DNA of 59,498 bases. It comes from Verrucomicrobiales bacterium. GTDB lineage: Bacteria > Verrucomicrobiota > Verrucomicrobiia > Verrucomicrobiales > DEV007. The stretch is from contig PAAG01000002.1 of the NCBI GenBank assembly GCA_002698785.1, positions 86,601-146,098 on the forward strand, read 5' to 3'. How positions within the stretch are numbered: the first letter of the stretch is position 1; each line of letters starts with the position of its first letter. Below are positions 1-59,498 of this stretch, in pieces. The translations under genes were made by a program, and so were the position numbers. The notes under the pieces were generated by a model. The model did not search any database. It saw nothing but the letters and a program-made list of their open reading frames with translations, and was not told where the DNA came from.

Positions 1-693
1 TAGATAGGCATCGCTCTGGAACACGCGAATCTTCCGCATCTTCTCCGGACTGATCCGGCTGGCAGTAATGTTGGCCACGCAACCGTTCTCAAATCGAAGT
101 CTGGCATTGGCAATATCTTCTCGTCGCGTCAAAACAGGCACACCGACAGCATCGACAGACTGGAGCGGCGAATTCACGAGGTGTAGAACGATCTCAAGAT
201 CGTGAATCATCAGGTCCAGAACAACTCCGATATCAAGGCTGCGCTTCGGAAATGGGGAAAGCCGGTGACACTCGATGAATTTCGGGGCATCCAATTGCTC
301 CTCAAGACGGCTCATCACAGGGTTGAAACGCTCGATGTGTCCCACTTGCAGCACAAGGCCCTTCTCCTGGGCCAGATCGATCATAGCCTTGGCATCATCG
401 ACAGAATCGGAAATCGGCTTTTCAACGAGGACATGCTTCCCGGCATTCAACAAGAGAGTGCCGATCTCACGGTGCGTTACCGTAGGAGTAGAAACGGAAG
501 CCGCATCGACGCGTTCGACGAATTCTTCCAGCGTAGTCGCGACATCTGTTCCGAACTCATCGGCGATGGATTTCGCCTGCTCAGCGTTGGCATCGTAAAT
601 GCATTCAAGGTTCGCCGACTCCAGCTCCGAATAGATTCGCGCATGGTTTCGACCGATCGCTCCGACTCCGACAACACCGACTTTTAGGCTCAT
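1..693 (-). CDS. Gfo/Idh/MocA-family oxidoreductase, 3' end outside window (possible UDP-GlcNAc 3-dehydrogenase)
   Basis: Reading the minus strand from the ATG at 691-693 gives 231 uninterrupted residues running off the left edge, so the C-terminus is missing. The N-terminus is a Rossmann NAD(P)-binding fold (VGVVGVGAIGRNHA, residues 5-18). The Gfo/Idh signature VEKPI sits near residue 100 and is followed by QVGHIERFNP near 125-134. The segment LDLMIHDLEIVLHLV carries the expected Asp/His pair. It lies 76 bp downstream of lpxI on the same strand. The GHIERFNP motif and the lipid A context fit the GnnA type (UDP-GlcNAc 3-dehydrogenase, which with the aminotransferase GnnB makes the diamino sugar of some lipid A). 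That role is inferred; other sugar oxidoreductases are possible. Confidence 0.85.
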   Translation of the reverse strand, partial: MSLKVGVVGVGAIGRNHARIYSELESANLECIYDANAEQAKSIADEFGTDVATTLEEFVERVDAASVSTPTVTHREIGTLLLNAGKHVLVEKPISDSVDDAKAMIDLAQEKGLVLQVGHIERFNPVMSRLEEQLDAPKFIECHRLSPFPKRSLDIGVVLDLMIHDLEIVLHLVNSPLQSVDAVGVPVLTRREDIANARLRFENGCVANITASRISPEKMRKIRVFQSDAYL

Positions 694-769
694 GGCCTCA
701 TGCTATGGCAGTTCCCGGGCGATTCGGCAACCCCGGATCTTGTGCCAGAACCGCATTTTCTGCTGGAAA

Positions 770-1591
770 TCAGCTTCTCGCGGCAATCGAGACCTTCTTT
801 TCCCCACAAAGCCGCTCCACTTCCTCTTTGCCAAGGAGCAACGTGCATCCCGCCTCTACAATGATCGCATTCACTCCTGAGGCCGCTGCAGTTTCTATCG
901 TAGCAGGCCCGACGACGGGAACGTCGAAGCGGAAATCCTGATTGGGCTTGGAAACTTTCACCATCATCGCCTCTCCTTTCCCGAGACCACCACCCCGCTT
1001 GATCGCTTCGTTTGTTCCTTCAAATGCCTCCACGGCGAGAACAGTGCCCTTTTTCACAACCACGGTCTGTCCTATGTCGAGACGACTCACTTCTTTCGCG
1101 ATGCGGAAGCCATACTCGGCGTCAGACTCCTGCCGTTCACTGAGCGCTGGTCCACAGACATGTCCTGCGGCAGGCAGCAAATCATCGAGAAAAGTAGTCG
1201 CAGAGATCAGAGTAATCCCATCGATCTCCATCTCATCCGCTATCGCACCGAAGAGCGTCTCAGCGTTCCTCTCCTTTACTTTGGAGAGCATCTTCAGAGT
1301 CCTCAGGTCAGGGCGCAGATCGAAGAGATTCTTGGGTGCGATCTGCCCAACCATCACAGCTCGGGTCACATTGTGAGCCTTGAAAAATTTGATCATCTTT
1401 CCCAGCTGACCAACACGGATCCAGTCGATTTCATCCACGAGATCCTTCAAATGAGGTTCGGTCTCATTTTTGAAAGCCGCCGCCACCAGCGACGAGACGC
1501 CAGCCGATCGGGCCGCTTTTGCAAAGGTCTCCGGATAAATACCATTTCCGGCAATAATGCCGATCGTGTCAGGGATTTCAGATTCAGTCAT
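770..1591 (-). CDS. lpxI: UDP-2,3-diacylglucosamine pyrophosphatase LpxI
   Basis: A 273-residue protein of the LpxI (DUF1009) family, which hydrolyses UDP-2,3-diacylglucosamine to lipid X and UMP in lipid A synthesis; it replaces LpxH in many bacteria. The N-terminal domain begins TIGIIAGNGIYPETFAKAA. The C-terminal domain carries the family core VVVKKGTVLAVEAFEGTNEAI and ends with LLGKEEVERLCGEKKVSIAA. The open frame extends 30 codons upstream to a GTG, but that extension overlaps the preceding gene and is Arg/Cys-rich, so the ATG at 1589-1591 is chosen. The gap to the upstream transporter stop is 8 bp, so the two are cotranscribed. It is a peripheral cytoplasmic enzyme. Confidence 0.93.
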   Translation of the reverse strand: MTESEIPDTIGIIAGNGIYPETFAKAARSAGVSSLVAAAFKNETEPHLKDLVDEIDWIRVGQLGKMIKFFKAHNVTRAVMVGQIAPKNLFDLRPDLRTLKMLSKVKERNAETLFGAIADEMEIDGITLISATTFLDDLLPAAGHVCGPALSERQESDAEYGFRIAKEVSRLDIGQTVVVKKGTVLAVEAFEGTNEAIKRGGGLGKGEAMMVKVSKPNQDFRFDVPVVGPATIETAAASGVNAIIVEAGCTLLLGKEEVERLCGEKKVSIAARS

Positions 1592-1599
1592 GGGTCCAA

Positions 1600-2532
1600 T
1601 CAGGTCGCGCCATTCTGGGCTCGATCGATAACAGCAATCACTATCGCGGTTGTCAGGATGACAGTGCCGAAGACGCGCCACCAGAAGGCTCGTCCCGACT
1701 CACGGTGCTCACTATTTCCCAAAATGGGGCCGAGAACAACCACCAGCACGATCACCCACAAACCGCGAGACGCATACACCACGTTGATACCTGTGGCATC
1801 TCGAAAAAGGCTCAGGCTCATACCCATTGCAATCGCTTGAAGACCAATCAAAAAGCCACCCCACCAAGCCCACTTTCGCAAGAGAGGGGGCAATACCAAT
1901 GAGGTCTGTCTTCTGAACGCCAGTAGAGTAATCGACAACAAAGCCACGGTAATGGAACCAATCGCGAGGAATGTCGGCGCTCCAAAATCGGCAGACCACC
2001 AACTGACAAGAACGTCGCAAATACCAAAGAGAGCGGCACTTGATAAGGTGAGTGACACCGTCAGAACCAGGTGAGAGCCCCCTTTCAAATCCCCCAGCCC
2101 CATCACAAAGATCCCAACAGCAGTCATTACCGCAGCAACCCAGAGAGCAGTACTGGGAACCTGACCTGTCAGGACCACCAACCCGATAGCGACCCAGACA
2201 ACCTTTGTCCCCATGATCGGAGTGACCAGAGACACATCGCCTCGTTTGATGCCCTCGAAAGTCAGCCAGTTTCCCAGGAAAAATACGATCCCCATCACGA
2301 TCGGTTTCCAGATCAGCAGCCATTCAATTTCCTTCTGTTCAAAGAACAACAAAGGCAGAAACACCAACCCGACGAACAGGTTGGTGATGTGAAACGACTG
2401 ATCCATCGTGACCCCGAGGGCTAGACCTCGCTTGATCACAATAGAACCGAGAGCGTAAACAATTGCCGCAGCGAGCGGCAGAAGGAGGTAGACCGGCACG
2501 GGCCACTTTCGCGAATCCGTGCCGTTCGTCAA
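1600..2532 (-). CDS. DMT-superfamily (EamA-like) membrane transporter
   Basis: A 310-residue polytopic membrane protein with about ten hydrophobic helices in two halves, as in the drug/metabolite transporter superfamily. The first half (VYALGSIVIKRGLALG ... GDVSLVTPIMGTKVVWVAIG) and the second half (AALFGICDVLVSWW ... TGINVVYASRGLWVIVLVV) each show EamA-like ends. The substrate cannot be read from the sequence. The frame opens with TTG at 2532, 4 bp after the stop of the GntP-type gene, with TAAGG upstream serving as both stop codon and Shine-Dalgarno; an alternative GTG lies at 2499. The tight spacing with both neighbours makes it the middle gene of an operon. Confidence 0.8.
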   Translation of the reverse strand: MTNGTDSRKWPVPVYLLLPLAAAIVYALGSIVIKRGLALGVTMDQSFHITNLFVGLVFLPLLFFEQKEIEWLLIWKPIVMGIVFFLGNWLTFEGIKRGDVSLVTPIMGTKVVWVAIGLVVLTGQVPSTALWVAAVMTAVGIFVMGLGDLKGGSHLVLTVSLTLSSAALFGICDVLVSWWSADFGAPTFLAIGSITVALLSITLLAFRRQTSLVLPPLLRKWAWWGGFLIGLQAIAMGMSLSLFRDATGINVVYASRGLWVIVLVVVLGPILGNSEHRESGRAFWWRVFGTVILTTAIVIAVIDRAQNGAT

Positions 2533-2536
2533 AACC

Positions 2537-4195
2537 TTAAGCGAGAGGCAATACGAGCGAGAGGACTATGCTCATGACGAAAGCAGTGATCCCGAGAACA
2601 CAGAGCAGCGGGGTCCATGACTTGAGCGATTCCGCTTCGGTGAGGCCACCCATTTTGGAAAAGATCCAGAATCCACTATCGTTCATCCAGGATCCGACCA
2701 AACCGCCACCGCCAATGGCAGTCGCAAGGTAAACTGGGTGAAAACTGAGGGTCATTCCATCCGTCATGGCAGCGATCATTCCCGAAGCCGTAATTACAGC
2801 AACAGTGGTCGACCCCTGGGCAATCTTGAGAAGCGACGAAATCCCAAAGGCAAGAATAAGCAATCCAACACCAGCGCCCTCTGTGGAAGTCGGGAACATG
2901 CCCTCAATCGCAGGCCCGATTTTCGCAGCACCAAGCATCGCACCAAAGGCGCCTCCCGCTGCGGTGATCAAAATGATCAATCCGCCGCTCATCAGGGAGT
3001 GCTCCAGCATTCCCGAGAATTCCTTCTTATTCGGACGACACTGTCTCACATAGAGGAGAACCGCGATTATCGCTGATAGGAGCAGTGCGAAATTCGCGTC
3101 TCCATAAACTTTGCTGATATTGGCAGCCTTCCGCTTCGGTGTCTCCCAGGTGTGTTCTTCGAGAACACCCGCAGGAAGGGCTCCTTCGATAGCGTCTCGG
3201 TTCACGTGCTCGACGATGGCGAGATTTGCCCGTGAAAGGTTCTTTCCTGTTTCAAAAGCCTCCCGACTGGTAAGGCTGGAATTCAATGCGGCCGCAACCG
3301 TCTCTGGAGTGGCATCCGCTTTGGGAGGCAGAACTTTTTTGATCACGGAAAGCGGTGCATCTTCCGCCTCCCCGACAGCTGCATACAATCCATCGATATT
3401 CTGCACCTGTGCCGGCTGAACCTGTGCAGCCCTCTCTCCATTCGCTCTTGTTTCCAGCGCAGTATTGGCACCAATCAAAGCAACTGGGAGAAGAATCGGA
3501 AGCAGTGATACAAACAGTCCCGGCAGAGATTTCGAGTCAGAGGAGGTCTCCTCTTCCTGATCGCCAGCGAGCGGACGCATCTCAATAGGCATACGCTTAT
3601 TCAGCCAAGACGCGAAAAGGAGGCCCACCGCAGCAGCGGGAAGGCCTACCAGAGCACCCACGCCTATCATGTATCCCAGATCGACACCCAATTGCTGTGC
3701 CATCAACAAGGGCCCGGGAGTTGGCGGCACGAGAGAGTGGGTAACCGCCGCACCTGCGGTGATCGACAAAACGTAGAGCAGATAATTCTTCTTCGTACTG
3801 CGAAAGAGAGACCTCGCCAGCGGAACAAGGAGATAGAAAACCGTATCAAAGAAAACGGGGATAGAGAGAACAAAGCCACTTCCCGATAGAGCTAACGGTG
3901 ATCTTTTCTCCCCCAGACATTTCACAAACGTCTGCACGATCCGGTCTGCTGCGCCGCTATCCATCAGGCATTTACCAATGACCGCAGCGAGCGCAATCAC
4001 AATCCCGATGCCACCAGCCGTTCCGCCAAATGCCGACGCAACGCGAGAGACCTTGTCAGCGATTTCACCAGGAGCCATGAAACTGACCACCAGAGCTGCA
4101 GTGATCAGGGCAATGAATGCATTGATCCTCAGGCCAATGATCATCCCGATGACCACTGCCACACCTACCAAAAGAATAAAGAAAGGGTTATCCAT
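2537..4195 (-). CDS. GntP-family gluconate/organic-acid:H+ symporter with large internal insertion
   Basis: A GntP/GntT-family permease that would import gluconate or a related sugar acid or hydroxy acid with protons. Family landmarks are [16 protein letters not shown] (residues 22-37), [25 protein letters not shown] (62-86), [16 protein letters not shown] (111-126), [14 protein letters not shown] (153-166) and the C-terminal [25 protein letters not shown] part. The protein is 552 residues, against about 440 usually. The excess is a hydrophilic insert at about 248-363, between two membrane helices. The frame can start at TTG 4234, but ATG 4195 places the first helix at the N-terminus as in GntT. 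The upstream neighbour is an E1-alpha dehydrogenase gene. Confidence 0.88.
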
Positions 4196-4259
4196 GAAAG
4201 GCGTGAGCCTGACAAGATTCTGGAGAAAACTCAACCCCGGATTTCCGTAGAAACCCCAG

Positions 4260-5309
4260 CTAGTGACTCGACTGGATACTTCCGTCGACTAAACGATCCT
4301 CAGACAGGCATCTCCAATCATCTTTCGCTGGATCTGGAGAGGGCTCAGACTGCGCCTGCGAGATACTTTCTTCAATTTCCTGCTGAATCGAACTTTCCAT
4401 CTCGGAAAGAGACGCTTCATCAGAAAGACCTTTTTCCAGGAGAGTCGCGCGAGCTACCACCATGCAGTCTCTCCCATACCGTGATTCCCTTGCTGACTGG
4501 GGCACATAGCTGGCGTCGTCGTGTTCGCCGTGCCCGGAAAGACGAAGGAGTTTCCCTACCACCAACTGCGGGCCATGTCCCGCCCGAGCCCGCTCTACCG
4601 CATTCTGAAATGTCGAGAGACATTCCAGCATATCTGTTCCATCGATCGAATAGCCTTCCACCCCATAACCAGCAGCTCGATCAGCAAGATCTTCGCAGGC
4701 AAACTGTCGATCAGTCGCAGTAGAATAGGCAAACTGATTGTCTGCTACACCAATCACCAGTGGGAGTTTCTCCACAGCCGCCTGGTTCAAACCTTCATGG
4801 AAGGCACCTGTTGATGTTGCACCATCCCCTGCTGCTGCACCGCCGACATATCCTGACTCGCCACGAAATCGTTTTGCCATCAGCATTCCGTTCACCACAG
4901 AGATACTCGCGCCCAAATGGCTGATCATCGCGGGCATTCCCTCCGCAGGCCGTCCCCTGTGGATATTTCCGTCTCGACCGCGCATAGGTCCGAGACTGGA
5001 GCCGAAATATGCCTGAGCCGCGTCGATTGTCGGCTCTCCAAATGCCATTCTTCCCGCTTGATCCCGGATTAACCCCGCAAATACATCGCCTTTCTGGCGA
5101 TCGAGTGCGAAGCCGAGTGCGCCACTGAAAGCTTCCTGTCCTCGGCCGAGATACACTCCACCTTTGATCTTCCCGGCTCGATACATGGCCGCGACCTTGT
5201 CCTCGAACAACCGGGCACGCAGCATCCAGCGGTAGAGTTCTACTACATCTTCAGAAGTAGCTACTGATTCTGTTTCTTCGGCAGACACTGTTTTTAAGGC
5301 GCTCTCCAT
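4260..5309 (-). CDS. Thiamine-diphosphate-dependent dehydrogenase E1 component, alpha subunit (orphan)
   Basis: A 349-residue E1-alpha of the 2-oxo acid (pyruvate, branched-chain or acetoin) dehydrogenase family, which decarboxylates a 2-oxo acid using thiamine diphosphate. The ThDP motif [17 protein letters not shown] starts at residue 161 and ends with N191 in [28 protein letters not shown] (131-148) and RDGNIHRG (112-119) are typical of E1-alpha. The beta subunit and E2, normally adjacent, are absent here; the downstream genes are a GntP symporter and a DMT transporter. The C-terminal 50 residues are acidic and Ser-rich. The substrate is unknown. The beta partner may be encoded elsewhere. 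The gene is divergent from proC across 110 bp. Confidence 0.88.
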
Positions 5310-5419
5310 AAAGGAAATCGGAATTTCACACGAACATTATCACCCTAGCCACACTTTCTGATCTGAAAACCGGAAAATTCTCCCTGTTCGACCCGAGATT
5401 GTGCGCTAGAGGTGATCAC

Positions 5420-6217
5420 ATGAATCTGGGAGTTATTGGTTGCGGAAAAATGGGGCGTGCCTTGGTAGGCGGAATTCTCAGCGCAGGAATCTGCTCTCCC
5501 GACGACGTTCTTGTGTTCGATGCGTATGCTGAGGCCAGCGACTCGATGCAGAAAGAGCTGGGGGTAAATGTCGCTCAATCCAATTCTGAAGTCGTCGATG
5601 GCTCCGAAGTAGTGCTTCTTTGCGTAAAACCTCAGGGATTTATTGAGATGCTTGGCGAAATTGGAGACTCTTCCAGCCGTCTTCTCATTTCCATCGCCGC
5701 AGGCATTCGAATCGCTGCGATCGAGAAGGCAACAGAAGACAAACATCGGGTCATACGCGTTATGCCAAATACCCCTGCCCTCGTGGGTAAAGGTGCCTCA
5801 GCATATGCCCTCGGCAGTAGTGCGACACCAGAGGACGCAAAAATCGCCGATGCCCTGCTGGGTGCGGTTGGCTACGTCTGTCAGGTAGAGGAAAAAGATC
5901 TTGATGCCGTCACGGCAGTTAGCGGCAGCGGGCCTGCCTATGTTTTCCTGATGATCGAGGCAATGGTCGCAGCGGGAATCCAACAAGGCCTATCCCCTGA
6001 AATAGCACATAACCTCGCAGTTCAGACAGTTTCAGGCGCCGCAGAGCTTGTGATCGAAACAGGAGATGCACCCGCCCAGCTAAGAGAAAACGTAACAAGT
6101 CCCAACGGAACCACCTTTGCCGCGCTCCAGTCATTCCGTGCTAACGACTTCGAAAGAGTCGTGGGAGATGCCGTGACTGCCGCAGCTGATCGCTCCAGGG
6201 AGCTAGGCAAAGGATAA
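5420..6217 (+). CDS. proC: Pyrroline-5-carboxylate reductase
   Basis: A 265-residue ProC, the last step of proline synthesis (1-pyrroline-5-carboxylate + NAD(P)H to L-proline) in the cytoplasm. The N-terminal Rossmann motif is LGVIGCGKMGRALVGG (residues 3-18). VLLCVKPQ, VIRVMPNTPALVGKGA and the dimerisation region SGSGPAYVFLMIEAM follow, and the C-terminal family signature is RENVTSPNGTTFAAL. The frame is open from TTG 5399, but ATG 5420 is chosen because AGAGGTG lies 7 bases upstream as a good Shine-Dalgarno and the Rossmann fold then starts at residue 3. It appears to be a stand-alone gene divergent from the E1-alpha operon. Confidence 0.96.
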   Translation: MNLGVIGCGKMGRALVGGILSAGICSPDDVLVFDAYAEASDSMQKELGVNVAQSNSEVVDGSEVVLLCVKPQGFIEMLGEIGDSSSRLLISIAAGIRIAAIEKATEDKHRVIRVMPNTPALVGKGASAYALGSSATPEDAKIADALLGAVGYVCQVEEKDLDAVTAVSGSGPAYVFLMIEAMVAAGIQQGLSPEIAHNLAVQTVSGAAELVIETGDAPAQLRENVTSPNGTTFAALQSFRANDFERVVGDAVTAAADRSRELGKG

Positions 6218-6279
6218 CCGAGTGGCGGATTCTTTACTTTACCTTACCTCGGTAACACCCGACGAATGCTTTGATTGTG

Positions 6280-7710
6280 ATGACAGATATAAAAGAGTTG
6301 TATGAGAAAAAGGGCCAGGGCCATGTCTTTGCCTTCTTCGATGAACTGAATGAAGAAGAACAGAAAAGTCTGCTGAAACAGGCTGCGGACATCGATCTCG
6401 ACGAAGTCGCAGGATTAGTCTCTTCACTGGTAAAGAATTCGGGAGGATCAAAGAACGAGACGATTGCAGATGAATTGGCACCTGCAGACTACATTCCTCT
6501 TCCAGACTCCGAGACAGGAGTTGCCGATCTCTGGGAAAAAGCCCGGGCCGAAGGAGAAAAAGCCCTCCGATCAGGTCGCGTCGCTGCCTTCACGGTAGCT
6601 GGTGGCCAGGGAACTCGCCTCGGATACGATGGGCCGAAAGGAACCTACGGAGTAAGCCCGGTCTTGAAGAGTTCACTCTTTCAGATCTTCGCCGAAAAAA
6701 TTCTCGCTGCGAGCCGGATCTACGGCAAAGCCATCCATTGGTATTTGATGACATCGATCATCAACAATGAAGAAACGGTAAAATTCTTCGAGGAGAACGA
6801 GTACTTTGGTCTGCACAAAGAACGAGTCCACTTCTTCACCCAGGGACTAATGCCTGCCGTTGATGATGATGGGAAGATCCTTCTGGCCGATAAAGCCAAT
6901 ATCGCCCTGAGTCCGGATGGACATGGTGGAGCATTGCGTGCGCTCGTTCGCTCAGGCTCCATTCGCCAGATGGAAGCTGATGGAATCGATACGATCAGTT
7001 ACTTCCAGGTCGACAATCCATTGGTTCGCTGCATCGATCCCGAATTCATCGGATTCCATCTACTTCGTGATTCGGAGCTTTCCAGCAAGACCGTGCCCAA
7101 AGCCTATCCGGAAGAGAAAGTGGGCGTTTTCTGCGAACAAAACGGAAAGGCCGTCGTTGTAGAGTACAGCGACCTCCCAGAACGTCTCGCTTCCGAACTC
7201 GACGAAAACGGAGAAATCAAATTCCGCGCCGGCAGCATCGCAATTCACGTGTTTGCCCGTGACTTCATCAAGAAGTTGGGCGCAGGTCAGAGTGAAGATG
7301 CGCAGTTGCCTTTCCATCTCGCGAACAAGAAGGTGGCGCATATCACTCCGGATGGAGAGGTTCACGAACCGACCGAACCGAACGCCTATAAGTTCGAAAT
7401 GTTCGTCTTCGATTCCCTGCCTTTTGCACAGAATCCGGTGATTATCGAGACCGCTCGAGCTGATGACTTTTCCCCCGTTAAAAACGCAGAGGGAGTCGAT
7501 TCGCCCAAGACGAGCCGTGAAGATCAGCTTCGACAATTTGCTCGATGGGTGAAAGCGGCTGGCGTTGAGATTGAGACTGACGACACAGGATTACCACCGT
7601 TTACTTTCGAGATTTCACCGTTGTTCGCCGATACCGAAGAACGCTTTGTTGAGAAGTGGAACGCGCTTACGGAGAAACCTGAGTTGACCGAAGGCTTGGT
7701 GCTGGTATAA
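6280..7710 (+). CDS. UDPGP-family (UAP1-like) UDP-sugar pyrophosphorylase
   Basis: A 476-residue nucleotidyltransferase of the eukaryotic-type UDPGP family (UDP-GlcNAc or UDP-glucose pyrophosphorylase), which couples UTP with a hexose-1-phosphate. The nucleotide-binding loop VAGGQGTRLGYDGPKG lies at residues 106-121. Also present are WYLMTSIINNEETVKFF, a QG(x)MPA segment, SPDGHGGALRAL and FQVDNPLVRCIDPEFIGFH, which are hallmarks of the UAP1 fold. The ATG at 6280 is used; TTG 6271 and GTG 6277 lie just upstream in frame. It follows proC by 62 bp and precedes the ridA-like gene by 17 bp. Whether GlcNAc-1-P or Glc-1-P is the substrate cannot be decided from sequence alone. Confidence 0.87.
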   Translation: MTDIKELYEKKGQGHVFAFFDELNEEEQKSLLKQAADIDLDEVAGLVSSLVKNSGGSKNETIADELAPADYIPLPDSETGVADLWEKARAEGEKALRSGRVAAFTVAGGQGTRLGYDGPKGTYGVSPVLKSSLFQIFAEKILAASRIYGKAIHWYLMTSIINNEETVKFFEENEYFGLHKERVHFFTQGLMPAVDDDGKILLADKANIALSPDGHGGALRALVRSGSIRQMEADGIDTISYFQVDNPLVRCIDPEFIGFHLLRDSELSSKTVPKAYPEEKVGVFCEQNGKAVVVEYSDLPERLASELDENGEIKFRAGSIAIHVFARDFIKKLGAGQSEDAQLPFHLANKKVAHITPDGEVHEPTEPNAYKFEMFVFDSLPFAQNPVIIETARADDFSPVKNAEGVDSPKTSREDQLRQFARWVKAAGVEIETDDTGLPPFTFEISPLFADTEERFVEKWNALTEKPELTEGLVLV

Positions 7711-7727
7711 GGCAATTCCAACTGAAT

Positions 7728-8192
7728 ATGAGCGCCGAAGCCAAACTCGAAGAACTCGGAATCAAACTCCCCCCACCTCCACAACAGCTGGGGATCTACA
7801 AGCTATTCGTTCAGACGGGAAACCTTGCTTACCTTTCTGGACACGGTCCTTTCCTTGATGACGGAAGCCTGATGAAGGGTCGTCTTGGAGAAGACCTCTC
7901 ACTTGAGGAAGGTCAAAACGTGGCACGCCAAGTTGGACTCAACCTCCTCGCCACACTAAAAAACGAACTGGGCTCGCTCGACCGAGTGTCAAGACTGGTA
8001 AAGACTTTGGCCCTTGTAAATTGCACCGACGACTTCTACGACCACCCTGCTGTGGTGAATGGCTATTCGCAGCTCTTCGCAGATGTTTTCGGCGACGACG
8101 CTGGAGTCGGAGCACGAAGTGCCATGGGAACGAACTCGCTCCCGGGAAACATCCCGGTCGAGATCGAGATCATTGTTGAAATCAAAGACTGA
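7728..8192 (+). CDS. RidA/YjgF-family protein (enamine/imine deaminase-like)
   Basis: A 154-residue member of the RidA (YjgF/YER057c/UK114) family; active members hydrolyse reactive 2-aminoacrylate-type enamines released by PLP enzymes. Visible features are LAYLSGHGPF near residue 33, LLATLKNELGSLDRVSRLVKTLALVNC near 73-99, and the C-terminal ARSAMGTNSLPGNIPVEIEIIVEIKD. It is of the longer, YjgH/RutC-like subtype rather than the 125-residue core form. It stops 7 bp before the ATG of a PLP-fold D-amino acid enzyme, an association that makes functional sense because D-serine dehydratases release aminoacrylate. Confidence 0.88.
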   Translation: MSAEAKLEELGIKLPPPPQQLGIYKLFVQTGNLAYLSGHGPFLDDGSLMKGRLGEDLSLEEGQNVARQVGLNLLATLKNELGSLDRVSRLVKTLALVNCTDDFYDHPAVVNGYSQLFADVFGDDAGVGARSAMGTNSLPGNIPVEIEIIVEIKD

Positions 8193-8199
8193 TTCTTCG

Positions 8200-9309
8200 A
8201 TGGCAACCATCGAGAATCTGGATCATACCGCGTCACCAGCACTCCTTTTCGATGCGGATGCGATCGAGCATAACCTCGATTTGATGCTTAAGGAGGTGGG
8301 GAATGATCCGTCCTTACTCCGCCCACACATCAAGACTCACAAGTGTCGAAAAATCCTTGACCTTCATCTAGATCGAAAAATCAAGCAGGTGAAATGCGCC
8401 ACCATTGCGGAAGCGGAATGTGCAGCCCAGGCAGGGATACCCGACGTTTTACTCTCCTACCCGATCGTCGGGCCGAATATCGAACGGTTTGCCGAACTGG
8501 CGAGGAAGTACCCGGATACCACCTTTTCCTGCCTTGTAGACGATCCTGGCACGCTGGACTCCATTGAGAATTCCGAGCATACTTTCACCCTGCTTCTCGA
8601 TCTGGATTGTGGAATGCACCGCACAGGCATCGCTCCCGGCAAAGCTGCGATCGAGATGATTCAGTTCATCGAGAAATCCTCGAACCTCACTTTCGGCGGA
8701 ATTCACGCCTACGATGGCCACATTCATGACGGTCCCCTCTCTATCCGCCAGGATCGCTTCGATGAAGCCATCAAAATCGTCGACGATTTTATTGAGTCGC
8801 TGGTAGAGGCTGGAGTTGATGTCCCGCTTGTTGTGTCAGGGGGATCTCCTACCTTTCCCATGCACGCGACAAGAGCAAAATCCTCTTCGCTGAATTGGCA
8901 AGCCTCTCCAGGCACCCCAGTTCTGTGGGATGCTGGATACGGTGAGCACTATCCGGAAATGGGCTACGCCCCAGCGGCTCTATTACTCACCCGCGTAATC
9001 AGCAAGCCGGTCTCTGGGCACATTTCCATCGACCTGGGACACAAGTCTGTATCTGCGGAAAACCCGATTGAAAATCGCGTGCGGTTTCCCGAATTATCCG
9101 AACTGGAATTCGTCTCGCAGAGCGAGGAGCACCTCGTCGTTCGCTGTGCCGAAGCAGACACGCTCCCTGTCGGATACCCTTTGATCGGGATTCCATATCA
9201 CGTCTGTCCCTCTGTTGCGCTACACAATGAAGCCGCAATCGTCCGGAACAAAAATGTGACGGACAAGCGGTGGTCTATTACCGCTCGAGGCAGAAAATTG
9301 ACGGTGTAA
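8200..9309 (+). CDS. D-threonine aldolase / D-serine dehydratase-like PLP enzyme
   Basis: A 369-residue fold-type III PLP enzyme of the metal-dependent D-threonine aldolase/eukaryotic-type D-serine dehydratase family. The PLP-binding lysine is K45 in RPHIKTHK (41-48). The barrel segment LLDLDCGMHRTGI and the glycine-rich phosphate-binding stretch VVSGGSPTFP follow. The C-terminal beta domain carries the divalent-metal pair H334/C336 in GIPYHVCPSVAL. The reaction is either aldol cleavage of D-threonine to glycine and acetaldehyde, or dehydration of D-serine or D-threonine. The RidA-like gene 7 bp upstream favours the dehydratase reading (inference). The frame extends upstream to 8059 inside ridA, but that part is an out-of-frame Ser/Arg-rich shadow. 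Confidence 0.87.
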   Translation: MATIENLDHTASPALLFDADAIEHNLDLMLKEVGNDPSLLRPHIKTHKCRKILDLHLDRKIKQVKCATIAEAECAAQAGIPDVLLSYPIVGPNIERFAELARKYPDTTFSCLVDDPGTLDSIENSEHTFTLLLDLDCGMHRTGIAPGKAAIEMIQFIEKSSNLTFGGIHAYDGHIHDGPLSIRQDRFDEAIKIVDDFIESLVEAGVDVPLVVSGGSPTFPMHATRAKSSSLNWQASPGTPVLWDAGYGEHYPEMGYAPAALLLTRVISKPVSGHISIDLGHKSVSAENPIENRVRFPELSELEFVSQSEEHLVVRCAEADTLPVGYPLIGIPYHVCPSVALHNEAAIVRNKNVTDKRWSITARGRKLTV

Positions 9310-9310
9310 C

Positions 9311-10399
9311 CTAAAAGGACAGGTTGCTCGAAGCGATTGTCCCAATGCGGCCGTCGGGAAGCCGGATCTTCACCTCTGATCCCGAACGCTCCAGCACACC
9401 AACTTTCGTGCCGGCAAATAGGGTTACATTCACACCCGACACCTTCGCTTTCGAATCCGCTTTCACTGTAGCTGATGAGCCACCGCCAGAGTTGCGTTTC
9501 ACGAAAATCGGGCTGGGTTCCTCAGGTTGTGGCTCCGGAGCAGGAGGCGCCATCGTGGGAGGAGGAGAAACCTCTTCGTCCACCCCGGGAACATCCGGAA
9601 CTTCGTTTGAAGCCATCGTCGGCGCTGGAGGAAGTTCCTCCTCAACTGGAGCTTCGGGCATCGCCTCTGGAGCTGGCGCTGGTGCCGGCGGGCTGTCAGC
9701 AGACTCGCTCTCACGACTCCGAGTGAACAACCGTCCAAGTAGATTAGGCTTCTCTTGGGAAGGAAGGTCGAAAGAGGTTTCTTCGGTCGAAACAGTCGCT
9801 TCGTACATCGCTTCTTCCTGTGTAGGAGAAGAATCTGTTACCGGAGCTTCCGGCTCTGGGTTCACATATGAGGCCGGTGGAACATCAGGCCCCTCGTAAG
9901 GATTCTCTGTATATTCAGGAGCATCTCTTTTCCCTTTGAATAGATCGAACAAACCGGTGCGCTTTTTCTCTGGCATTCCCGGATTCGAGTAAGTCGGGAC
10001 GGGTTCCGGATTGGAAGGCGGCTCGGCCGTGGTATTTACTCCCCCGGTCCTGAACTCAGGCACATAAGAATCGCTACGCTCGACTGGCTCAGTCTCGGAC
10101 GGTGGAGGTGTTGGCGGGCGATTTGCCGCGAGGAACTGCTGCGCAGTCATATAAGTCTGCGGGTTCGAATAATTCGCCTGCGCTTGAGCTGCCATGGCAG
10201 CTTTCAACTCCTTCAACTCCCTGGCCTGAGCTGCAGCCGCCATCAACTCCCTCTCGTGAAGTGTGCGGTTCAATGCCGCATTTCCCTGCGTTCCGTAAGC
10301 AGTCGTCGCCGGAGAGGGAGCCGTTGCTCCGCCATCCTGTCCATTGCCTAAAACCGGAAAAAGTGATACTCCCACCAATACCAGATACCTCGCTCTCAT
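9311..10399 (-). CDS. Secreted Pro/Glu-rich protein with C-terminal SH3-like domain
   Basis: A 362-residue protein of unknown function. It has a signal peptide (MRARYLVLVGVSLFPVLGNGQ), a Gln/Ala-rich segment at about 50-90, and then a long low-complexity Pro, Glu, Ser and Thr-rich region (about 95-305) containing repeated PPAP/PEAP-like elements. The last 60 residues (NVTLFAGTKVGVLERSGS ... IRLPDGRIGTIASSNLSF) resemble a small SH3-like beta-barrel. The architecture suggests a periplasm-spanning or envelope-associated protein with a flexible spacer; this is inference. Its start is 61 bp from the divergent M19 dipeptidase gene. Its stop lies next to that of the D-amino acid enzyme, convergent with it. 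Confidence 0.7.
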   Translation of the reverse strand: MRARYLVLVGVSLFPVLGNGQDGGATAPSPATTAYGTQGNAALNRTLHERELMAAAAQARELKELKAAMAAQAQANYSNPQTYMTAQQFLAANRPPTPPPSETEPVERSDSYVPEFRTGGVNTTAEPPSNPEPVPTYSNPGMPEKKRTGLFDLFKGKRDAPEYTENPYEGPDVPPASYVNPEPEAPVTDSSPTQEEAMYEATVSTEETSFDLPSQEKPNLLGRLFTRSRESESADSPPAPAPAPEAMPEAPVEEELPPAPTMASNEVPDVPGVDEEVSPPPTMAPPAPEPQPEEPSPIFVKRNSGGGSSATVKADSKAKVSGVNVTLFAGTKVGVLERSGSEVKIRLPDGRIGTIASSNLSF

Positions 10400-10460
10400 A
10401 CTTATTTGTATTTCGGGTCGCTATATTGCCTTCATTTTCAAAGAATTTCCAGTCCCAACC

Positions 10461-11540
10461 ATGAATTTGATTTTCGACGTCCACCTTGATCTCAGTCTGA
10501 ATGCGCTCGAATGGAACCGCGACCTTACCCTGCCAATCGAACAAATCCGCTCGATGGAACAAGGGAAAACCGATCTGAAAGGCCGCGGACAGAACACTGT
10601 GACGTTCGAGGAAATGCGAAAAGGCGGCATCGGGCTCTGCGTAGCTACTCAGATCGGAGGATGCATGAAACCGGCCGGTCCCGTTGCCAGCTGGGAATCG
10701 CCATCACAAGCATGGGGAATGACGCAGGGACAACTTGCCTACTATCAGGCGGTGTCAGATCTCGGAGAAATGACTCCCATTCGAAATCTTGAGGAATTGG
10801 AGGCTCAGCTCGAACTCTGGAAAGACCCAGTCGCCGCAGCAGAAGCCAAGGCACCCATTGGGTGGGTCCTGAGCCTGGAAGGAGCTGACTCCATCGTGAA
10901 TCTCGACTATCTGGAGAAATCATACGAGTCTGGATTGCGAGCACTGGGCCCTTCTCACTATGGAGCAGGTAGATATGCGATGGGGCACGACCGGGTCGGA
11001 GGCTTGCCAAATGCAGGAAAAGAACTGATCAAAAAAATGGATGAACTCGGAATCATTCTCGACGTCACCCATCTGAGCGACCAGTGCTTTTTTGAAGCGC
11101 TCGATATCTACACGGGAACCGTTTGGGCCAGCCATTCGAATTGCCGTGCCCTTGTCGAAAATCCACGCCAGTTCAGCGACGAACAGATCAAGCTTCTCAT
11201 CGAAAGAGGAGCCGTTTTAGGCAGCGTCTATGATGCGTGGATGATGATTCCAGACTGGGTCCGCGGGACTTCGACTCCGGAGTCAACAGGAGTAAAGCTC
11301 GAGCATATTGTGAATCATATCGATCACATCTGTCAGCTCGCCGGTAATACGCACCATGTGGGAATCGGAAGCGATCTTGATGGCGGTTTTGGCAGAGAAC
11401 AAAGCCCACTCGATCTGAACACGATTGCGGACCTCCAGAATCTCGAAGGGATCTTGTCAAAACGGGGATACAACGAAGAGGACATCGCAGGCATCTTCAG
11501 CGGAAACTTCCTCCGGCTGCTACGAGAAGCCTGGACCTAA
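10461..11540 (+). CDS. Membrane dipeptidase-type metallopeptidase (family M19)
   Basis: A 359-residue renal-dipeptidase-like (M19) enzyme expected to hydrolyse dipeptides, possibly L-D or D-containing ones, with a binuclear zinc site. Metal ligands visible are H8 and D10 (FDVHLD), the bridging glutamate in GWVLSLEGAD near residue 140, the histidine in VTHLSD and the histidine in WASHSNCRA. The conserved GIGSDLDGGF segment occurs late, and the end IAGIFSGNFLRLLRE is typical of the family. The frame extends upstream to 10344 but overlaps the divergent gene, so ATG 10461 is used. It has no signal peptide, so it is likely cytoplasmic. It overlaps the convergent SpoU gene by 4 bp. Confidence 0.88.
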   Translation: MNLIFDVHLDLSLNALEWNRDLTLPIEQIRSMEQGKTDLKGRGQNTVTFEEMRKGGIGLCVATQIGGCMKPAGPVASWESPSQAWGMTQGQLAYYQAVSDLGEMTPIRNLEELEAQLELWKDPVAAAEAKAPIGWVLSLEGADSIVNLDYLEKSYESGLRALGPSHYGAGRYAMGHDRVGGLPNAGKELIKKMDELGIILDVTHLSDQCFFEALDIYTGTVWASHSNCRALVENPRQFSDEQIKLLIERGAVLGSVYDAWMMIPDWVRGTSTPESTGVKLEHIVNHIDHICQLAGNTHHVGIGSDLDGGFGREQSPLDLNTIADLQNLEGILSKRGYNEEDIAGIFSGNFLRLLREAWT

Positions 11541-12268
11541 TCGCCTTTCCGCCTTCCAAACAATTCATAGAGCACCACCGAAGCGGCGGCCCCTACATTC
11601 AGGGATTCGATCTCCGAACTCATCGGGATACGTATCCACTCGTCACAGTGCTCTGAAAACCAATCTGGTAGCCCATCCTTTTCCGCGCCCAGGAAAATAA
11701 TACTTTTCTCCCCCGGATGAACGTCAGGAAGGGATTTTGCCGAAGGATTCGCCGCCGTTCCGAAAACAACAAAACCATATTCCTTGGCATCGAACAGAAA
11801 CCTTGGCATTGAGGGAACCTCGAATACAGGGATGTGAAAGATCGCGGTTGCAGAAGCGCGGATGCACTTACGAGCGAATACATCGGCTCCCCTTCCCGCT
11901 TCCACTAAAACAGCATCCGCCCCGAAGGCCGCCGCTGATCGAATGATCGTTCCTAAATTTCCCGGGTCTGCTAGCCCAATGGGAGCCAAAATTCGCTTCG
12001 CACCCTGGAGAAACTCTCTATCGGGAAGCCTTGGCTCAGGCCGGTCTGCATAGGCCAGGATCCCTCGATGGAAATCGTAGCCCGCAATTTCAGCCAACTC
12101 CTCACCCGAAACTTCCTCCACAGGAATACCGAGCTCCCCGGCACTTTCAACAAGCATGCCGTGACGTCCTGATTCGACAATCACGCGCTGTACACGAAAA
12201 GCGCTGCTCTTCAGCAGCGCCTCAACCGCCAGCGCACCCTCTATGGTAATCGTGGCGGGCCTGGTCAT
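11537..12268 (-). CDS. TrmH/SpoU-family RNA 2'-O-methyltransferase
   Basis: A 243-residue SPOUT-class methyltransferase that would transfer a methyl group from S-adenosylmethionine to ribose 2'-OH in rRNA or tRNA. The three SpoU motifs are clear: NLGTIIRSAAAFGADAVLV (motif 1), IIFLGAEKDGLPDWF (motif 2) and IPMSSEIESLNVGAAASVVLYEL (motif 3), forming the knotted cofactor site. The N-terminal 90 residues form the small substrate-binding domain typical of the RlmB/TsnR type. The target nucleotide cannot be inferred. It ends in a 4-bp convergent overlap with the M19 peptidase gene, and a small membrane-protein gene lies upstream on the same strand. Confidence 0.9.
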   Translation of the reverse strand: MTRPATITIEGALAVEALLKSSAFRVQRVIVESGRHGMLVESAGELGIPVEEVSGEELAEIAGYDFHRGILAYADRPEPRLPDREFLQGAKRILAPIGLADPGNLGTIIRSAAAFGADAVLVEAGRGADVFARKCIRASATAIFHIPVFEVPSMPRFLFDAKEYGFVVFGTAANPSAKSLPDVHPGEKSIIFLGAEKDGLPDWFSEHCDEWIRIPMSSEIESLNVGAAASVVLYELFGRRKGD

Positions 12269-12294
12269 GTAGCCAGGTCAAAAACTGTTCTTGC

Positions 12295-12648
12295 TCAATG
12301 GTGAGCTTCTTTCTCGTCTTTCGCGGAGAGAAAACTCAGAACTCCAAGAACCACGAGAGCCCCACCACCGATGACACGGAGAAGGAAGCCGCCAACCATC
12401 TTAGCACTCAAAGGCCCGAGAGAGTATCCCACGATTGCAAGACCCATAATGATCGTGAAAATCGGACCGGCCTTATTGATTGTTTTCGTGGATAGAGGGA
12501 GGCACCCCATGATGGAAAACATCACAGTAAATCCGGCAAGATAGAGCCAGAGAGGTGTCCAGTTGCCATTGCTGGCGCTCAAGCAGGTTTCACCGAGCAG
12601 CCAGCTCAATCCAACGAGGAAAAGGAATCCGTGGGAAAGCGAGTTCAT
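12295..12648 (-). CDS. Small membrane protein, unknown function
   Basis: A 117-residue protein with about four hydrophobic helices: GFLFLVGLSWLLGE, LWLYLAGFTVMFSIMGCL, GPIFTIIMGLAIVGYSLG, and VGGFLLRVIGGGALVVLGVLSFL. It ends in a charged, His-containing tail (DEKEAHH). No family is recognised. It lies 26 bp upstream of the SpoU methyltransferase on the same strand, so cotranscription is possible. It has a plausible ATG at 12648 and no frame disruptions. Confidence 0.6.
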   Translation of the reverse strand: MNSLSHGFLFLVGLSWLLGETCLSASNGNWTPLWLYLAGFTVMFSIMGCLPLSTKTINKAGPIFTIIMGLAIVGYSLGPLSAKMVGGFLLRVIGGGALVVLGVLSFLSAKDEKEAHH

Positions 12649-12765
12649 CGGCAGGAAGTTGATTCAGTATCCCGAAGAATCAAGTCGATTGTCCTGTTTT
12701 TGAGGCTAACTGCAGATTCTCACTCGAATTGACCAATTCACCGATCTAGAATAAACTTACCTGGA

Positions 12766-12984
12766 ATGATTCTTGAAAAGTTGCCACAACTCGCAAACTT
12801 GTCCGCCAGTGAGAAGTGGTTACTGGCGAGCGAACTCTGGGACGAGGTATCAAACGATCCGGAGGCAGTCCCAGTCTCTGAGGATCAGAAGGAAATCATT
12901 CGAGAACGCTGGGAAAATTACCGCCAACAACCCGAGGACGGTAGAACCTGGGAAGACATAAAGCGTAGTCTAGGCTTGGAATAG
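12766..12984 (+). CDS. Antitoxin, putative addiction-module component family
   Basis: A 72-residue acidic protein of the short 'addiction module component' antitoxin type (TIGR02574-like). The N-terminal half is LANLSASEKWLLASELWDEV, the usual LSxxERLxLaxeLWdsl pattern, and the C-terminal half contains ERWENYRQQPEDGRTWEDIKRSL. It should bind and neutralise the RelE/ParE-like toxin encoded immediately downstream: its TAG stop abuts the toxin ATG with no spacer. Such antitoxins usually also repress their own promoter, in the 117-bp upstream gap. Confidence 0.85.
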   Translation: MILEKLPQLANLSASEKWLLASELWDEVSNDPEAVPVSEDQKEIIRERWENYRQQPEDGRTWEDIKRSLGLE

Positions 12985-13266
12985 ATGGGGGTGAAGGAAA
13001 TTTTCTTTACCTCCTTGGCGGATTCAGAGTTTCAACTGCTTTACGAGCGATTTGGAAACTCATTCTACCAAACGGTCGACACGGTACTCGAACAATTGCG
13101 GAACCATCCGGAATCCGGTCCAATTTTCGAAGAACCAGTTCGGAGAATACTGATACCAAGTTCTCCATTCGGACTATTCTATGCAATCCACGGATCTCGG
13201 ATCGCCGTGGTGGCGCTACTGGATTTGAGACAAGACCCGAAGGCAATCAGAAGAAGGTTGCAGTAG
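12985..13266 (+). CDS. RelE/ParE-family toxin
   Basis: A 93-residue basic protein with the RelE/ParE fold pattern: an N-terminal beta-strand (VKEIFFTSLADSEFQLL), a helical hairpin with a conserved LRNHPESGPIF segment, then the beta-sheet RRILIPSSPFGLFYAIHGSRIAVVALLDLRQDP and a C-terminal basic tail (KAIRRRLQ). Members either cleave mRNA on the ribosome or poison gyrase; sequence alone does not separate the two. It is translationally coupled to the antitoxin gene (stop and start adjacent). Confidence 0.83.
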   Translation: MGVKEIFFTSLADSEFQLLYERFGNSFYQTVDTVLEQLRNHPESGPIFEEPVRRILIPSSPFGLFYAIHGSRIAVVALLDLRQDPKAIRRRLQ

Positions 13267-13269
13267 GTC

Positions 13270-14514
13270 CTACCCCTGAATCTTGTCCCAGACCGCCATG
13301 GCAGTGCGAATAGCGAGAACAATAGATACGACCAAACCGACACAGGCCAAACCGAGTATCCACCCCGGCACCTTCCTGTCACTGACAAGTTCCTTTCGAG
13401 TGCCCAGGTAAATCAATGCCGCGGCCAGAATGGGAATCCCCAGCACCGTCAAAGCCTGCGCAAAGGTAATCAGGGCCACCGTGCTCCCCTCTTTCAAAAG
13501 CGAGGAAATGGCAACAATCATCCCGACGAGAAGAGCCGCTGCCGTCATGTGAATCGGCCACGAATCGGTGAGACGACTTCCTTTCCCGAGGCTATCCGCC
13601 ATCACCGTTCCACCAATCATGGAGTTAACCAGAAACGAACTGAAAGCTCCGGCAAAAATCCCCAGGCTGAAAATCACTGTCGCCCAAGCTCCAAATAGCG
13701 GTTCCAGCTGGCGGGCAACCTGATCCACACTTTTCAGTTCTACGGCATTCGGATCGCCGAAAAACACACGAGTGGAAGTAAGCAAAATCACAAGCGTCAC
13801 CATTCCCAAGACAGAAATACTCACCACCGAATCGATGACACCACGCTTCGCCTCAGGGATTCCCCACCCCTTTTCTTTCACCAGGTAGCTTTGGTAGAAT
13901 GCGCCACCGACAGAGAACGTGGTCCCGATCATGCCGAGAAGAGCAATCAGGTCCCCCTTCGATTCCGGTGTCACAGGTTCAAAATCCCTCGGAGTCAGAT
14001 AAGCGACCACAAAGTTTACCAGGAACGCAATCACCATGAATCCGATGAGAAGTTTCATCAGCTTTTCGACGGATTTGTAGAGATCCCTCATCAGGTAGAG
14101 GCATGCGATCACAAACCCATTAAAGACAACGAGAAGAACGAGTTTCGCCGTGTTTCCCATGGGCTCCCCTCCCGTCCCCATTTCCACCAGCGGAGAAAGA
14201 CCTGCCACGAGAGCGATGTTGTTGCTGGATTGAAAAAGAGCGACAAGGACAAAAAGAATACCTCCTACCAGAACCGCTACCTGTCTACCCAGCCGTCTGC
14301 TCAATTCGTCACAAGCGCTGTCCTCGTAAACCACACCTATTCTTGCAGCGAGGGCCACCATCCCAATCATGAGGATAGCCGCTCCGATGATTACAGGAAT
14401 TCCCAAAGGGCCGAACGTAGCACCCACTTTAGAGCTTGTAAGAATACTCCCCGGTCCCAGTACGACCGCAGCAACGACAATGGCAGGTCCTATGGATTGC
14501 AGCAGCTTTTTCAC
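13270..14514 (-). CDS. NRAMP-family divalent metal (Mn2+/Fe2+) transporter
   Basis: A membrane protein of about 414 residues with 11 predicted helices, of the NRAMP (MntH) family, importing Mn2+, Fe2+ or related metals with protons. The first helix has a GPGSILTSSKVGATFG segment at the place of the canonical DPGN metal-binding motif, so the usual Asp-Pro-Gly-Asn is altered here. The frame is open up to ATG 14652, but the extra 46 residues look non-coding and overlap the start of the divergent ABC gene. GTG 14514 matches the usual family start and leaves a 136-bp divergent region. The loss of the canonical metal-binding Asp means a different substrate (for example Mg2+ or Al3+ in NRAMP-related groups) is possible. 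Confidence 0.8.
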   Translation of the reverse strand: MKKLLQSIGPAIVVAAVVLGPGSILTSSKVGATFGPLGIPVIIGAAILMIGMVALAARIGVVYEDSACDELSRRLGRQVAVLVGGILFVLVALFQSSNNIALVAGLSPLVEMGTGGEPMGNTAKLVLLVVFNGFVIACLYLMRDLYKSVEKLMKLLIGFMVIAFLVNFVVAYLTPRDFEPVTPESKGDLIALLGMIGTTFSVGGAFYQSYLVKEKGWGIPEAKRGVIDSVVSISVLGMVTLVILLTSTRVFFGDPNAVELKSVDQVARQLEPLFGAWATVIFSLGIFAGAFSSFLVNSMIGGTVMADSLGKGSRLTDSWPIHMTAAALLVGMIVAISSLLKEGSTVALITFAQALTVLGIPILAAALIYLGTRKELVSDRKVPGWILGLACVGLVVSIVLAIRTAMAVWDKIQG

Positions 14515-14650
14515 ATGTTGATGCAAGCAGATGCACTTTCCCGTCGCGAGTCCAAATTTGCGGAATCCGACCCACGAATGCGGCCACGTTTCCGTTTCCG
14601 CATTTTCCTTGTTCCCCGGCGCGCTTTCCGCTACAGGGAGTTCTCCTGCC

Positions 14651-15730
14651 ATGGTATCAATTCATATCCGGGGACTGACCAAACGGTTCGGCGATGTCGT
14701 CGCTCTGGACGGAATCGATTTGGACATCGAATCGGGCGAATTATTCTTTCTTCTCGGCCCCAGTGGATGCGGAAAGACAACTCTCCTCCGGGCGATCGCC
14801 GGTTTTCACAAGCCCGACGAGGGAACGATCAAATTCGGCGACGAAGACATCACTAAAGTCCCGCCCTACAAACGAGAGACAGCGATGATGTTTCAGAGCT
14901 ATGCACTCTGGCCACATCTGAATGTGCAGAAGAATGTCGCATTTGGCCTCGAAGAACGCAGCATCCCACGAGCAGAAGTGAAACGCCGCGTAGAACAGGC
15001 CCTCGCGATGGTGAAAATGGAAGGCCTCGGTTCCCGGAAAATCCATGAGCTATCAGGCGGACAGCAGCAGCGAGTCGCGTTGGCGAGAGCATTGGTAGTT
15101 CGCCCGAGATGCTTGATGCTTGATGAACCGCTCTCGAATCTCGACGCGAAACTGCGTATTGAGATGCGTACCGAGATTCGGCGAATCTGCAAAGAATTCG
15201 GCCTGACCGCCATTTATGTGACCCATGACCAGAAAGAAGCACTGTCGATCGCAGACAGGATGGCAATCCTCGTGGACGGCAACGTGGCTCAAGTCGGAAC
15301 ACCTGAAGAGTTGTACCGGAAACCAAAGAGTGAGCTGATCGCTGGATTTGTCGGCGAGACCAATCTGATCGAAGGGGAAATTGTTTTCATCTCCGGCGCG
15401 AATGTATATGTCAGGACGCCGGTCGGGGAAATGGTCGGTAGAGCCGTGGATGAAAAGTGGAAACCGACCATAGGTGAAAAAGCGACGGTGTCAGTTCGCC
15501 CGGAGTGCCTTTCCATTCACGAAACACCGCAGGCCCAGAATACGATAGCTGGACTGCTGACTGAGTCGGTCTACCTCGGCGAGATTGCTCAGTATTCCCT
15601 CATGGCCGACGGCAGTATCATTCCGATTCGAATTTCTGAATTGAATCCACGCCGGGTGTTGAGGAATACGGAACAGACCTTTTACACCAGTTCTTCTCCG
15701 GAAGATGTCGTCATTCTGCCAAGCAATTGA
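14651..15730 (+). CDS. ABC transporter ATP-binding protein (Fe3+/polyamine type)
   Basis: A 359-residue ATPase subunit of a binding-protein-dependent importer. Walker A is GPSGCGKTT (about 36-44), the Q-loop is MMFQSYALWPH, the ABC signature is LSGGQQQRVALAR and Walker B is LMLDEPLSNLD with the switch H in IYVTHDQKEA. The C-terminal third is a TOBE-like domain (SVRPECLSIHE ... GEIAQYSLMADG). The closest subfamilies are FbpC/PotA. The ATG at 14651 lies in a CCATGG palindrome. It is followed 6 bp downstream by the solute-binding gene, forming a three-gene operon with the permease. Confidence 0.92.
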   Translation: MVSIHIRGLTKRFGDVVALDGIDLDIESGELFFLLGPSGCGKTTLLRAIAGFHKPDEGTIKFGDEDITKVPPYKRETAMMFQSYALWPHLNVQKNVAFGLEERSIPRAEVKRRVEQALAMVKMEGLGSRKIHELSGGQQQRVALARALVVRPRCLMLDEPLSNLDAKLRIEMRTEIRRICKEFGLTAIYVTHDQKEALSIADRMAILVDGNVAQVGTPEELYRKPKSELIAGFVGETNLIEGEIVFISGANVYVRTPVGEMVGRAVDEKWKPTIGEKATVSVRPECLSIHETPQAQNTIAGLLTESVYLGEIAQYSLMADGSIIPIRISELNPRRVLRNTEQTFYTSSSPEDVVILPSN

Positions 15731-15736
15731 TTTCGA

Positions 15737-17413
15737 ATGCTGCTACGAGTCTCCATCGTCTTTGTCTTGCTAGCAGCAGTACTGGTTGCTCCATTCGCAC
15801 TGCGACCGACAGGAGACGAACAGAACCTGGCGGGAAACGGAGCGGAGGAACTCGTGCTGATCTCTCCCCACGGCGAGTCTATTCAAGCGGAATTCGGGCG
15901 AGCTTTTGTCGAGTATATGAGGACAGAACACAATCGGGATGTGGTTCTCGATTGGCGACAGCCGGGTGGCACTTCAGAAATCGCACGATTTCTCCAATCA
16001 GAATACACAGTACGCTTCGAGAACCTCTGGAAAGAAAAGACTGATCTTCCCTTTCGTCGGTCGATCCGAAATGCATTCTCAGACTCGTCTCTGGATGAGG
16101 CAGCAAAAAAAGCGCTCCAAGACGGATGGACCCAACGCCTCTCAACGCTACCAGAAGAAGAAGAACTTCCCGTTCTGGCTCGGGCGCTATTCCTTGAGTC
16201 AGACATAGGTGCCGGCATTGACCTGTTTTTTGGCGGCGGTGCTTATGATTTCGGCAAACAAGCTGCCTTGGGAACACTGGTATCTGCCGACAAGACAGGA
16301 ATGTATGGCCCGGCTGCGATACGGGATAAACACCCTGATTGGTTTTCGGACGCGGCACTCCCTCAGGCCGTCGGTGGCGAACCGTTCCGAGACGAAGACC
16401 TCCGATGGGTGGGAACCGTCTTGTCTGCTTTCGGAATCTGCTACAACGAAGACGTCTATTATCGTTTGGGAATCGATTCGGCACCAGCTCATTGGGCAGA
16501 CCTTTCTGACCCGCGACTCTTCAGCCAGATCGCTCTGGCGGACCCGACCAAATCAGGCTCCTCTGCCAAAGCCTTTGAAATGCTGATTCAAGAGCAGATC
16601 CACGCACGAATCGACCAGTACAGTGAGATCGAAGATACAGCAGTAAGGAATGGCTGGGACGAAGGGATGCGCCTGATTCTCAAGATCAGCGCCAATTCCC
16701 GCTACTTCACCGATTCCTCCGCAAAAGTCCCACGCGACGTCGCTCTGGGCGACGCCGCAGCCGGTATGTGCATTGACTTCTACGGAAGAACCTTTAATCA
16801 GATTTTTCAAAGTCCAGACGGTAGTTCCCACGTCCACTTCATTGCCCCCATCGCGGGCACCTCGATCGGAGCCGATCCTATCGGAATGCTTCGTGGTGCT
16901 CCATCCCCTGATTTGGCCCACCTTTTTATCGAATTTGTCCTTTCTGAAAATGGGCAAAAAATCTGGAGCTTCCGGCCCGGGGAACCCGGAGGGCCCACAC
17001 GGTTTGCCTTGCGAAGGCCACCGATACGCCGCGATTTTTACACCCCGGAGAATCTCCCCCACATGTCGGATCCAGATGTGAACCCCTATGACTTGGCCGA
17101 AAGATTCACCTACCGAGCAGAATGGACAGGCTCTCTGTTTTCCCCACTTCGCTTCGTCATCAAAAGCTCCTGCATCGATCCGCACGAAGAGCAGCAGCTA
17201 GCTTGGAAGGCGCTCATTGATGCAGGAATGCCTCCCGAGGGAGTGCGCGCCTTTGAAAACGTCGAAGGAATTGACTACAAAACAGTATCCACTCAGATCT
17301 CCCTCGCCCTGAGAGCGAAGGACAAGGTAGAAGAAGTGCGACTCGCACGGGAACTGGCGGCTACCTTTCGAAACAGATATCTCGAAATCGCTCGAAAATT
17401 TGGAAAGAACTGA
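15737..17413 (+). CDS. ABC transporter solute-binding protein (Fe3+-type), membrane-anchored
   Basis: A 558-residue extracellular solute-binding protein. The N-terminus MLLRVSIVFVLLAAVLVAPFAL is a signal/anchor, followed by EELVLISPHGESIQAEFGRAFVEYM, the usual start of family-1 iron/polyamine binding proteins. Later motifs are FGICYNEDVYYRLGI, ALADPTKSGSSAKAFEML and AGTSIGADPIGMLRGAP, and the hinge-region AHLFIEFVLSENGQKIW. It is longer than most relatives (about 340) because of an insert at about 80-165 and a C-terminal extension. It should deliver Fe3+ or a similar ligand to the permease; the exact ligand is inferred. The stop overlaps the permease ATG (TGATG). Confidence 0.87.
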   Translation: MLLRVSIVFVLLAAVLVAPFALRPTGDEQNLAGNGAEELVLISPHGESIQAEFGRAFVEYMRTEHNRDVVLDWRQPGGTSEIARFLQSEYTVRFENLWKEKTDLPFRRSIRNAFSDSSLDEAAKKALQDGWTQRLSTLPEEEELPVLARALFLESDIGAGIDLFFGGGAYDFGKQAALGTLVSADKTGMYGPAAIRDKHPDWFSDAALPQAVGGEPFRDEDLRWVGTVLSAFGICYNEDVYYRLGIDSAPAHWADLSDPRLFSQIALADPTKSGSSAKAFEMLIQEQIHARIDQYSEIEDTAVRNGWDEGMRLILKISANSRYFTDSSAKVPRDVALGDAAAGMCIDFYGRTFNQIFQSPDGSSHVHFIAPIAGTSIGADPIGMLRGAPSPDLAHLFIEFVLSENGQKIWSFRPGEPGGPTRFALRRPPIRRDFYTPENLPHMSDPDVNPYDLAERFTYRAEWTGSLFSPLRFVIKSSCIDPHEEQQLAWKALIDAGMPPEGVRAFENVEGIDYKTVSTQISLALRAKDKVEEVRLARELAATFRNRYLEIARKFGKN

Positions 17414-19107
17414 TGAACCGCGCTCTTTCCATCACAGTGTATTTTCTGACGGGTGTATTTTTCCTCCTGTTCCTTGCCTACCCCATCTGGCACACTCTGA
17501 AAGAGGCTTTCTTGACGAGCGATGGAAATCTGACATTCGCCTACTTCCTCGAAATCTTTCGAAACCCAATTTACCGAGAAGGCCTCGTGAATTCGTTCTT
17601 CATGGGCCTGTTTACAACACTGCTCTGCATTCTGATAGCGATACCGCTGGCCCTGATTTACAACACCTGGAACTTTCCGGGAAAAGGAATCCTGAATTCC
17701 TTGGTGATTGTCCCACTGATCCTTCCGCCTTTCGTTGGCGCTCTGGGAATTCGCCAAATCCTCGGCCAGTCCGGTGCCTTGAACTCGCTCCTCATCGATC
17801 TGGGCTTGATGGACTCGTCGACCCCTGTCGACTGGCTCGGCCAGGGCCAGCTTTTCGGAATCGTAGTGATGAATGCCCTGCATCTCTTCCCTATCGCATA
17901 TCTGAATGTCTCCGCCGCGCTCGCAAATCTTGATCCAGCGCTTGATGAAGCAGCTGAGAATCTCGGCTGCCATGGAATTCGACGTTTTTTCCGCATCACT
18001 CTCCCCCTCATCATGCCCGGCCTGTTTGCAGGCTCGACGATCATCTTTATCTGGGCTTTCACCGAGCTCGGAGTTCCACTGATCTTCGATTTTGGGCGAG
18101 TCACCTCTGTTCAGATTTTCAGTGGAATCAAGGACCTCAGCGGAAACCCATTTCCATATGCATTAGTCATTGTAATGCTGTTATTTACAGGTGGATTTTA
18201 CCTCTTGGGAAAACGTTTTTTTGGCAAAAACATGGAACTTGGCGGCGGTCGCGCAACATCAAGTAGTCAGGTAAGCGACGCGACAGGAGGCATGGGGATT
18301 CTTTGCACGGGCATATTCGTCCTCGTAATCCTCGTTGCGCTGCTACCACACGCTGGGGTGGTCCTTCTCTCCATTTCCGACACTTGGTACGCTACGGTGC
18401 TGCCTTCCTCTTTTACGACACAACACTATGCCGATGCGCTGGGACATCCCCTCACCCTTCTCTCCATTGGTAATTCATTGAAATACGCTTCCCTGGCTAC
18501 TTGTCTCGACTTGGTATTGGGAGTCGCCATCGCTTGGGTAGTGGTTCGCAGTAAACTACCGGGAAGACAGATCCTCGACACAGTCGCCATGATGCCTCTC
18601 GCAATTCCCGGTCTTGTCTTGGCCTTCGGCTATTTAGCCATGACTCGAGAGGGACAACCATTCGACTTTCTCATTCGCTCAGAGGACCCCATGCTCATTC
18701 TTGTGATCGCCTACGGTGTCCGCAGACTTCCCTATGTGGTGCGTTCCGCCGCAGCAGGTTTCCAGCAAACGAGCGTATCGCTCGAAGAAGCGGCGAGGAA
18801 TCTGGGCTGCCCACCCTGGAAGTCCCTTTTCAAAATCTCCCTCCCCCTGATCTCGGCGAATCTGATTGCAGGAGCCCTCCTCGCGTTTTCTTTTGCCATG
18901 CTGGAGGTCAGCGACTCGTTGATACTGGCTGAACAACAACAGCACTTTCCCATTACCAAAGCAATTTACGCGCTGGTTTCATCTCTAGGCGACGGTCCCA
19001 ACCTGGCCTCAGCCCTGGGTGTCTGGTCGATGGCATTTCTCGCCATTACCATCGTGGGAGCCGGTATAATGTTAGGCCGAAAGCTTGGATCGCTCTTTCG
19101 GGTGTGA
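17413..19107 (+). CDS. ABC transporter permease, two fused transmembrane domains (FbpB-like)
   Basis: A 564-residue inner-membrane permease with two tandem copies of the BPD-transporter domain. Each copy carries an EAA loop that docks the ATPase: EAAENLGCHGIRRFFRITLPLIMPG (first half, nt about 17947-18018) and EEAARNLGCPPWKSLFKISLPLI (second half, nt about 18784-18852). About 12 helices are predicted, as in FbpB/AfuB Fe3+ permeases. It is the last gene of the operon and translationally coupled to the binding protein by TGATG. The gene is followed by an AT-rich promoter-like region of the next gene. Confidence 0.92.
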   Translation: MNRALSITVYFLTGVFFLLFLAYPIWHTLKEAFLTSDGNLTFAYFLEIFRNPIYREGLVNSFFMGLFTTLLCILIAIPLALIYNTWNFPGKGILNSLVIVPLILPPFVGALGIRQILGQSGALNSLLIDLGLMDSSTPVDWLGQGQLFGIVVMNALHLFPIAYLNVSAALANLDPALDEAAENLGCHGIRRFFRITLPLIMPGLFAGSTIIFIWAFTELGVPLIFDFGRVTSVQIFSGIKDLSGNPFPYALVIVMLLFTGGFYLLGKRFFGKNMELGGGRATSSSQVSDATGGMGILCTGIFVLVILVALLPHAGVVLLSISDTWYATVLPSSFTTQHYADALGHPLTLLSIGNSLKYASLATCLDLVLGVAIAWVVVRSKLPGRQILDTVAMMPLAIPGLVLAFGYLAMTREGQPFDFLIRSEDPMLILVIAYGVRRLPYVVRSAAAGFQQTSVSLEEAARNLGCPPWKSLFKISLPLISANLIAGALLAFSFAMLEVSDSLILAEQQQHFPITKAIYALVSSLGDGPNLASALGVWSMAFLAITIVGAGIMLGRKLGSLFRV

Positions 19108-19134
19108 AAACTTCACTTTTCTAGAATTATAATT

Positions 19135-19160
19135 TTGACATTTATTATAATTATTATAAT
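19135..19160 (+). promoter_or_regulatory. Sigma70-like promoter for small secreted protein gene
   Basis: In a strongly AT-rich stretch, TTGACA occurs at 19135-19140 and TATAAT at 19155-19160, 17 bp before the ATG at 19178. The spacer is only 14 bp, so the true -10 may instead lie a few bases downstream (TAATCT, 16-bp spacing). This is the most conspicuous promoter-like sequence in the window. Confidence 0.5.
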
Positions 19161-19177
19161 CTATTCAGTATCCGAAG

Positions 19178-19471
19178 ATGCTGAACAACGCTCCAAAACT
19201 CTCCTCTCTCTCACTCATGGCCTTCGCCGCGCTCCTCCTTGCCGGTGCCGCCTCAGCAAAAGACACTCTCGTCGTTCAATCCCCTTCCAAACCCGCAGCT
19301 CCTTCATACTGGGATGCGGCAACGTGGGACTCTTCCAACACAAAAGATTTTTGGCACCTGCCTCGGAAGACACAGGTTACTCCACCCGTGTCTCAGAAGT
19401 CCGATACTGTCAGGACTACCCCTCGTAAAGCAACAACGCTTTCAAACAACAATAGACAGTCCGAGAAGTAG
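19178..19471 (+). CDS. Small secreted protein, unknown function
   Basis: A 97-residue protein with a clear signal peptide (MLNNAPKLSSLSLMAFAALLLAGAASA, cleavage near residue 27), leaving a mature chain of about 70 residues. The mature part has an aromatic segment, YWDAATWDSSNTKDFWHLPRK (positions about 43-63), and a basic, Ser/Thr/Asn-rich tail. No family is recognised. It stands alone between the iron ABC operon and rpoA, with its own promoter-like region and a strong terminator downstream, which suggests an abundant monocistronic message. A periplasmic or secreted role is inferred from the signal peptide only. Confidence 0.65.
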   Translation: MLNNAPKLSSLSLMAFAALLLAGAASAKDTLVVQSPSKPAAPSYWDAATWDSSNTKDFWHLPRKTQVTPPVSQKSDTVRTTPRKATTLSNNNRQSEK

Positions 19472-19520
19472 CCAACGTCCTCAGGTATTAATCACAAAAA
19501 CAACGCCTTGGGAAAAAAGC

Positions 19521-19555
19521 TGAGCCCCCACAGATTTCTGTGGGGGCTCACTTTT
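19521..19555 (+). terminator. Rho-independent terminator
   Basis: A perfect inverted repeat, TGAGCCCCCACAGA and its complement around a central TT (19521-19550), is followed by CTTTTT. This is a very stable GC-rich stem with a U-tract. It ends the small secreted protein transcript and separates it from rpoA. Confidence 0.88.
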
Positions 19556-19710
19556 TGCGAAATCTGAAAAATCGGTTTACTTTCTACCAATCGCCGCCAT
19601 ATTCCGCGGCTCCGAGCGTTTTGTTAATCGCCGTCGGTCCTTGGTATTTCGAAACGGTATTCGAAAGGTTCACGCTCTACCCAGGGAAACCCGGTAACCT
19701 AACACCCCAT

Positions 19711-20787
19711 ATGTCTAAAACACTAGCTCCGTTTGAAGTACCAAACCATCTCGTAAAAGACGAGGAAACAGCAACTGAAACCTACGCCAAGTTCACGGCA
19801 GAGCCATTCGAGGCAGGTTTCGGTCACACAATCGGCAACAGCCTTCGCCGTGTTCTTCTCTCCTCTCTTGAAGGTGCATCCATCACTTCCGTGCGCATCG
19901 CAGGTGCCCAGCACGAGTTCACTTCCCTTCCCGGTGTTGTGGAAGATGTTACCGACATCATCCTCAATTTGAAGCAGATCCGCTTCAAGCACTTCGAAGA
20001 CAAAGATCCTGCTACCCTTTCTCTCACCGTCGACAAAGCGGGCGAAGTAACTGCGGGTGATATTCAGGAGATCGCTCAGTACGAGATCGTCAACAAAGAC
20101 CAGCACATCTGCACGCTGGACCGCAACACGAAGTTCAGTCTTGAAATGGAAGTTCGCGTTGGACGTGGTTTCAACACTTCTGAGGACAACAAGCATCCGG
20201 ACATGCCGATTGGCGTTATCCCAATCGATTCGATTTTCTCCCCTGTTCGCCGTGTGAAATACGCAGTGGAAAACACCCGTGTGGGTCAGCGCACAGACTA
20301 CGACAAACTCAATCTCGAGATCTGGACTGACGGCCGTGTCGAACCTCACGATGCTCTTCTTCAGGCATCTGCGATCCTTCGCCACCACCTCGACGTATTT
20401 GTAAACTACGACGACGACGCGATCCTCATCGACGAACGCCCACAAAACGAGCGCGAGGAAGATTCCGAACTCAAGAAGCTCCTCAACATGAGCGTCAACG
20501 AGATCGAACTCTCTGTGCGTGCGGCAAACTGCCTTAACAATGCAAACATCACTACGGTTGGGCAGCTAGCCATGAAGAGCGAAGCTGAAATGCTCAAATA
20601 CCGTAACTTCGGTAAGAAGTCTCTCAACGAGATCAAAGACAAGCTCCACGAGCTCGGTCTCTCTCTCGGTATGCAAATCGATCCTACCCTCCTCGAGCAG
20701 CCGTTCACCGCTACTCTTCTTGGTGGAGATCGCAGTGCCGAGGGTCCAGGTCTTGCCGCCCTCATCGCCCAGAACATCAACGACTAA
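19711..20787 (+). CDS. rpoA: DNA-directed RNA polymerase alpha subunit
   Basis: A 358-residue alpha subunit that dimerises to nucleate RNA polymerase assembly. The N-terminal domain carries the conserved AGFGHTIGNSLRRVLLSSLEG and TSLPGVVEDVTDIILNLK. The linker ERPQNEREEDSELKKLL leads to the alpha-CTD, with ELSVRAANCLNNANITTVGQLA and LKYRNFGKKSLNEIKDKL for promoter UP-element and activator contacts. The frame is open from 19540, but residues before MSKTLAPFEVP are non-coding leader. Unusually, no rpsM-rpsK-rpsD lie upstream; the gene starts about 155 bp after a terminator and is followed by rplQ. Confidence 0.97.
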   Translation: MSKTLAPFEVPNHLVKDEETATETYAKFTAEPFEAGFGHTIGNSLRRVLLSSLEGASITSVRIAGAQHEFTSLPGVVEDVTDIILNLKQIRFKHFEDKDPATLSLTVDKAGEVTAGDIQEIAQYEIVNKDQHICTLDRNTKFSLEMEVRVGRGFNTSEDNKHPDMPIGVIPIDSIFSPVRRVKYAVENTRVGQRTDYDKLNLEIWTDGRVEPHDALLQASAILRHHLDVFVNYDDDAILIDERPQNEREEDSELKKLLNMSVNEIELSVRAANCLNNANITTVGQLAMKSEAEMLKYRNFGKKSLNEIKDKLHELGLSLGMQIDPTLLEQPFTATLLGGDRSAEGPGLAALIAQNIND

Positions 20788-20812
20788 TCCCCAACGGGAT
20801 ATTAACTTACAC

Positions 20813-20837
20813 GGGCCGGAAGCATTTCTTCCGGTCC
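20813..20837 (+). promoter_or_regulatory. Hairpin in the rpoA-rplQ intergenic region
   Basis: The arms 20813-20822 and 20828-20837 pair over 10 bp (one G-U) around a 5-base loop, 22 bp upstream of the rplQ ATG. No U-tract follows, so it is not a simple terminator; it may be an RNA processing or translational control site. Confidence 0.4.
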
Positions 20838-20859
20838 GATAAAAACTACCTGACCTCCA

Positions 20860-21261
20860 ATGAGACACAGAAGCAAAACCGTCAAACTCCAGCGAGACAA
20901 GGCCCATCGCGAGGCGCTTCTGCGCAACCTTGCGGCAAGCCTGATCGAACACGGACAGATTCGCACTACCCTCGCAAAGGCAAAAGCACTTCGTCCATAC
21001 GCTGAGAAACTTGTAACACTCGGCAAAAAGAACACGCTTCACAGCCGTCGTCGTGCCCTCACCCTTCTGGGAAGCAACCAGCTTGCACAGCGCAGCTCGA
21101 AAAAGCTGTTCGAAGAAATCGCTCCAGCCAGCGCAGATCGTCAGGGTGGATACACCCGGATCATTAAGCTTGGCCAGCGACGCTCCGACTCGGCTCCGAT
21201 GGCAATGATTCAGTGGGTAGACGTTGCGGTTTCCGCAGACGCCGAAGCTGAAGAGGCCTGA
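20860..21261 (+). CDS. rplQ: 50S ribosomal protein L17
   Basis: A 133-residue bacterial L17. The N-terminal block is MRHRSKTVKLQRDKAHREALLRNLAASLIEHG, then IRTTLAKAKALRPYAEKLVTLGKK, and the C-terminal half has DRQGGYTRIIKLGQRRSDSAPMAMI. The acidic end (DAEAEEA) is a short extension. It lies 72 bp after rpoA, the conserved order in most bacteria, and is closed by a strong terminator. Part of the large ribosomal subunit near the exit tunnel. Confidence 0.97.
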   Translation: MRHRSKTVKLQRDKAHREALLRNLAASLIEHGQIRTTLAKAKALRPYAEKLVTLGKKNTLHSRRRALTLLGSNQLAQRSSKKLFEEIAPASADRQGGYTRIIKLGQRRSDSAPMAMIQWVDVAVSADAEAEEA

Positions 21262-21291
21262 TCCGCACATCAACGGATAGATCTTTTACCG

Positions 21292-21323
21292 AAAAGCCGC
21301 ACCTTCAAGGGTGCGGCTTTTTT
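21292..21323 (+). terminator. Rho-independent terminator after rplQ (possibly bidirectional)
   Basis: AAAAGCCGCACC (21292-21303) pairs with GGTGCGGCTTTT (21310-21321) around a 6-base loop and is followed by more T. The A-run on the left arm gives a U-tract on the other strand too, so it may also end the minus-strand gene that stops at 21367. Confidence 0.85.
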
Positions 21324-21366
21324 CGTTCCTATTCGCCTTTGTTCGAGTTGCCCGGGCGGAATCTCC

Positions 21367-23718
21367 CTACTCCCCGGGAATGGAATCGCGGAACTGCTCC
21401 AGCCGCATGTAGTCTATGCCGGGAGGACGTTTCTCCAGCAGCCAGTCGAGATCTTCGCGAGCGCCGGAGAAATTTTCATCCTGCACTCGGAGCAATGCCC
21501 GCTGGAATCTCTCGTGAGCAGACTCTGGGTCGATCGCCAGAAGCAGCTCGATATAGTTTTCAGCACTGGCAGGTGTCTGCTTCTGATTGATCTCGATATC
21601 AACAAGGTTTCGCAGCATCCGTGTCGCGATTGACTTCGCTGGGGCCGGGTCAAAAGCCGATTCGCCTGGGGGCGCGCCGACCATTTCCCAGACCATTCTG
21701 GCGGCTTTGCTACGGCTGTGGAAAGTCCCCCCTTCGTAGACATCGACAAACCAGGTCTTGTCCTCCTCTGTCTCTGGCTGAATTCCCACCATGAATTTCC
21801 CCGGGAACGAAGCGCCGTAGACCCCAGGAATCTGAATTCTGCGAGCCATCTCCACGAAAAGAACGCTCAGCGTGATCGGAAGCCCCTCCCGATCGTCGAG
21901 CACATGATTCACATAGCTGTTTGCATGGTGGTAATATTCGTTCCGACTGCCGTGAAAGCCCTGTTCTTTGAAAAGGAAATCTCTCAGCGCTTCCGCTTTC
22001 TCCTTCGGATTTCCCTCAGGCTTCTTTTGATTCACATACTCCCGAGCATCGGAAACCAGTGAGGAAAACATCTCACGGTAGTGGTTCACCTCCATTTCTG
22101 GTTCGTCGATTCGAGCAATCTGGAGACTTACTTCGAACAGATCAATTTCGGACTCCGGCCGATCCAGTGCCATCAGCAACTCATTGATGACAGCCTCTCT
22201 GTGAACAGCAACTTCGAGGTCGTTCAACTCGCGAACGAGCCCTTGAAGCTCCTCGACTTTCTCCAGAATCATTTTGCGACTGTCCTGACTGGAGTTCACA
22301 AAGTCATTCAACATTTCGGCAGAGATTCCGTCTTCAAGGAAGGAATCGATGCGAGAAGACAGGACCTTGCGTGTCTCATCCGAAATCCCCTTCTCCCTCA
22401 AATCGGCTCCAATCGCAAACTCTTTGAATTCCGCAACGGTGCGGCGGAATTTACAAAGGCCCGCCTTACCGCCACGAAGTGCCGTGTCTTCGATCTCAAT
22501 TACCTTCTCTTCATTTACCCAACCCAATATTTTGTCCGGCGTAACTCTTACCCGAAGCAGATTCCAATCGCCTTTCATGTAAGAAGGCACCTCGATCTGT
22601 TCCAGAATCGACCAGCTATACACATCAGGCCCCTCAAAACGAGTGAGTCGCAGGCTGCCTCCACTCGGATAGAATCCGTAGTGAACATCTTCTCCGTCGG
22701 AGGCAAAGACCAGACCGGCGGCACCAGCCTCATCGTCAAGCCGCACTCGCACAGCCACTTCGTAAGTCTCTTCTGGGATGTCTTCTGAAGATAGGCAAAG
22801 TGCCCGACCACCAAAACCATCGCCTAAATGCCGGGCAGTTATCGTTCCTCCCCGCTGGCTCCAATCTCCTCCCATTACCGGCGTCCATTGTTTGGGATCC
22901 AGGTTCCCAATAGTTCTCCATCGCTCGATCGGGACGGGGTTCGGTTTCTCTAATAAGGTGGTCAAATCATTGCTGGGGACAGCAAAGCCAAGGTTCTCCG
23001 TGACTCGATGCCGCAAAGTCACCACCCCCAGAACCTCACCTGCGAGATTGATCACGGGACCGCCACTGTTTCCTTGCTCGATCGGCATCGCCAACTGCAA
23101 CATCGGGAACTCGGGCGTTTCATCATCACCCACAAATCCAGGATCGAGTTTTCGAATCGCCGAAATGACTCCGGGGACCACACTGAAGGTCAACCCCTGA
23201 GGAGCTCCAAAACCGACGATCAAGTCTCCCTGTTGAACCTTACTGGAATCACCAACTGGAAGTGGGATTAATTCTCCAGGGTCCGTTTCAATCTTCAGCA
23301 CAGCGAGATCATAATTCCTGTCTGAAGCATGGACCGCCACCGCTTCAAAAACAGAACCGTCGTGCATCTCGACCTCGACCGAACGCCCCTCCCCGATCAC
23401 ATGGAGGTTTGTGACGATCAATCCATCTTTAGAGACAACAAATCCGGAGCCTGTCCCCCTTCTCTTTCCATCTCTTCCAAGCTGCCGAACCGTGACCAAC
23501 GAAGCTCGAACTTTTTCCGTGAGATCTCTCACTTGTCCGGGCTCCAGGAACTGCCGGGCTTGAAAACTCTGCTCCGCATTGGTCAGAGCTTCTGCGGCAG
23601 CATCCGAGAAGGGATCGAATTCATCCGAATCGGTCTGCGCAATCGAGGGACTGGAAAACATTGCCGATAAAACAACGGCAGGCGCAATTAAACGACGAAA
23701 TTTCATGGACATCGACAT
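21367..23718 (-). CDS. Secreted trypsin-like protease / lectin-like / SirB1-transglutaminase-like fusion protein
   Basis: A 783-residue protein with three parts. After a signal peptide (cleavage near residue 27) comes an HtrA-like S1C protease domain (about 65-255) with H106 (TNLHVIG), D137 (NYDLAVLKI) and S218 (EQGNSGGPV). A beta-rich concanavalin/DUF1080-like domain follows (about 275-437; GDWSQRGGTITARHLGDG ... YGFYPSGGSLRLTRFEG). The C-terminal part (about 540-783) matches SirB1/transglutaminase-like proteins (VLDDREGLPITLSVLFVEMARR, 606-627; PGKFMVG) with a TPR-like tail. There is no PDZ domain. The start is one of three in-frame ATGs (23718, 23712, 23706). It is divergent from the FG-GAP gene across 40 bp. 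The substrate is unknown. Confidence 0.85.
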   Translation of the reverse strand: MSMSMKFRRLIAPAVVLSAMFSSPSIAQTDSDEFDPFSDAAAEALTNAEQSFQARQFLEPGQVRDLTEKVRASLVTVRQLGRDGKRRGTGSGFVVSKDGLIVTNLHVIGEGRSVEVEMHDGSVFEAVAVHASDRNYDLAVLKIETDPGELIPLPVGDSSKVQQGDLIVGFGAPQGLTFSVVPGVISAIRKLDPGFVGDDETPEFPMLQLAMPIEQGNSGGPVINLAGEVLGVVTLRHRVTENLGFAVPSNDLTTLLEKPNPVPIERWRTIGNLDPKQWTPVMGGDWSQRGGTITARHLGDGFGGRALCLSSEDIPEETYEVAVRVRLDDEAGAAGLVFASDGEDVHYGFYPSGGSLRLTRFEGPDVYSWSILEQIEVPSYMKGDWNLLRVRVTPDKILGWVNEEKVIEIEDTALRGGKAGLCKFRRTVAEFKEFAIGADLREKGISDETRKVLSSRIDSFLEDGISAEMLNDFVNSSQDSRKMILEKVEELQGLVRELNDLEVAVHREAVINELLMALDRPESEIDLFEVSLQIARIDEPEMEVNHYREMFSSLVSDAREYVNQKKPEGNPKEKAEALRDFLFKEQGFHGSRNEYYHHANSYVNHVLDDREGLPITLSVLFVEMARRIQIPGVYGASFPGKFMVGIQPETEEDKTWFVDVYEGGTFHSRSKAARMVWEMVGAPPGESAFDPAPAKSIATRMLRNLVDIEINQKQTPASAENYIELLLAIDPESAHERFQRALLRVQDENFSGAREDLDWLLEKRPPGIDYMRLEQFRDSIPGE

Positions 23719-23758
23719 CCCCCTCGCGAGACCATCGCCTGATACCGTGCGAAAACCA

Positions 23759-24958
23759 ATGAAAACCCTTCTTTCTATCATCTTGATCACGCTATTGGCT
23801 ACGATCATCCACGCAGAGGAGACTCCATGGACCCGCCACACCATCGATGCTGTCGAGAAAGAAGCCGGCAAGGCAGGTGCCGATGGTGTCCGGCTCGGGG
23901 ATCTCAACAAAGACGGGCTCCCCGATATAGTCACTGGCTGGGAAGAAGGCGGTGCCATCCGCGTTTGCCTGAATCCCGGTTTCGACAGGGCAAAACTCCA
24001 TTGGCCCTCCGTCACCGTAGGCAAAGTAAGATCGCCTGAAGATGCCGTCTTGGTCGACCTTGATGCAAATGGAGTCCTCGACGTTGTCTCGTCGACCGAA
24101 GGCAAAGAAAGATCGATCTTTTTTCATTGGGCACCTGAGCTAAAGAGCATTACGGATGCCAACCAGTGGAAAACAGATGTCCTACCCGCCTCAGAGAAAA
24201 TTGAGGCATGGATGTTCACCCTTCCTTTCGACGTGGACCAGGATGGCGATATGGATTTGATTTCGGGCTCAAAAAGCACAGGTGCTTCCATCTCGTGGTT
24301 TGAAAATCCTGGCGGGGAGAACTCCAGAGATGTCGAGAAGTGGACTATCCATCGAGCCACAGATGCGGCATGGATCATGAGCCTCCGAATACTGGAAGTC
24401 GGCTCTGAGAAGTTTTTGGCATACTCTGATCGCAAAGGAGACAGGAGCGGAATCTACTTGATCCCATTCCTGAAAAAAGAGCCGTGGCTGGGAAAACCAG
24501 TCCTTATAGGCGCGTCCGGTGAAGAGGTAATGTTTCTCGACCTTGCTTTGATAAACGATGACGAGAAACCCGATATCGTAGCAGCACTCAGGCCTGACAA
24601 GATTCGCATTTTTCATCATCCAGAAAACACGCTTTCGCTCTGGGAGAACACCTCAGAATTGGAGCCCTTGTCCTCTGACAAACACGGCACGGCAAAAGCG
24701 GTGCGAGTCGGGAACCTGGACGATGCCGATGCCCCGGAGTACATCATTACTTGCGAACATGCTAATGGTCAGAAACATGGAACTATGATGTATCAGCAGT
24801 CCTCTGGATACTCCACGATAAGCGGCCCCGAAGGCGTCAAATTCGACCGTATCGAACTACTGGATCTCGACGGCGACTCAGATCTCGATGTTCTCACTTG
24901 CGAAGAACGGGAAGGCCTCGGCGTTTTCTGGTATGAGAATCCAGCCAACCGGAAGTAA
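23759..24958 (+). CDS. Secreted FG-GAP/VCBS-repeat protein
   Basis: A 399-residue exported protein with a signal peptide (MKTLLSIILITLLATIIHAEE). It contains repeated calcium-binding-like FG-GAP/VCBS elements with DxNxDGxxDI patterns: LGDLNKDGLPDIVTGWE, VDLDANGVLDVVSS, DVDQDGDMDLISGSK, LINDDEKPDIVAAL and LLDLDGDSDLDVLTCEE. Such proteins form a seven-bladed beta-propeller. These families are common in planctomycetes and verrucomicrobia and are often surface- or periplasm-located. The frame is open from 23579, but only ATG 23759 gives a signal peptide. The specific role is unknown. Confidence 0.85.
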   Translation: MKTLLSIILITLLATIIHAEETPWTRHTIDAVEKEAGKAGADGVRLGDLNKDGLPDIVTGWEEGGAIRVCLNPGFDRAKLHWPSVTVGKVRSPEDAVLVDLDANGVLDVVSSTEGKERSIFFHWAPELKSITDANQWKTDVLPASEKIEAWMFTLPFDVDQDGDMDLISGSKSTGASISWFENPGGENSRDVEKWTIHRATDAAWIMSLRILEVGSEKFLAYSDRKGDRSGIYLIPFLKKEPWLGKPVLIGASGEEVMFLDLALINDDEKPDIVAALRPDKIRIFHHPENTLSLWENTSELEPLSSDKHGTAKAVRVGNLDDADAPEYIITCEHANGQKHGTMMYQQSSGYSTISGPEGVKFDRIELLDLDGDSDLDVLTCEEREGLGVFWYENPANRK

Positions 24959-24968
24959 CTTCGCAGCC

Positions 24969-25388
24969 ATGGAGACCAAAAAACCAATCCAGGGGTCGTG
25001 CCTGTGCGGTTCCATCAAGTTCGAGAGCACAGCGACACCAGCCACCTTTCTCTATTGCACCTGCAGGAGTTGTCAGAAGACTACGGGAAGCGCGCATGCA
25101 ACCAACCTCATGGTTCCTGTGGCTTCGTTAGTGTGGAAAGAAGGAGAATCTCTGATTCGTAAATACGTCGAGCAAAATGAGAACCCGGGCTTCCCGACCT
25201 GGTTCTGCTCTCAGTGCGGATCATTCCTTCCTCACATCAGCCGATCCGGTGAAGACTATGTCATACCGGCAGGCCTACTCGATGTCGAAATCGAGACATC
25301 ACCACAGGCAGTGATCTACTGGGAAGAGTGCCCGTCATGGTATCGCTCGACCGATTCTCTGGCAAAGCATGCCACCGAGCCGGAATAA
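24969..25388 (+). CDS. GFA/CENP-V-family zinc protein
   Basis: A 139-residue protein of the glutathione-dependent formaldehyde-activating enzyme (GFA) fold. Zinc-ligand cysteines are seen in GSCLCGS (about 11-17), CTCRSCQ (about 37-43) and CSQCG. The remainder has the family's TGSAHATNLMVP and VEIETSPQAVIYWEE segments. Many relatives are annotated as GFA, but the formaldehyde role is proven for few; call it a GFA-like zinc protein. It starts 10 bp after the FG-GAP gene stop, which suggests cotranscription. The open frame extends to 24888, but the upstream part overlaps that gene. Confidence 0.87.
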   Translation: METKKPIQGSCLCGSIKFESTATPATFLYCTCRSCQKTTGSAHATNLMVPVASLVWKEGESLIRKYVEQNENPGFPTWFCSQCGSFLPHISRSGEDYVIPAGLLDVEIETSPQAVIYWEECPSWYRSTDSLAKHATEPE

Positions 25389-25480
25389 TTTTCCCTGCAA
25401 AAAGTTAACATTTTTGACGTCTCGCGAAACTTTAGCGGGTGCCTCGGGTTACATGCATCAAGTGAACCAACCCGATCCCT

Positions 25481-27994
25481 ATGAAGGTACGCTGGCAACA
25501 TCTCGCTCTCTCTTTCTCCCTTCTATCCGGACATCTCTTCGCACAAGAGGTGTCCATGTCATCGTCTGCTTCGCAGGAACAACTCGACTTCTTTGAGAAG
25601 AAAATCCGTCCGGCTCTCGTCAAACATTGCTACAAATGTCACGCGGAAGAAGGTGATAAAATCAAAGGTGGCCTTCTTCTCGACACACGCGAAGCGACAA
25701 GAGTTGGTGGCGACTCAGGCAAAGCCATCGTCCCTCACGATCTGGACGAGAGCTTGCTATATGTCGCGATCACCTACGAGGACAGCAGCCTCGAAATGCC
25801 TCCGAAGTATAAGCTCGACGACGACGTCATAGCCGACTTCAAGACATGGATCGAAATGGGCGCACCCGATCCTCGCGAAAGACGTTTAGAGCCCGGCACC
25901 CCTACCGAATACACAAACACAATCGACATTGAAGCAGGACGGGAACACTGGGCCTACCAGCAGGCCATGAAGCCAAACTTGCCCGAAGTCGCTGATGAGA
26001 AATGGAACAAAAACCCAATCGATCGATTCGTATCAGCAAAGAGAAATGATGAAGGTCTCTCTGCAAACGGCGAAGCTGATCCACGCACACTGATTCGACG
26101 CCTCTCATTCGACCTTACCGGCCTTCCCCCATCCTCATCCGATGTGGAACAGTTTGTCGCCGACTTCGACGAAAACCCTGACACAGCCATATCAGAAGCA
26201 ACATCCCGCATGCTCGAAAGTGAGCAGTATGGAGAAAGGTGGGGGCGCCACTGGCTCGATGTGGCACGCTATGGTGAGTCATCCGGGAAAGAAATTAACG
26301 CTGCCTTTCCTCACGCCTGGCGCTATCGGGATTACGTAATCGATTCATTCAACCAAGACAAGCCCTTCGATCAGTTCATCACCGAGCAGATCGCCGGAGA
26401 TCTCCTCGACGCCGAAAACGATCAAAAGCGAACCGAACAACTCGTAGCAACTGGCTTCCTGGCCATCGGAACCAAGGGGTTGAATGAACAGAACGCCCGC
26501 CAATACCGATTCGACCTCGTCGATGAACAAATCGACACAACCACACAGGCTCTGCTAGGCACCACTGTCTCCTGCGCACGATGTCACGATCACAAATTCG
26601 ATCCCGTCCCAATGGCGGACTACTACGCCATGGCCGGAATTTTCCTGAGCAGCGAAACTCTTTATGGAACAACAGAAGCGCTGCAGAACCGCCGCACTAC
26701 CGAACTGATCAGCCTTCCTGACTCTGCACCGGTTGCCGCAGAAGGAAAATCTCTAGCGGACATGATCGATCTTGAAATGCAGCGAGACATCCTGCAAGAA
26801 CGCCTCGACGATCTGCTCGATGAGTCAAGGGAGGCACGCCGCTCCGGCGATGGAGACGAAGCAACGCGCATTCGCCAGCAAACCCTCGGAGTGAGAAACA
26901 GACTCGGTCAGGCCGAAGGAACGCTGAAAGCATTCCTGGATGACGGAACACCTATCGCCCTTGCCATGGGGGTTAGGGATAAAGAAGATCCCTTCGACTC
27001 CCAGATCCTCATTCGCGGCGAAGAAGACAACCCGACAGACGAACGCGTTCCTCGCGGTTTTATTCAGGTCATCAAGACAAACGATGAGGAGCCCATTGAA
27101 GCCGACCAAAGCGGAAGACTACAGCTCGCCCACTGGATCACCTCTCCTGAGAACCCACTCACTGCCAGAGTCTTTGTAAACCGTGTCTGGTCGAAGCTCT
27201 TTGGTGAAGGACTCGTCTCTACTCCGGACAACTTCGGCACAACAGGCGAGCTGCCTAGCCACCCCGACCTCCTGGATTATCTCGCCATTCGCTTCGTCGA
27301 ACTGGACTGGTCCGTGAAAGACCTCATCGAGGAAATAGTAACCTCACAAACCTACCGTATGAGCTCGGATTTCAATCCAGAGTATTTTGAAATGGATCCC
27401 GAGAATCGATATCTCTGGAGATTTCCTAAACGGCGCCTAGACGCCGAATCGATTCGCGATGCGACCCTCGCAGTCAGCGGTCAACTGGATGCATCTCGTC
27501 CCAAAGGCTCGGTAATCGGACAGATCGGTGATGGATACTTTGGCCGAACCATCACAGACGCCCAGATCGAAGTTCCCAGCAATCATCGCTCCGTCTATCT
27601 CCCTATCGTAAGAGGGCTCGTTCCAGAGTCATTGGCTGTATTCGACTTCGCAGATCCCAGCCTAATCTCCGGCAAAAGGGAGATCACAACAGTTCCCTCA
27701 CAAGCACTCTACATGATGAACTCCGAGTTCGTCATTGAGAGCGCAGATGCCATGGCCCGCCACCTGACAGAAGATCGAGGCCTCCGCGGTCCCGAACTCG
27801 CAAAAGAAGCATTCTACCTCTGCTATTCACGCCCGCCGACCAGTGAAGAGGGACAGAGAACCAAAGAGTATATCGAACGCTTCCTCGCCACCGCCGACGA
27901 ATCCGGTCTATCGCAGGACGAAGCTCGCCTCCTAGCCCTGACCACCTTTTGCCAATCACTGATTTCCAGCGCCGAATTTCGCTACCTGAACTGA
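25481..27994 (+). CDS. Secreted cytochrome-c/DUF1549/DUF1553 (PSD1-type) protein
   Basis: An 837-residue exported protein of the planctomycete-type cytochrome c family. A signal peptide (residues 1-22) is followed by a haem-binding CYKCH (50-54) in the PSCyt1-like domain. DUF1549 comes next (LIRRLSFDLTGLPPSSSDVEQFVADF ... YGERWGRHWLDVARYGES) with a second CARCH (365-369, in CARCHDHKFDPVP), then a coiled-coil-like region (about 425-490) and the C-terminal DUF1553 (LAHWITSPENPLTARVFVNRVWSKLFGEGLV). The biochemical role of these secreted haem proteins is not established; they occur with DUF1501 partners, as here 27 bp downstream. The start is ATG 25481. Confidence 0.92.
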   Translation: MKVRWQHLALSFSLLSGHLFAQEVSMSSSASQEQLDFFEKKIRPALVKHCYKCHAEEGDKIKGGLLLDTREATRVGGDSGKAIVPHDLDESLLYVAITYEDSSLEMPPKYKLDDDVIADFKTWIEMGAPDPRERRLEPGTPTEYTNTIDIEAGREHWAYQQAMKPNLPEVADEKWNKNPIDRFVSAKRNDEGLSANGEADPRTLIRRLSFDLTGLPPSSSDVEQFVADFDENPDTAISEATSRMLESEQYGERWGRHWLDVARYGESSGKEINAAFPHAWRYRDYVIDSFNQDKPFDQFITEQIAGDLLDAENDQKRTEQLVATGFLAIGTKGLNEQNARQYRFDLVDEQIDTTTQALLGTTVSCARCHDHKFDPVPMADYYAMAGIFLSSETLYGTTEALQNRRTTELISLPDSAPVAAEGKSLADMIDLEMQRDILQERLDDLLDESREARRSGDGDEATRIRQQTLGVRNRLGQAEGTLKAFLDDGTPIALAMGVRDKEDPFDSQILIRGEEDNPTDERVPRGFIQVIKTNDEEPIEADQSGRLQLAHWITSPENPLTARVFVNRVWSKLFGEGLVSTPDNFGTTGELPSHPDLLDYLAIRFVELDWSVKDLIEEIVTSQTYRMSSDFNPEYFEMDPENRYLWRFPKRRLDAESIRDATLAVSGQLDASRPKGSVIGQIGDGYFGRTITDAQIEVPSNHRSVYLPIVRGLVPESLAVFDFADPSLISGKREITTVPSQALYMMNSEFVIESADAMARHLTEDRGLRGPELAKEAFYLCYSRPPTSEEGQRTKEYIERFLATADESGLSQDEARLLALTTFCQSLISSAEFRYLN

Positions 27995-28021
27995 AACTCA
28001 TCTTTCAAACCCAATCCCGTC

Positions 28022-29401
28022 ATGTCTCCCTACAGCCCATTTACTCTTAATCGACGTCAGGTCCTGAAGACCACCTCTTCGGGATTTGGTTTCCTCGCCT
28101 TCTCTGCCCTGTCGAGTCTCGCAGCCCAGAAATCCCAAAACCCATTGGCACCGAAACAGCCTCATTTCCCTGCCCGAGCAAAGCGAGTGATCTTTCTCGC
28201 CATGCAGGGTGCCCCTTCTCACGTCGATACCTTTGATTACAAACCCGACCTGTCCCGTGACAGTGGAAAGGCGACAAAGGGCTTCGCAAAACTACTCGGT
28301 TCGCCTTTTGAGTTCAAACAACACGGCGAGAGCGGACTCTATATTTCCGAACTCTTCCCTCACCTCGCCGCTCAAGCAGACGACCTGTGTCTTGTGAACA
28401 GCATGCACACAGACGTGCCAAACCACCCCCAGGCAACCACCCAGATGAACACGGGCAACTTTCAGTTTGTTCGTCCATCGATGGGAGCGTGGACACTCTA
28501 CGGACTCGGCACCGAAAACGACAGCTTGCCAGGCTACATCACCCTTTCCCCTCCTAACGGAGCACAAAACTACGGGAGTGCATTCCTTCCCGCTATTTAT
28601 CAGGGAACACCGATCGGCAAACAGGCACGCAATCGCTTCATCGCCGAAGAAGATCAGGGAGCAGTCAGCAACATTGCGAACCCAAGGTTGAACTCCGACC
28701 TCCAGCGAGTGCAGCTCGACTACATAAAATCGCTCAACGCAGAAAAGCTGAAGCGCGACCAGTATCATCCCGACGTCGAAGGCATCATTGAGTCTTACGA
28801 GCTCGCCTTCCGGATGCAGGATGAATTGCCTGACGTGCTGGACATCTCAAGCGAGCCCGAATCCATTCGCAAACTCTACGGCATTGACGATCGCACAACA
28901 GGAGCCTTCGCAAAGCAGTGCCTCAGTGCGCGTCGCCTTGCTGAAGCTGGAGTCCGATTTATCCAGCTCAATCACGGAAACTGGGATCACCACCGGAATC
29001 TGAAGGACGGCCTCACCAACAACTGCGCCGAGATCGACAAGCCAATTGCCGCGCTCCTCCAGGATCTCAAGCAAAGAGACATGCTCAAAGACACCCTTGT
29101 CATCTGGTCCGGCGAATTTGGCCGCACTCCTCATGGCCAGAATAACAATGGTCGCGATCACAACAATCGGGGCTACAGCCTCTGGATGGCCGGCGGCGGA
29201 GTCAAAGGCGGTCTTCGCTATGGAGCCACCGACGAATACGGATACCAAGCTGTTGAGGACAAAGTCCACATCCACGACTGGCACGCCACGGTTCTTCACC
29301 TCCTCGGTTTGAACCACACCGACCTGACCTATCGTTACGCTGGAAGAGATTTCCGCCTCACCGACGTTCATGGCCATGTCGTGGATGGAATTCTTTCTTA
29401 A
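28022..29401 (+). CDS. DUF1501 protein with Tat-like signal
   Basis: A 459-residue DUF1501 (alkaline-phosphatase-superfamily-like) protein, the usual partner of DUF1549/DUF1553 genes. The N-terminus has NRRQVLKTTSSGFGFLAFS, a twin-arginine-like signal. Family landmarks are KRVIFLAMQGAPSHVDTFDYKP, FPHLAAQADDLCLVNSMHTD, RRLAEAGVRFIQLNHGNWDHH, VIWSGEFGRTPHGQNN, and the end IHDWHATVLHLLGL ... GRDFRLTDVHGHVV. Enzymatic activity is inferred from the superfamily only. It is the second gene of the pair. Confidence 0.93.
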   Translation: MSPYSPFTLNRRQVLKTTSSGFGFLAFSALSSLAAQKSQNPLAPKQPHFPARAKRVIFLAMQGAPSHVDTFDYKPDLSRDSGKATKGFAKLLGSPFEFKQHGESGLYISELFPHLAAQADDLCLVNSMHTDVPNHPQATTQMNTGNFQFVRPSMGAWTLYGLGTENDSLPGYITLSPPNGAQNYGSAFLPAIYQGTPIGKQARNRFIAEEDQGAVSNIANPRLNSDLQRVQLDYIKSLNAEKLKRDQYHPDVEGIIESYELAFRMQDELPDVLDISSEPESIRKLYGIDDRTTGAFAKQCLSARRLAEAGVRFIQLNHGNWDHHRNLKDGLTNNCAEIDKPIAALLQDLKQRDMLKDTLVIWSGEFGRTPHGQNNNGRDHNNRGYSLWMAGGGVKGGLRYGATDEYGYQAVEDKVHIHDWHATVLHLLGLNHTDLTYRYAGRDFRLTDVHGHVVDGILS

Positions 29402-29560
29402 GTCAGCAGGTTTGCACGCCCCGTCGAATTCCCAAACCACCCAAACATTTCCGGAGCCCATCCGTATAAGAGAGTGACGGCTCTCCCATAATCCCCATTT
29501 AGTTAAGAAATCTGAACAATTTCTGGAGAGTCGCCTCATTATTGGTATTATCTACCTGTC

Positions 29561-30532
29561 ATGGCTACTCTCTCTCGACGCACTCTTCTGGCCCTGAGTC
29601 CTCTCGCCTTCTCCCCTTCACTCTTGTATTCACAGGAGCAGACGGCAGCTAAAAGGCAACTCCCCATGTCGACGATCTTCAAAGGAGAAGATCGTTTTCA
29701 GACCATCGTGAAGAAAGCGCAGAGCGAAGACTGGAAAGCCATTCCCATTGGGAAACGCATCATCAAATTTGCGGAAGAACTTCGTGGAACTCCCTATGAA
29801 AGCTTTACCTTAGAGATCGACGATCATATCGAGTCTCCATCCGTAAATCTGGACGGAGTCGACTGCTGGACCTTTTTCGAGGCTTGCCTGGGAATGGCTC
29901 GAATGGTGGGAAGCGAAAAATCCACATACACTCCGGCCGATCTTCTTCGTGAGATTGAGTTTACCCGCTACCGAGGTGGGCAATGCAGCGGAGACTATTT
30001 AGAGCGTATCCACTATTTGGCAGAGTGGTTCTTTGAAAATGATGCCCGAGGCACCTGCGAACATCTCACCTCGGACCTACCGGGTGCAGAAAGAATCCAC
30101 GATCGAAAGATCAGCGAGATGACGACTCTCTGGAAATACTATCGGTATTTGAAAAACAATCCTGACCTCTTGGGCGAGATGAAGGAATGGGAAGACTACG
30201 TCGCAGCACTCCCTGTGTATCACATTCCGAAATCGAAAGTCGCCGGAATCGAATCGAAGCTGCAGAGTGGCGATGTCATAGGTATTGCTACGAAATACAA
30301 CGGTGGTTTCTGCTCCCACGTGGGGCTGATCAACCGAACGAGCGATGGCGTTGCCCGATTCATGCACGCCTCCCGGGACTACAAGAAAGTCGTAGTCGAC
30401 GACTCGATTTCAGATTACCTGAATCGATACAGCAAGCATGCAGGTATTTTGGTCGGAAGGCCACTGGAAGTCTCCGAAACCATCACGGATGAATCAACCT
30501 ACAAGGCCAATCTGAAAAACCTGGTCGGGTAA
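29561..30532 (+). CDS. Secreted DUF1460/NlpC-P60-like amidase
   Basis: A 323-residue exported protein of the DUF1460 (N-acetylmuramoyl-L-alanine amidase-like) family, papain-fold cell-wall hydrolases. The N-terminus is a Tat- or Sec-like signal (SRRTLLALSPLAFSPSLL). The catalytic cysteine is C102 in GVDCWTFFEACLG and the histidine is H253 in GGFCSHVGLI. Other family segments are GDYLERIHYLAEWFFEN and LQSGDVIGIATKYNG. It is expected to cleave peptidoglycan or a peptide in the periplasm. It follows the DUF1501 gene by 159 bp and precedes a small membrane protein gene by 21 bp. Confidence 0.88.
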   Translation: MATLSRRTLLALSPLAFSPSLLYSQEQTAAKRQLPMSTIFKGEDRFQTIVKKAQSEDWKAIPIGKRIIKFAEELRGTPYESFTLEIDDHIESPSVNLDGVDCWTFFEACLGMARMVGSEKSTYTPADLLREIEFTRYRGGQCSGDYLERIHYLAEWFFENDARGTCEHLTSDLPGAERIHDRKISEMTTLWKYYRYLKNNPDLLGEMKEWEDYVAALPVYHIPKSKVAGIESKLQSGDVIGIATKYNGGFCSHVGLINRTSDGVARFMHASRDYKKVVVDDSISDYLNRYSKHAGILVGRPLEVSETITDESTYKANLKNLVG

Positions 30533-30553
30533 CCAAAATTACGCTCTCACGAT

Positions 30554-30823
30554 ATGGCCGATAACATGGACGGGATGCTGCGGATCATTTACATCCTCAG
30601 TTGGATGTTGATCGCACTGGGAGTCTTCAAAATGGGAATCTACTTCCTCGGCGAGTTTTCCCCAGGTATTTACAGCAAAATCAAGACCGAGACATATCGC
30701 AAACTTCTCACCGGAAAAGGCAACAGACTCTTATTCGGACTCGGTGGGTTCATCACTGCCCTCCTCGGAGGTATTTTCCTCGGACTCGGCATGCTCATCC
30801 GCTGGCTCAGCAACAGCATGTGA
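30554..30823 (+). CDS. Small membrane protein, unknown function
   Basis: An 89-residue protein with two hydrophobic helices (IIYILSWMLIALGVFKMGIYFL, about 11-32, and LLFGLGGFITALLGGIFLGLGMLI, about 59-82) joined by a basic, hydrophilic segment. No family is recognised. It begins 21 bp after the DUF1460 gene, which suggests cotranscription. Its last 93 bp overlap, on the opposite strand, the end of the gene at 30731-31354, so one of the two C-termini may be non-functional or both are real. Confidence 0.5.
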   Translation: MADNMDGMLRIIYILSWMLIALGVFKMGIYFLGEFSPGIYSKIKTETYRKLLTGKGNRLLFGLGGFITALLGGIFLGLGMLIRWLSNSM

Positions 30824-31354
30824 GGCTTTCGCCTTGGCTTCTTCCTGAGCAAGAAGGTCTGCCACCTCGCGTTGGACTTCCTCGATCTCTGCGAGCTTCA
30901 ACCCCGGGTCAGCGACAATGAACACGTCGGCGTTTTCCGCGTGCTCGTAGAATAGAAGTTTCCTCGTTTCCGTTTCCTTCGAGTCAGTCGGGATAAGCAC
31001 CTTTTTCCGCTCCAGCATTAAGGCCAGAATGAAGCGAGCGTTCTCGGTCTTTGAATCATCCTCTTCAATGAACCTTCGCAGCATCCCCTCGACTGAGGTG
31101 TCTTCCATTTTCTTCGGTTCCTCGACTTTAACGGGTGCTTTGTAGGTAGATTTCCAAAAAGAAAACGGCTTGGGTTCGAGTGTCGGGCGCACTTCTTTCC
31201 ACGCCTCTACGGAGTAGTCCTTTCGCACAAACCCATCCGACTCTGGATCGTCAAAGATACAGGTATAAAACTCTTCTTTGTCCTTAAACGGCTCCCCGGT
31301 GACCTCGCACTTGGCCTCGGTAGAGCGAATTTTCCAGTCTTGAATGATTGCCAT
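30731..31354 (-). CDS. Conserved hypothetical protein with acidic tail
   Basis: A 207-residue soluble protein with no recognised function. The N-terminal 50 residues (STEAKCEVTGEPFKDKEEFYTCIFDDP) look like a compact folded domain with two cysteines. The middle is a charged helical segment (MLRRFIEEDDSKTENARFILALMLERKKVLI). The C-terminal 40 residues are almost all Glu, Ala, Ser and His (AEPADEHAESEENTSEEG) and overlap the opposite-strand gene. Its start is 59 bp from the end of the LptF/G-like gene on the same strand. Cytoplasmic by lack of a signal. Confidence 0.65.
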   Translation of the reverse strand: MAIIQDWKIRSTEAKCEVTGEPFKDKEEFYTCIFDDPESDGFVRKDYSVEAWKEVRPTLEPKPFSFWKSTYKAPVKVEEPKKMEDTSVEGMLRRFIEEDDSKTENARFILALMLERKKVLIPTDSKETETRKLLFYEHAENADVFIVADPGLKLAEIEEVQREVADLLAQEEAKAKASHAVAEPADEHAESEENTSEEGSDEPTESE

Positions 31355-31413
31355 CAGTCGAATGCAGAACGAGCGGTCCGGTAATTCAAATCGAGTAGAA
31401 TTTCAACTCCGAT

Positions 31414-33156
31414 TCATGCAGTTGCACGTTTCGCTTTGCCTTTTCCAAACAGCCCCGAAAACAACGTTTTAAGTTTTGGTATCTCTCTGTTTTGCGCGCG
31501 AAACCAAAGCAGACCGCAACCAATCACCCCGACGGTGATATTCGTCATCCATGCGGCTAGAAAAGGCGGCACCCTGTCTCCGTGGCCCATCGCAAGGAGC
31601 GTTCCTCGCATTACATACATTAAAGCAAAAATCACGATGGCAGCAGTAACTCCCCCCATAACTCCCCGGCGGGAATAGACGATTCCAAGCGGAGCGGCAA
31701 CCAGAAGCATCACGAAGCAAGACAGAGGTTCTGCAAACACATACCACCAGTTCGTTCGAAATGGGGCCAATTGGCGATCATCCATTTCCTGATTTGCATT
31801 CAAATACATGGTAAGGCCGGGGATACCGAGGTGCTCAGGATCCTGCGACGAACTCAGGACCATCCAAGGGGTCTCATGCCAATCCTCTACAATGAGTTCC
31901 TCCTGCGATCGAATTCGCGGGATGTGATTTTCATCATACCGGTAGATCTGCACATCGGAGAGAACCCATTGCGGCGGCTGAGCATTCCACACCCATTTTG
32001 CTCGCTTCGCTTTCCAAATCCGTCGTGGCTGATCTTCTCCATCGAGCTGGATCACAATCACATCCGCCATCTCATCGCTCAGTTTGAAGGGCACATGTCC
32101 TACAAACCACGTTCTTCGATCAATTTCGTTGACGTGCATCCAGCCATGTTTTGCCCAGATATCCCCCTTTACCTCTTTTCCATGCTTACGCGCCCACGAC
32201 TCCTTCTTAGCCGCGTCCATGATTGCATCTTTGTAACCTACCGACGCAGGTGCCCACTCATATTTGAAGGCCAGACAGATCAACGAGCTGTAGGCCCCAA
32301 CAATGAGAAGAGGGAGCAAAATACGCAGGACACTGCGCCCTGCCCCAATCATGCTGATCAGTTCATTCGAACGCGACATTTTGCTCAACGCAAAAAGACC
32401 GGAAAGCAGAACTACAATCGGCATTACAAACAAGATTACCGAAGGCACCTGAACCCGATAGAAGGTAATCATGATGCTGATAGGAAGGCCGGTGAATGCG
32501 CTTCCATTATCAGTGAAGTCAGCAATTACCCAAATTGCGATGAACGAGAACAAGCAGAAGAAAAAAGGAGAAAGGAAACTATGAACCACATACCGGTCCA
32601 TCAGCGTCAGCCGGAAATAACACATCGCCGCGACTGGAATACTCAGAATCACGATGATCACGAGGAACAATTGGCCCAGATAGGCCGGTATCGATGGTGT
32701 CTCTCCTGCTAGTGCTTTTCCTGATAACGCCTGTTGGGTCTCAATCACATCGGCTGGCAACCATGCGACCAGTCCCGCTACAGCAGCAATCCAGATAGAA
32801 AGTACGATGAAGTTCTCCCGACTGGAGCCAACTCCCCGCACAAAAAGACTGATTAAAAAGGCGACTAAAGCTAAGAACACGCCTACTCCCTGCCAGATCA
32901 TTGGGAAAACAGAAGGCAACTCCTGCAAAGCCACCGTAGTCCCTTCGGACGTTAATTCTGCAGCGGCGTTTCGGTAATCGACGAGAGTTCCGTAAAATAC
33001 CATGGCAAGGCCGACCACCAGAAACGCCATGCTCAGCTTCAGGGCGAGAGCCCCTTTGTCACTCGCACCGATGATTTTCGAAATCCAATCCCGTAAAGTC
33101 TTGGAAAAATCGATCGCGAGACGGGTGACCCGGTTTCTTGTCAGCACGTTAATCAT
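31414..33156 (-). CDS. LptF/LptG-family permease with N-terminal membrane extension
   Basis: A 580-residue YjgP/YjgQ-type permease, which with LptB and LptC extracts lipopolysaccharide from the inner membrane. The LptF-like core begins about residue 183 (LTLMDRYVVHSFLSPFFF ... FSFIAIWVIADF), with FYRVQVPSVILFVMPIVVLLSGLFALSKMSRSNELI and a periplasmic beta-jellyroll-like region (about 315-470). The first 180 residues are an extra part with about four hydrophobic helices. ATG 33156 is used; the frame extends upstream to 33513 but that region overlaps the divergent gene. An alternative start at MDRYVV (32601) would remove the extension. Confidence 0.83.
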   Translation of the reverse strand: MINVLTRNRVTRLAIDFSKTLRDWISKIIGASDKGALALKLSMAFLVVGLAMVFYGTLVDYRNAAAELTSEGTTVALQELPSVFPMIWQGVGVFLALVAFLISLFVRGVGSSRENFIVLSIWIAAVAGLVAWLPADVIETQQALSGKALAGETPSIPAYLGQLFLVIIVILSIPVAAMCYFRLTLMDRYVVHSFLSPFFFCLFSFIAIWVIADFTDNGSAFTGLPISIMITFYRVQVPSVILFVMPIVVLLSGLFALSKMSRSNELISMIGAGRSVLRILLPLLIVGAYSSLICLAFKYEWAPASVGYKDAIMDAAKKESWARKHGKEVKGDIWAKHGWMHVNEIDRRTWFVGHVPFKLSDEMADVIVIQLDGEDQPRRIWKAKRAKWVWNAQPPQWVLSDVQIYRYDENHIPRIRSQEELIVEDWHETPWMVLSSSQDPEHLGIPGLTMYLNANQEMDDRQLAPFRTNWWYVFAEPLSCFVMLLVAAPLGIVYSRRGVMGGVTAAIVIFALMYVMRGTLLAMGHGDRVPPFLAAWMTNITVGVIGCGLLWFRAQNREIPKLKTLFSGLFGKGKAKRATA

Positions 33157-33238
33157 GAACCATAGTTGAGAGCAGGCCAATTGACAGGAACTCCTGACTG
33201 TCCACTCTTCTGAACCGTTGCAAGGTTCGCTCCAACAC

Positions 33239-35311
33239 ATGAAACGGTCAAGACAGACGTTCCTTAGCACCGACTCCACTTTCCCTTCTTCAGAAACGGG
33301 AGAGATGGGGGAAGCGGGAAAGGAAACTATCGCAGATTTTGCCAACAGAGTGCTCTTCGGATCGACTCTGGAGGAAAAGCTGCGCCGCCCGTCCCTATTG
33401 TCCCTCACTTCGAGTCCTTCCGGGCTCGATAAAGGCATCCTCCATGCAGATCTCGTCCCGGGTCGCCCCGAGGGACTTACCTTTGCGCGGAGCGGAGCGA
33501 AGCGACCAAACATGCCCAGCCGTCCCGACCTTGTTGATGAGAAAAGCAGAGGTGTTCTTCTTCACTTCTTCGCAAACCACGAACTTCTGGCCGCGGAATT
33601 AATGGCTCTCGCATTGCTGAAATTTCCGGACGCTCCCGAGGAATTTCGCAAAGGTCTCATTCAGACGCTGAAAGAAGAACAATATCATACAAAATGGTAT
33701 GTTCGCCGAATGGCTGAATGTGGAGTGGAATTCGGCGAGTATCCTCTGAATCGCTTTTTCTGGGACGCCGTCTCCAGTATGGAGAGCCCACTTGACTACG
33801 TTTCTCGACTCAGTCTGACCTTTGAGCAGGCAAATCTGGATTACGCCCTGCACTATTCGGGACTACTTGAAGAGGCTGGCGACTCGAAAAGTTCTGCCAT
33901 ACTCAAACAAATTTACCAGGATGAAATCTCTCATGTTGGTTATGGACTGACCTGGTTTCGAAACTGGAAGAATAAGCAGACAGATGATTGGGCCGCGCTG
34001 AAATCCCAGTTACATTTCCCGCTTTCACCGAGCCGGGCCAAGGGTAACAAGACTCCCTTCAATCGGGAAGGAAGAATCGCCGCAGGTTTCGACGAATCTT
34101 ACGTCGATCAGTTGGAAATATTTGATCGTTCCAATGGCCGCACACCGAATGTTTTCTATTTCAATCCCGATGCGGAAAATCAAATCGGAGCGCTCCCTTC
34201 TCCCTATCATCCCAACGTAAAGATTCGCAGTGTAATTGAAGATTTGGAGATCCTTTCTGCATTCACCGCGAGGAGAGACGATGTTCTCCTGATGCGTCGG
34301 CCTCCCTCGGCGCCACACCGCAGGAAGCTCTTACAAGCAGGTTTCATATTGCCGGAGATCGAAGCAATTGAGGGCGACTGTCTCGGTCCAAGCAATCTCA
34401 TCCTGAACAGAAAGCTGCATGCTTTTCGTCCCTGGAGTCTCGCCCCGAACTTGCCCAAGCAGTTCAATCGTCTCGAATTGTCTGATTCGGTCACCCTCTG
34501 GAAACCCGAGTATGCTCCCCTGTTCTCTAAAGCGGAACAGGCGAAACACCTCGCCAAATGGATGGGTCCATCCTTTGTCTGTGAATCGGATGACAAACTC
34601 CCTGCCATACTCTCAGAAATTAGGGCCCAGGGGTGGAACAAAGCGGTCTTGAAGAAGCCATTCTCGACCGCAGGAAACGGAATGCAGTTTATCAATCTCG
34701 ATCGCATGGAATCTTGCCCTTCCAGAGCAGAGAACATGGTGGTCGAACCCTTTCATGACCGGGTATTCGACTTTTCCGTTCAGTTCGATGTAGGAAAAGA
34801 ACGCATCCGGAAACTGGGTATAGTCCATCAACTCGTCCAGGATAGCGGAGCCTATCGGGGCAGCCGTTGCTTTATCAAAACCTGCGAGGGCCTTTCACCG
34901 GAGCTTTCCCGATTCCTCATGGAGCATGCCCTTCCTCAGTATGAAAGCGACTCACCTTTCATCACGGCAGTTTTTGATTGGCTGAGATCCGTAGGATACC
35001 GCGGCCCTATGGGTATTGACGCATATGTCTTCCGCGAACCTTCCGGAAATCTTGGTCTGCGGCCAGCCTGCGAGATCAACCCTCGCTACACGATGGGCCG
35101 AGTGGCTCTGGAACTTCGAAAGCAGATCGCGTCGGGATATGGATTGGAATTCCGGATACTTCGGGCATCTGACCCTGAAGCGAATTCCGATGCTGCTATT
35201 ATCGATTCCAAAGGAAAAATGAGCGGAGGTTCTCTCATTTTGAATGATCTCCATTCGGACTCTCGTTTCGCCGCAAAGATCAAGGTTGCCAAAAAGGCTG
35301 CTGATCTTTAG
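33239..35311 (+). CDS. DUF455 ferritin-like domain fused to ATP-grasp domain
   Basis: A 690-residue two-domain protein. The N-terminal part (about 95-260) is a DUF455-type ferritin-like helical bundle with candidate di-metal ligands: E115 and E120 (FFANHELLAAEL), E147/H150 (KEEQYHTKW), E196 (LTFEQANLDYALHY) and E229/H232 (YQDEISHVGYGL). The C-terminal part (about 330-640) is ATP-grasp: the nucleotide-binding lysine pair is in VLKKPFSTAGNGMQF (470-484), and the Mg2+ ligands are E612 and N614 in ACEINPRYTMG. The join suggests a metal-dependent oxidation or hydroxylation tied to an ATP-dependent ligation. TTG 33218 is also possible, but ATG 33239 is preferred. It is divergent from the LptF/G-like gene. 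Confidence 0.82.
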   Translation: MKRSRQTFLSTDSTFPSSETGEMGEAGKETIADFANRVLFGSTLEEKLRRPSLLSLTSSPSGLDKGILHADLVPGRPEGLTFARSGAKRPNMPSRPDLVDEKSRGVLLHFFANHELLAAELMALALLKFPDAPEEFRKGLIQTLKEEQYHTKWYVRRMAECGVEFGEYPLNRFFWDAVSSMESPLDYVSRLSLTFEQANLDYALHYSGLLEEAGDSKSSAILKQIYQDEISHVGYGLTWFRNWKNKQTDDWAALKSQLHFPLSPSRAKGNKTPFNREGRIAAGFDESYVDQLEIFDRSNGRTPNVFYFNPDAENQIGALPSPYHPNVKIRSVIEDLEILSAFTARRDDVLLMRRPPSAPHRRKLLQAGFILPEIEAIEGDCLGPSNLILNRKLHAFRPWSLAPNLPKQFNRLELSDSVTLWKPEYAPLFSKAEQAKHLAKWMGPSFVCESDDKLPAILSEIRAQGWNKAVLKKPFSTAGNGMQFINLDRMESCPSRAENMVVEPFHDRVFDFSVQFDVGKERIRKLGIVHQLVQDSGAYRGSRCFIKTCEGLSPELSRFLMEHALPQYESDSPFITAVFDWLRSVGYRGPMGIDAYVFREPSGNLGLRPACEINPRYTMGRVALELRKQIASGYGLEFRILRASDPEANSDAAIIDSKGKMSGGSLILNDLHSDSRFAAKIKVAKKAADL

Positions 35312-35333
35312 ATTGTTAAGGTTTCTTAACAAA

Positions 35334-36344
35334 ATGCCTTCTTCTTGTTCAGTCTGGCGTATTGCGGCAATAGTCGGGTGTGTTTTCCTGAAAAGCACGG
35401 GAAGCCTATCTGCACAGGAGCTGTCGGAGTCAGTTTTGACTAAGGTGCGTAGCGCCACGGTAGAGGTTCACTTTCATGGGCAGTTACGTGGAGGCGGAGT
35501 TTTCGTAAAGTCCTCGGATGGCAAAGAGTTCGTGCTGACGGCGGCACATCTCTTTCCGAGCCCAAAAGACACGTGCACGGTAGTCGCATCCGACGACGAG
35601 GTGCTGTTCGCGACACTTACGGCATACGACCTCGGCCATGACTTGGCTTTGCTAGAAGTTGGACCGGAGGCCTCAAAGTATGGCGCGCTGAAGATAGCTT
35701 CAAAAACACCTCAAGAAACAGAACCAATCTTCAATTTCGGCCCGGCCTTACGTAGACGAACTCTTGTTCTATCTGGAAATGTTGCGGACTCCAGGACGTG
35801 TTACACAGACTTCTCGGCCTCTGAAGGTTATATCGAACACTACTTCGCAGGTGGTATTAATCCGGTCCTGACGTCTGGTGGAACATGGGTGAACAGGAAA
35901 GGTGAAATCGTCGGTGTTCAACACGGGCGTCTCATCGGCGATGAAGGAGCCCCTTCATCAGGACTCAGCATGGTTTCGCCACCGGCAGCAATTTCAAATT
36001 TAATTGAGAAACGAGCCGTTGCGTCCACCCCGAGTATTGGTGGATACGTCTGGGAGGTCTGGACCGCAGACCGACAGCTCCTGAGCAGGCTGCCAAAAGG
36101 AATTCACGGGGTGGTTGCGAGTCCAATCTTCAAAGGACGCCCGCTGGACAAGGCCGGGATCAAGAATTCCGATGTGATTGTGAGTTGCGATGGTTCAAAG
36201 ATTCGCAGGCGGCACGAGTTGCTCGAAGCGATACGTTCGAAGCCTCCCGGCACCACGTTCACCTTGGAGGTGATTTCACCGGGGTCTGGAAAACGGCGGA
36301 CAGTCTACCTGACAACCGACACGTTGGAAGCACTCTGGCAGTAA
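35334..36344 (+). CDS. Secreted S1C (trypsin-like) protease with C-terminal PDZ-like domain
   Basis: A 336-residue HtrA/DegP-like exported protein. The signal-anchor ends near residue 27 (LSAQ). Catalytic residues are H72 (LTAAHLF), D103 (GHDLALLE) and S181 (LTSGGTWVN, instead of the canonical GNSGGP). A PDZ-like domain occupies about 248-318 (GVVASPIFKGRPLDKAGIKNSDVIVSCDG). It starts 22 bp after the DUF455-ATP-grasp gene, so the two are probably cotranscribed. A 6-bp inverted repeat (GTTAAG/CTTAAC, 35315-35330) lies in the gap. The altered motif around the serine leaves activity uncertain. Confidence 0.82.
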   Translation: MPSSCSVWRIAAIVGCVFLKSTGSLSAQELSESVLTKVRSATVEVHFHGQLRGGGVFVKSSDGKEFVLTAAHLFPSPKDTCTVVASDDEVLFATLTAYDLGHDLALLEVGPEASKYGALKIASKTPQETEPIFNFGPALRRRTLVLSGNVADSRTCYTDFSASEGYIEHYFAGGINPVLTSGGTWVNRKGEIVGVQHGRLIGDEGAPSSGLSMVSPPAAISNLIEKRAVASTPSIGGYVWEVWTADRQLLSRLPKGIHGVVASPIFKGRPLDKAGIKNSDVIVSCDGSKIRRRHELLEAIRSKPPGTTFTLEVISPGSGKRRTVYLTTDTLEALWQ

Positions 36345-36350
36345 ATTGAG

Positions 36351-38387
36351 TCAGTTGATCTCTCGGAGGTATTTCTCAATATCAAACTGGGCCCGGACCG
36401 GTTTGGCTTTTCCGCGGTCTCGATAGCCATTTTTCAGCTTTCCGTCGAGAACTCGCGCCTTGGTGTTGTCCCTCCACTGGATATCGAAATACTCGGTCAA
36501 CTGACCTTTCAGCTTCTTGTCCAGAATAGGAAACATTGTCTCCACGCGCGAATCAAAGTTCCGAGGCATGAAGTCTGCGGACGAGAGATAGACAAGTGGG
36601 TTCCCTTCATTTTCAAAAATCAGCATCCGCGAATGTTCGAGATACTTGTCGACAATACTGATTGCTTCGATCGGATCACCTTCTTCGATCACGAGTGAGA
36701 ACATGCTCCTGACAATGAGCTTCACCGGAACACCTGCATTGGCAGCTTCTCGAATCAAGCCATTCGTCTCGACATCGGAAAAGTTGTTGATCTTAATTCG
36801 AATGCCGGATGGCTTCCCTTCTGCGTGATTTTCGATTTCCTTTCGAATTCTCTCCTTCAAGAAATTCCTAAGGTCGAATGGAGCTATCTTCAGGTGAAGC
36901 AAGTTGGGCTTTCGATAGGATCTCTCGAAGAAATCAAACACGCCGGACACATCCTGACCAATCTCTTGATTGTAGGTAAATAGCATGTGATCCGCGAAAA
37001 TGCCTGCGGTGTCCTCGTTAAAGTTTCCAGTACCCAAAACAGAATAAAAGCGGTCTCTTCCTGACTCTTTCCTCGTGATCAAAACGAGCTTGCTGTGAAC
37101 CTTCAATCCTTGAACTCCGAGTTGGACCTGGACACCGGCGTCGCGATATCGACTTGCCCAGCGAATATTTGCTTCCTCATCAAAACGGGCCTGGGGCTCA
37201 ACCAGAACGAATACTTCTTTTCCGTTTCGTGCCGCGGACTGGAGTGCGCCCGCGATGCAGGAATTCTTAGCCAGACGATATTGAGTAATCGAAATGCTTC
37301 GGACAAGTGGATCAATCGATGCTTCCTGCAAAAGACTGATCAGGTGTCGAAAAGGCTGATAAGGGACATGAATCAGAGCATCACGCTTTCTCAAAGTAGC
37401 AAAGTAACCATCCTTGAGCTTTAAGTTCTTATTGGGAACTGGTTCAGCCTTCTCATATGAAAGCTCCTTCTTTCCAAAATTGGGAAACGACAAGAGATCT
37501 CGACGGTTATGATATCTCGCTCCAGGATAAAGTGAATCCGAGCGCGCTAGATCCAGCTTTCGCAGGATCAGGTTCAGAAAATGTTTCGGAAAGTTCTCGT
37601 CAAAGTTCGCACGGACAGGAGATCCTTCATCCCTCGCTTTCAGGCTGTCCGCCAGCTTTTCGTAGTAACTTTCTGTAAAGTCGTCATCGAATTCCAACTC
37701 AGCATCCCGAGTAAACTTGATAGCGTAGGACTCGAAGACATCATACGGGAATGTAGCAAACACCTCATCGAGACCAAAACGAATCACATCGTCGAGGAAC
37801 ATCACCAATTGGGTCTTGCCCGTTTTCGGAAGAGGTACGAATCGAGGAAGATTACCGGGAATTTCGATCAGCGCATGCATCGGGCGTCCCGTACCATTGG
37901 ACTTGGACGCTTTCACAGCCAGGTACATCGGCAAGTCTTTCAATTTCGGCAACTTCGCCGAAGCCTTTAGAATAATCGGGAAAATGTGAGGGCTGACTTC
38001 ATTTCGAAAGTAATCGCGAAGGAAACCACGCAATGCGGCAGGAACGTCCGTATCCAGAATCAACTTGATACCGTTCGCCTCAAGGTCCGCCTTGACTTGC
38101 GCATACGCATGATTGTAGTCCTCAGCTTGGGCTCCTACGATCCGATTTACTTTTTTCAGAGTCTGATTGGGATCCGGAATACCGAGCTGCTTCCAATGCT
38201 CCCCGAGAGAAGCAAGCCTTTTCAGGGTAGCAACGCGAACTCGGAAGAACTCATCCAGGTTTGAACTGTAGATGCCGAGAAACTTGATCCGGTCGAAGAG
38301 TGGAACGGACGGATCGTCGGCTTCCTGCAGGACTCTGGCATTGAACGAAAGCCAACTGGTTTCTTTGCTACGGAACGAAGACTGCAT
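36351..38387 (-). CDS. ppk1: Polyphosphate kinase 1
   Basis: A 678-residue Ppk1, which reversibly makes polyphosphate from ATP. The N-domain starts SWLSFNARVLQEADDPSVPLFDRIKFLGI, and the catalytic region contains LVRSISITQYRLAKNS. The autophosphorylated histidine is H431 in GLKVHSKLVLI and the second conserved histidine is H585 in YLEHSRMLIF. GTGNFNEDTAGIFADHMLFT and SSADFMPRNFDSRVE are also typical. The length is within the normal range. It is convergent with the PDZ protease (stops 6 bp apart) and lies upstream, in transcription, of nothing else in this operon. It is near a PAP2 phosphatase and two porins with Pho-box-like sites. Confidence 0.96.
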   Translation of the reverse strand: MQSSFRSKETSWLSFNARVLQEADDPSVPLFDRIKFLGIYSSNLDEFFRVRVATLKRLASLGEHWKQLGIPDPNQTLKKVNRIVGAQAEDYNHAYAQVKADLEANGIKLILDTDVPAALRGFLRDYFRNEVSPHIFPIILKASAKLPKLKDLPMYLAVKASKSNGTGRPMHALIEIPGNLPRFVPLPKTGKTQLVMFLDDVIRFGLDEVFATFPYDVFESYAIKFTRDAELEFDDDFTESYYEKLADSLKARDEGSPVRANFDENFPKHFLNLILRKLDLARSDSLYPGARYHNRRDLLSFPNFGKKELSYEKAEPVPNKNLKLKDGYFATLRKRDALIHVPYQPFRHLISLLQEASIDPLVRSISITQYRLAKNSCIAGALQSAARNGKEVFVLVEPQARFDEEANIRWASRYRDAGVQVQLGVQGLKVHSKLVLITRKESGRDRFYSVLGTGNFNEDTAGIFADHMLFTYNQEIGQDVSGVFDFFERSYRKPNLLHLKIAPFDLRNFLKERIRKEIENHAEGKPSGIRIKINNFSDVETNGLIREAANAGVPVKLIVRSMFSLVIEEGDPIEAISIVDKYLEHSRMLIFENEGNPLVYLSSADFMPRNFDSRVETMFPILDKKLKGQLTEYFDIQWRDNTKARVLDGKLKNGYRDRGKAKPVRAQFDIEKYLREIN

Positions 38388-38467
38388 AAGCAGTTCACCC
38401 TATCCAACGTAGTGGGGAAAGCCAACGGGAGTTTGTGAAAATATTACGATTAGCCGAGAAATCCGTC

Positions 38468-39928
38468 TCACTCCGTTCTGCCAGACTCTTGCGGATCGCC
38501 GATGTAGATCGTTCCTGTGAATTCGGGATCAACGAGCAAACGACAACCTACATCCTTCGCTCGTGGGTCATCTGGTAGTTCACCGATTATCCTAGCATTC
38601 TCTCCCCCAATCAGTTTCACCACTTTTCCCCTGGGATAGAGATGAACCTCACCTTCGCCCGAGAAGAACTGAATTGTCGCAACATTCTCGATTCTGTCGA
38701 GATCGATCCACATTTTCGTATTCCCTGCCTCCATCTTCAGCTTGCGGACCCTTTCCCAAGGGAAATCCATGTAGAGCTGCTGATTCACTTCCGCCAGCCA
38801 TCCGCTGAATCTCTCCGAATACCAAATGGCGGAAAAGCCTTCTCTCTCCCACTCGACATAATGAGCACCGATTTTTGATGTCGGAACCCCATGTCCGTAG
38901 GCTTCACCTTCGATGTGAAGGTCTTCCCCTTGCCTAATTTCAATCTCGCCAATCGTGAGAATCAGCAGGATCTCAAGAGGTCCCTTTTTTGCGAAATCAT
39001 TGAGGATGTAGTAATTCCTCTGCCCCCGGTATGGCGACGCGAGCAAAATCGCAGTAACAAGCCCGACAGCTGCTGCTGCCATGGAAACAGTCAGCCACAA
39101 CGGCATTTTCCCAGATCTCAGACCTCGACGGACAATGCCTTTGTGGAGCCCAAAGAGGTAATAAAGCCCCATGGCAGTGAAGTAGCAGACGGCCCCGGCC
39201 CAGACCACATCAGAGAAAAAATGCCCCCCCTGGGCCATCCTCGCAATCCCCATAAACGCCCCTACCAGAAAGCCACCGATCAGGAACCACTGGGCCAACT
39301 TTTTGCGGTGCCTCCTCAGTAGGAAGAAGCCACAGACGAAATAAAAGCCCATGGTGGCATGGCCACAGGGAAACGATTTTCCATCACTTGATTTGTCTAT
39401 GGTGAGGATCTTTTCAAATTGGCTGTGCCCACCTAGCCCCTGAACTTCTCGAGGTCTGGGACGCCCCCAATACTCTTTCAGTCCGGCATTGGTTACAATG
39501 CCAGGCCCCACGATCGCACAGAAAAGCAAAAACAGGAATACTCGGCGCCACCGTCTTAATGGCTGTTTTTTCCAGCTACCGATGTATCCCAAAACCGAGA
39601 GCAGAACTACAATCGTGGCGGGGAAAGTGCCCAGTTTGTAAAGCGAGTACCAGAACGGATGATCTCCAAGCCGCCAACTTCCGTCTCCGGCCTGGTAGAT
39701 CAATTCCTGCATGCCCAGGTCGAAATTGGTCAACCGGGCAAAGACCGTCAGACCAGTAATTACGGCCAAGGGAATCAAAACCCAGCGCCACATGAAGACT
39801 GGCTCGGCCGAGTCTTGCTCGAGGTCGTCGCGCAATGTAGCGAACCAGTCCGAAGCTTTCCCGCGCAGTTCCTTCCACAGGGCCTTCGGGTGATAAGTAT
39901 CCGTCGCTGTTCCAGTTTTTTCCGTCAT
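38468..39928 (-). CDS. PAP2-family phosphatase with extra C-terminal domain
   Basis: A 486-residue membrane-bound PAP2 (acid phosphatase/PgpB-like) protein. The three phosphatase motifs are K151-x6-RPRP (KEYWGRPRPRE), PCGH (187-190, the PSGH variant) and AR-x5-H-x3-D (R230, H236, D240), facing the periplasm. About seven helices flank them. The C-terminal ~180 residues (about 305-486) are an additional beta-rich domain (IEIRQGEDLHIEGEAYGHG ... IYIGDPQESGRTE). Typical substrates are undecaprenyl-PP, phosphatidyl-phosphates or lipid A phosphates; the specific one is unknown. ATG 39928 is used; a TTG lies 6 bp upstream. Confidence 0.87.
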   Translation of the reverse strand: MTEKTGTATDTYHPKALWKELRGKASDWFATLRDDLEQDSAEPVFMWRWVLIPLAVITGLTVFARLTNFDLGMQELIYQAGDGSWRLGDHPFWYSLYKLGTFPATIVVLLSVLGYIGSWKKQPLRRWRRVFLFLLFCAIVGPGIVTNAGLKEYWGRPRPREVQGLGGHSQFEKILTIDKSSDGKSFPCGHATMGFYFVCGFFLLRRHRKKLAQWFLIGGFLVGAFMGIARMAQGGHFFSDVVWAGAVCYFTAMGLYYLFGLHKGIVRRGLRSGKMPLWLTVSMAAAAVGLVTAILLASPYRGQRNYYILNDFAKKGPLEILLILTIGEIEIRQGEDLHIEGEAYGHGVPTSKIGAHYVEWEREGFSAIWYSERFSGWLAEVNQQLYMDFPWERVRKLKMEAGNTKMWIDLDRIENVATIQFFSGEGEVHLYPRGKVVKLIGGENARIIGELPDDPRAKDVGCRLLVDPEFTGTIYIGDPQESGRTE

Positions 39929-39935
39929 CCGCAAA

Positions 39936-39964
39936 CGAAAAACTCCGGAGCTTGCGCTCCGGAG
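39936..39964 (-). terminator. Rho-independent terminator for the isomerase gene
   Basis: The 9-bp inverted repeat CTCCGGAGC/GCTCCGGAG (39943-39964) around a 4-base loop is followed on the minus strand by GTTTTTC. It lies between the stop at 40020 and the PAP2 gene start at 39928. Confidence 0.8.
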
Positions 39965-40019
39965 AAATCGAAATTTGAGAAGCGCAATTAGACGCTTTCC
40001 TCGGGGCGTGCAGCAGATA

Positions 40020-40886
40020 TCACAACCCGACGAGCGGATAAAGATTCTCGCGGCACCATTCGCCGTTTTGGATTGTCACACCGTCGGGGTCATCAACAGC
40101 TACGTGAGCTTCATCTTCACAGATGATCCATCCTTCGTAATTCCGAAGTGTGAGCCATTCTGTGATCTTGTGGAAATCGAGTTTTCCCGTTCCCATCTGC
40201 GCCCATGGCTCTGGCCCATTTCCTGAGAAATCTTTGTAGTGGATGTGGTTCACCAGATGCTGCCATTTGTTCAGCGTTTCAATCACATCCATTCCTCCTC
40301 GGATGATGTGCCCGACATCCGGAGTCCACCCTGTCACCGATGGATCGAGAGAACTCAAAACGACGTCGTAATCCTCCTGAGTCCGAACAAGAGAGGCCGG
40401 AGGGCTGTTGGGGTGGTAAGAACACTTGATACCGAGATCGGCAGCACGCTTCGACACTGCATTCACGTTCTTGGCCACATTCAATCGACGACGCTGAACG
40501 TCTTTCTCTCTTCCGCTGGGAAGAGTAACCGTACCCAGCATCGACCCGGGAAAGTGCTTGAGCAGCTCCATGGTGAAGTCTGCGGCTTCCCTTTCGTTCG
40601 GTGCTTCTTCTTCACCGTCCCACGCGCAAACAAGGGCGAGGCCAGCCAGTTCTACGTTGTGCTCCTGCAGAGTATCCTTGAGCTTGATGGGATCGCAGAA
40701 ATCACCCAGCCAGTATTTGCAGCAGCCAAGGGCACTTTCAGAGATTTCCAGCACCATCGGCTCAATACCAGTGAAGCCTGCCTCTCCAGCCACTTTGATC
40801 ATATGATCGAGCTTGTTGTCATAGCCCTTTCCGGTTCCCTGCATGAACCAGGTGTAGACTTCCGATCCGAATTTGATGTTCGCCAT
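40020..40886 (-). CDS. Sugar phosphate isomerase/epimerase-like (TIM-barrel) protein
   Basis: A 288-residue xylose-isomerase-like TIM barrel protein of the IolE/Hyi superfamily. The start IKFGSEVYTWFMQGTGKGYDNKLDHMIKVAGEAGFTGIEPM and the segments KCSYHPNSPPASL, VTGWTPDVGHIIRGGMD and LVNHIHYKDF carry the His/Asp/Glu metal ligands of the fold (also ICEDEAH). Specific substrates (inositol derivatives, hydroxypyruvate, sugar acids) cannot be read. It is downstream of the alpha/beta hydrolase gene on the same strand (41-bp gap) and is terminated at 39936-39964. Probably cytoplasmic (no signal peptide). Confidence 0.85.
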   Translation of the reverse strand: MANIKFGSEVYTWFMQGTGKGYDNKLDHMIKVAGEAGFTGIEPMVLEISESALGCCKYWLGDFCDPIKLKDTLQEHNVELAGLALVCAWDGEEEAPNEREAADFTMELLKHFPGSMLGTVTLPSGREKDVQRRRLNVAKNVNAVSKRAADLGIKCSYHPNSPPASLVRTQEDYDVVLSSLDPSVTGWTPDVGHIIRGGMDVIETLNKWQHLVNHIHYKDFSGNGPEPWAQMGTGKLDFHKITEWLTLRNYEGWIICEDEAHVAVDDPDGVTIQNGEWCRENLYPLVGL

Positions 40887-40927
40887 AGAGTTGAATAGGA
40901 TTTTGTTAAGATTTTACAAGGTTGTTA

Positions 40928-41731
40928 TCAGTGCGCCAGAAGCCACTCTTTCACGCGAGGGTTGAAGTCGTCGAGCTTTTCCCAATGGAAGGCGTGCCCC
41001 GCTCCGTCGTAGAAGTGTGAGTCGCAATTCGGAATGGCTTCAGAAACTTCTTTGCCCATCCAGATTGGTGTGAAAATGTCGTCTTTCCCTCCGATCACAA
41101 GGCAGGGAGCGGAGATGGAACCGAGTTGATCCAGCACACTGTGGTTGATGCACGCAGCCGCCTGACCTCGCAAACCGTGGTTCGGCTGAGGAGTGGGGTT
41201 CGCATCGTAATCTTCACGACCAGAAACGATGGTTTCATAGGCTTCGTCGTTGTCCCAGAAGGGCTTTGTGAAAATTAGAAGCTGCACGAATTCCATGAAC
41301 TGCTTGTTGTCGAGGTATTCCTTACAGGCCTTCATGTGTTCAAAGACAGAGGTCGCGTAGCGATCGCATCTCGCCCAAGGACACATCAGAACAGCGCTCT
41401 GCACTTTGTCGGGGTGCTTGAGGCAAAGTTGCTGAGCAATGATCGATCCCATCGATACACCCACAATACGTGCCTTCGAGATACCAAGCGCATCCATCAG
41501 TCCGGCGTAGTCATCTGCCATCATCTCGCTGGTGTAGTCTCCGGCGGGCTTATCCGTCAATCCGACTCCGCGATTGTCCGGCATAATGCAGCGAAAATTA
41601 GAGCTCCAGTCTTCTGCGTGAGCTTCCCAGACCTCTCCGCGGGCTGTAATGCCCATGATCATGATGAGAGGGTCACCTTCACCCTTCTCTTCGTAGTACA
41701 TCTGGATTCCGTTCGTTTCGACGTATGGCAT
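40928..41731 (-). CDS. Alpha/beta-fold hydrolase
   Basis: A 267-residue alpha/beta hydrolase. Its catalytic triad is seen as Ser in GVSMGS (about 92-97), Asp in VIGGKDDIFTP and His in YDGAGHAFHWE near residue 250. The oxyanion region is IMIMGITARGEVWEAH, and the DNRGVGLTDKP segment is typical. The relatives include C-C bond hydrolases, haloperoxidases and esterases; the substrate is unknown. No signal peptide. It is followed by the TIM-barrel isomerase gene, so both may work in one catabolic route (inference). Upstream lies a 600-bp gap shared with the porin gene. Confidence 0.87.
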   Translation of the reverse strand: MPYVETNGIQMYYEEKGEGDPLIMIMGITARGEVWEAHAEDWSSNFRCIMPDNRGVGLTDKPAGDYTSEMMADDYAGLMDALGISKARIVGVSMGSIIAQQLCLKHPDKVQSAVLMCPWARCDRYATSVFEHMKACKEYLDNKQFMEFVQLLIFTKPFWDNDEAYETIVSGREDYDANPTPQPNHGLRGQAAACINHSVLDQLGSISAPCLVIGGKDDIFTPIWMGKEVSEAIPNCDSHFYDGAGHAFHWEKLDDFNPRVKEWLLAH

Positions 41732-42331
41732 AGCTTGGGGGATTTTGAATCAGTTAAAAAGCGTAGATCCGAAAGATTCACCGGACAGCAGGCAGGTGTC
41801 CAGAACAAACCGGCAAACCGGTGTGGCATTCTCGTACCAGATCGCGCCACCCAGCACCAACGAACCGCCACAGCACCCTTCCCTAGGACTCTTCCCTGCC
41901 CCTTCCAGATTCAAAACCTCCCCTGCCTTGCTCTCGCCCTCTATAGCACTCCTCATAAACAAGTTACGAGAACCCAGCAGGAGGTCTGGCCGAACTATTT
42001 CGGGATTTCTTAGAGAAAAATTGAAGAAATATGTTTCACAACTCTTAGCCATCGGAACCCATTAATTTCTCCCATTAAAATCTGAACAAAAACATGTTCC
42101 TTCTATTTTTTACTCCAGTTATAAAACACCAACTGTGACGAGGCTGTAACATTGCAACTCGCATTGTCACACAAAAATATTTGCCTCTTTTCAGCGACCG
42201 AGCATTATCGCGTCATCACCGTTCGATCCGCTTGCAGAACTGCCGTGTCAGATTTGTCACTAAGGTTCGTTGGATCGTTTGCTGATCACCAACTATCAAG
42301 GATTAACTGATTTAACATCAAACCATACTCA
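41732..42331. other. 600-bp divergent intergenic region
   Basis: No convincing gene is seen. The part near 42120-42331 is AT-rich and carries a Pho-box-like repeat (see separate entry) and several TGTCAC-like elements; it should contain the porin promoter. Small frames at 41745-42065 (plus) and 41750-42052 (minus) have no recognisable protein features. The part at 41760-42050 is unexplained. Confidence 0.5.
42133..42150 (+). promoter_or_regulatory. Pho-box-like direct repeat upstream of first porin
   Basis: CTGTGAC-GAGG-CTGTAAC is a 7-4-7 direct repeat with an 11-bp period, resembling the E. coli Pho box (CTGTCAT repeats separated by 4 bp). It lies 182 bp upstream of the porin ATG. Nearby TTGTCAC (42164-42170 and 42254-42260) may be additional half sites. 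Confidence 0.5.
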
Positions 42332-43552
42332 ATGACACAACCTAATAAATTCAGGAAGCTGATGACTGCTGCTGGCGCTGCTGCGCTCATAGCTGGCGGA
42401 TCAGCCACTGCAGGCGATTATGGCAAAGCCATCATCGACGACAAGATGCCAATCGAAGCCGATCCGTGGTCTATCTGCGACATCTTCGACTACAGCACTC
42501 TCTACGAAGGCGAAGGCTTCATTAACGAAGTTTCTCTTACCGGCCGTTACCACGGTCAGATGATCTCTCAGTCCGAAGATTTCGGTGGGGTTCAAAACGG
42601 ATTTCACCAGTGGCAGCATCGCCGTGCACGTATCGGTCTTGACATCGGATTTGCCGACAACTTCACTTTCTACAGTTCTTTCAACGTATCTGACGGAAGC
42701 TCCAGCGGTCCTTTCACTGAAGGCGTTTTCTTCGATTCTCTCGACGAATTCGGTATCGAGTGGGAACCTACCGACGATTTCTACATCAACGTAGGTAAGC
42801 AGAAGCAGAAGATCACAGTTGAGAACGCAACTTCTTCGAAGCGGATCCTCACTGTTGAGCGTTCCACAATCGTTAACGAAGTTATCTCCGATAAGCCTTG
42901 GGGTATCACGGTTGGCTTCGAGTTCGGTGGAATCGAGCACGAAGTCGGTGGCTGGATCTACGGTGCAGACGAAGATTCCACTGGCGAGCGCTGGGATTGG
43001 GCAGATTTCGACTCTCGCGGTGGTTTCACCTACCGTGGTTCATTCGATATCTCCGACGCTACAGAGATCATGTATGGTTACCAGTTCACCAACAACGCAG
43101 GTGGATTTGCTAGCTCTCAGGGTCGCGCCGATAACGGTCTTGGCTCAGCTTACTCTCACGTGTTCCACGTAGGTTCCAAGTCTGAGTGGGGCAACTTCGG
43201 GTTGATCACCGACTTGATCTACGCCGCAGATCGCGAGTCCACTGGAGCTATTCCTTCTGGAAATGACACAGGCGGTGTTGTTATCCTTCCTTACTACAAC
43301 ATCACTGACAAGCTTCAGGCAGTTGCAAAATACTCATACATGGGTGACGGACGCCAGCAGCGCACACAGCGCTTCAACGTTCGCCAGCGCGTTGACAACA
43401 TGCACACCTTCTACGCAGGTCTTAACTACTACATCTGCGGCCAGAAACTTAAGCTTATGGGTGGATACGAATACGCAACAAGCGAAGAATACGGAACTGG
43501 CGTCGACATCGATTCCAGCACCTGGATGTTCGCAGTGCGCACCTACTGGTAG
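42332..43552 (+). CDS. OprP/OprO-like porin, strongly biased codons
   Basis: A 406-residue outer-membrane protein. A signal peptide (MTQPNKFRKLMTAAGAAALIAGGSATAG) precedes a mature barrel with alternating beta strands and periodic aromatic residues, ending in YW. Conserved parts are QHRRARIGLDI, SSKRILTVERS and YYICGQKLKLMGGYEYAT, shared with the next gene. OprP-type porins typically take up phosphate or polyphosphate. Codon use is strongly biased towards CGT/CGC and T-ending codons, as in rpoA, which suggests high expression. It follows a Pho-box-like site and is closed by a strong terminator. Substrate specificity is inferred. Confidence 0.82.
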   Translation: MTQPNKFRKLMTAAGAAALIAGGSATAGDYGKAIIDDKMPIEADPWSICDIFDYSTLYEGEGFINEVSLTGRYHGQMISQSEDFGGVQNGFHQWQHRRARIGLDIGFADNFTFYSSFNVSDGSSSGPFTEGVFFDSLDEFGIEWEPTDDFYINVGKQKQKITVENATSSKRILTVERSTIVNEVISDKPWGITVGFEFGGIEHEVGGWIYGADEDSTGERWDWADFDSRGGFTYRGSFDISDATEIMYGYQFTNNAGGFASSQGRADNGLGSAYSHVFHVGSKSEWGNFGLITDLIYAADRESTGAIPSGNDTGGVVILPYYNITDKLQAVAKYSYMGDGRQQRTQRFNVRQRVDNMHTFYAGLNYYICGQKLKLMGGYEYATSEEYGTGVDIDSSTWMFAVRTYW

Positions 43553-43564
43553 GATTTAACAAAC

Positions 43565-43581
43565 TTCCGCTCTGAGCGGAA
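43565..43581 (+). other. Small hairpin after porin stop
   Basis: TTCCGCT-CTG-AGCGGAA (7-bp arms, 3-base loop) lies just after the porin stop and 11 bp upstream of the main terminator. It may protect the 3' end of the porin mRNA. Confidence 0.4.
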
Positions 43582-43591
43582 ATCCCTTGGT

Positions 43592-43624
43592 AAGAGGCGG
43601 AACTTCGGTTCCGCCTCTTTTTTT
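43592..43624 (+). terminator. Rho-independent terminator (UUCG tetraloop)
   Basis: AAGAGGCGGAAC (43592-43603) and GTTCCGCCTCTT (43608-43619) form a 12-bp stem closed by a C(TTCG)G tetraloop and followed by a run of T. This is one of the strongest terminators in the window. Confidence 0.9.
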
Positions 43625-43678
43625 GTGCCCAATCGCTCCGATAATGGTGAACGGAAAGATGGACGGAAAAAGAATCCC

Positions 43679-43696
43679 TTGTAACGAATCCGTCAC
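43679..43696 (+). promoter_or_regulatory. Pho-box-like direct repeat upstream of second porin
   Basis: TTGTAAC-GAAT-CCGTCAC shows the same 7-4-7 geometry with an 11-bp period as the site before the first porin. It is 108 bp upstream of the second porin ATG, with a -10-like TATAT at 43702-43706. Confidence 0.45.
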
Positions 43697-43804
43697 AATA
43701 GTATATGGCTTGGAAACGCTTTGCTCCCGGGACCCTTGCCAACAGTCGGACCGGGTATCTGCGATCTTTGCCGAGCCATTCGTGCGCGGCATTTCATCTA
43801 TTCC

Positions 43805-45040
43805 ATGACACTACAAATGAATCGCAATTCTATCCTGAGAAGACTCGCGATTACCGCCGTAACAATCCCGGCATTTCTTTCCTTCGCTGATGCGGGAGAG
43901 TACGGGAAAGCGGTAATCGACGACAAAAGCCCAATCTCCTCTTCCCCGTGGTCAATCTGCTCTCTTTTCGACTACAGCACTCTCTACGAGGGAGACGGCC
44001 TGATCAAAGAGGTCGCGCTCACAGGCCGATATCATGGCCAGTATATCTCCCAGACCGAAGAAGAGGGCGGCGCTTCAAACGGCTTTCATAACTGGCAACA
44101 TCGGAGAGCCAGGCTTGGCTTTGACGTCGAATTCGCCGGGAATCTGACCTTCGTTTCATCCATCAACATCTCGGATGGCAGCGGAAGCTCCTTCGGGCTC
44201 ACCCGTGGAGTATTCTTTGACGATTGGGACGAACTCTTTGTAAAATGGGAACCCAGCGATGATGTCTATGTGCTCGTTGGAAAGACCAAACAGAAGATCA
44301 CCATGGAAAACATGGAATCTTCGAAACGAATTCTGACCGTTGAAAGATCCCAGATTGTGAACGAGGTGATCGCCTCCGACTACCCCTGGGGAGCCTTGGT
44401 TGGATTTAACCTCTTCGGAATTGATCAGGAGGTAGGTTTCTGGCTTACAGGAGGTGAAGTGGATTCCACAGGTGAGCGATGGAAGTTCCCTTCGCCGGAC
44501 GGACGTGGCGGCTTCACCTATCGTGGCAACCTCCCCGTTTCCGATGCTACCCAATTGTATTTCGGCTACCAGTTCACGAATAATGCCAGCGGCTTCGCCA
44601 ACGGTTCCGGAAACGCTGATTCCGACCACGGTTCACAATACGAGCACGTTGCTCACATTGGAACCAAGTCCGAGTGGGGTAAGCTAGGATTGATCACGGA
44701 TGTGATCGCCGCAAGCAATCGAGAAAGTAGCGGCCCTATCGCAGCCGGCAATGATACGTGGGGCTTCGTGGTGCTCCCCTACTACAACGTTACAGACAAA
44801 CTCCAGTTCGTTGCCAAATACGCCTACATGGATGAAGGTCGGCAGCAGCGCTATCAGCGCTATTTTGTGAGGCAATACCTTGATGGATATCACACCTTCT
44901 ATGCCGGCTTCAATTACTACATTTGCGGACAGAAGCTGAAGCTCATGGGTGGATACGAATATGCCACCGTGAACGAGTTCACGACCGGAGCAGACATCGA
45001 TTCCAGCAGTTGGGTATTCGCCGTCAGAAGCTACTGGTAG
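43805..45040 (+). CDS. OprP/OprO-like porin, paralogue of the preceding gene
   Basis: A 411-residue outer-membrane porin closely related to the gene at 42332: it shares QHRRAR, SSKRILTVERS, GERW, GFTYRG, the sequence YYICGQKLKLMGGYEYAT and the final YW. The codon use is ordinary for the window (for example CGG, AGA and AGG for Arg where the first gene uses CGC/CGT), so it is probably less expressed or younger in this role. ATG 43805 is used; ATG 43817 is also possible. The signal peptide ends near residue 33 (FADAGEYG). It has its own Pho-box-like site and terminator. Confidence 0.82.
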   Translation: MTLQMNRNSILRRLAITAVTIPAFLSFADAGEYGKAVIDDKSPISSSPWSICSLFDYSTLYEGDGLIKEVALTGRYHGQYISQTEEEGGASNGFHNWQHRRARLGFDVEFAGNLTFVSSINISDGSGSSFGLTRGVFFDDWDELFVKWEPSDDVYVLVGKTKQKITMENMESSKRILTVERSQIVNEVIASDYPWGALVGFNLFGIDQEVGFWLTGGEVDSTGERWKFPSPDGRGGFTYRGNLPVSDATQLYFGYQFTNNASGFANGSGNADSDHGSQYEHVAHIGTKSEWGKLGLITDVIAASNRESSGPIAAGNDTWGFVVLPYYNVTDKLQFVAKYAYMDEGRQQRYQRYFVRQYLDGYHTFYAGFNYYICGQKLKLMGGYEYATVNEFTTGADIDSSSWVFAVRSYW

Positions 45041-45067
45041 GAGATACCACTCAATTTTTGACGAGAG

Positions 45068-45099
45068 AAAGCGAGACCAACTCCGGTCTCGCTTTTTTT
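45068..45099 (+). terminator. Rho-independent terminator after second porin
   Basis: AAAGCGAGACC (45068-45078) pairs with GGTCTCGCTTT (45085-45095) around a 6-base loop, and a T-run continues to 45099. It ends the second porin transcript 50 bp upstream of hprK. Confidence 0.88.
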
Positions 45100-45148
45100 G
45101 TTCGCTTGAGGCAAACAACTAACCGATACTGTTTTACCGCGACATCAA

Positions 45149-46123
45149 ATGGCAAAAAGCAAAACCCATACAGCTCCCCCGTCGATCAAAGTTGGAGATT
45201 TCTTCAAGCGGCACGGAAAGGAACTCTCGATGAAACTTGTGGGGTCGCGGATAGGATACGATCGCCCCATCCTTGAGCCGACGATCAACCGCCCGGGCCT
45301 CGCATTAACTGGCTTCTACAAATATTTTGCTCTCCACCGGATTCAGGTGATAGGACTAGCGGAACGCTCTTACATTCGGCACCTCAGTCAGGCTAATGCG
45401 GAGAAGAGGTTCATGGATCTTTGTCGCCATAGAATTCCCTGTATTGTCGTTAGTCGTGCCCAGGAACTCACTGAGAACCTGCTTGAGATTGCAAATGAGG
45501 CAGGCGTTTCGGTTTTCCAGACCTCCATGGTGACGATGAACTACATCAATGCGGCCACAGTGCGCCTGGATTGGGAATTTGCCCCTTCCACGTCTCAACA
45601 CGGATGCATGATCGACGTGATGGGTATTGGCATTCTCATCCGAGGTGACAGTGGAACCGGTAAGAGCGAGACCGTGCTGGCATTGCTCCGTCGCGGAGCC
45701 AGCCTTGTTGCCGACGACATGGTCCGAATCCGTAATATTGAGGATCGGGAGCTCATCGCCACTGCTCCTGAGCTCGGGAGGAGCTACATGGAAGTTCGCG
45801 GGCTCGGCATTATTAACGTGGCAGCTCTTTTTGGCGTTGGGACGTTTCGAACAGAAAAACGTCTGGACCTTGTCGTGACCCTGAAGCGTGAGGGCGAAAT
45901 GGAGTCTGTAGAACGGCTGGGCCTCGACCGCGAAAAAGTGGACGTTCTCGGTATTGAAGTCCCCCATATTGAGCTTCCGGTGGCACCGGGACGAGACATG
46001 GCTCAACTCATTGAAGTCGCCGCCCTCGACCAGAAGCTGAAGACGCTGGGGCACGACTCCGCCGTCGAATTCAACAAGAAACTGTTGAAAAGGATGCGCG
46101 ACCAGCGAAAATCCGTTGTATAA
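45149..46123 (+). CDS. hprK: HPr kinase/phosphorylase
   Basis: A 324-residue bifunctional sensor that phosphorylates and dephosphorylates HPr on Ser46 in response to metabolite levels. The N-terminal domain starts VGDFFKRHGKELSMKLV; the P-loop is GDSGTGKSE (166-174), the catalytic histidine is H151 (SQHGCMID), and the signature YMEVRGLGIINVAALFG follows. It is the first of three genes (hprK, HPr, EI). The absence of EII components suggests a regulatory, not transport, PTS (inference). Confidence 0.95.
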   Translation: MAKSKTHTAPPSIKVGDFFKRHGKELSMKLVGSRIGYDRPILEPTINRPGLALTGFYKYFALHRIQVIGLAERSYIRHLSQANAEKRFMDLCRHRIPCIVVSRAQELTENLLEIANEAGVSVFQTSMVTMNYINAATVRLDWEFAPSTSQHGCMIDVMGIGILIRGDSGTGKSETVLALLRRGASLVADDMVRIRNIEDRELIATAPELGRSYMEVRGLGIINVAALFGVGTFRTEKRLDLVVTLKREGEMESVERLGLDREKVDVLGIEVPHIELPVAPGRDMAQLIEVAALDQKLKTLGHDSAVEFNKKLLKRMRDQRKSVV

Positions 46124-46161
46124 ATCGATACAAATACAATTTCTGACCTTCCTGTAACCAC

Positions 46162-46431
46162 ATGCCCGCTTGTGAATTGACGATCCCAAACCAAGAGGGT
46201 CTGCACGCCCGCCCGGCGGCAAAATTCGTCAAATTGGCGAGCCAGTTCGATTGTGATATCTGGGTTGAGAAGGACGACGAGGAAATTAACGGCAAGAGTA
46301 TCATGGGGTTAATGATGCTGGCAGCAGCCCAAGGAAGCATCATCCGAGTCTCTGCCGAAGGTGACGATGCAGATCTCGCGATCGAGAAAATATCGGCCCT
46401 GGTGAACAGCGGATTCGAAGCTGAGCCTTGA
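46162..46431 (+). CDS. ptsH: HPr phosphocarrier protein
   Basis: An 89-residue HPr. H15 in EGLHARPAAKFV is the EI phosphorylation site, and S46 in INGKSIMGLMMLAA is the HPr kinase site. Both are intact, so it can be used in both the PEP-dependent chain and in HprK-dependent regulation. It lies 38 bp after hprK and 91 bp before ptsI. Confidence 0.95.
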   Translation: MPACELTIPNQEGLHARPAAKFVKLASQFDCDIWVEKDDEEINGKSIMGLMMLAAAQGSIIRVSAEGDDADLAIEKISALVNSGFEAEP

Positions 46432-46522
46432 GTTTCGTCGCTTTTCTGCAAATTTGGCGTCCTATTTGGCCAGAAAGCCATAATTTTTGGCCTTTAGAAA
46501 CGTTTACAGGACGTTGATTTCA

Positions 46523-48295
46523 ATGACGCGACCCGCTGATAAGCCCGAGACCCGCTTGGAGGGTATCGGCGTTTCCCCTGGTATTGCCTGGGGGCCCGCT
46601 GAGATACTGGGGAAAACACTAGAAGAACCGGAATGTCTTCCGATTCCGCGCAGTCGTGTAGACTCGGAAAAAGCACGATTCTCTCTGGCACTGGTGGCAA
46701 CTCGTGACCAGATCCTCGAGTTGCAGAAAGAGATCAGCGAAAACGAGGGCGAAAATCATGCTGCCATCTTTGATGCACACCTCCTCCTGCTCGAAGATTC
46801 CACGGTCCTCAACGAAGTTCTTCGCATTACAGAGACGGAGTTGAAATCGATCGACTGGGCCTACTACACGGTCGTGAAGCGGTATATCGACTCTCTCAGG
46901 AAGATCTCCGATCCTTATTTGAGGGAGCGTGCTGTCGATATCGAAGATGTGGCAAAGCGGGTTCTCAAGAACCTGAGGTGGACCGACCATGGAGAAGGCG
47001 ACTCTGCAGAGCCACCGCACAGTTCCGTCGTCCTCGCTCACAACCTAACCCCTTCTGACACGGTGAGCATGGACCGATCAAGAGTTCGTGGTTTTGCTAC
47101 GGAAGTCGGAAGTGCTACCTCTCACACGGCGATCATGGCACGCTCGCTGAATATTCCAGCCGTGGTTGCCCTTCACCAACTCCCCGAGTTTCTCACTCCG
47201 GGAGATACAGTCCTCATTGATGGCTACCACGGGGTTGTGATCATCAATCCTGCGGCTGAGACCATTACCGAGTATGAAGGCCTTGCCAAGAAGGAGCGAG
47301 AAATCCTGCACGACCTCGAAGATCTCAAAGGCTCGGAAACCCTGACTGCAGATGGGAAGAAAATCACCCTTTCGGCAAACATCGAATTCCTTGAGGAGTT
47401 GTCTGGAGTCACAGAGCAGGATGCTGAGGGTGTCGGCCTTTATCGTACGGAGTTTTTCTACCTGAGTGATAAGAAGCTCCGAACCGAGGAGAGTCAGGCA
47501 GATAACTATCGCCAGGTTGCAGAAGCGACGGCTCCACATGGTGTCATCATCAGGACAGTAGACGTAGGCGGAGACAAGTTGTGCCCTGAGCTTTTCGAGA
47601 ACCCGGAACCGAACCCCTTTCTTGGTTGGCGCGGAATACGCCTAAGCCTTGACCGGACAGAAGAGTTTCAAACCCAGTTGCGAGCGATCTTACGAGCAAG
47701 TGCTTTTGGAAAGGTCCGTGTCATGTTCCCATTCGTCTCTACCCTTGAAGAGATCCGCGGAGCGAAGGAGGAGGTCGAACGAGCAAAGAACGAACTACGG
47801 GAGGAAAATGTAGGCTTCGATGAGAACCTCGAAATCGGGGCCATGATCGAGATCCCCAGCGCTGTGATGATCGCAGACCACATCGCGAAGGAGGTGGACT
47901 TTTTCTCCATAGGAACCAACGACCTGGTGCAGTACATCACCGCAGTCGACCGGGTCAATGACAGGATCGCAGCGCTTTATCAGCCTACCCACCCGGCAGT
48001 CGTCTCCATGATCCGTGAAACGATTGAAGCGGCCCACCGAAACGGTATCTGGTGCGGAGTTTGCGGAGAAGCGGCGAGCGATCTGGATATGACACCCATC
48101 TGGGTCGGACTGGGTGTTGATGAGCTTTCGGTAGGTGCAGCACAGGTACTTCGCACGCGCCGAGCCCTTTCAAGACTCGATTCAAATGAGTGCGGTCAAC
48201 TTACCGAAAAATTGAGAGAGTGCGGAACCGCAGCAGAGGTGAAAGAACTCTGCCATGCCATGGCTCAGGATTCCTATCCGGAATTGCTTTTGTGA
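46523..48295 (+). CDS. ptsI: PTS Enzyme I (phosphoenolpyruvate-protein phosphotransferase)
   Basis: A 590-residue Enzyme I that passes phosphate from PEP to HPr. Active-site H201 is in VGSATSHTAIMARSLNIPAVV. The PEP-binding barrel carries VGLYRTEFFYL, FLGWRGIRLSLDR, MIEIPSAVMIADHIAKEVDFFSIGTNDLVQY and NGIWCGVCGEAA. The open frame extends to 46487 but ATG 46523 is preferred, because the conserved EGIGVSPGIAWGPA motif then starts at residue 13. It is the third gene of the regulatory PTS set; no EII gene is seen in the window. Confidence 0.95.
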   Translation: MTRPADKPETRLEGIGVSPGIAWGPAEILGKTLEEPECLPIPRSRVDSEKARFSLALVATRDQILELQKEISENEGENHAAIFDAHLLLLEDSTVLNEVLRITETELKSIDWAYYTVVKRYIDSLRKISDPYLRERAVDIEDVAKRVLKNLRWTDHGEGDSAEPPHSSVVLAHNLTPSDTVSMDRSRVRGFATEVGSATSHTAIMARSLNIPAVVALHQLPEFLTPGDTVLIDGYHGVVIINPAAETITEYEGLAKKEREILHDLEDLKGSETLTADGKKITLSANIEFLEELSGVTEQDAEGVGLYRTEFFYLSDKKLRTEESQADNYRQVAEATAPHGVIIRTVDVGGDKLCPELFENPEPNPFLGWRGIRLSLDRTEEFQTQLRAILRASAFGKVRVMFPFVSTLEEIRGAKEEVERAKNELREENVGFDENLEIGAMIEIPSAVMIADHIAKEVDFFSIGTNDLVQYITAVDRVNDRIAALYQPTHPAVVSMIRETIEAAHRNGIWCGVCGEAASDLDMTPIWVGLGVDELSVGAAQVLRTRRALSRLDSNECGQLTEKLRECGTAAEVKELCHAMAQDSYPELLL

Positions 48296-48361
48296 CACCT
48301 ATCTGAGATTGACCAATCGAAATTTAACGAAACAGTAGTGTCCCGCCTCACGTCCCCTCGA

Positions 48362-49570
48362 ATGCGATTTCCAAAGCACAGAAAATCACTCCGCTATGGC
48401 ACACTTGCAGTGCCGCGCGTGATTCCTGCCCTTGCCTGCTGTATAGCACTAGCATTCGTCTTCGTAAGCGACTGCCCGGCTCCACCTGAATGGAGCCTCC
48501 CCACCCTGCCGTTTGCAAAAAAGGACAACGGAGAGATTCAAGAGACAGGTCAAGCCCCAGTCGGCCCAGGTGGGATGTGCATGTTGCCGAGCGGCCAATA
48601 CATCATCTCGGGACATCAGTTTTTCATGCACCAGTGGAGGGTGATGAAGCTCGATAAAAAGGGCAGTTGGGTTCCCTTTCCTGATCAGGCCATGAACACC
48701 CCTGGTTCAGGATCTCCCGTAGAGTTGGATTCTGTGCTCGGGCTTGCCTGCGATCCTCGGGGTATCGTCTGGATGTTGGACAATGGGCGCAGGAGTGGTC
48801 GCGCCCCAAAACTCGTCGCCTGGGATACGAAGCGAAATCAGCTGCACCAGGTGATTGTCATCAACGCTCAGGCCCTTTCACCGAAGTCTTTCCTGAAAAA
48901 TCTTGTTCTCGATCCGGTCAGTCCATTTATCTACATCTCCGATCCTGCGGACGGTATCAGTTCGGCGATCATTGTGGTCAACACGCAAACGGGCCTGACT
49001 CGCAGAGTCCTGGAAGGTCACAGATCGGTGCAGATGGATCCATCGATTGCGTTGGCACTGGATGGAAAGGACGTGGAGGTACGCCGGCCCGACGGGCAAA
49101 TTGCGACTCCTCTCACCGGGGTCAGCCCAATCGCGATCGACAGGAAGGGTGAATGGCTCTACTACGGCCCAAGAAACGGGGCCTCTCTATTCAAGATCAA
49201 GACCGAGTTACTGAAGCGGCCCGACCTTGCACCGAACATTATTCAGAGCCAGGTCACAGGGGTATCACCGAAGCCGGTCTGCGACAGCATGGTGATCGAT
49301 GCAAAGGGTCGCATCTACTTTGGTGACATTTCACGAGGCTCGATCGACTATGTTTCTCCTGATGAGGAGTACCTGAACCTCCGACTCCTCATCAAAGATC
49401 CTCGTCTGGTGTGGCCCGGCGGCCTGACGATAGGACCCGACGGACATCTGCATTTCTTTTCCAGCCAGCTTCATCGCACCCCGTTCTTCAACAGCGGAAA
49501 AGATGTGACGACTCCCCCATTTTCGATATTCAAAGCGAGACCTCTCCCAGCGAGCCGATTCGGTTTTTAA
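48362..49570 (+). CDS. MRJP/Yellow-family secreted protein
   Basis: A protein of about 402 residues with an N-terminal hydrophobic segment (VIPALACCIALAFVFVSD). The remainder matches the major royal jelly protein/Yellow family, which also includes bacterial members and forms a six-bladed beta-propeller: GLACDPRGIVWMLDNGRR, LVLDPVSPFIYISDPADG, DRKGEWLYYGPRNGASLFKI, SMVIDAKGRIYFGDISRGSI and WPGGLTIGPDGHLHFFSSQLHR. The biochemical role in bacteria is not settled. It starts at ATG 48362 or GTG 48338. It follows ptsI by about 66 bp and precedes prmC by 16 bp. Confidence 0.82.
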   Translation: MRFPKHRKSLRYGTLAVPRVIPALACCIALAFVFVSDCPAPPEWSLPTLPFAKKDNGEIQETGQAPVGPGGMCMLPSGQYIISGHQFFMHQWRVMKLDKKGSWVPFPDQAMNTPGSGSPVELDSVLGLACDPRGIVWMLDNGRRSGRAPKLVAWDTKRNQLHQVIVINAQALSPKSFLKNLVLDPVSPFIYISDPADGISSAIIVVNTQTGLTRRVLEGHRSVQMDPSIALALDGKDVEVRRPDGQIATPLTGVSPIAIDRKGEWLYYGPRNGASLFKIKTELLKRPDLAPNIIQSQVTGVSPKPVCDSMVIDAKGRIYFGDISRGSIDYVSPDEEYLNLRLLIKDPRLVWPGGLTIGPDGHLHFFSSQLHRTPFFNSGKDVTTPPFSIFKARPLPASRFGF

Positions 49571-49586
49571 GAGCGACCGAAATTCT

Positions 49587-50438
49587 ATGGCCACTATCCT
49601 GGATACTCTCAAAAAGGGGACTGAATACCTGCAGAAATATGGTGTCGAAGATGCCCGGCTCAACATGGAGCATTTGATCGCCCATGTGCAAAAGGTCGAT
49701 CGCATGCAGATCTATCTCGATTTTGATCGGCCCCTATCCGAAGAAGCTCTTGAGAGTTTGCGAGAACTGACAAAAAGGCGCAGCCGGGGAGAACCGCTGC
49801 AACACCTGCTCGGAACAGTTGAGTTTTCTCATCTTGAGTTCGCCACGGACAACCGGGCTCTCATTCCCCGCCCCGAAACAGAAGAACTTGCGGAAAAGCT
49901 ACTTTCGAAAGAATGGCCAGATGGCGTCCGTATTTTGGACATGGGATGCGGTTCCGGTGTGATCGGTCTTTCTTTGGCGCATCATTTAGCCGACAAAAGC
50001 CCCGAGGTAGTCCTCGTGGATGTCTCTCCTGATGCTCTCGCTCTGGCCAGGGAAAATGTCGCAGCTATAGGTCTTTCCGACGAGCGCCTGACTTTTCTTG
50101 AGAGCGATCTGTTCTCTCAGGTATCCGGAACTTTCGATCTTATCGCCGCAAATCTCCCGTATATCCCGAATGCGGAAAAGACAGACCTGAGTCAGGAAGT
50201 ACTGCGTGATCCTGCATTGGCTCTCTACGGCGGAGAAGCTGGAACGGAAATCATGGATCAACTGCTCGAAACATGCGCCGAATACCTCAACGATGGCGGA
50301 CTCGTGGCTCTGGAGTTTGGAATTGGACAAGAAGAGCATCTTCAGAAAAAGGCAGAAGATCAGGGCTTCGAACCTGTTCTCACTGAAGCTGATATGAGTG
50401 GAGTCATACGGTTTCTCTTCGCCACAAAAACTCCATAG
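49587..50438 (+). CDS. prmC: Peptide chain release factor glutamine methyltransferase
   Basis: A 283-residue PrmC/HemK methyltransferase, which methylates the GGQ glutamine of release factors RF1/RF2. The N-terminal helical substrate-binding domain includes RRSRGEPLQHLLGTVEF and ALIPRPETEELAE. The SAM-binding motif is ILDMGCGSGVIGLSL (116-130). The catalytic motif is N189-L-P-Y192, an NLPY variant of the usual NPPY. It stands 58 bp upstream of murA, a frequent pairing (prmC-murA). Cytoplasmic. Confidence 0.93.
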   Translation: MATILDTLKKGTEYLQKYGVEDARLNMEHLIAHVQKVDRMQIYLDFDRPLSEEALESLRELTKRRSRGEPLQHLLGTVEFSHLEFATDNRALIPRPETEELAEKLLSKEWPDGVRILDMGCGSGVIGLSLAHHLADKSPEVVLVDVSPDALALARENVAAIGLSDERLTFLESDLFSQVSGTFDLIAANLPYIPNAEKTDLSQEVLRDPALALYGGEAGTEIMDQLLETCAEYLNDGGLVALEFGIGQEEHLQKKAEDQGFEPVLTEADMSGVIRFLFATKTP

Positions 50439-50496
50439 ATTTAGGAATTTTGCAGCTTGCGCGGAAAAACTCGCAAGCCTATACCTCTCTTAACAG

Positions 50497-51765
50497 ATGG
50501 AAAAATTTATCGTGCATGGAGGCTCTCAGTTAGAGGGCAATGTTAACATCAGCGGATCGAAGAATGCTTCGCTGCCGATTCTTGCTGCTACCCTGCTGAC
50601 CCGGGAGCAATGTGTGATTCGTCGAGTCCCGGATGTTTCGGATACGAACTACATGCTTCAGATCCTCCAAAACCTCGGTGCAGAGGTAGAGCGCGCCAGC
50701 GGAACTGTAACGATCAAGTGTGACAAACTCCATAGTCATGAAGCTCCCTATGACCTCGTTCGAAAGATGCGTGCGTCGGTTTGTGTTATGGGACCCCTTC
50801 TCGCTCGTCAGAATCGTGCCGACGTCTCCCTGCCGGGTGGCTGTGTGATTGGCGATCGCCCGATTGATCTTCACTTAAAAGGACTCGAGGGACTGGGGGC
50901 AAAGGTCCATACAGAGGGAGGAAATATCCATCTGGAAGCACGATTCGGACTGGAGGGAAATGTCCTCGACATGAGCGGCAAGCACGGGGCAACGGTGCTC
51001 GGAACCGATAATGTGATGATGGCAGCAGTTCTCGCCAAGGGCACCACGGTGATCAACGGAGCGGCCTGTGAGCCTGAGGTCGTCGATCTCGCCAATTTCC
51101 TCGTTTCCATGGGAGCGAAGATCTCCGGTGCAGGAACACCCCGCATTGAGATCGAAGGCGTCGAAGAGTTAGGCGGCACAGAGCACACGGTCATTCCCGA
51201 TCGAATTGAAGCAGGCACTTTTCTCGTGGCTGGAGCTATGGCGGCAAAGAAGGACATCCATATCCGCCGAGTGTTTCCCGAGCACGTCAAAGTCGTCACT
51301 GACGTTCTGGAAAAATGTGGCTGCCCAATTGAGATTGATGAGACCACGATCACCATTGGAAAGGCGAGTACACCGCTGGGTGCGAATATCACCACAGAGC
51401 CTTACCCGGGATTCCCGACGGATATGCAGGCGCAGATGTGCTCGCTATTTGCTGTTACCCCTGGGATCAGTGTGGTTACAGATACTATTTTTCCCCAACG
51501 CTTTATGCATGCTTCCGAAATGAAGCGCATGGGTGCCGACATCGAAGTCGATGATGGTAGAGCTGTTATCACCGGGGTCGAACAACTGAGCGCAGCGCCA
51601 GTCATGGCAAGTGATTTGCGTGCTTCGGCGGCGCTCGTTCTGTCGGCTTTGACGGCCAAAGGAGCCACGGAGATCTCCCGCGTCTACCACATCGATCGCG
51701 GATACGAACACATCGATGACAAGCTGCTCAATCTGGGTGCGAGAATCGATCGACTTCCGGCCTGA
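50497..51765 (+). CDS. murA: UDP-N-acetylglucosamine 1-carboxyvinyltransferase
   Basis: A 422-residue MurA, which adds enolpyruvate from PEP to UDP-GlcNAc, the first committed step of peptidoglycan synthesis. K22 and N23 in ISGSKNASLPI and the active-site C116 in LPGGCVIGDRPIDLHLKGLE are present (fosfomycin-sensitive Cys form). Later segments GTDNVMMAAVLAKGTTVINGAACEPEV and TEPYPGFPTDMQAQ are typical. The length is normal. It is the last gene of the prmC-murA pair and is followed by a terminator at 51756-51781. Confidence 0.97.
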   Translation: MEKFIVHGGSQLEGNVNISGSKNASLPILAATLLTREQCVIRRVPDVSDTNYMLQILQNLGAEVERASGTVTIKCDKLHSHEAPYDLVRKMRASVCVMGPLLARQNRADVSLPGGCVIGDRPIDLHLKGLEGLGAKVHTEGGNIHLEARFGLEGNVLDMSGKHGATVLGTDNVMMAAVLAKGTTVINGAACEPEVVDLANFLVSMGAKISGAGTPRIEIEGVEELGGTEHTVIPDRIEAGTFLVAGAMAAKKDIHIRRVFPEHVKVVTDVLEKCGCPIEIDETTITIGKASTPLGANITTEPYPGFPTDMQAQMCSLFAVTPGISVVTDTIFPQRFMHASEMKRMGADIEVDDGRAVITGVEQLSAAPVMASDLRASAALVLSALTAKGATEISRVYHIDRGYEHIDDKLLNLGARIDRLPA

Positions 51766-51781
51766 TTTGCCGGACTTTTTT
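51756..51781 (+). terminator. Rho-independent terminator overlapping the murA stop
   Basis: TCCGGC (51756-51761) pairs with GCCGGA (51769-51774) around a 7-base loop, followed by C and six T (51776-51781). The left arm includes the last codons of murA. Confidence 0.7.
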
Positions 51782-51789
51782 GTGAGCTA

Positions 51790-53229
51790 TCAGGATAGAA
51801 TCTCCCGAACGACATTACCGTGTACGTCGGTAAGTCGGAAGTCACGCCCTTGACTGCGGAATGTCAGTTTCTCGTGATCGAAACCTAACAAATGTAGAAT
51901 TGTGGCATTCAAGTCGTGAATGTGAACAGGTTTCTCCACGGCATTGAATCCCAAATCGTCGGTGGTGCCGTGAACGTATCCGCCTTTCACGCCGCCTCCT
52001 GCCATCCACATGGTGAATGCGTTTGAGTGGTGATCTCGTCCATCGTTTCCGCCCTGCACCATCGGGGTACGCCCGAACTCCCCTCCCCAGACGACCAACG
52101 TATCATCCAATAATCCTCTCTGCTTGAGATCCAGAACCAGTGCGGCACACGCCTGATCTGTGGCTTTACAATTGGCAGCGAGATCCTTTTTCAAGTTTCC
52201 ATGTTGATCCCATGATTCGTGGAAAAGCTCGACAAACCTCACTCCTCGTTCGACCAACCGTCTCGCAAGAAGGCAATTATTTGCGAAAGAGGCTTCGCCA
52301 GGCTTCGCACCATACAGATCCAAGGTAGCCTGTGATTCGAGGCTGATGTCAGTTACCTCTGGTGCGACATCCTGCATTCGGTAAGCCATCTCGAATGAAC
52401 TGATTCGAGTTTGAATTTCGGGGTCCGCAACAGAGTCGAATCGCTTTTGATTCAGCTCGTTGATCGCATCGATCGTCGCCTTTTGGGAACTCCTCTTTAT
52501 TCCATCTGGATTGGAAAGGTAAAGAACGGGATCGCCGATGGAATTGAATGGCACCCCTTGATAGACCGACGGAAGAAACCCCGCGCCGAAGTTTGCCGAA
52601 CCTCCACTTGGGCCTTTTTTCCCCGAAGAAAGCACCACAAAAGCAGGAAGGTTTTCCGTTCCGCTACCGAGCCCGTAGGTCACCCAGGACCCCAGGGATG
52701 GCCGACCGAACTGCTGCGAGCCAGTACTCAGTAGCACCTGAGCAGGAGCATGGTTGAAGGCATCTGTATGCAAGGAGCGAACCAGAGTAATCTCGTCGGC
52801 GATGCTCCCGGTATGAGGGAGCAGGTTGGCCATTTCCATCCCGCACTTTCCGTATCTCTCGAATGGGAATTTTGGCGCCAACAGCTTGTTGTCAGGCTTG
52901 ATAAAAGCAGATCGGTATCCTTCGAGCAGTTCTGGCGGTGGCGCGGTCCCATCGAGCCGAGTCAGGGTGGGCTTGTTCTCGAAAAGATCGATATGGGAAG
53001 GTGCACCGCCCATGAAAAGAAAGATCACGCGCTTTGCGGTCCCGGCCTGGGGTGATGGTCGAGGTGTCAGCAGATCATTCGCGGCTTTCGCGGATGGGCC
53101 TAGCAAATGATTCAACGCGATACCACCAAGCCCGATTCCGCAATCTCGCATGAACCACCTGCGGCTGTGAGAAAGGCGCAGGTCAGAGAGAGTCCTGCCG
53201 TCGATGGAAATATTCTCTTTGGATTTCAT
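51790..53229 (-). CDS. DUF1501 protein with Tat-like signal
   Basis: A 479-residue DUF1501 protein, partner of the DUF1549/DUF1553 gene upstream. The N-terminus has SRRWFMRDCGIGLGGIALNHLL, a twin-arginine-like signal. Family landmarks are KRVIFLFMGGAPSHIDLFENKP, VRFVELFHESWDQHGNLKK, VVWGGEFGRTPMVQGG, IHDLNATILHLLGFDHE and GRDFRLTDVHGNVVREI. Its start lies 9 bp from the stop of the upstream gene, so it is cotranscribed. Enzymatic function is inferred from superfamily similarity to alkaline phosphatases and sulfatases. Confidence 0.93.
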   Translation of the reverse strand: MKSKENISIDGRTLSDLRLSHSRRWFMRDCGIGLGGIALNHLLGPSAKAANDLLTPRPSPQAGTAKRVIFLFMGGAPSHIDLFENKPTLTRLDGTAPPPELLEGYRSAFIKPDNKLLAPKFPFERYGKCGMEMANLLPHTGSIADEITLVRSLHTDAFNHAPAQVLLSTGSQQFGRPSLGSWVTYGLGSGTENLPAFVVLSSGKKGPSGGSANFGAGFLPSVYQGVPFNSIGDPVLYLSNPDGIKRSSQKATIDAINELNQKRFDSVADPEIQTRISSFEMAYRMQDVAPEVTDISLESQATLDLYGAKPGEASFANNCLLARRLVERGVRFVELFHESWDQHGNLKKDLAANCKATDQACAALVLDLKQRGLLDDTLVVWGGEFGRTPMVQGGNDGRDHHSNAFTMWMAGGGVKGGYVHGTTDDLGFNAVEKPVHIHDLNATILHLLGFDHEKLTFRSQGRDFRLTDVHGNVVREILS

Positions 53230-53237
53230 AGGAGGAT

Positions 53238-56237
53238 TCAGGACTTGGTAATCGTTTCGTCGAGGTTGAGGAGAGTTCGAGCGACCGCCAACCAGGGATC
53301 ACCGCCGTTGGTTTTCTCCGAGTCGAACAATTTGATCAGAATTGCGACCTCTGATTCTACGGGTTCTCTGCTGGTGCATTGGCGAAAGGCTTGCGAGATC
53401 GAGTCTTTCAACTCTTCTTCTCCCCCTTCCCTGATTGTTTCCGCGAGGGCTTTTGCTGCTTCCACCGAAAGTGGCTCATTCAAGAGAGCGAGAGCCTGCA
53501 ATGGCGTCGTGGAACGGGGGCGGCGCACGCATGAAATCTCCCCGGAAGGTGCATCGAATGCAGACAGAAATGGTGGAGGCACGGTTCGAAAGCGAAACGT
53601 ATACATTGCTCGCCGATAGCGACGTTCTGGATCTTCGTCTTCGTCCCACTCTTTGTATCCATAACTCGCTGGAGGATCGAAAAGAAATCTTGGAATCGGC
53701 GGCCTGACACTATCTCCCCCCACCGTGCGATCAAGCAATCCACTTGCGGCGAGTTGAATGTCTCTAACCAGTTCGGCATCGGGCCGGAATCTTGGGCCTC
53801 GAGCAAGAAGCCGATTCGTCGGATCTATTTCACCCAGGCTGTCTCGTACGCGGGAATCCTGCCGATACGTTTGGCTTGTCACGATAAGTCTGTGCAGAGC
53901 TTTGATGTCCCAGCCAGAGTCCATGAACTCTACAGCCAACCAGTCCAGCAAATCTGGATGAGTCGGGGGCGTCGCCTGGTGTCCCAGATCCTCTACCGAC
54001 TCAACGATTCCTCGCCCGAAGAACGCCATCCAGGTTCGATTGACATAGGTCCTCGCAGTCGTTGGTGAATCACGATCTACGAGCCAATGGGCGAAAGTGA
54101 GGCGAGACGTAGGGTTTTCTCCTTCCGGGAGAGGGTGGAACGCCGCGGGAACATGCGGTTCGACGGCTTCTTTCGGATGCGTTTGCTCTCCCCGATCGAA
54201 CAGGCGGGTTTCTCTTCGATCACTTCTTTCCAGAAGAGTTAGTTGCGGCGTGGGAGCGGGATGTTGAGCCCACTCTTTTTCTATTACCTCGCTCCATCTC
54301 GAGAGTCCTTCTCCTTTTGAAACCCACTCGTCGAAAACTCGTGTTTTTTCCTCTTCCGTCCATTTGTCCTGCTCCTTCGCGAGAATTGCTGAGATCAGTG
54401 GTGAAACCGGGGCCTCATTTTCGAAACGACCACCACCAAGGGAAAAGCGAAAACGCCCCATGTTTCGATGCTGATTGTCGTTGCTGTTCCAGCCGCCATG
54501 TCGGCACTGCACCTCAAACTGGAGATAGAGGGGTTTCCCTTTCTCGGCGAGAAGAGGTTCTTTCAAATTGATCACGAGCACTCTTGGCTGATTGGATTGG
54601 CCCCAGCCTGCGTCTGACGACCAGGCTGTTTTTACGTTCCCGTCCGTAGCGAAGGCCGCAGGTCCCTCGGTGCGATCGTCAGGTTTGTCCCCCTTTAGAG
54701 GATAGCGAGTTGTGTCGATGGGGCGAGCTGGTTGCTCGAAATCACAGGTAGCAGGCTCAAGCGCTACATTCGTCAGTTTGTCAGGATCCGTGCCTGCTGA
54801 GAGCTTGATTTCACTGATCGCTACGGTGCCGGAGATTGACCTCCCCGGTCCTCCGTAGGTGAGGTAAGGATCCATCAGTAGTTCCAAACGGAGGCTGGAA
54901 ATCTTCTCGACAGGTGACTCGCCGAGAAATCGCTCCGTGCTCTGTGCTGGAGAATATCCTTTTGTTATGATTGAGCCATCAGGCTGCGGGTAGAACTTCT
55001 GTCCGCCATCACCGAGATGTTTGGGGGTGACGGTCGTCCAATCTGGTTGGTTGGCGATTGCCGCTCTCTGGGTCTCGATCCAATTCTGGAGGTCCGCTTT
55101 CCAATCAGTTTCGCTCTTTCGAACCTCGGCTCTCACATGACTGATGTTTTCCCGAATGCTCTCTATCTTCTTCCTCTCCTCCGGGGTGTAGTAGGGCACT
55201 GTCGCTTCGTATGAATTGTTCAAGTAAGCGAACATGCCGTAGTATTCCTTCTGGGTGATCGGATCGTACTTGTGCGTGTGGCATTGCGCGCACTGCATTG
55301 TCAGACCCAACACCGATTTTCCCAGCGCATCCACTCGGTCGAATATCCCTTCAATTCGAAACTGCTCCGCTTTGATCGCGCCCTCTTCGTTGACCATCGA
55401 GTTTCGGAGAAATCCAGTCGCGACGTGATCCGAAAGAGATGCATTCTCAAGAAGATCTCCCGCCATTTGCTTCACGATAAACTGATTGTAGGGCAGGTTG
55501 TCGTTGAATGACGAGATCAGCCAGTCTCGGTATGGCCATACGTGACGGACGGAGTCTTTCTCATAACCGTTGGAGTCCGCGTACCGAGCAGCGTCCATCC
55601 ACCAACGAGCCCACCTTTCTCCATAGTGAGGAGAGTCCAAAAACCGATCCACGGCCTTTTCGTATGCCTCTTGCGAATCATCATTCAGAAAGGCATCAAG
55701 TTCTTCGATTGTCGGTGGCAAACCGGTAAGATCCAAAGCAAGGCGTCGCAGTTGCTTTGCTTTACTGGCTGCGGGGGAAAACGCGAGCCCTTCCTCAGAG
55801 AGCTTTTTCTCTACGAAGGCATCCACAGGCTGAACCTCCTTGCCCTCTGGGATTCTGGGTTTCTTCGGAGCTTCAAATGCCCAATGTTTCCCCCACTCTG
55901 CTCCCTCCTCGATCCATTGTTTCAAGATCTTGACCTGCTCTGTAGAAAGCCTGTCTTTCTTTTCCGGAGGAGGCATCAAATCGTCCGGATCGCTCGTCGT
56001 AATTCGAGCTATCAGTTCACTCTTATCTGGAGCGCCGGGAGTAAAAACAGCCTTTGCATCGACTTCAGCATCGAGGCGAAAGTCCGCAGCCCGTTCCTCC
56101 TCATCCGGTCCATGACAAGCATAGCAATTGTCCGATAGGATAGGCTGAACATCCCGGGCGAAATCAATCGTGCCTGCATTCATGATTACAGGAAAAGCCG
56201 AAATCAGAAATCCGAGGTTGAACGAGACAAACTTCAT
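53238..56237 (-). CDS. Secreted cytochrome-c/DUF1549/DUF1553 (PSD1-type) protein with discoidin-like insert
   Basis: A 999-residue exported protein. A signal peptide (residues 1-22) and a haem-binding CYACH (38-42) start it, followed by DUF1549 (ALDLTGLPPTIEELDAFLND ... YGERWARWWMDAARYADSNG) with a second CAQCH (316-320). A beta-rich, discoidin-like insert occupies about 440-620 (ISGTVAISEIKLSAG ... TAWSSDAGWGQSNQPRVLVINL), absent from the protein at 25481. DUF1553 closes it (FAHWLVDRDSPTTARTYVNRTWMAFFGRGIV). Role unknown; these proteins are often near glycan degradation genes. ATG 56237 is used. Confidence 0.91.
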   Translation of the reverse strand: MKFVSFNLGFLISAFPVIMNAGTIDFARDVQPILSDNCYACHGPDEEERAADFRLDAEVDAKAVFTPGAPDKSELIARITTSDPDDLMPPPEKKDRLSTEQVKILKQWIEEGAEWGKHWAFEAPKKPRIPEGKEVQPVDAFVEKKLSEEGLAFSPAASKAKQLRRLALDLTGLPPTIEELDAFLNDDSQEAYEKAVDRFLDSPHYGERWARWWMDAARYADSNGYEKDSVRHVWPYRDWLISSFNDNLPYNQFIVKQMAGDLLENASLSDHVATGFLRNSMVNEEGAIKAEQFRIEGIFDRVDALGKSVLGLTMQCAQCHTHKYDPITQKEYYGMFAYLNNSYEATVPYYTPEERKKIESIRENISHVRAEVRKSETDWKADLQNWIETQRAAIANQPDWTTVTPKHLGDGGQKFYPQPDGSIITKGYSPAQSTERFLGESPVEKISSLRLELLMDPYLTYGGPGRSISGTVAISEIKLSAGTDPDKLTNVALEPATCDFEQPARPIDTTRYPLKGDKPDDRTEGPAAFATDGNVKTAWSSDAGWGQSNQPRVLVINLKEPLLAEKGKPLYLQFEVQCRHGGWNSNDNQHRNMGRFRFSLGGGRFENEAPVSPLISAILAKEQDKWTEEEKTRVFDEWVSKGEGLSRWSEVIEKEWAQHPAPTPQLTLLERSDRRETRLFDRGEQTHPKEAVEPHVPAAFHPLPEGENPTSRLTFAHWLVDRDSPTTARTYVNRTWMAFFGRGIVESVEDLGHQATPPTHPDLLDWLAVEFMDSGWDIKALHRLIVTSQTYRQDSRVRDSLGEIDPTNRLLARGPRFRPDAELVRDIQLAASGLLDRTVGGDSVRPPIPRFLFDPPASYGYKEWDEDEDPERRYRRAMYTFRFRTVPPPFLSAFDAPSGEISCVRRPRSTTPLQALALLNEPLSVEAAKALAETIREGGEEELKDSISQAFRQCTSREPVESEVAILIKLFDSEKTNGGDPWLAVARTLLNLDETITKS

Positions 56238-56438
56238 TATCAGGAAAATACAGGCCAACAAGGGTGCCAGCCAAGAACCGAACCATACGCAATCATCATA
56301 AATTCCCCGCGTAAGATCAGTTCAAATCGCGGATGAATAGCAAGGTAGGCTTTTACGCGCATCAGCATCTTGTGGCCTTCTCTCCGCCGGAAGAGTATCC
56401 ATAACCGGTTCCCGAAATTTGATTCCATCGAGCCCTTT

Positions 56439-57794
56439 ATGAAAGAACTATTCATTTCTGCATTACTGCTGTTCACACAACTTTCCGTCGCAGAACAGCT
56501 CGCCGTCGAACCAAAACCTTTCCTGCAGCTACAGGATGGTGACCGTGTCGTCTTTCTCGGTGACTCAATTACGCATCAATGTCTTTACACTCAATACATT
56601 GAGGACTTTTTCTACACCCGCTATCCAGACCGAAAAATCCACTTTCACAACGCCGGAGTGAGCGGTGACAGGGCGTCGGATGCCCTCGTACGTTTCGAAG
56701 ACGACGTAGCGGCCTTCTCACCGAACGTCGTTACGCTCCTTCTCGGAATGAACGATGGCCAGTATGAGCCGTTCTCGACTGAGACATTCGATACCTACAC
56801 GACCGGCATGACCGAACTCATCGAGAAAATCACCGCCACCGGAGCAAAGCCAATCGCCCTGTCTCCCACCATGTTCGACCACCACCAGTTGGCGCTCAGA
56901 AAGCAGGACCCTGAGTTTCGATTTGGTGATCGCAGTTTCGACGAGAACTACAATTCTCTAATGGCCTTCTACGGTGCATGGCTTCGCGAGACCGCTGGAA
57001 AACAAGGAATCCCATTCGTTAACCTGTGGGGGCCTCTCAATGATCTCTCATTTGCTGCCCGTTCTGCTCAGCCCGATTTTTCTGTCGTCGAAGACTCTAT
57101 TCACCCGGGAGCTGCCGGGCAATTCATCATGGCCTATTCCGTTCTCTTCGCGTCGCAGCCAGAAAAGAAAACGGTCAGCAGTATTGTTTTGATCAAACGT
57201 GGAGAGAAATGGATAGCAGGAAAGAAGTCCGGAGTATCGGATTTACACGTCTCTGACAACGAAGACGAGATCTCCTTCACCTTCCTCGCGGAAGCACTCC
57301 CCTGGGTCGTTCCTGAAGAATCTTCGAACTACCAGTTAAAATGGGGCAAATCCAGTCCTGCAAGCCTCGGCTACGATATGACCAACGCGGGTCACAAACT
57401 GAGTAGCGAACGCCTCCGGCTAGCAGGCCTCCCCGCGGGAACCTACCAACTCACTATTGACGAGACTGTCGTCGGTGAATTCTCTCACACCACTCTGGGT
57501 AGCAAGGTCGAGTTACAGAAATACCCCAATACTCCGCAAAGCCAACAAGCGCTGCAGGTCGCCCTCCTCAATCGCGAGAGAAATGATGAAGCAGTGCGGC
57601 CCATGCGGGATTTGTGGTCTCGAATCAAAGGTATCCGACGCAAAGGAGACGATGAACTCTTTGAAAAGGAATACCCAAAGCTGAAGGAAAAGATTGACCA
57701 ACTAGAAGCCAAAGCCGCTGGATACGAGAAGCAAATCTACGAAGCAGCACAACCCAAGCCCCGAACTTACAAGCTCAAACGTGTCGATCAGTGA
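56439..57794 (+). CDS. Secreted SGNH/GDSL-family hydrolase
   Basis: A 451-residue exported SGNH-fold hydrolase (esterase/lipase/acetylxylan-esterase-like). A signal peptide (MKELFISALLLFTQLSVAEQ) precedes the catalytic block I GDSIT with S43 (VVFLGDSITHQC), the block with N105 (LLLGMNDGQYEP) and the D219-x2-H222 dyad (VEDSIHPGAAGQFIM). The C-terminal 200 residues are beta-rich and end in a coiled-coil-like segment (KEKIDQLEAKAAGYEKQI). Likely acts on polysaccharide acetyl or ester groups (inference). It overlaps the convergent protease gene by 7 bp. The adjacent DUF1549 gene is divergent. Confidence 0.88.
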   Translation: MKELFISALLLFTQLSVAEQLAVEPKPFLQLQDGDRVVFLGDSITHQCLYTQYIEDFFYTRYPDRKIHFHNAGVSGDRASDALVRFEDDVAAFSPNVVTLLLGMNDGQYEPFSTETFDTYTTGMTELIEKITATGAKPIALSPTMFDHHQLALRKQDPEFRFGDRSFDENYNSLMAFYGAWLRETAGKQGIPFVNLWGPLNDLSFAARSAQPDFSVVEDSIHPGAAGQFIMAYSVLFASQPEKKTVSSIVLIKRGEKWIAGKKSGVSDLHVSDNEDEISFTFLAEALPWVVPEESSNYQLKWGKSSPASLGYDMTNAGHKLSSERLRLAGLPAGTYQLTIDETVVGEFSHTTLGSKVELQKYPNTPQSQQALQVALLNRERNDEAVRPMRDLWSRIKGIRRKGDDELFEKEYPKLKEKIDQLEAKAAGYEKQIYEAAQPKPRTYKLKRVDQ

Positions 57795-58660
57795 CGTGCC
57801 CGATCCGCACGGATCAATTGCTCGATGCGGTCTAGGTCCATCATCACAGCGGTGGACTTCGGCTTCATCTTCACAATCACCCCGAGCCTCATCGTGCTGA
57901 GGACACCGCAGAGTCGCCCCTTCTGATCGATCAGCGGAGAGCCGCTATCACCTTTGATCATTGGCAGTGTCGTTACCACTTTCTTAAAATCCGATTCACC
58001 GGGAATCTCCTGATGCTCCATGAAAAGACCACCGCCCTTTTCATGCATCCAGCCTCCGGCAAACAGTGTTGTCTCAGGTGTTAGCTTCTCGCGGCGATAT
58101 TTGAGATACCGAGGCGTCTTAAGATCGGCCTTCACAATAGCGAAATCTGCGGCCTGATTCTGATAAACGACCCGTATGGGGGCGTAGTCGATGTAGGTCG
58201 AACGATTATCTGAAGTCGCATACAGAACGTAAGAGTCCTCGTGGCCGATCACATGGGTCGCCGTGAGGAAATAACCATCGGATGTGACTGGAGCACAACT
58301 GCCAAAGCCAGATCCCCCTTTTGCAATCGGGACGGAAAAGCCCAGCTCAAGAACCCCACCCTGGCTCTGACGGCTTGTCTCCAATTTCTTGCGGAAATCG
58401 GCATCCATATAGTGGCCACTAACAATCAGACCTGAATGCAGTGTCAGGAAGTCGGCCGCGGAGAACCCTGTATCCGTGCTGTTTTGCAGTTCAGGAAGAG
58501 ACACCGGGGCATCAATACCGATTGAGTCATATTTTGCTAGAGATCGCTTCTGATCCCAATGCGTATTCGCCGGCAGCATCACGCAGGAGGCCAGCATCGA
58601 TGATGCTACGACACTTCCCGCAGCTTGCAGGAAACGAACAAAATATTTCTCAAACAACAT
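57788..58660 (-). CDS. Trypsin-like serine protease lipoprotein
   Basis: A 290-residue lipoprotein: the signal ends in a lipobox (LASC, C26). The catalytic triad of a chymotrypsin-like fold is H136 (LTATHVIG), D172 (QAADFAIVK) and S239 (MIKGDSGSPLI). A GGSGFGS segment lies at 115-121. There is no PDZ domain. It is likely anchored in the outer or inner membrane, facing the periplasm. It overlaps the SGNH hydrolase gene by 7 bp (convergent ends). Substrate unknown. Confidence 0.83.
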   Translation of the reverse strand: MLFEKYFVRFLQAAGSVVASSMLASCVMLPANTHWDQKRSLAKYDSIGIDAPVSLPELQNSTDTGFSAADFLTLHSGLIVSGHYMDADFRKKLETSRQSQGGVLELGFSVPIAKGGSGFGSCAPVTSDGYFLTATHVIGHEDSYVLYATSDNRSTYIDYAPIRVVYQNQAADFAIVKADLKTPRYLKYRREKLTPETTLFAGGWMHEKGGGLFMEHQEIPGESDFKKVVTTLPMIKGDSGSPLIDQKGRLCGVLSTMRLGVIVKMKPKSTAVMMDLDRIEQLIRADRARH

Positions 58661-59028
58661 TCAGGGGAAAATGACTGCCTGTAGGCGGTTATGAGCTATC
58701 ACTCCCTGCGGGAGTTCCTGCTCGAAGGAAACATAACCCACAGAATTCTATCCTTCACCTGAGAATACGCAGAAATTAAAAATTTCTTTCAAAATTTTCA
58801 AACGAAAGCAATCCATGCGAACTCCGCTGTGTCAGAACCGACAAGCATCGCAAAATCGGATGGATAACGATCTTGCACATCATCAGATGGAAAGAAAATA
58901 GCAGCATGAATCGTCAGTCTAAAGGACGAGTCTGTAGCCCTGATACGCCGCGACGGAGAAACAGTATATCAGGAAGCAATTTTCGGATCAGTAGGATGCC
59001 TTAGCCGCAGATCACCGAGCCTCGTATA
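58661..59028. other. 368-bp intergenic region, no gene recognised
   Basis: This stretch separates the trypsin-like lipoprotein gene start from the stop of the next gene. No protein or RNA gene was recognised. It includes a weak hairpin (ACTCCC-TGC-GGGAGT, 58701-58715) and an AT-rich segment near 58775-58800 that could carry the lipoprotein gene's promoter. Confidence 0.4.

Positions 59029-59498
<470 letters not shown>

Follow-up and report, generated by a model that had tools for sequence, protein, structure and literature searches.

The fusion gene described here encodes a single intact polypeptide in which a predicted DUF455 ferritin-like domain is followed by a predicted pre-ATP-grasp/ATP-grasp module, each half has a complete set of active-site residues, and the two are inherited as one unit. 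The gene lies in the window, by which we mean the whole 59,498-nucleotide stretch of a Verrucomicrobiales contig (PAAG01000002.1) that was analysed (Table 1). Its frame opens with an ATG and contains no internal stop, and the start methionine is common to several homologues of the same genus (MKRS/MERS). The fusion claimed in a preliminary description of this DNA is thus borne out by one intact frame with both modules present, and the interpretation offered there is supported in part, by full active-site residue sets in both modules and by a more precise placement of the ligase half, near the amino-acid and peptide ligases. A structure model of the full chain (mean pLDDT 91.6, pTM 0.89) suggests, through a pTM of this size over 690 residues, that the two domains are held in a fixed arrangement. 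Since other bacteria encode the two modules as separate proteins, the fusion is probably a two-step enzyme. We propose, at about an even chance, that it is bifunctional, coupling an O2-using di-metal oxidation in the N-terminal domain to a carboxylate-amine ligation in the C-terminal domain within one short pathway.

Table 1 Features of the fusion gene and its downstream neighbour, in window coordinates.
Feature	Coordinates	Strand	Basis
Fusion gene, N-terminal DUF455 ferritin-like and C-terminal pre-ATP-grasp/ATP-grasp	33239..35311	+	Single open frame, 690 aa
DUF455 domain PF04305, residues 72-289	33452..34105	+	hmmscan E=5.2e-47, 160.9 bits
Candidate di-metal site E115, E147, H150, E196, E229, H232	33581..33934 (span of six codons)	+	Conservation
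Junction, residues 298-303; S298, G300, R301, P303 invariant	34130..34147	+	Alignment A2
Pre-ATP-grasp and ATP-grasp module, residues 303-690	34145..35308	+	VIA-align structural matches
Presumed ATP/Mg residues K431, K472, E503, D594, E612, N614, R616	34529..35086 (codon span)	+	Identical in 74/74 rows
Downstream neighbour, Trypsin_2 and PDZ protein	35334..36344	+	Pfam (scan from 35331); start codon assumed, longest frame from 35244

A contig search with the single protein as query found no relatives, and a profile search with an alignment found at least 349, the best 80 of which make up our locus set. The fusion is read in a single frame at 76 of these 80 loci, at least two of which (L100 and L103) come from one bin. 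Within the genus, 31 of 33 genomes, the organism's own included, have a match, mostly of full length; these genomes overlap with the 80-locus set. Together with the invariant junction residues, these counts leave almost no room for a sequencing or assembly frameshift that joined two neighbouring genes, the artefact against which the preliminary description had warned. Frame errors or breaks do occur, since at one of the 80 loci (L083) the frame is split, but that case runs in the opposite direction. By tblastn, DUF455-only matches reach no further than residue 303, and ligase-only matches start at residue 305 or later. The distance matrices of the two halves correlate with r = 0.85, where none of 999 permutations exceeded 0.09, as is expected of one inherited unit. 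At one locus, L030, the frame extends to 1131 aa, and we read its extra N-terminal part, in which we saw no domain by eye, as an upstream open stretch; at one locus the frame continues over a masked stretch into what appears to be another gene.

The N-terminal score for PF04305 exceeds the curated Pfam cut-off of 34.3 bits, which places this half in DUF455. The six Glu/His residues that had been put forward as candidate metal ligands are correctly numbered and identical in all 74 rows of the alignment of relatives (A2, in which some rows are near-identical pairs), and they are kept in 4/4 stand-alone DUF455 proteins that we aligned. Further invariant residues of the bundle in A2 are N113, H114, E120, Q148, Y154, Q197, N199, D201, D228 and W239. 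The predicted helical bundle (N-domain pLDDT 91.8) and the conserved pattern E...ExxH...E...ExxH together point to a ferritin-like diiron protein. Structural comparison gives as nearest fold the aldehyde-deformylating oxygenases (ADO), the cyanobacterial enzyme matching the bundle together with the helices that follow with Z 15.5 over 190 residues at 12% identity, followed by Dps-like, toluene-monooxygenase, bacterioferritin and MiaE-type structures; the ADO, Dps and Bfr matches fall at Z 13-15, values at which a similar arrangement can be enough for helical bundles to match. The likeness to ADO is structural only, and we found no evidence of an aldehyde substrate for the DUF455 half. Foldseek searches of the N-domain against the PDB gave no match at E <=0.001 (best 0.038), which counts against the bifunctional reading. 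The structures listed are mainly ferritin-like folds, although the Foldseek list includes a TenA homologue at rank 45, and haem-oxygenase-like structures are absent among the 50 N-domain matches listed in the structural comparison by Z, an absence that by itself excludes nothing. The structure prediction proposed in the preliminary description accordingly returns a bundle with its metal residue set unbroken, and an ATP-grasp part that retains its fold and its ATP residues.

Residues 303-690 match 264 PDB chains at E <=0.001, and we take the 50 listed among them to be ATP-grasp enzymes. The best match is 3wvq (with 3wvr), titled "ATP grasp protein", which we assume to be the pheganomycin peptide ligase PGM1 (Z 28.3, rmsd 3.1 over 350 residues, 15% identity). 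The Streptomyces ATP-grasp peptide ligases 8ynd/8ynq and BesA (8yi6) share the fold at Z 25.5-26.7 (8ynd 26.7, BesA 25.5), and SAOUHSC_02373 (7r8p, 7r8q), presumably an LdmS-type ligase of one family with LdmS, follows at Z 23.9 for 7r8q. By sequence, LdmS (L-aspartate--L-methionine ligase, NF047900) is the sole ATP-grasp family in NCBIfam at E <0.01 (E 0.002), and the family profiles reach no ATP-grasp chain of the PDB other than 7r8p. Membership of the LdmS equivalog itself was rejected, the score being 16.9 bits against a cut-off of 475.

Two basic residues and the acidic and Asn Mg ligands (K431, K472, D594, E612, N614) are identical throughout A2; their ATP/Mg roles are ones that we assume from family knowledge. 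K472, E612 and N614 stand as previously named, residue 471 proved to be Leu and not Lys (K473 follows K472), and K431, E503, D594 and R616 are invariant additions to the earlier list. A Pfam scan of the window's own protein gave no match in the ligase half at E up to 1, ATP-grasp models included, which counts against the bifunctional reading, and ATP-grasp_3 is matched weakly in relatives (10/57 C-domains, best 0.0049). We file this half in the ATP-grasp superfamily because of its fold and residues, a Pfam match being absent. The pre-ATP-grasp family PF18604 is matched at E up to 1 by 23/57 C-domains (best 9e-7), with no match in the window's own protein at the same limit; the nearest folds and this pre-ATP-grasp domain, the latter taken from the relatives, place the module with the PGM1/BesA/LdmS-type ligases.

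Each half is also found alone. A ligase-only family of Bacteroidales (e.g. WP_122246558 of Parabacteroides distasonis), with proteins of 371-419 aa that lack the DUF455 domain, aligns with the C-domain at hhalign probability 100 and E 7e-42 over 381 columns and shares its FNP, PW, DF and E-x-N-x-R..MG motifs. The family starts at the junction: three aligned members begin at residue 302-303 and keep all ATP/Mg residues but K431, which is there Arg, and one of three that we scanned reaches the LdmS dipeptide-ligase model (E 8e-8). The genera concerned are anaerobes. Conversely, Proteobacteria have stand-alone DUF455 proteins of about 275 aa without a ligase domain (three proteins, hhalign probability 99.5, E 9e-23). 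The search for other fusions and for separate neighbouring genes, suggested earlier, therefore turned up the former, and the halves as lone genes of different phyla, not as neighbours. That neighbour search used product names in incomplete gene tables, and at four DUF455 plasmid loci it found no gene named as ATP-grasp within 6 kb, hypothetical genes being left unscanned. One protein encoded on a Streptomyces plasmid resembles the ligase half (E 6e-6) and also reaches the PreAtp-grasp model (8e-4); its gene is surrounded by genes for radical SAM, acyl carrier, condensation-domain and oxidoreductase proteins.

The fusion is present in part of the Verrucomicrobiota, Pelagicoccus and Rubritalea species being among the carriers, and in our phylum sample the halves strictly co-occur at high score: each of the 14 strong DUF455 matches is a fusion, and these genes also make up the 14 strong ligase matches. 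A haem-copper oxidase (COX1) is found in 14/14 fusion genomes compared with 103/288 genomes overall (Fisher test 3e-7 per genome and 4e-4 per genus, with relatedness ignored), which speaks indirectly for the bifunctional reading. Many COX1-bearing genomes do not have the fusion, which counts against the bifunctional reading. The Trypsin_2/PDZ gene adjoins the fusion in the window's genus. Neighbourhoods were clustered for the 80 loci and the window, and the gene could be placed in the adjacency table in 74/80 loci and the window, simple gene picking having missed six loci. Genes for an LptF/G permease, an AmiA-like protein, the trypsin/PDZ protein and polyphosphate kinase recur in 16-21 of 81 neighbourhoods; they reflect genus synteny, and an operon partner conserved beyond the genus was rejected. 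No reductase, peptide or pathway gene beside the fusion recurs beyond the genus, again counting against the bifunctional reading. Upstream, a gene judged by eye to be CBM9-like is seen in 7 neighbourhoods and does not generalise.

In the mechanism that we envisage, the N-terminal bundle would bind two metals, probably Fe/Fe and possibly Mn/Fe, through the six conserved ligands, and would carry out an O2-dependent oxidation of a small molecule. The carboxylate substrate of the ATP-grasp domain, probably an amino acid or short peptide, would be activated to an acyl phosphate and then joined to an amine. Both steps would most likely be parts of a single short pathway, in which oxidation would install or unmask a group on either the ligation's substrate or its product. 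The presence of the ligase without DUF455 in Bacteroidales indicates that ligation need not depend on oxidation, which speaks against this scheme.

The same Bacteroidales ligases are in keeping with a different role for the ferritin-like domain, as a sensor or guard whose binding of iron or reaction with O2/peroxide tunes or protects a ligase that makes the product alone. Peroxiredoxin genes adjoin stand-alone DUF455 genes in 2/4 plasmid neighbourhoods, and the haem-copper oxidase of all 14 fusion genomes in the sample fits such a role as well. Nevertheless, the six-ligand set and the many invariant bundle residues resemble those of an enzyme pocket, and conservation is higher in the bundle than in the ligase (mean distance 0.43 vs 0.64), so that we consider a sensor or guard unlikely. 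We find it rather improbable that the chain holds two enzymes with separate substrates, joined for dosage or localisation with no common pathway: each half does occur alone elsewhere and no operon context ties the two to one pathway, but in the phylum sample they are never apart at high score and the junction segment is invariant.

As ATP-grasp folds are common to purine, biotin-carboxylase and kinase-type enzymes, the ligase half might instead make a non-amide product, for example of carboxyphosphate type or an ester, and PurD, PurK, PurT and biotin carboxylase do match it at Z 16-20. Against this reading, the best seven rows (3wvq/3wvr, 8ynd/8ynq, 8yi6, 7r8q/7r8p; five kinds of entry), at Z 22.6-28.3, lie above PurD/PurK at 18-20 and include BesA and entries titled peptide ligases; the sequence matches to LdmS and 7r8p argue in the same direction, and we hold a non-amide product to be quite improbable.

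To our knowledge, PGM1 has no ferritin-like domain. BesA takes part in the synthesis of beta-ethynylserine alongside the diiron oxidase BesC, and this Bes oxidase is a separate protein with a haem-oxygenase-like fold. PGM1 sits in an antibiotic cluster (PMC8939145), and unlike PGM1 the fusion gene belongs to no cluster conserved beyond the genus. The pairing of a diiron oxidase with an ATP-grasp ligase has been published, for another diiron fold and for separate proteins (PMC13185094, PMC2922099); the former describes mangotoxin MboA with MboC/MboD, a diiron oxidase beside ATP-grasp amino-acid ligases, and at least 25 unique clusters of haem-oxygenase-like diiron oxidase (HDO) and ATP-grasp genes (PMC13185094). 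The HDO clusters differ from the fusion in having a haem-oxygenase-like fold on separate polypeptides, where the fusion has a DUF455 fold in one chain. Searches of the open-licence literature found no paper on DUF455 and ATP-grasp together, on a ferritin-like and ATP-grasp fusion, or on BesA, BesC and ATP-grasp, and did not find LdmS by name; its accessible portions gave no function for DUF455 or COG2833. Some of the matches to DUF455 in these portions are to DUF4551 or DUF4559.

As genomic evidence the conserved fusion hints strongly at a pathway, and a coupling of DUF455 chemistry to carboxylate-amine ligation is what it predicts; it may represent a new enzyme type. With stand-alone counterparts in Bacteroidales and Proteobacteria, the substrates of these two should bracket the fused reaction. 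Tentatively, we can imagine that oxygen-respiring Verrucomicrobiota possess a self-contained "oxidise and ligate" enzyme encoded by one gene. Its DUF455 diiron centre would modify an amino acid or peptide that the tethered ligase holds or passes on, yielding an amide-linked small molecule without a gene cluster, and the enzyme would have arisen when a ligase still found on its own in Bacteroidales gained an oxygenase. Should the two halves act on one molecule, one gene would do the work of the known several-gene oxidase-ligase clusters, and if the one-gene reading is true, it would give DUF455 its first function.

The fusion gene reads as one unbroken frame, and stops interrupt the reverse-complement frame opposite it. 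The Pfam scan of its product placed DUF455 at residues 72-289 (E 5.2e-47) and gave no match in the C-terminal half, where NCBIfam returned a weak match to the ATP-grasp dipeptide ligase LdmS (residues 488-543, E 0.002). A single-sequence search of the PDB found no match up to E 1. The fusion is present as a single copy in its genome, which lacks a second DUF455 match.

We modelled the full chain with AlphaFold2 using 74 sequences (mean pLDDT 91.6, pTM 0.89); at 690 residues such a pTM would be hard to reach without a consistent relative placement of the domains. The closest PDB entry to residues ~301 to 690 is 3wvq, titled 'ATP grasp protein' (Z 28.3, rmsd 3.1 over 350 residues), which we take to be PGM1. 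It is followed by the ATP-grasp peptide ligase 8ynd (Z 26.7), BesA 8yi6 (Z 25.5) and SAOUHSC_02373 7r8q (Z 23.9), with PurD and PurK behind (Z 18-20). The N-terminal domain modelled alone (residues 28-297; pLDDT 91.8, pTM 0.91) best resembles the aldehyde-deformylating oxygenase 5k53 (Z 15.5, 190 residues), then Dps-like PA4880 (Z 14.9), toluene/o-xylene monooxygenase hydroxylase (Z 14.1), bacterioferritins (Z 13.9) and a putative MiaE-type hydroxylase (Z 13.5). Since the Foldseek matches of this domain are weak, the best at E 0.038 and none as low as 0.001, and helical bundles match one another easily, the ferritin-like assignment rests on the bundle and six invariant ligands together.

Those ligands, proposed in the preliminary description as a di-metal site (E115, E147, H150, E196, E229, H232), occur in all 74 rows of the alignment of fusion relatives, as do K431, K472, E503, D594, E612, N614 and R616 and, at the junction, S298, G300, R301 and P303; near-identical rows occur among the 74, which are therefore not independent cases. 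The proposed Mg2+ residues E612 and N614 are correctly numbered, and of the proposed ATP-site pair K471/K472 the second is the conserved lysine and position 471 is leucine. The predicted bundle keeps its ligand set unbroken, and the ligase half is predicted to adopt the ATP-grasp fold. The observation of DUF455 joined to ATP-grasp in one chain is confirmed by frame, domain match and both predicted folds, and its earlier interpretation is in part supported.

Searches with profiles linked each half to wider families. C-domains of 57 relatives, searched at E up to 1, matched PreAtp-grasp in 23 cases (best 9e-7), DUF3182 in 11 (3e-5) and ATP-grasp_3 in 10 (0.005), with none of the three reached by the window's own C-domain; the sole ATP-grasp chain found in the PDB by profile was 7r8p (E 0.0033 and 0.01). 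The N-domain profile (E up to 10, best 0.003) reached ribonucleotide-reductase beta subunits, bacterioferritin, R2-like oxidases, aldehyde decarbonylase and a designed bundle. In the plasmid collection, nine proteobacterial records match inside residues 72-303 and two Bacteroidales records inside 305-629. All 11 cover less than 80% of the fusion, which among these matches comes apart at the junction.

The three aligned Bacteroidales ligase-only proteins (two annotated 'hypothetical', one unannotated) begin at residue 302-303 and carry arginine at position K431. Profile comparison aligns the family with the C-domain over 381 columns (probability 100, E 7e-42); of three members scanned, two reach the LdmS model (8e-8 and 0.009) and the third does not, and the family is apparently a dipeptide-type ligase. 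A further relative of the ligase half is a Streptomyces plasmid protein (E 6e-6). All six ligands are kept in the four aligned stand-alone DUF455 proteins, three of which match the fused domain's profile (probability 99.5).

Coordinates of the fusion gene and of related or neighbouring features (L, neighbourhood read; G000, the window's genome)
Location	Feature	Observation
Window 33239-35311 (+)	Fusion gene, 690 aa	
Window 25481-29401	837-aa protein	By eye resembles planctomycete-type cytochrome-containing proteins; adjoins a DUF1501 protein
L083:9929-12029	Fusion in two frames, residues 1-518 and 542-685	Reflects misassembly or genuine loss
L136:5408-6684, L137:5366-6678	Stand-alone DUF455 gene	Directly after a peroxiredoxin gene, two alphaproteobacteria
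L139:3187-6973	DUF455 gene, conjugative Geobacillus plasmid	Between an IS66-type and another transposase gene; possible mobile copy
L141:1198-2619 (G000:C2:143300-143830)	Second, distant ATP-grasp-like protein, 473 aa	Followed directly by an M20-type peptidase-like gene (by eye); possibly a ligase/hydrolase pair
L142:7992-9200, L143:7986-9101, L145:7995-9254, L192:7986-9191	Bacteroidales ATP-grasp family, 371-419 aa	'Hypothetical' or unannotated; two scanned without convincing Pfam match
L144:7941-9137	Streptomyces plasmid protein	PreAtp-grasp E 8e-4; radical SAM, acyl carrier, condensation-domain and oxidoreductase neighbours, looks like a biosynthetic cluster
L159:748-2064	Weak DUF455 match, family f9	Similar frames in G314, G109, G170 (429-596 aa); f9 genomes often hold more than one; L159 resembles two ferritin-like repeats (by eye)

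Matches to the fusion occur in 31 of 33 genomes of the window's genus, its own included and some partial at contig ends, in 41/56 genomes of the relatives set and in 24/288 of the phylum-wide sample, 14 of these being fusions with E < 1e-80. We read 80 loci, the best of at least 349 relatives from an alignment-based scan of genome contigs; the four sets overlap in genomes. The loci carry labels of Verrucomicrobiota groups (Verrucomicrobiales, Opitutales/Puniceicoccaceae including Pelagicoccus, Rubritalea, Roseibacillus, Haloferula, Pedosphaera/subdivision 3, a Spartobacteria bin and one bin labelled Akkermansia muciniphila) and of one Kiritimatiellia bin. A frameshift join of two genes did not occur: one frame spans query residue 40 or earlier to 620 or later in 76 loci, three others are truncated by contig ends, and one lies in two frames. 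Distance matrices of the two halves across 74 proteins correlate at r = 0.85 (maximum of 999 permutations 0.09), which shows inheritance as one unit and is not evidence of shared function. The N-domain is the better conserved (mean distance 0.43 vs 0.64).

Across the phylum sample, DUF455 matches of any strength occur in 30/288 genomes; those with E < 1e-40 number 14, all fusions in open frames of 648-724 aa, and the weaker ones (E 4.6e-14 or worse) lie in frames of 429-596 aa plus one 216-aa frame in a fusion genome (G278). With the ligase profile, 16/288 genomes match, and the 14 strong matches (E < 1e-60) are the same fusion genomes. COX1 is found in 103/288 genomes and in 14/14 with the fusion (Fisher's test 3e-7 by genome, 4e-4 by genus with 9 genera, kinship ignored); 20 genomes of genus g4 among those listed have neither. 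Many COX1-bearing genomes lack the fusion, indicating that aerobic respiration can be no more than a prerequisite for carrying it.

In the window, a divergent LptF/LptG gene and a Trypsin_2/PDZ gene flank the fusion gene, and the wider surroundings include an AmiA-like amidase, polyphosphate kinase, PAP2 phosphatase and TIM-barrel protein. Of 81 neighbourhoods, 16-21 repeat parts of this arrangement, by similarity those of the window's genus; elsewhere the flanking genes vary, as judged from an adjacency table placing the fusion gene in 74/80 loci and the window, and from 21 neighbourhoods read by eye. The search for separate neighbouring genes returned none by product name in incomplete tables: no gene named ATP-grasp at four stand-alone DUF455 plasmid loci, and none named ferritin-like at three annotated Bacteroidales ligase loci, two more records being unannotated at that place. 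Beside the former lie peroxiredoxin (2/4), CysQ (1/4) and transposases (1/4); the peroxiredoxin might point towards chemistry involving peroxide or oxygen.

We found no report in the open literature searched of DUF455 with ATP-grasp, of a ferritin-like/ATP-grasp fusion, or of the pair in one chain. Earlier reports link DUF455 to known folds solely via designed intermediate sequences (PMC4520260), describe haem-oxygenase-like diiron oxidases close to ATP-grasp ligases (1447 sequences, at least 25 unique clusters; PMC13185094) and predict operons of such oxygenases with ATP-grasp peptide ligases (PMC2922099). The pairing of chemistries therefore has precedent; in those clusters the oxidase is haem-oxygenase-like, whereas here DUF455 and ATP-grasp share a chain. 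The fusion is a new, conserved combination of two known superfamilies with both sites intact.

From the computed folds and residue sets we infer metal, O2, ATP and substrate use: the protein may be a bifunctional enzyme of one short pathway, the most likely of the readings considered and about as likely as not, in which the DUF455 domain would act as a di-metal oxygenase and the ATP-grasp half would form an acyl phosphate and join a carboxylate to an amine. The main rival, in which the ferritin-like bundle would sense or protect, we regard as rather unlikely. For the bifunctional enzyme, the lack of a gene cluster conserved beyond the genus suggests a common metabolite as substrate and no need of a dedicated partner. 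Bacteroidales, known as anaerobes, have the ligase on its own, which suggests that ligation stands as a step in its own right, with oxidation added in oxygen-respiring lineages.
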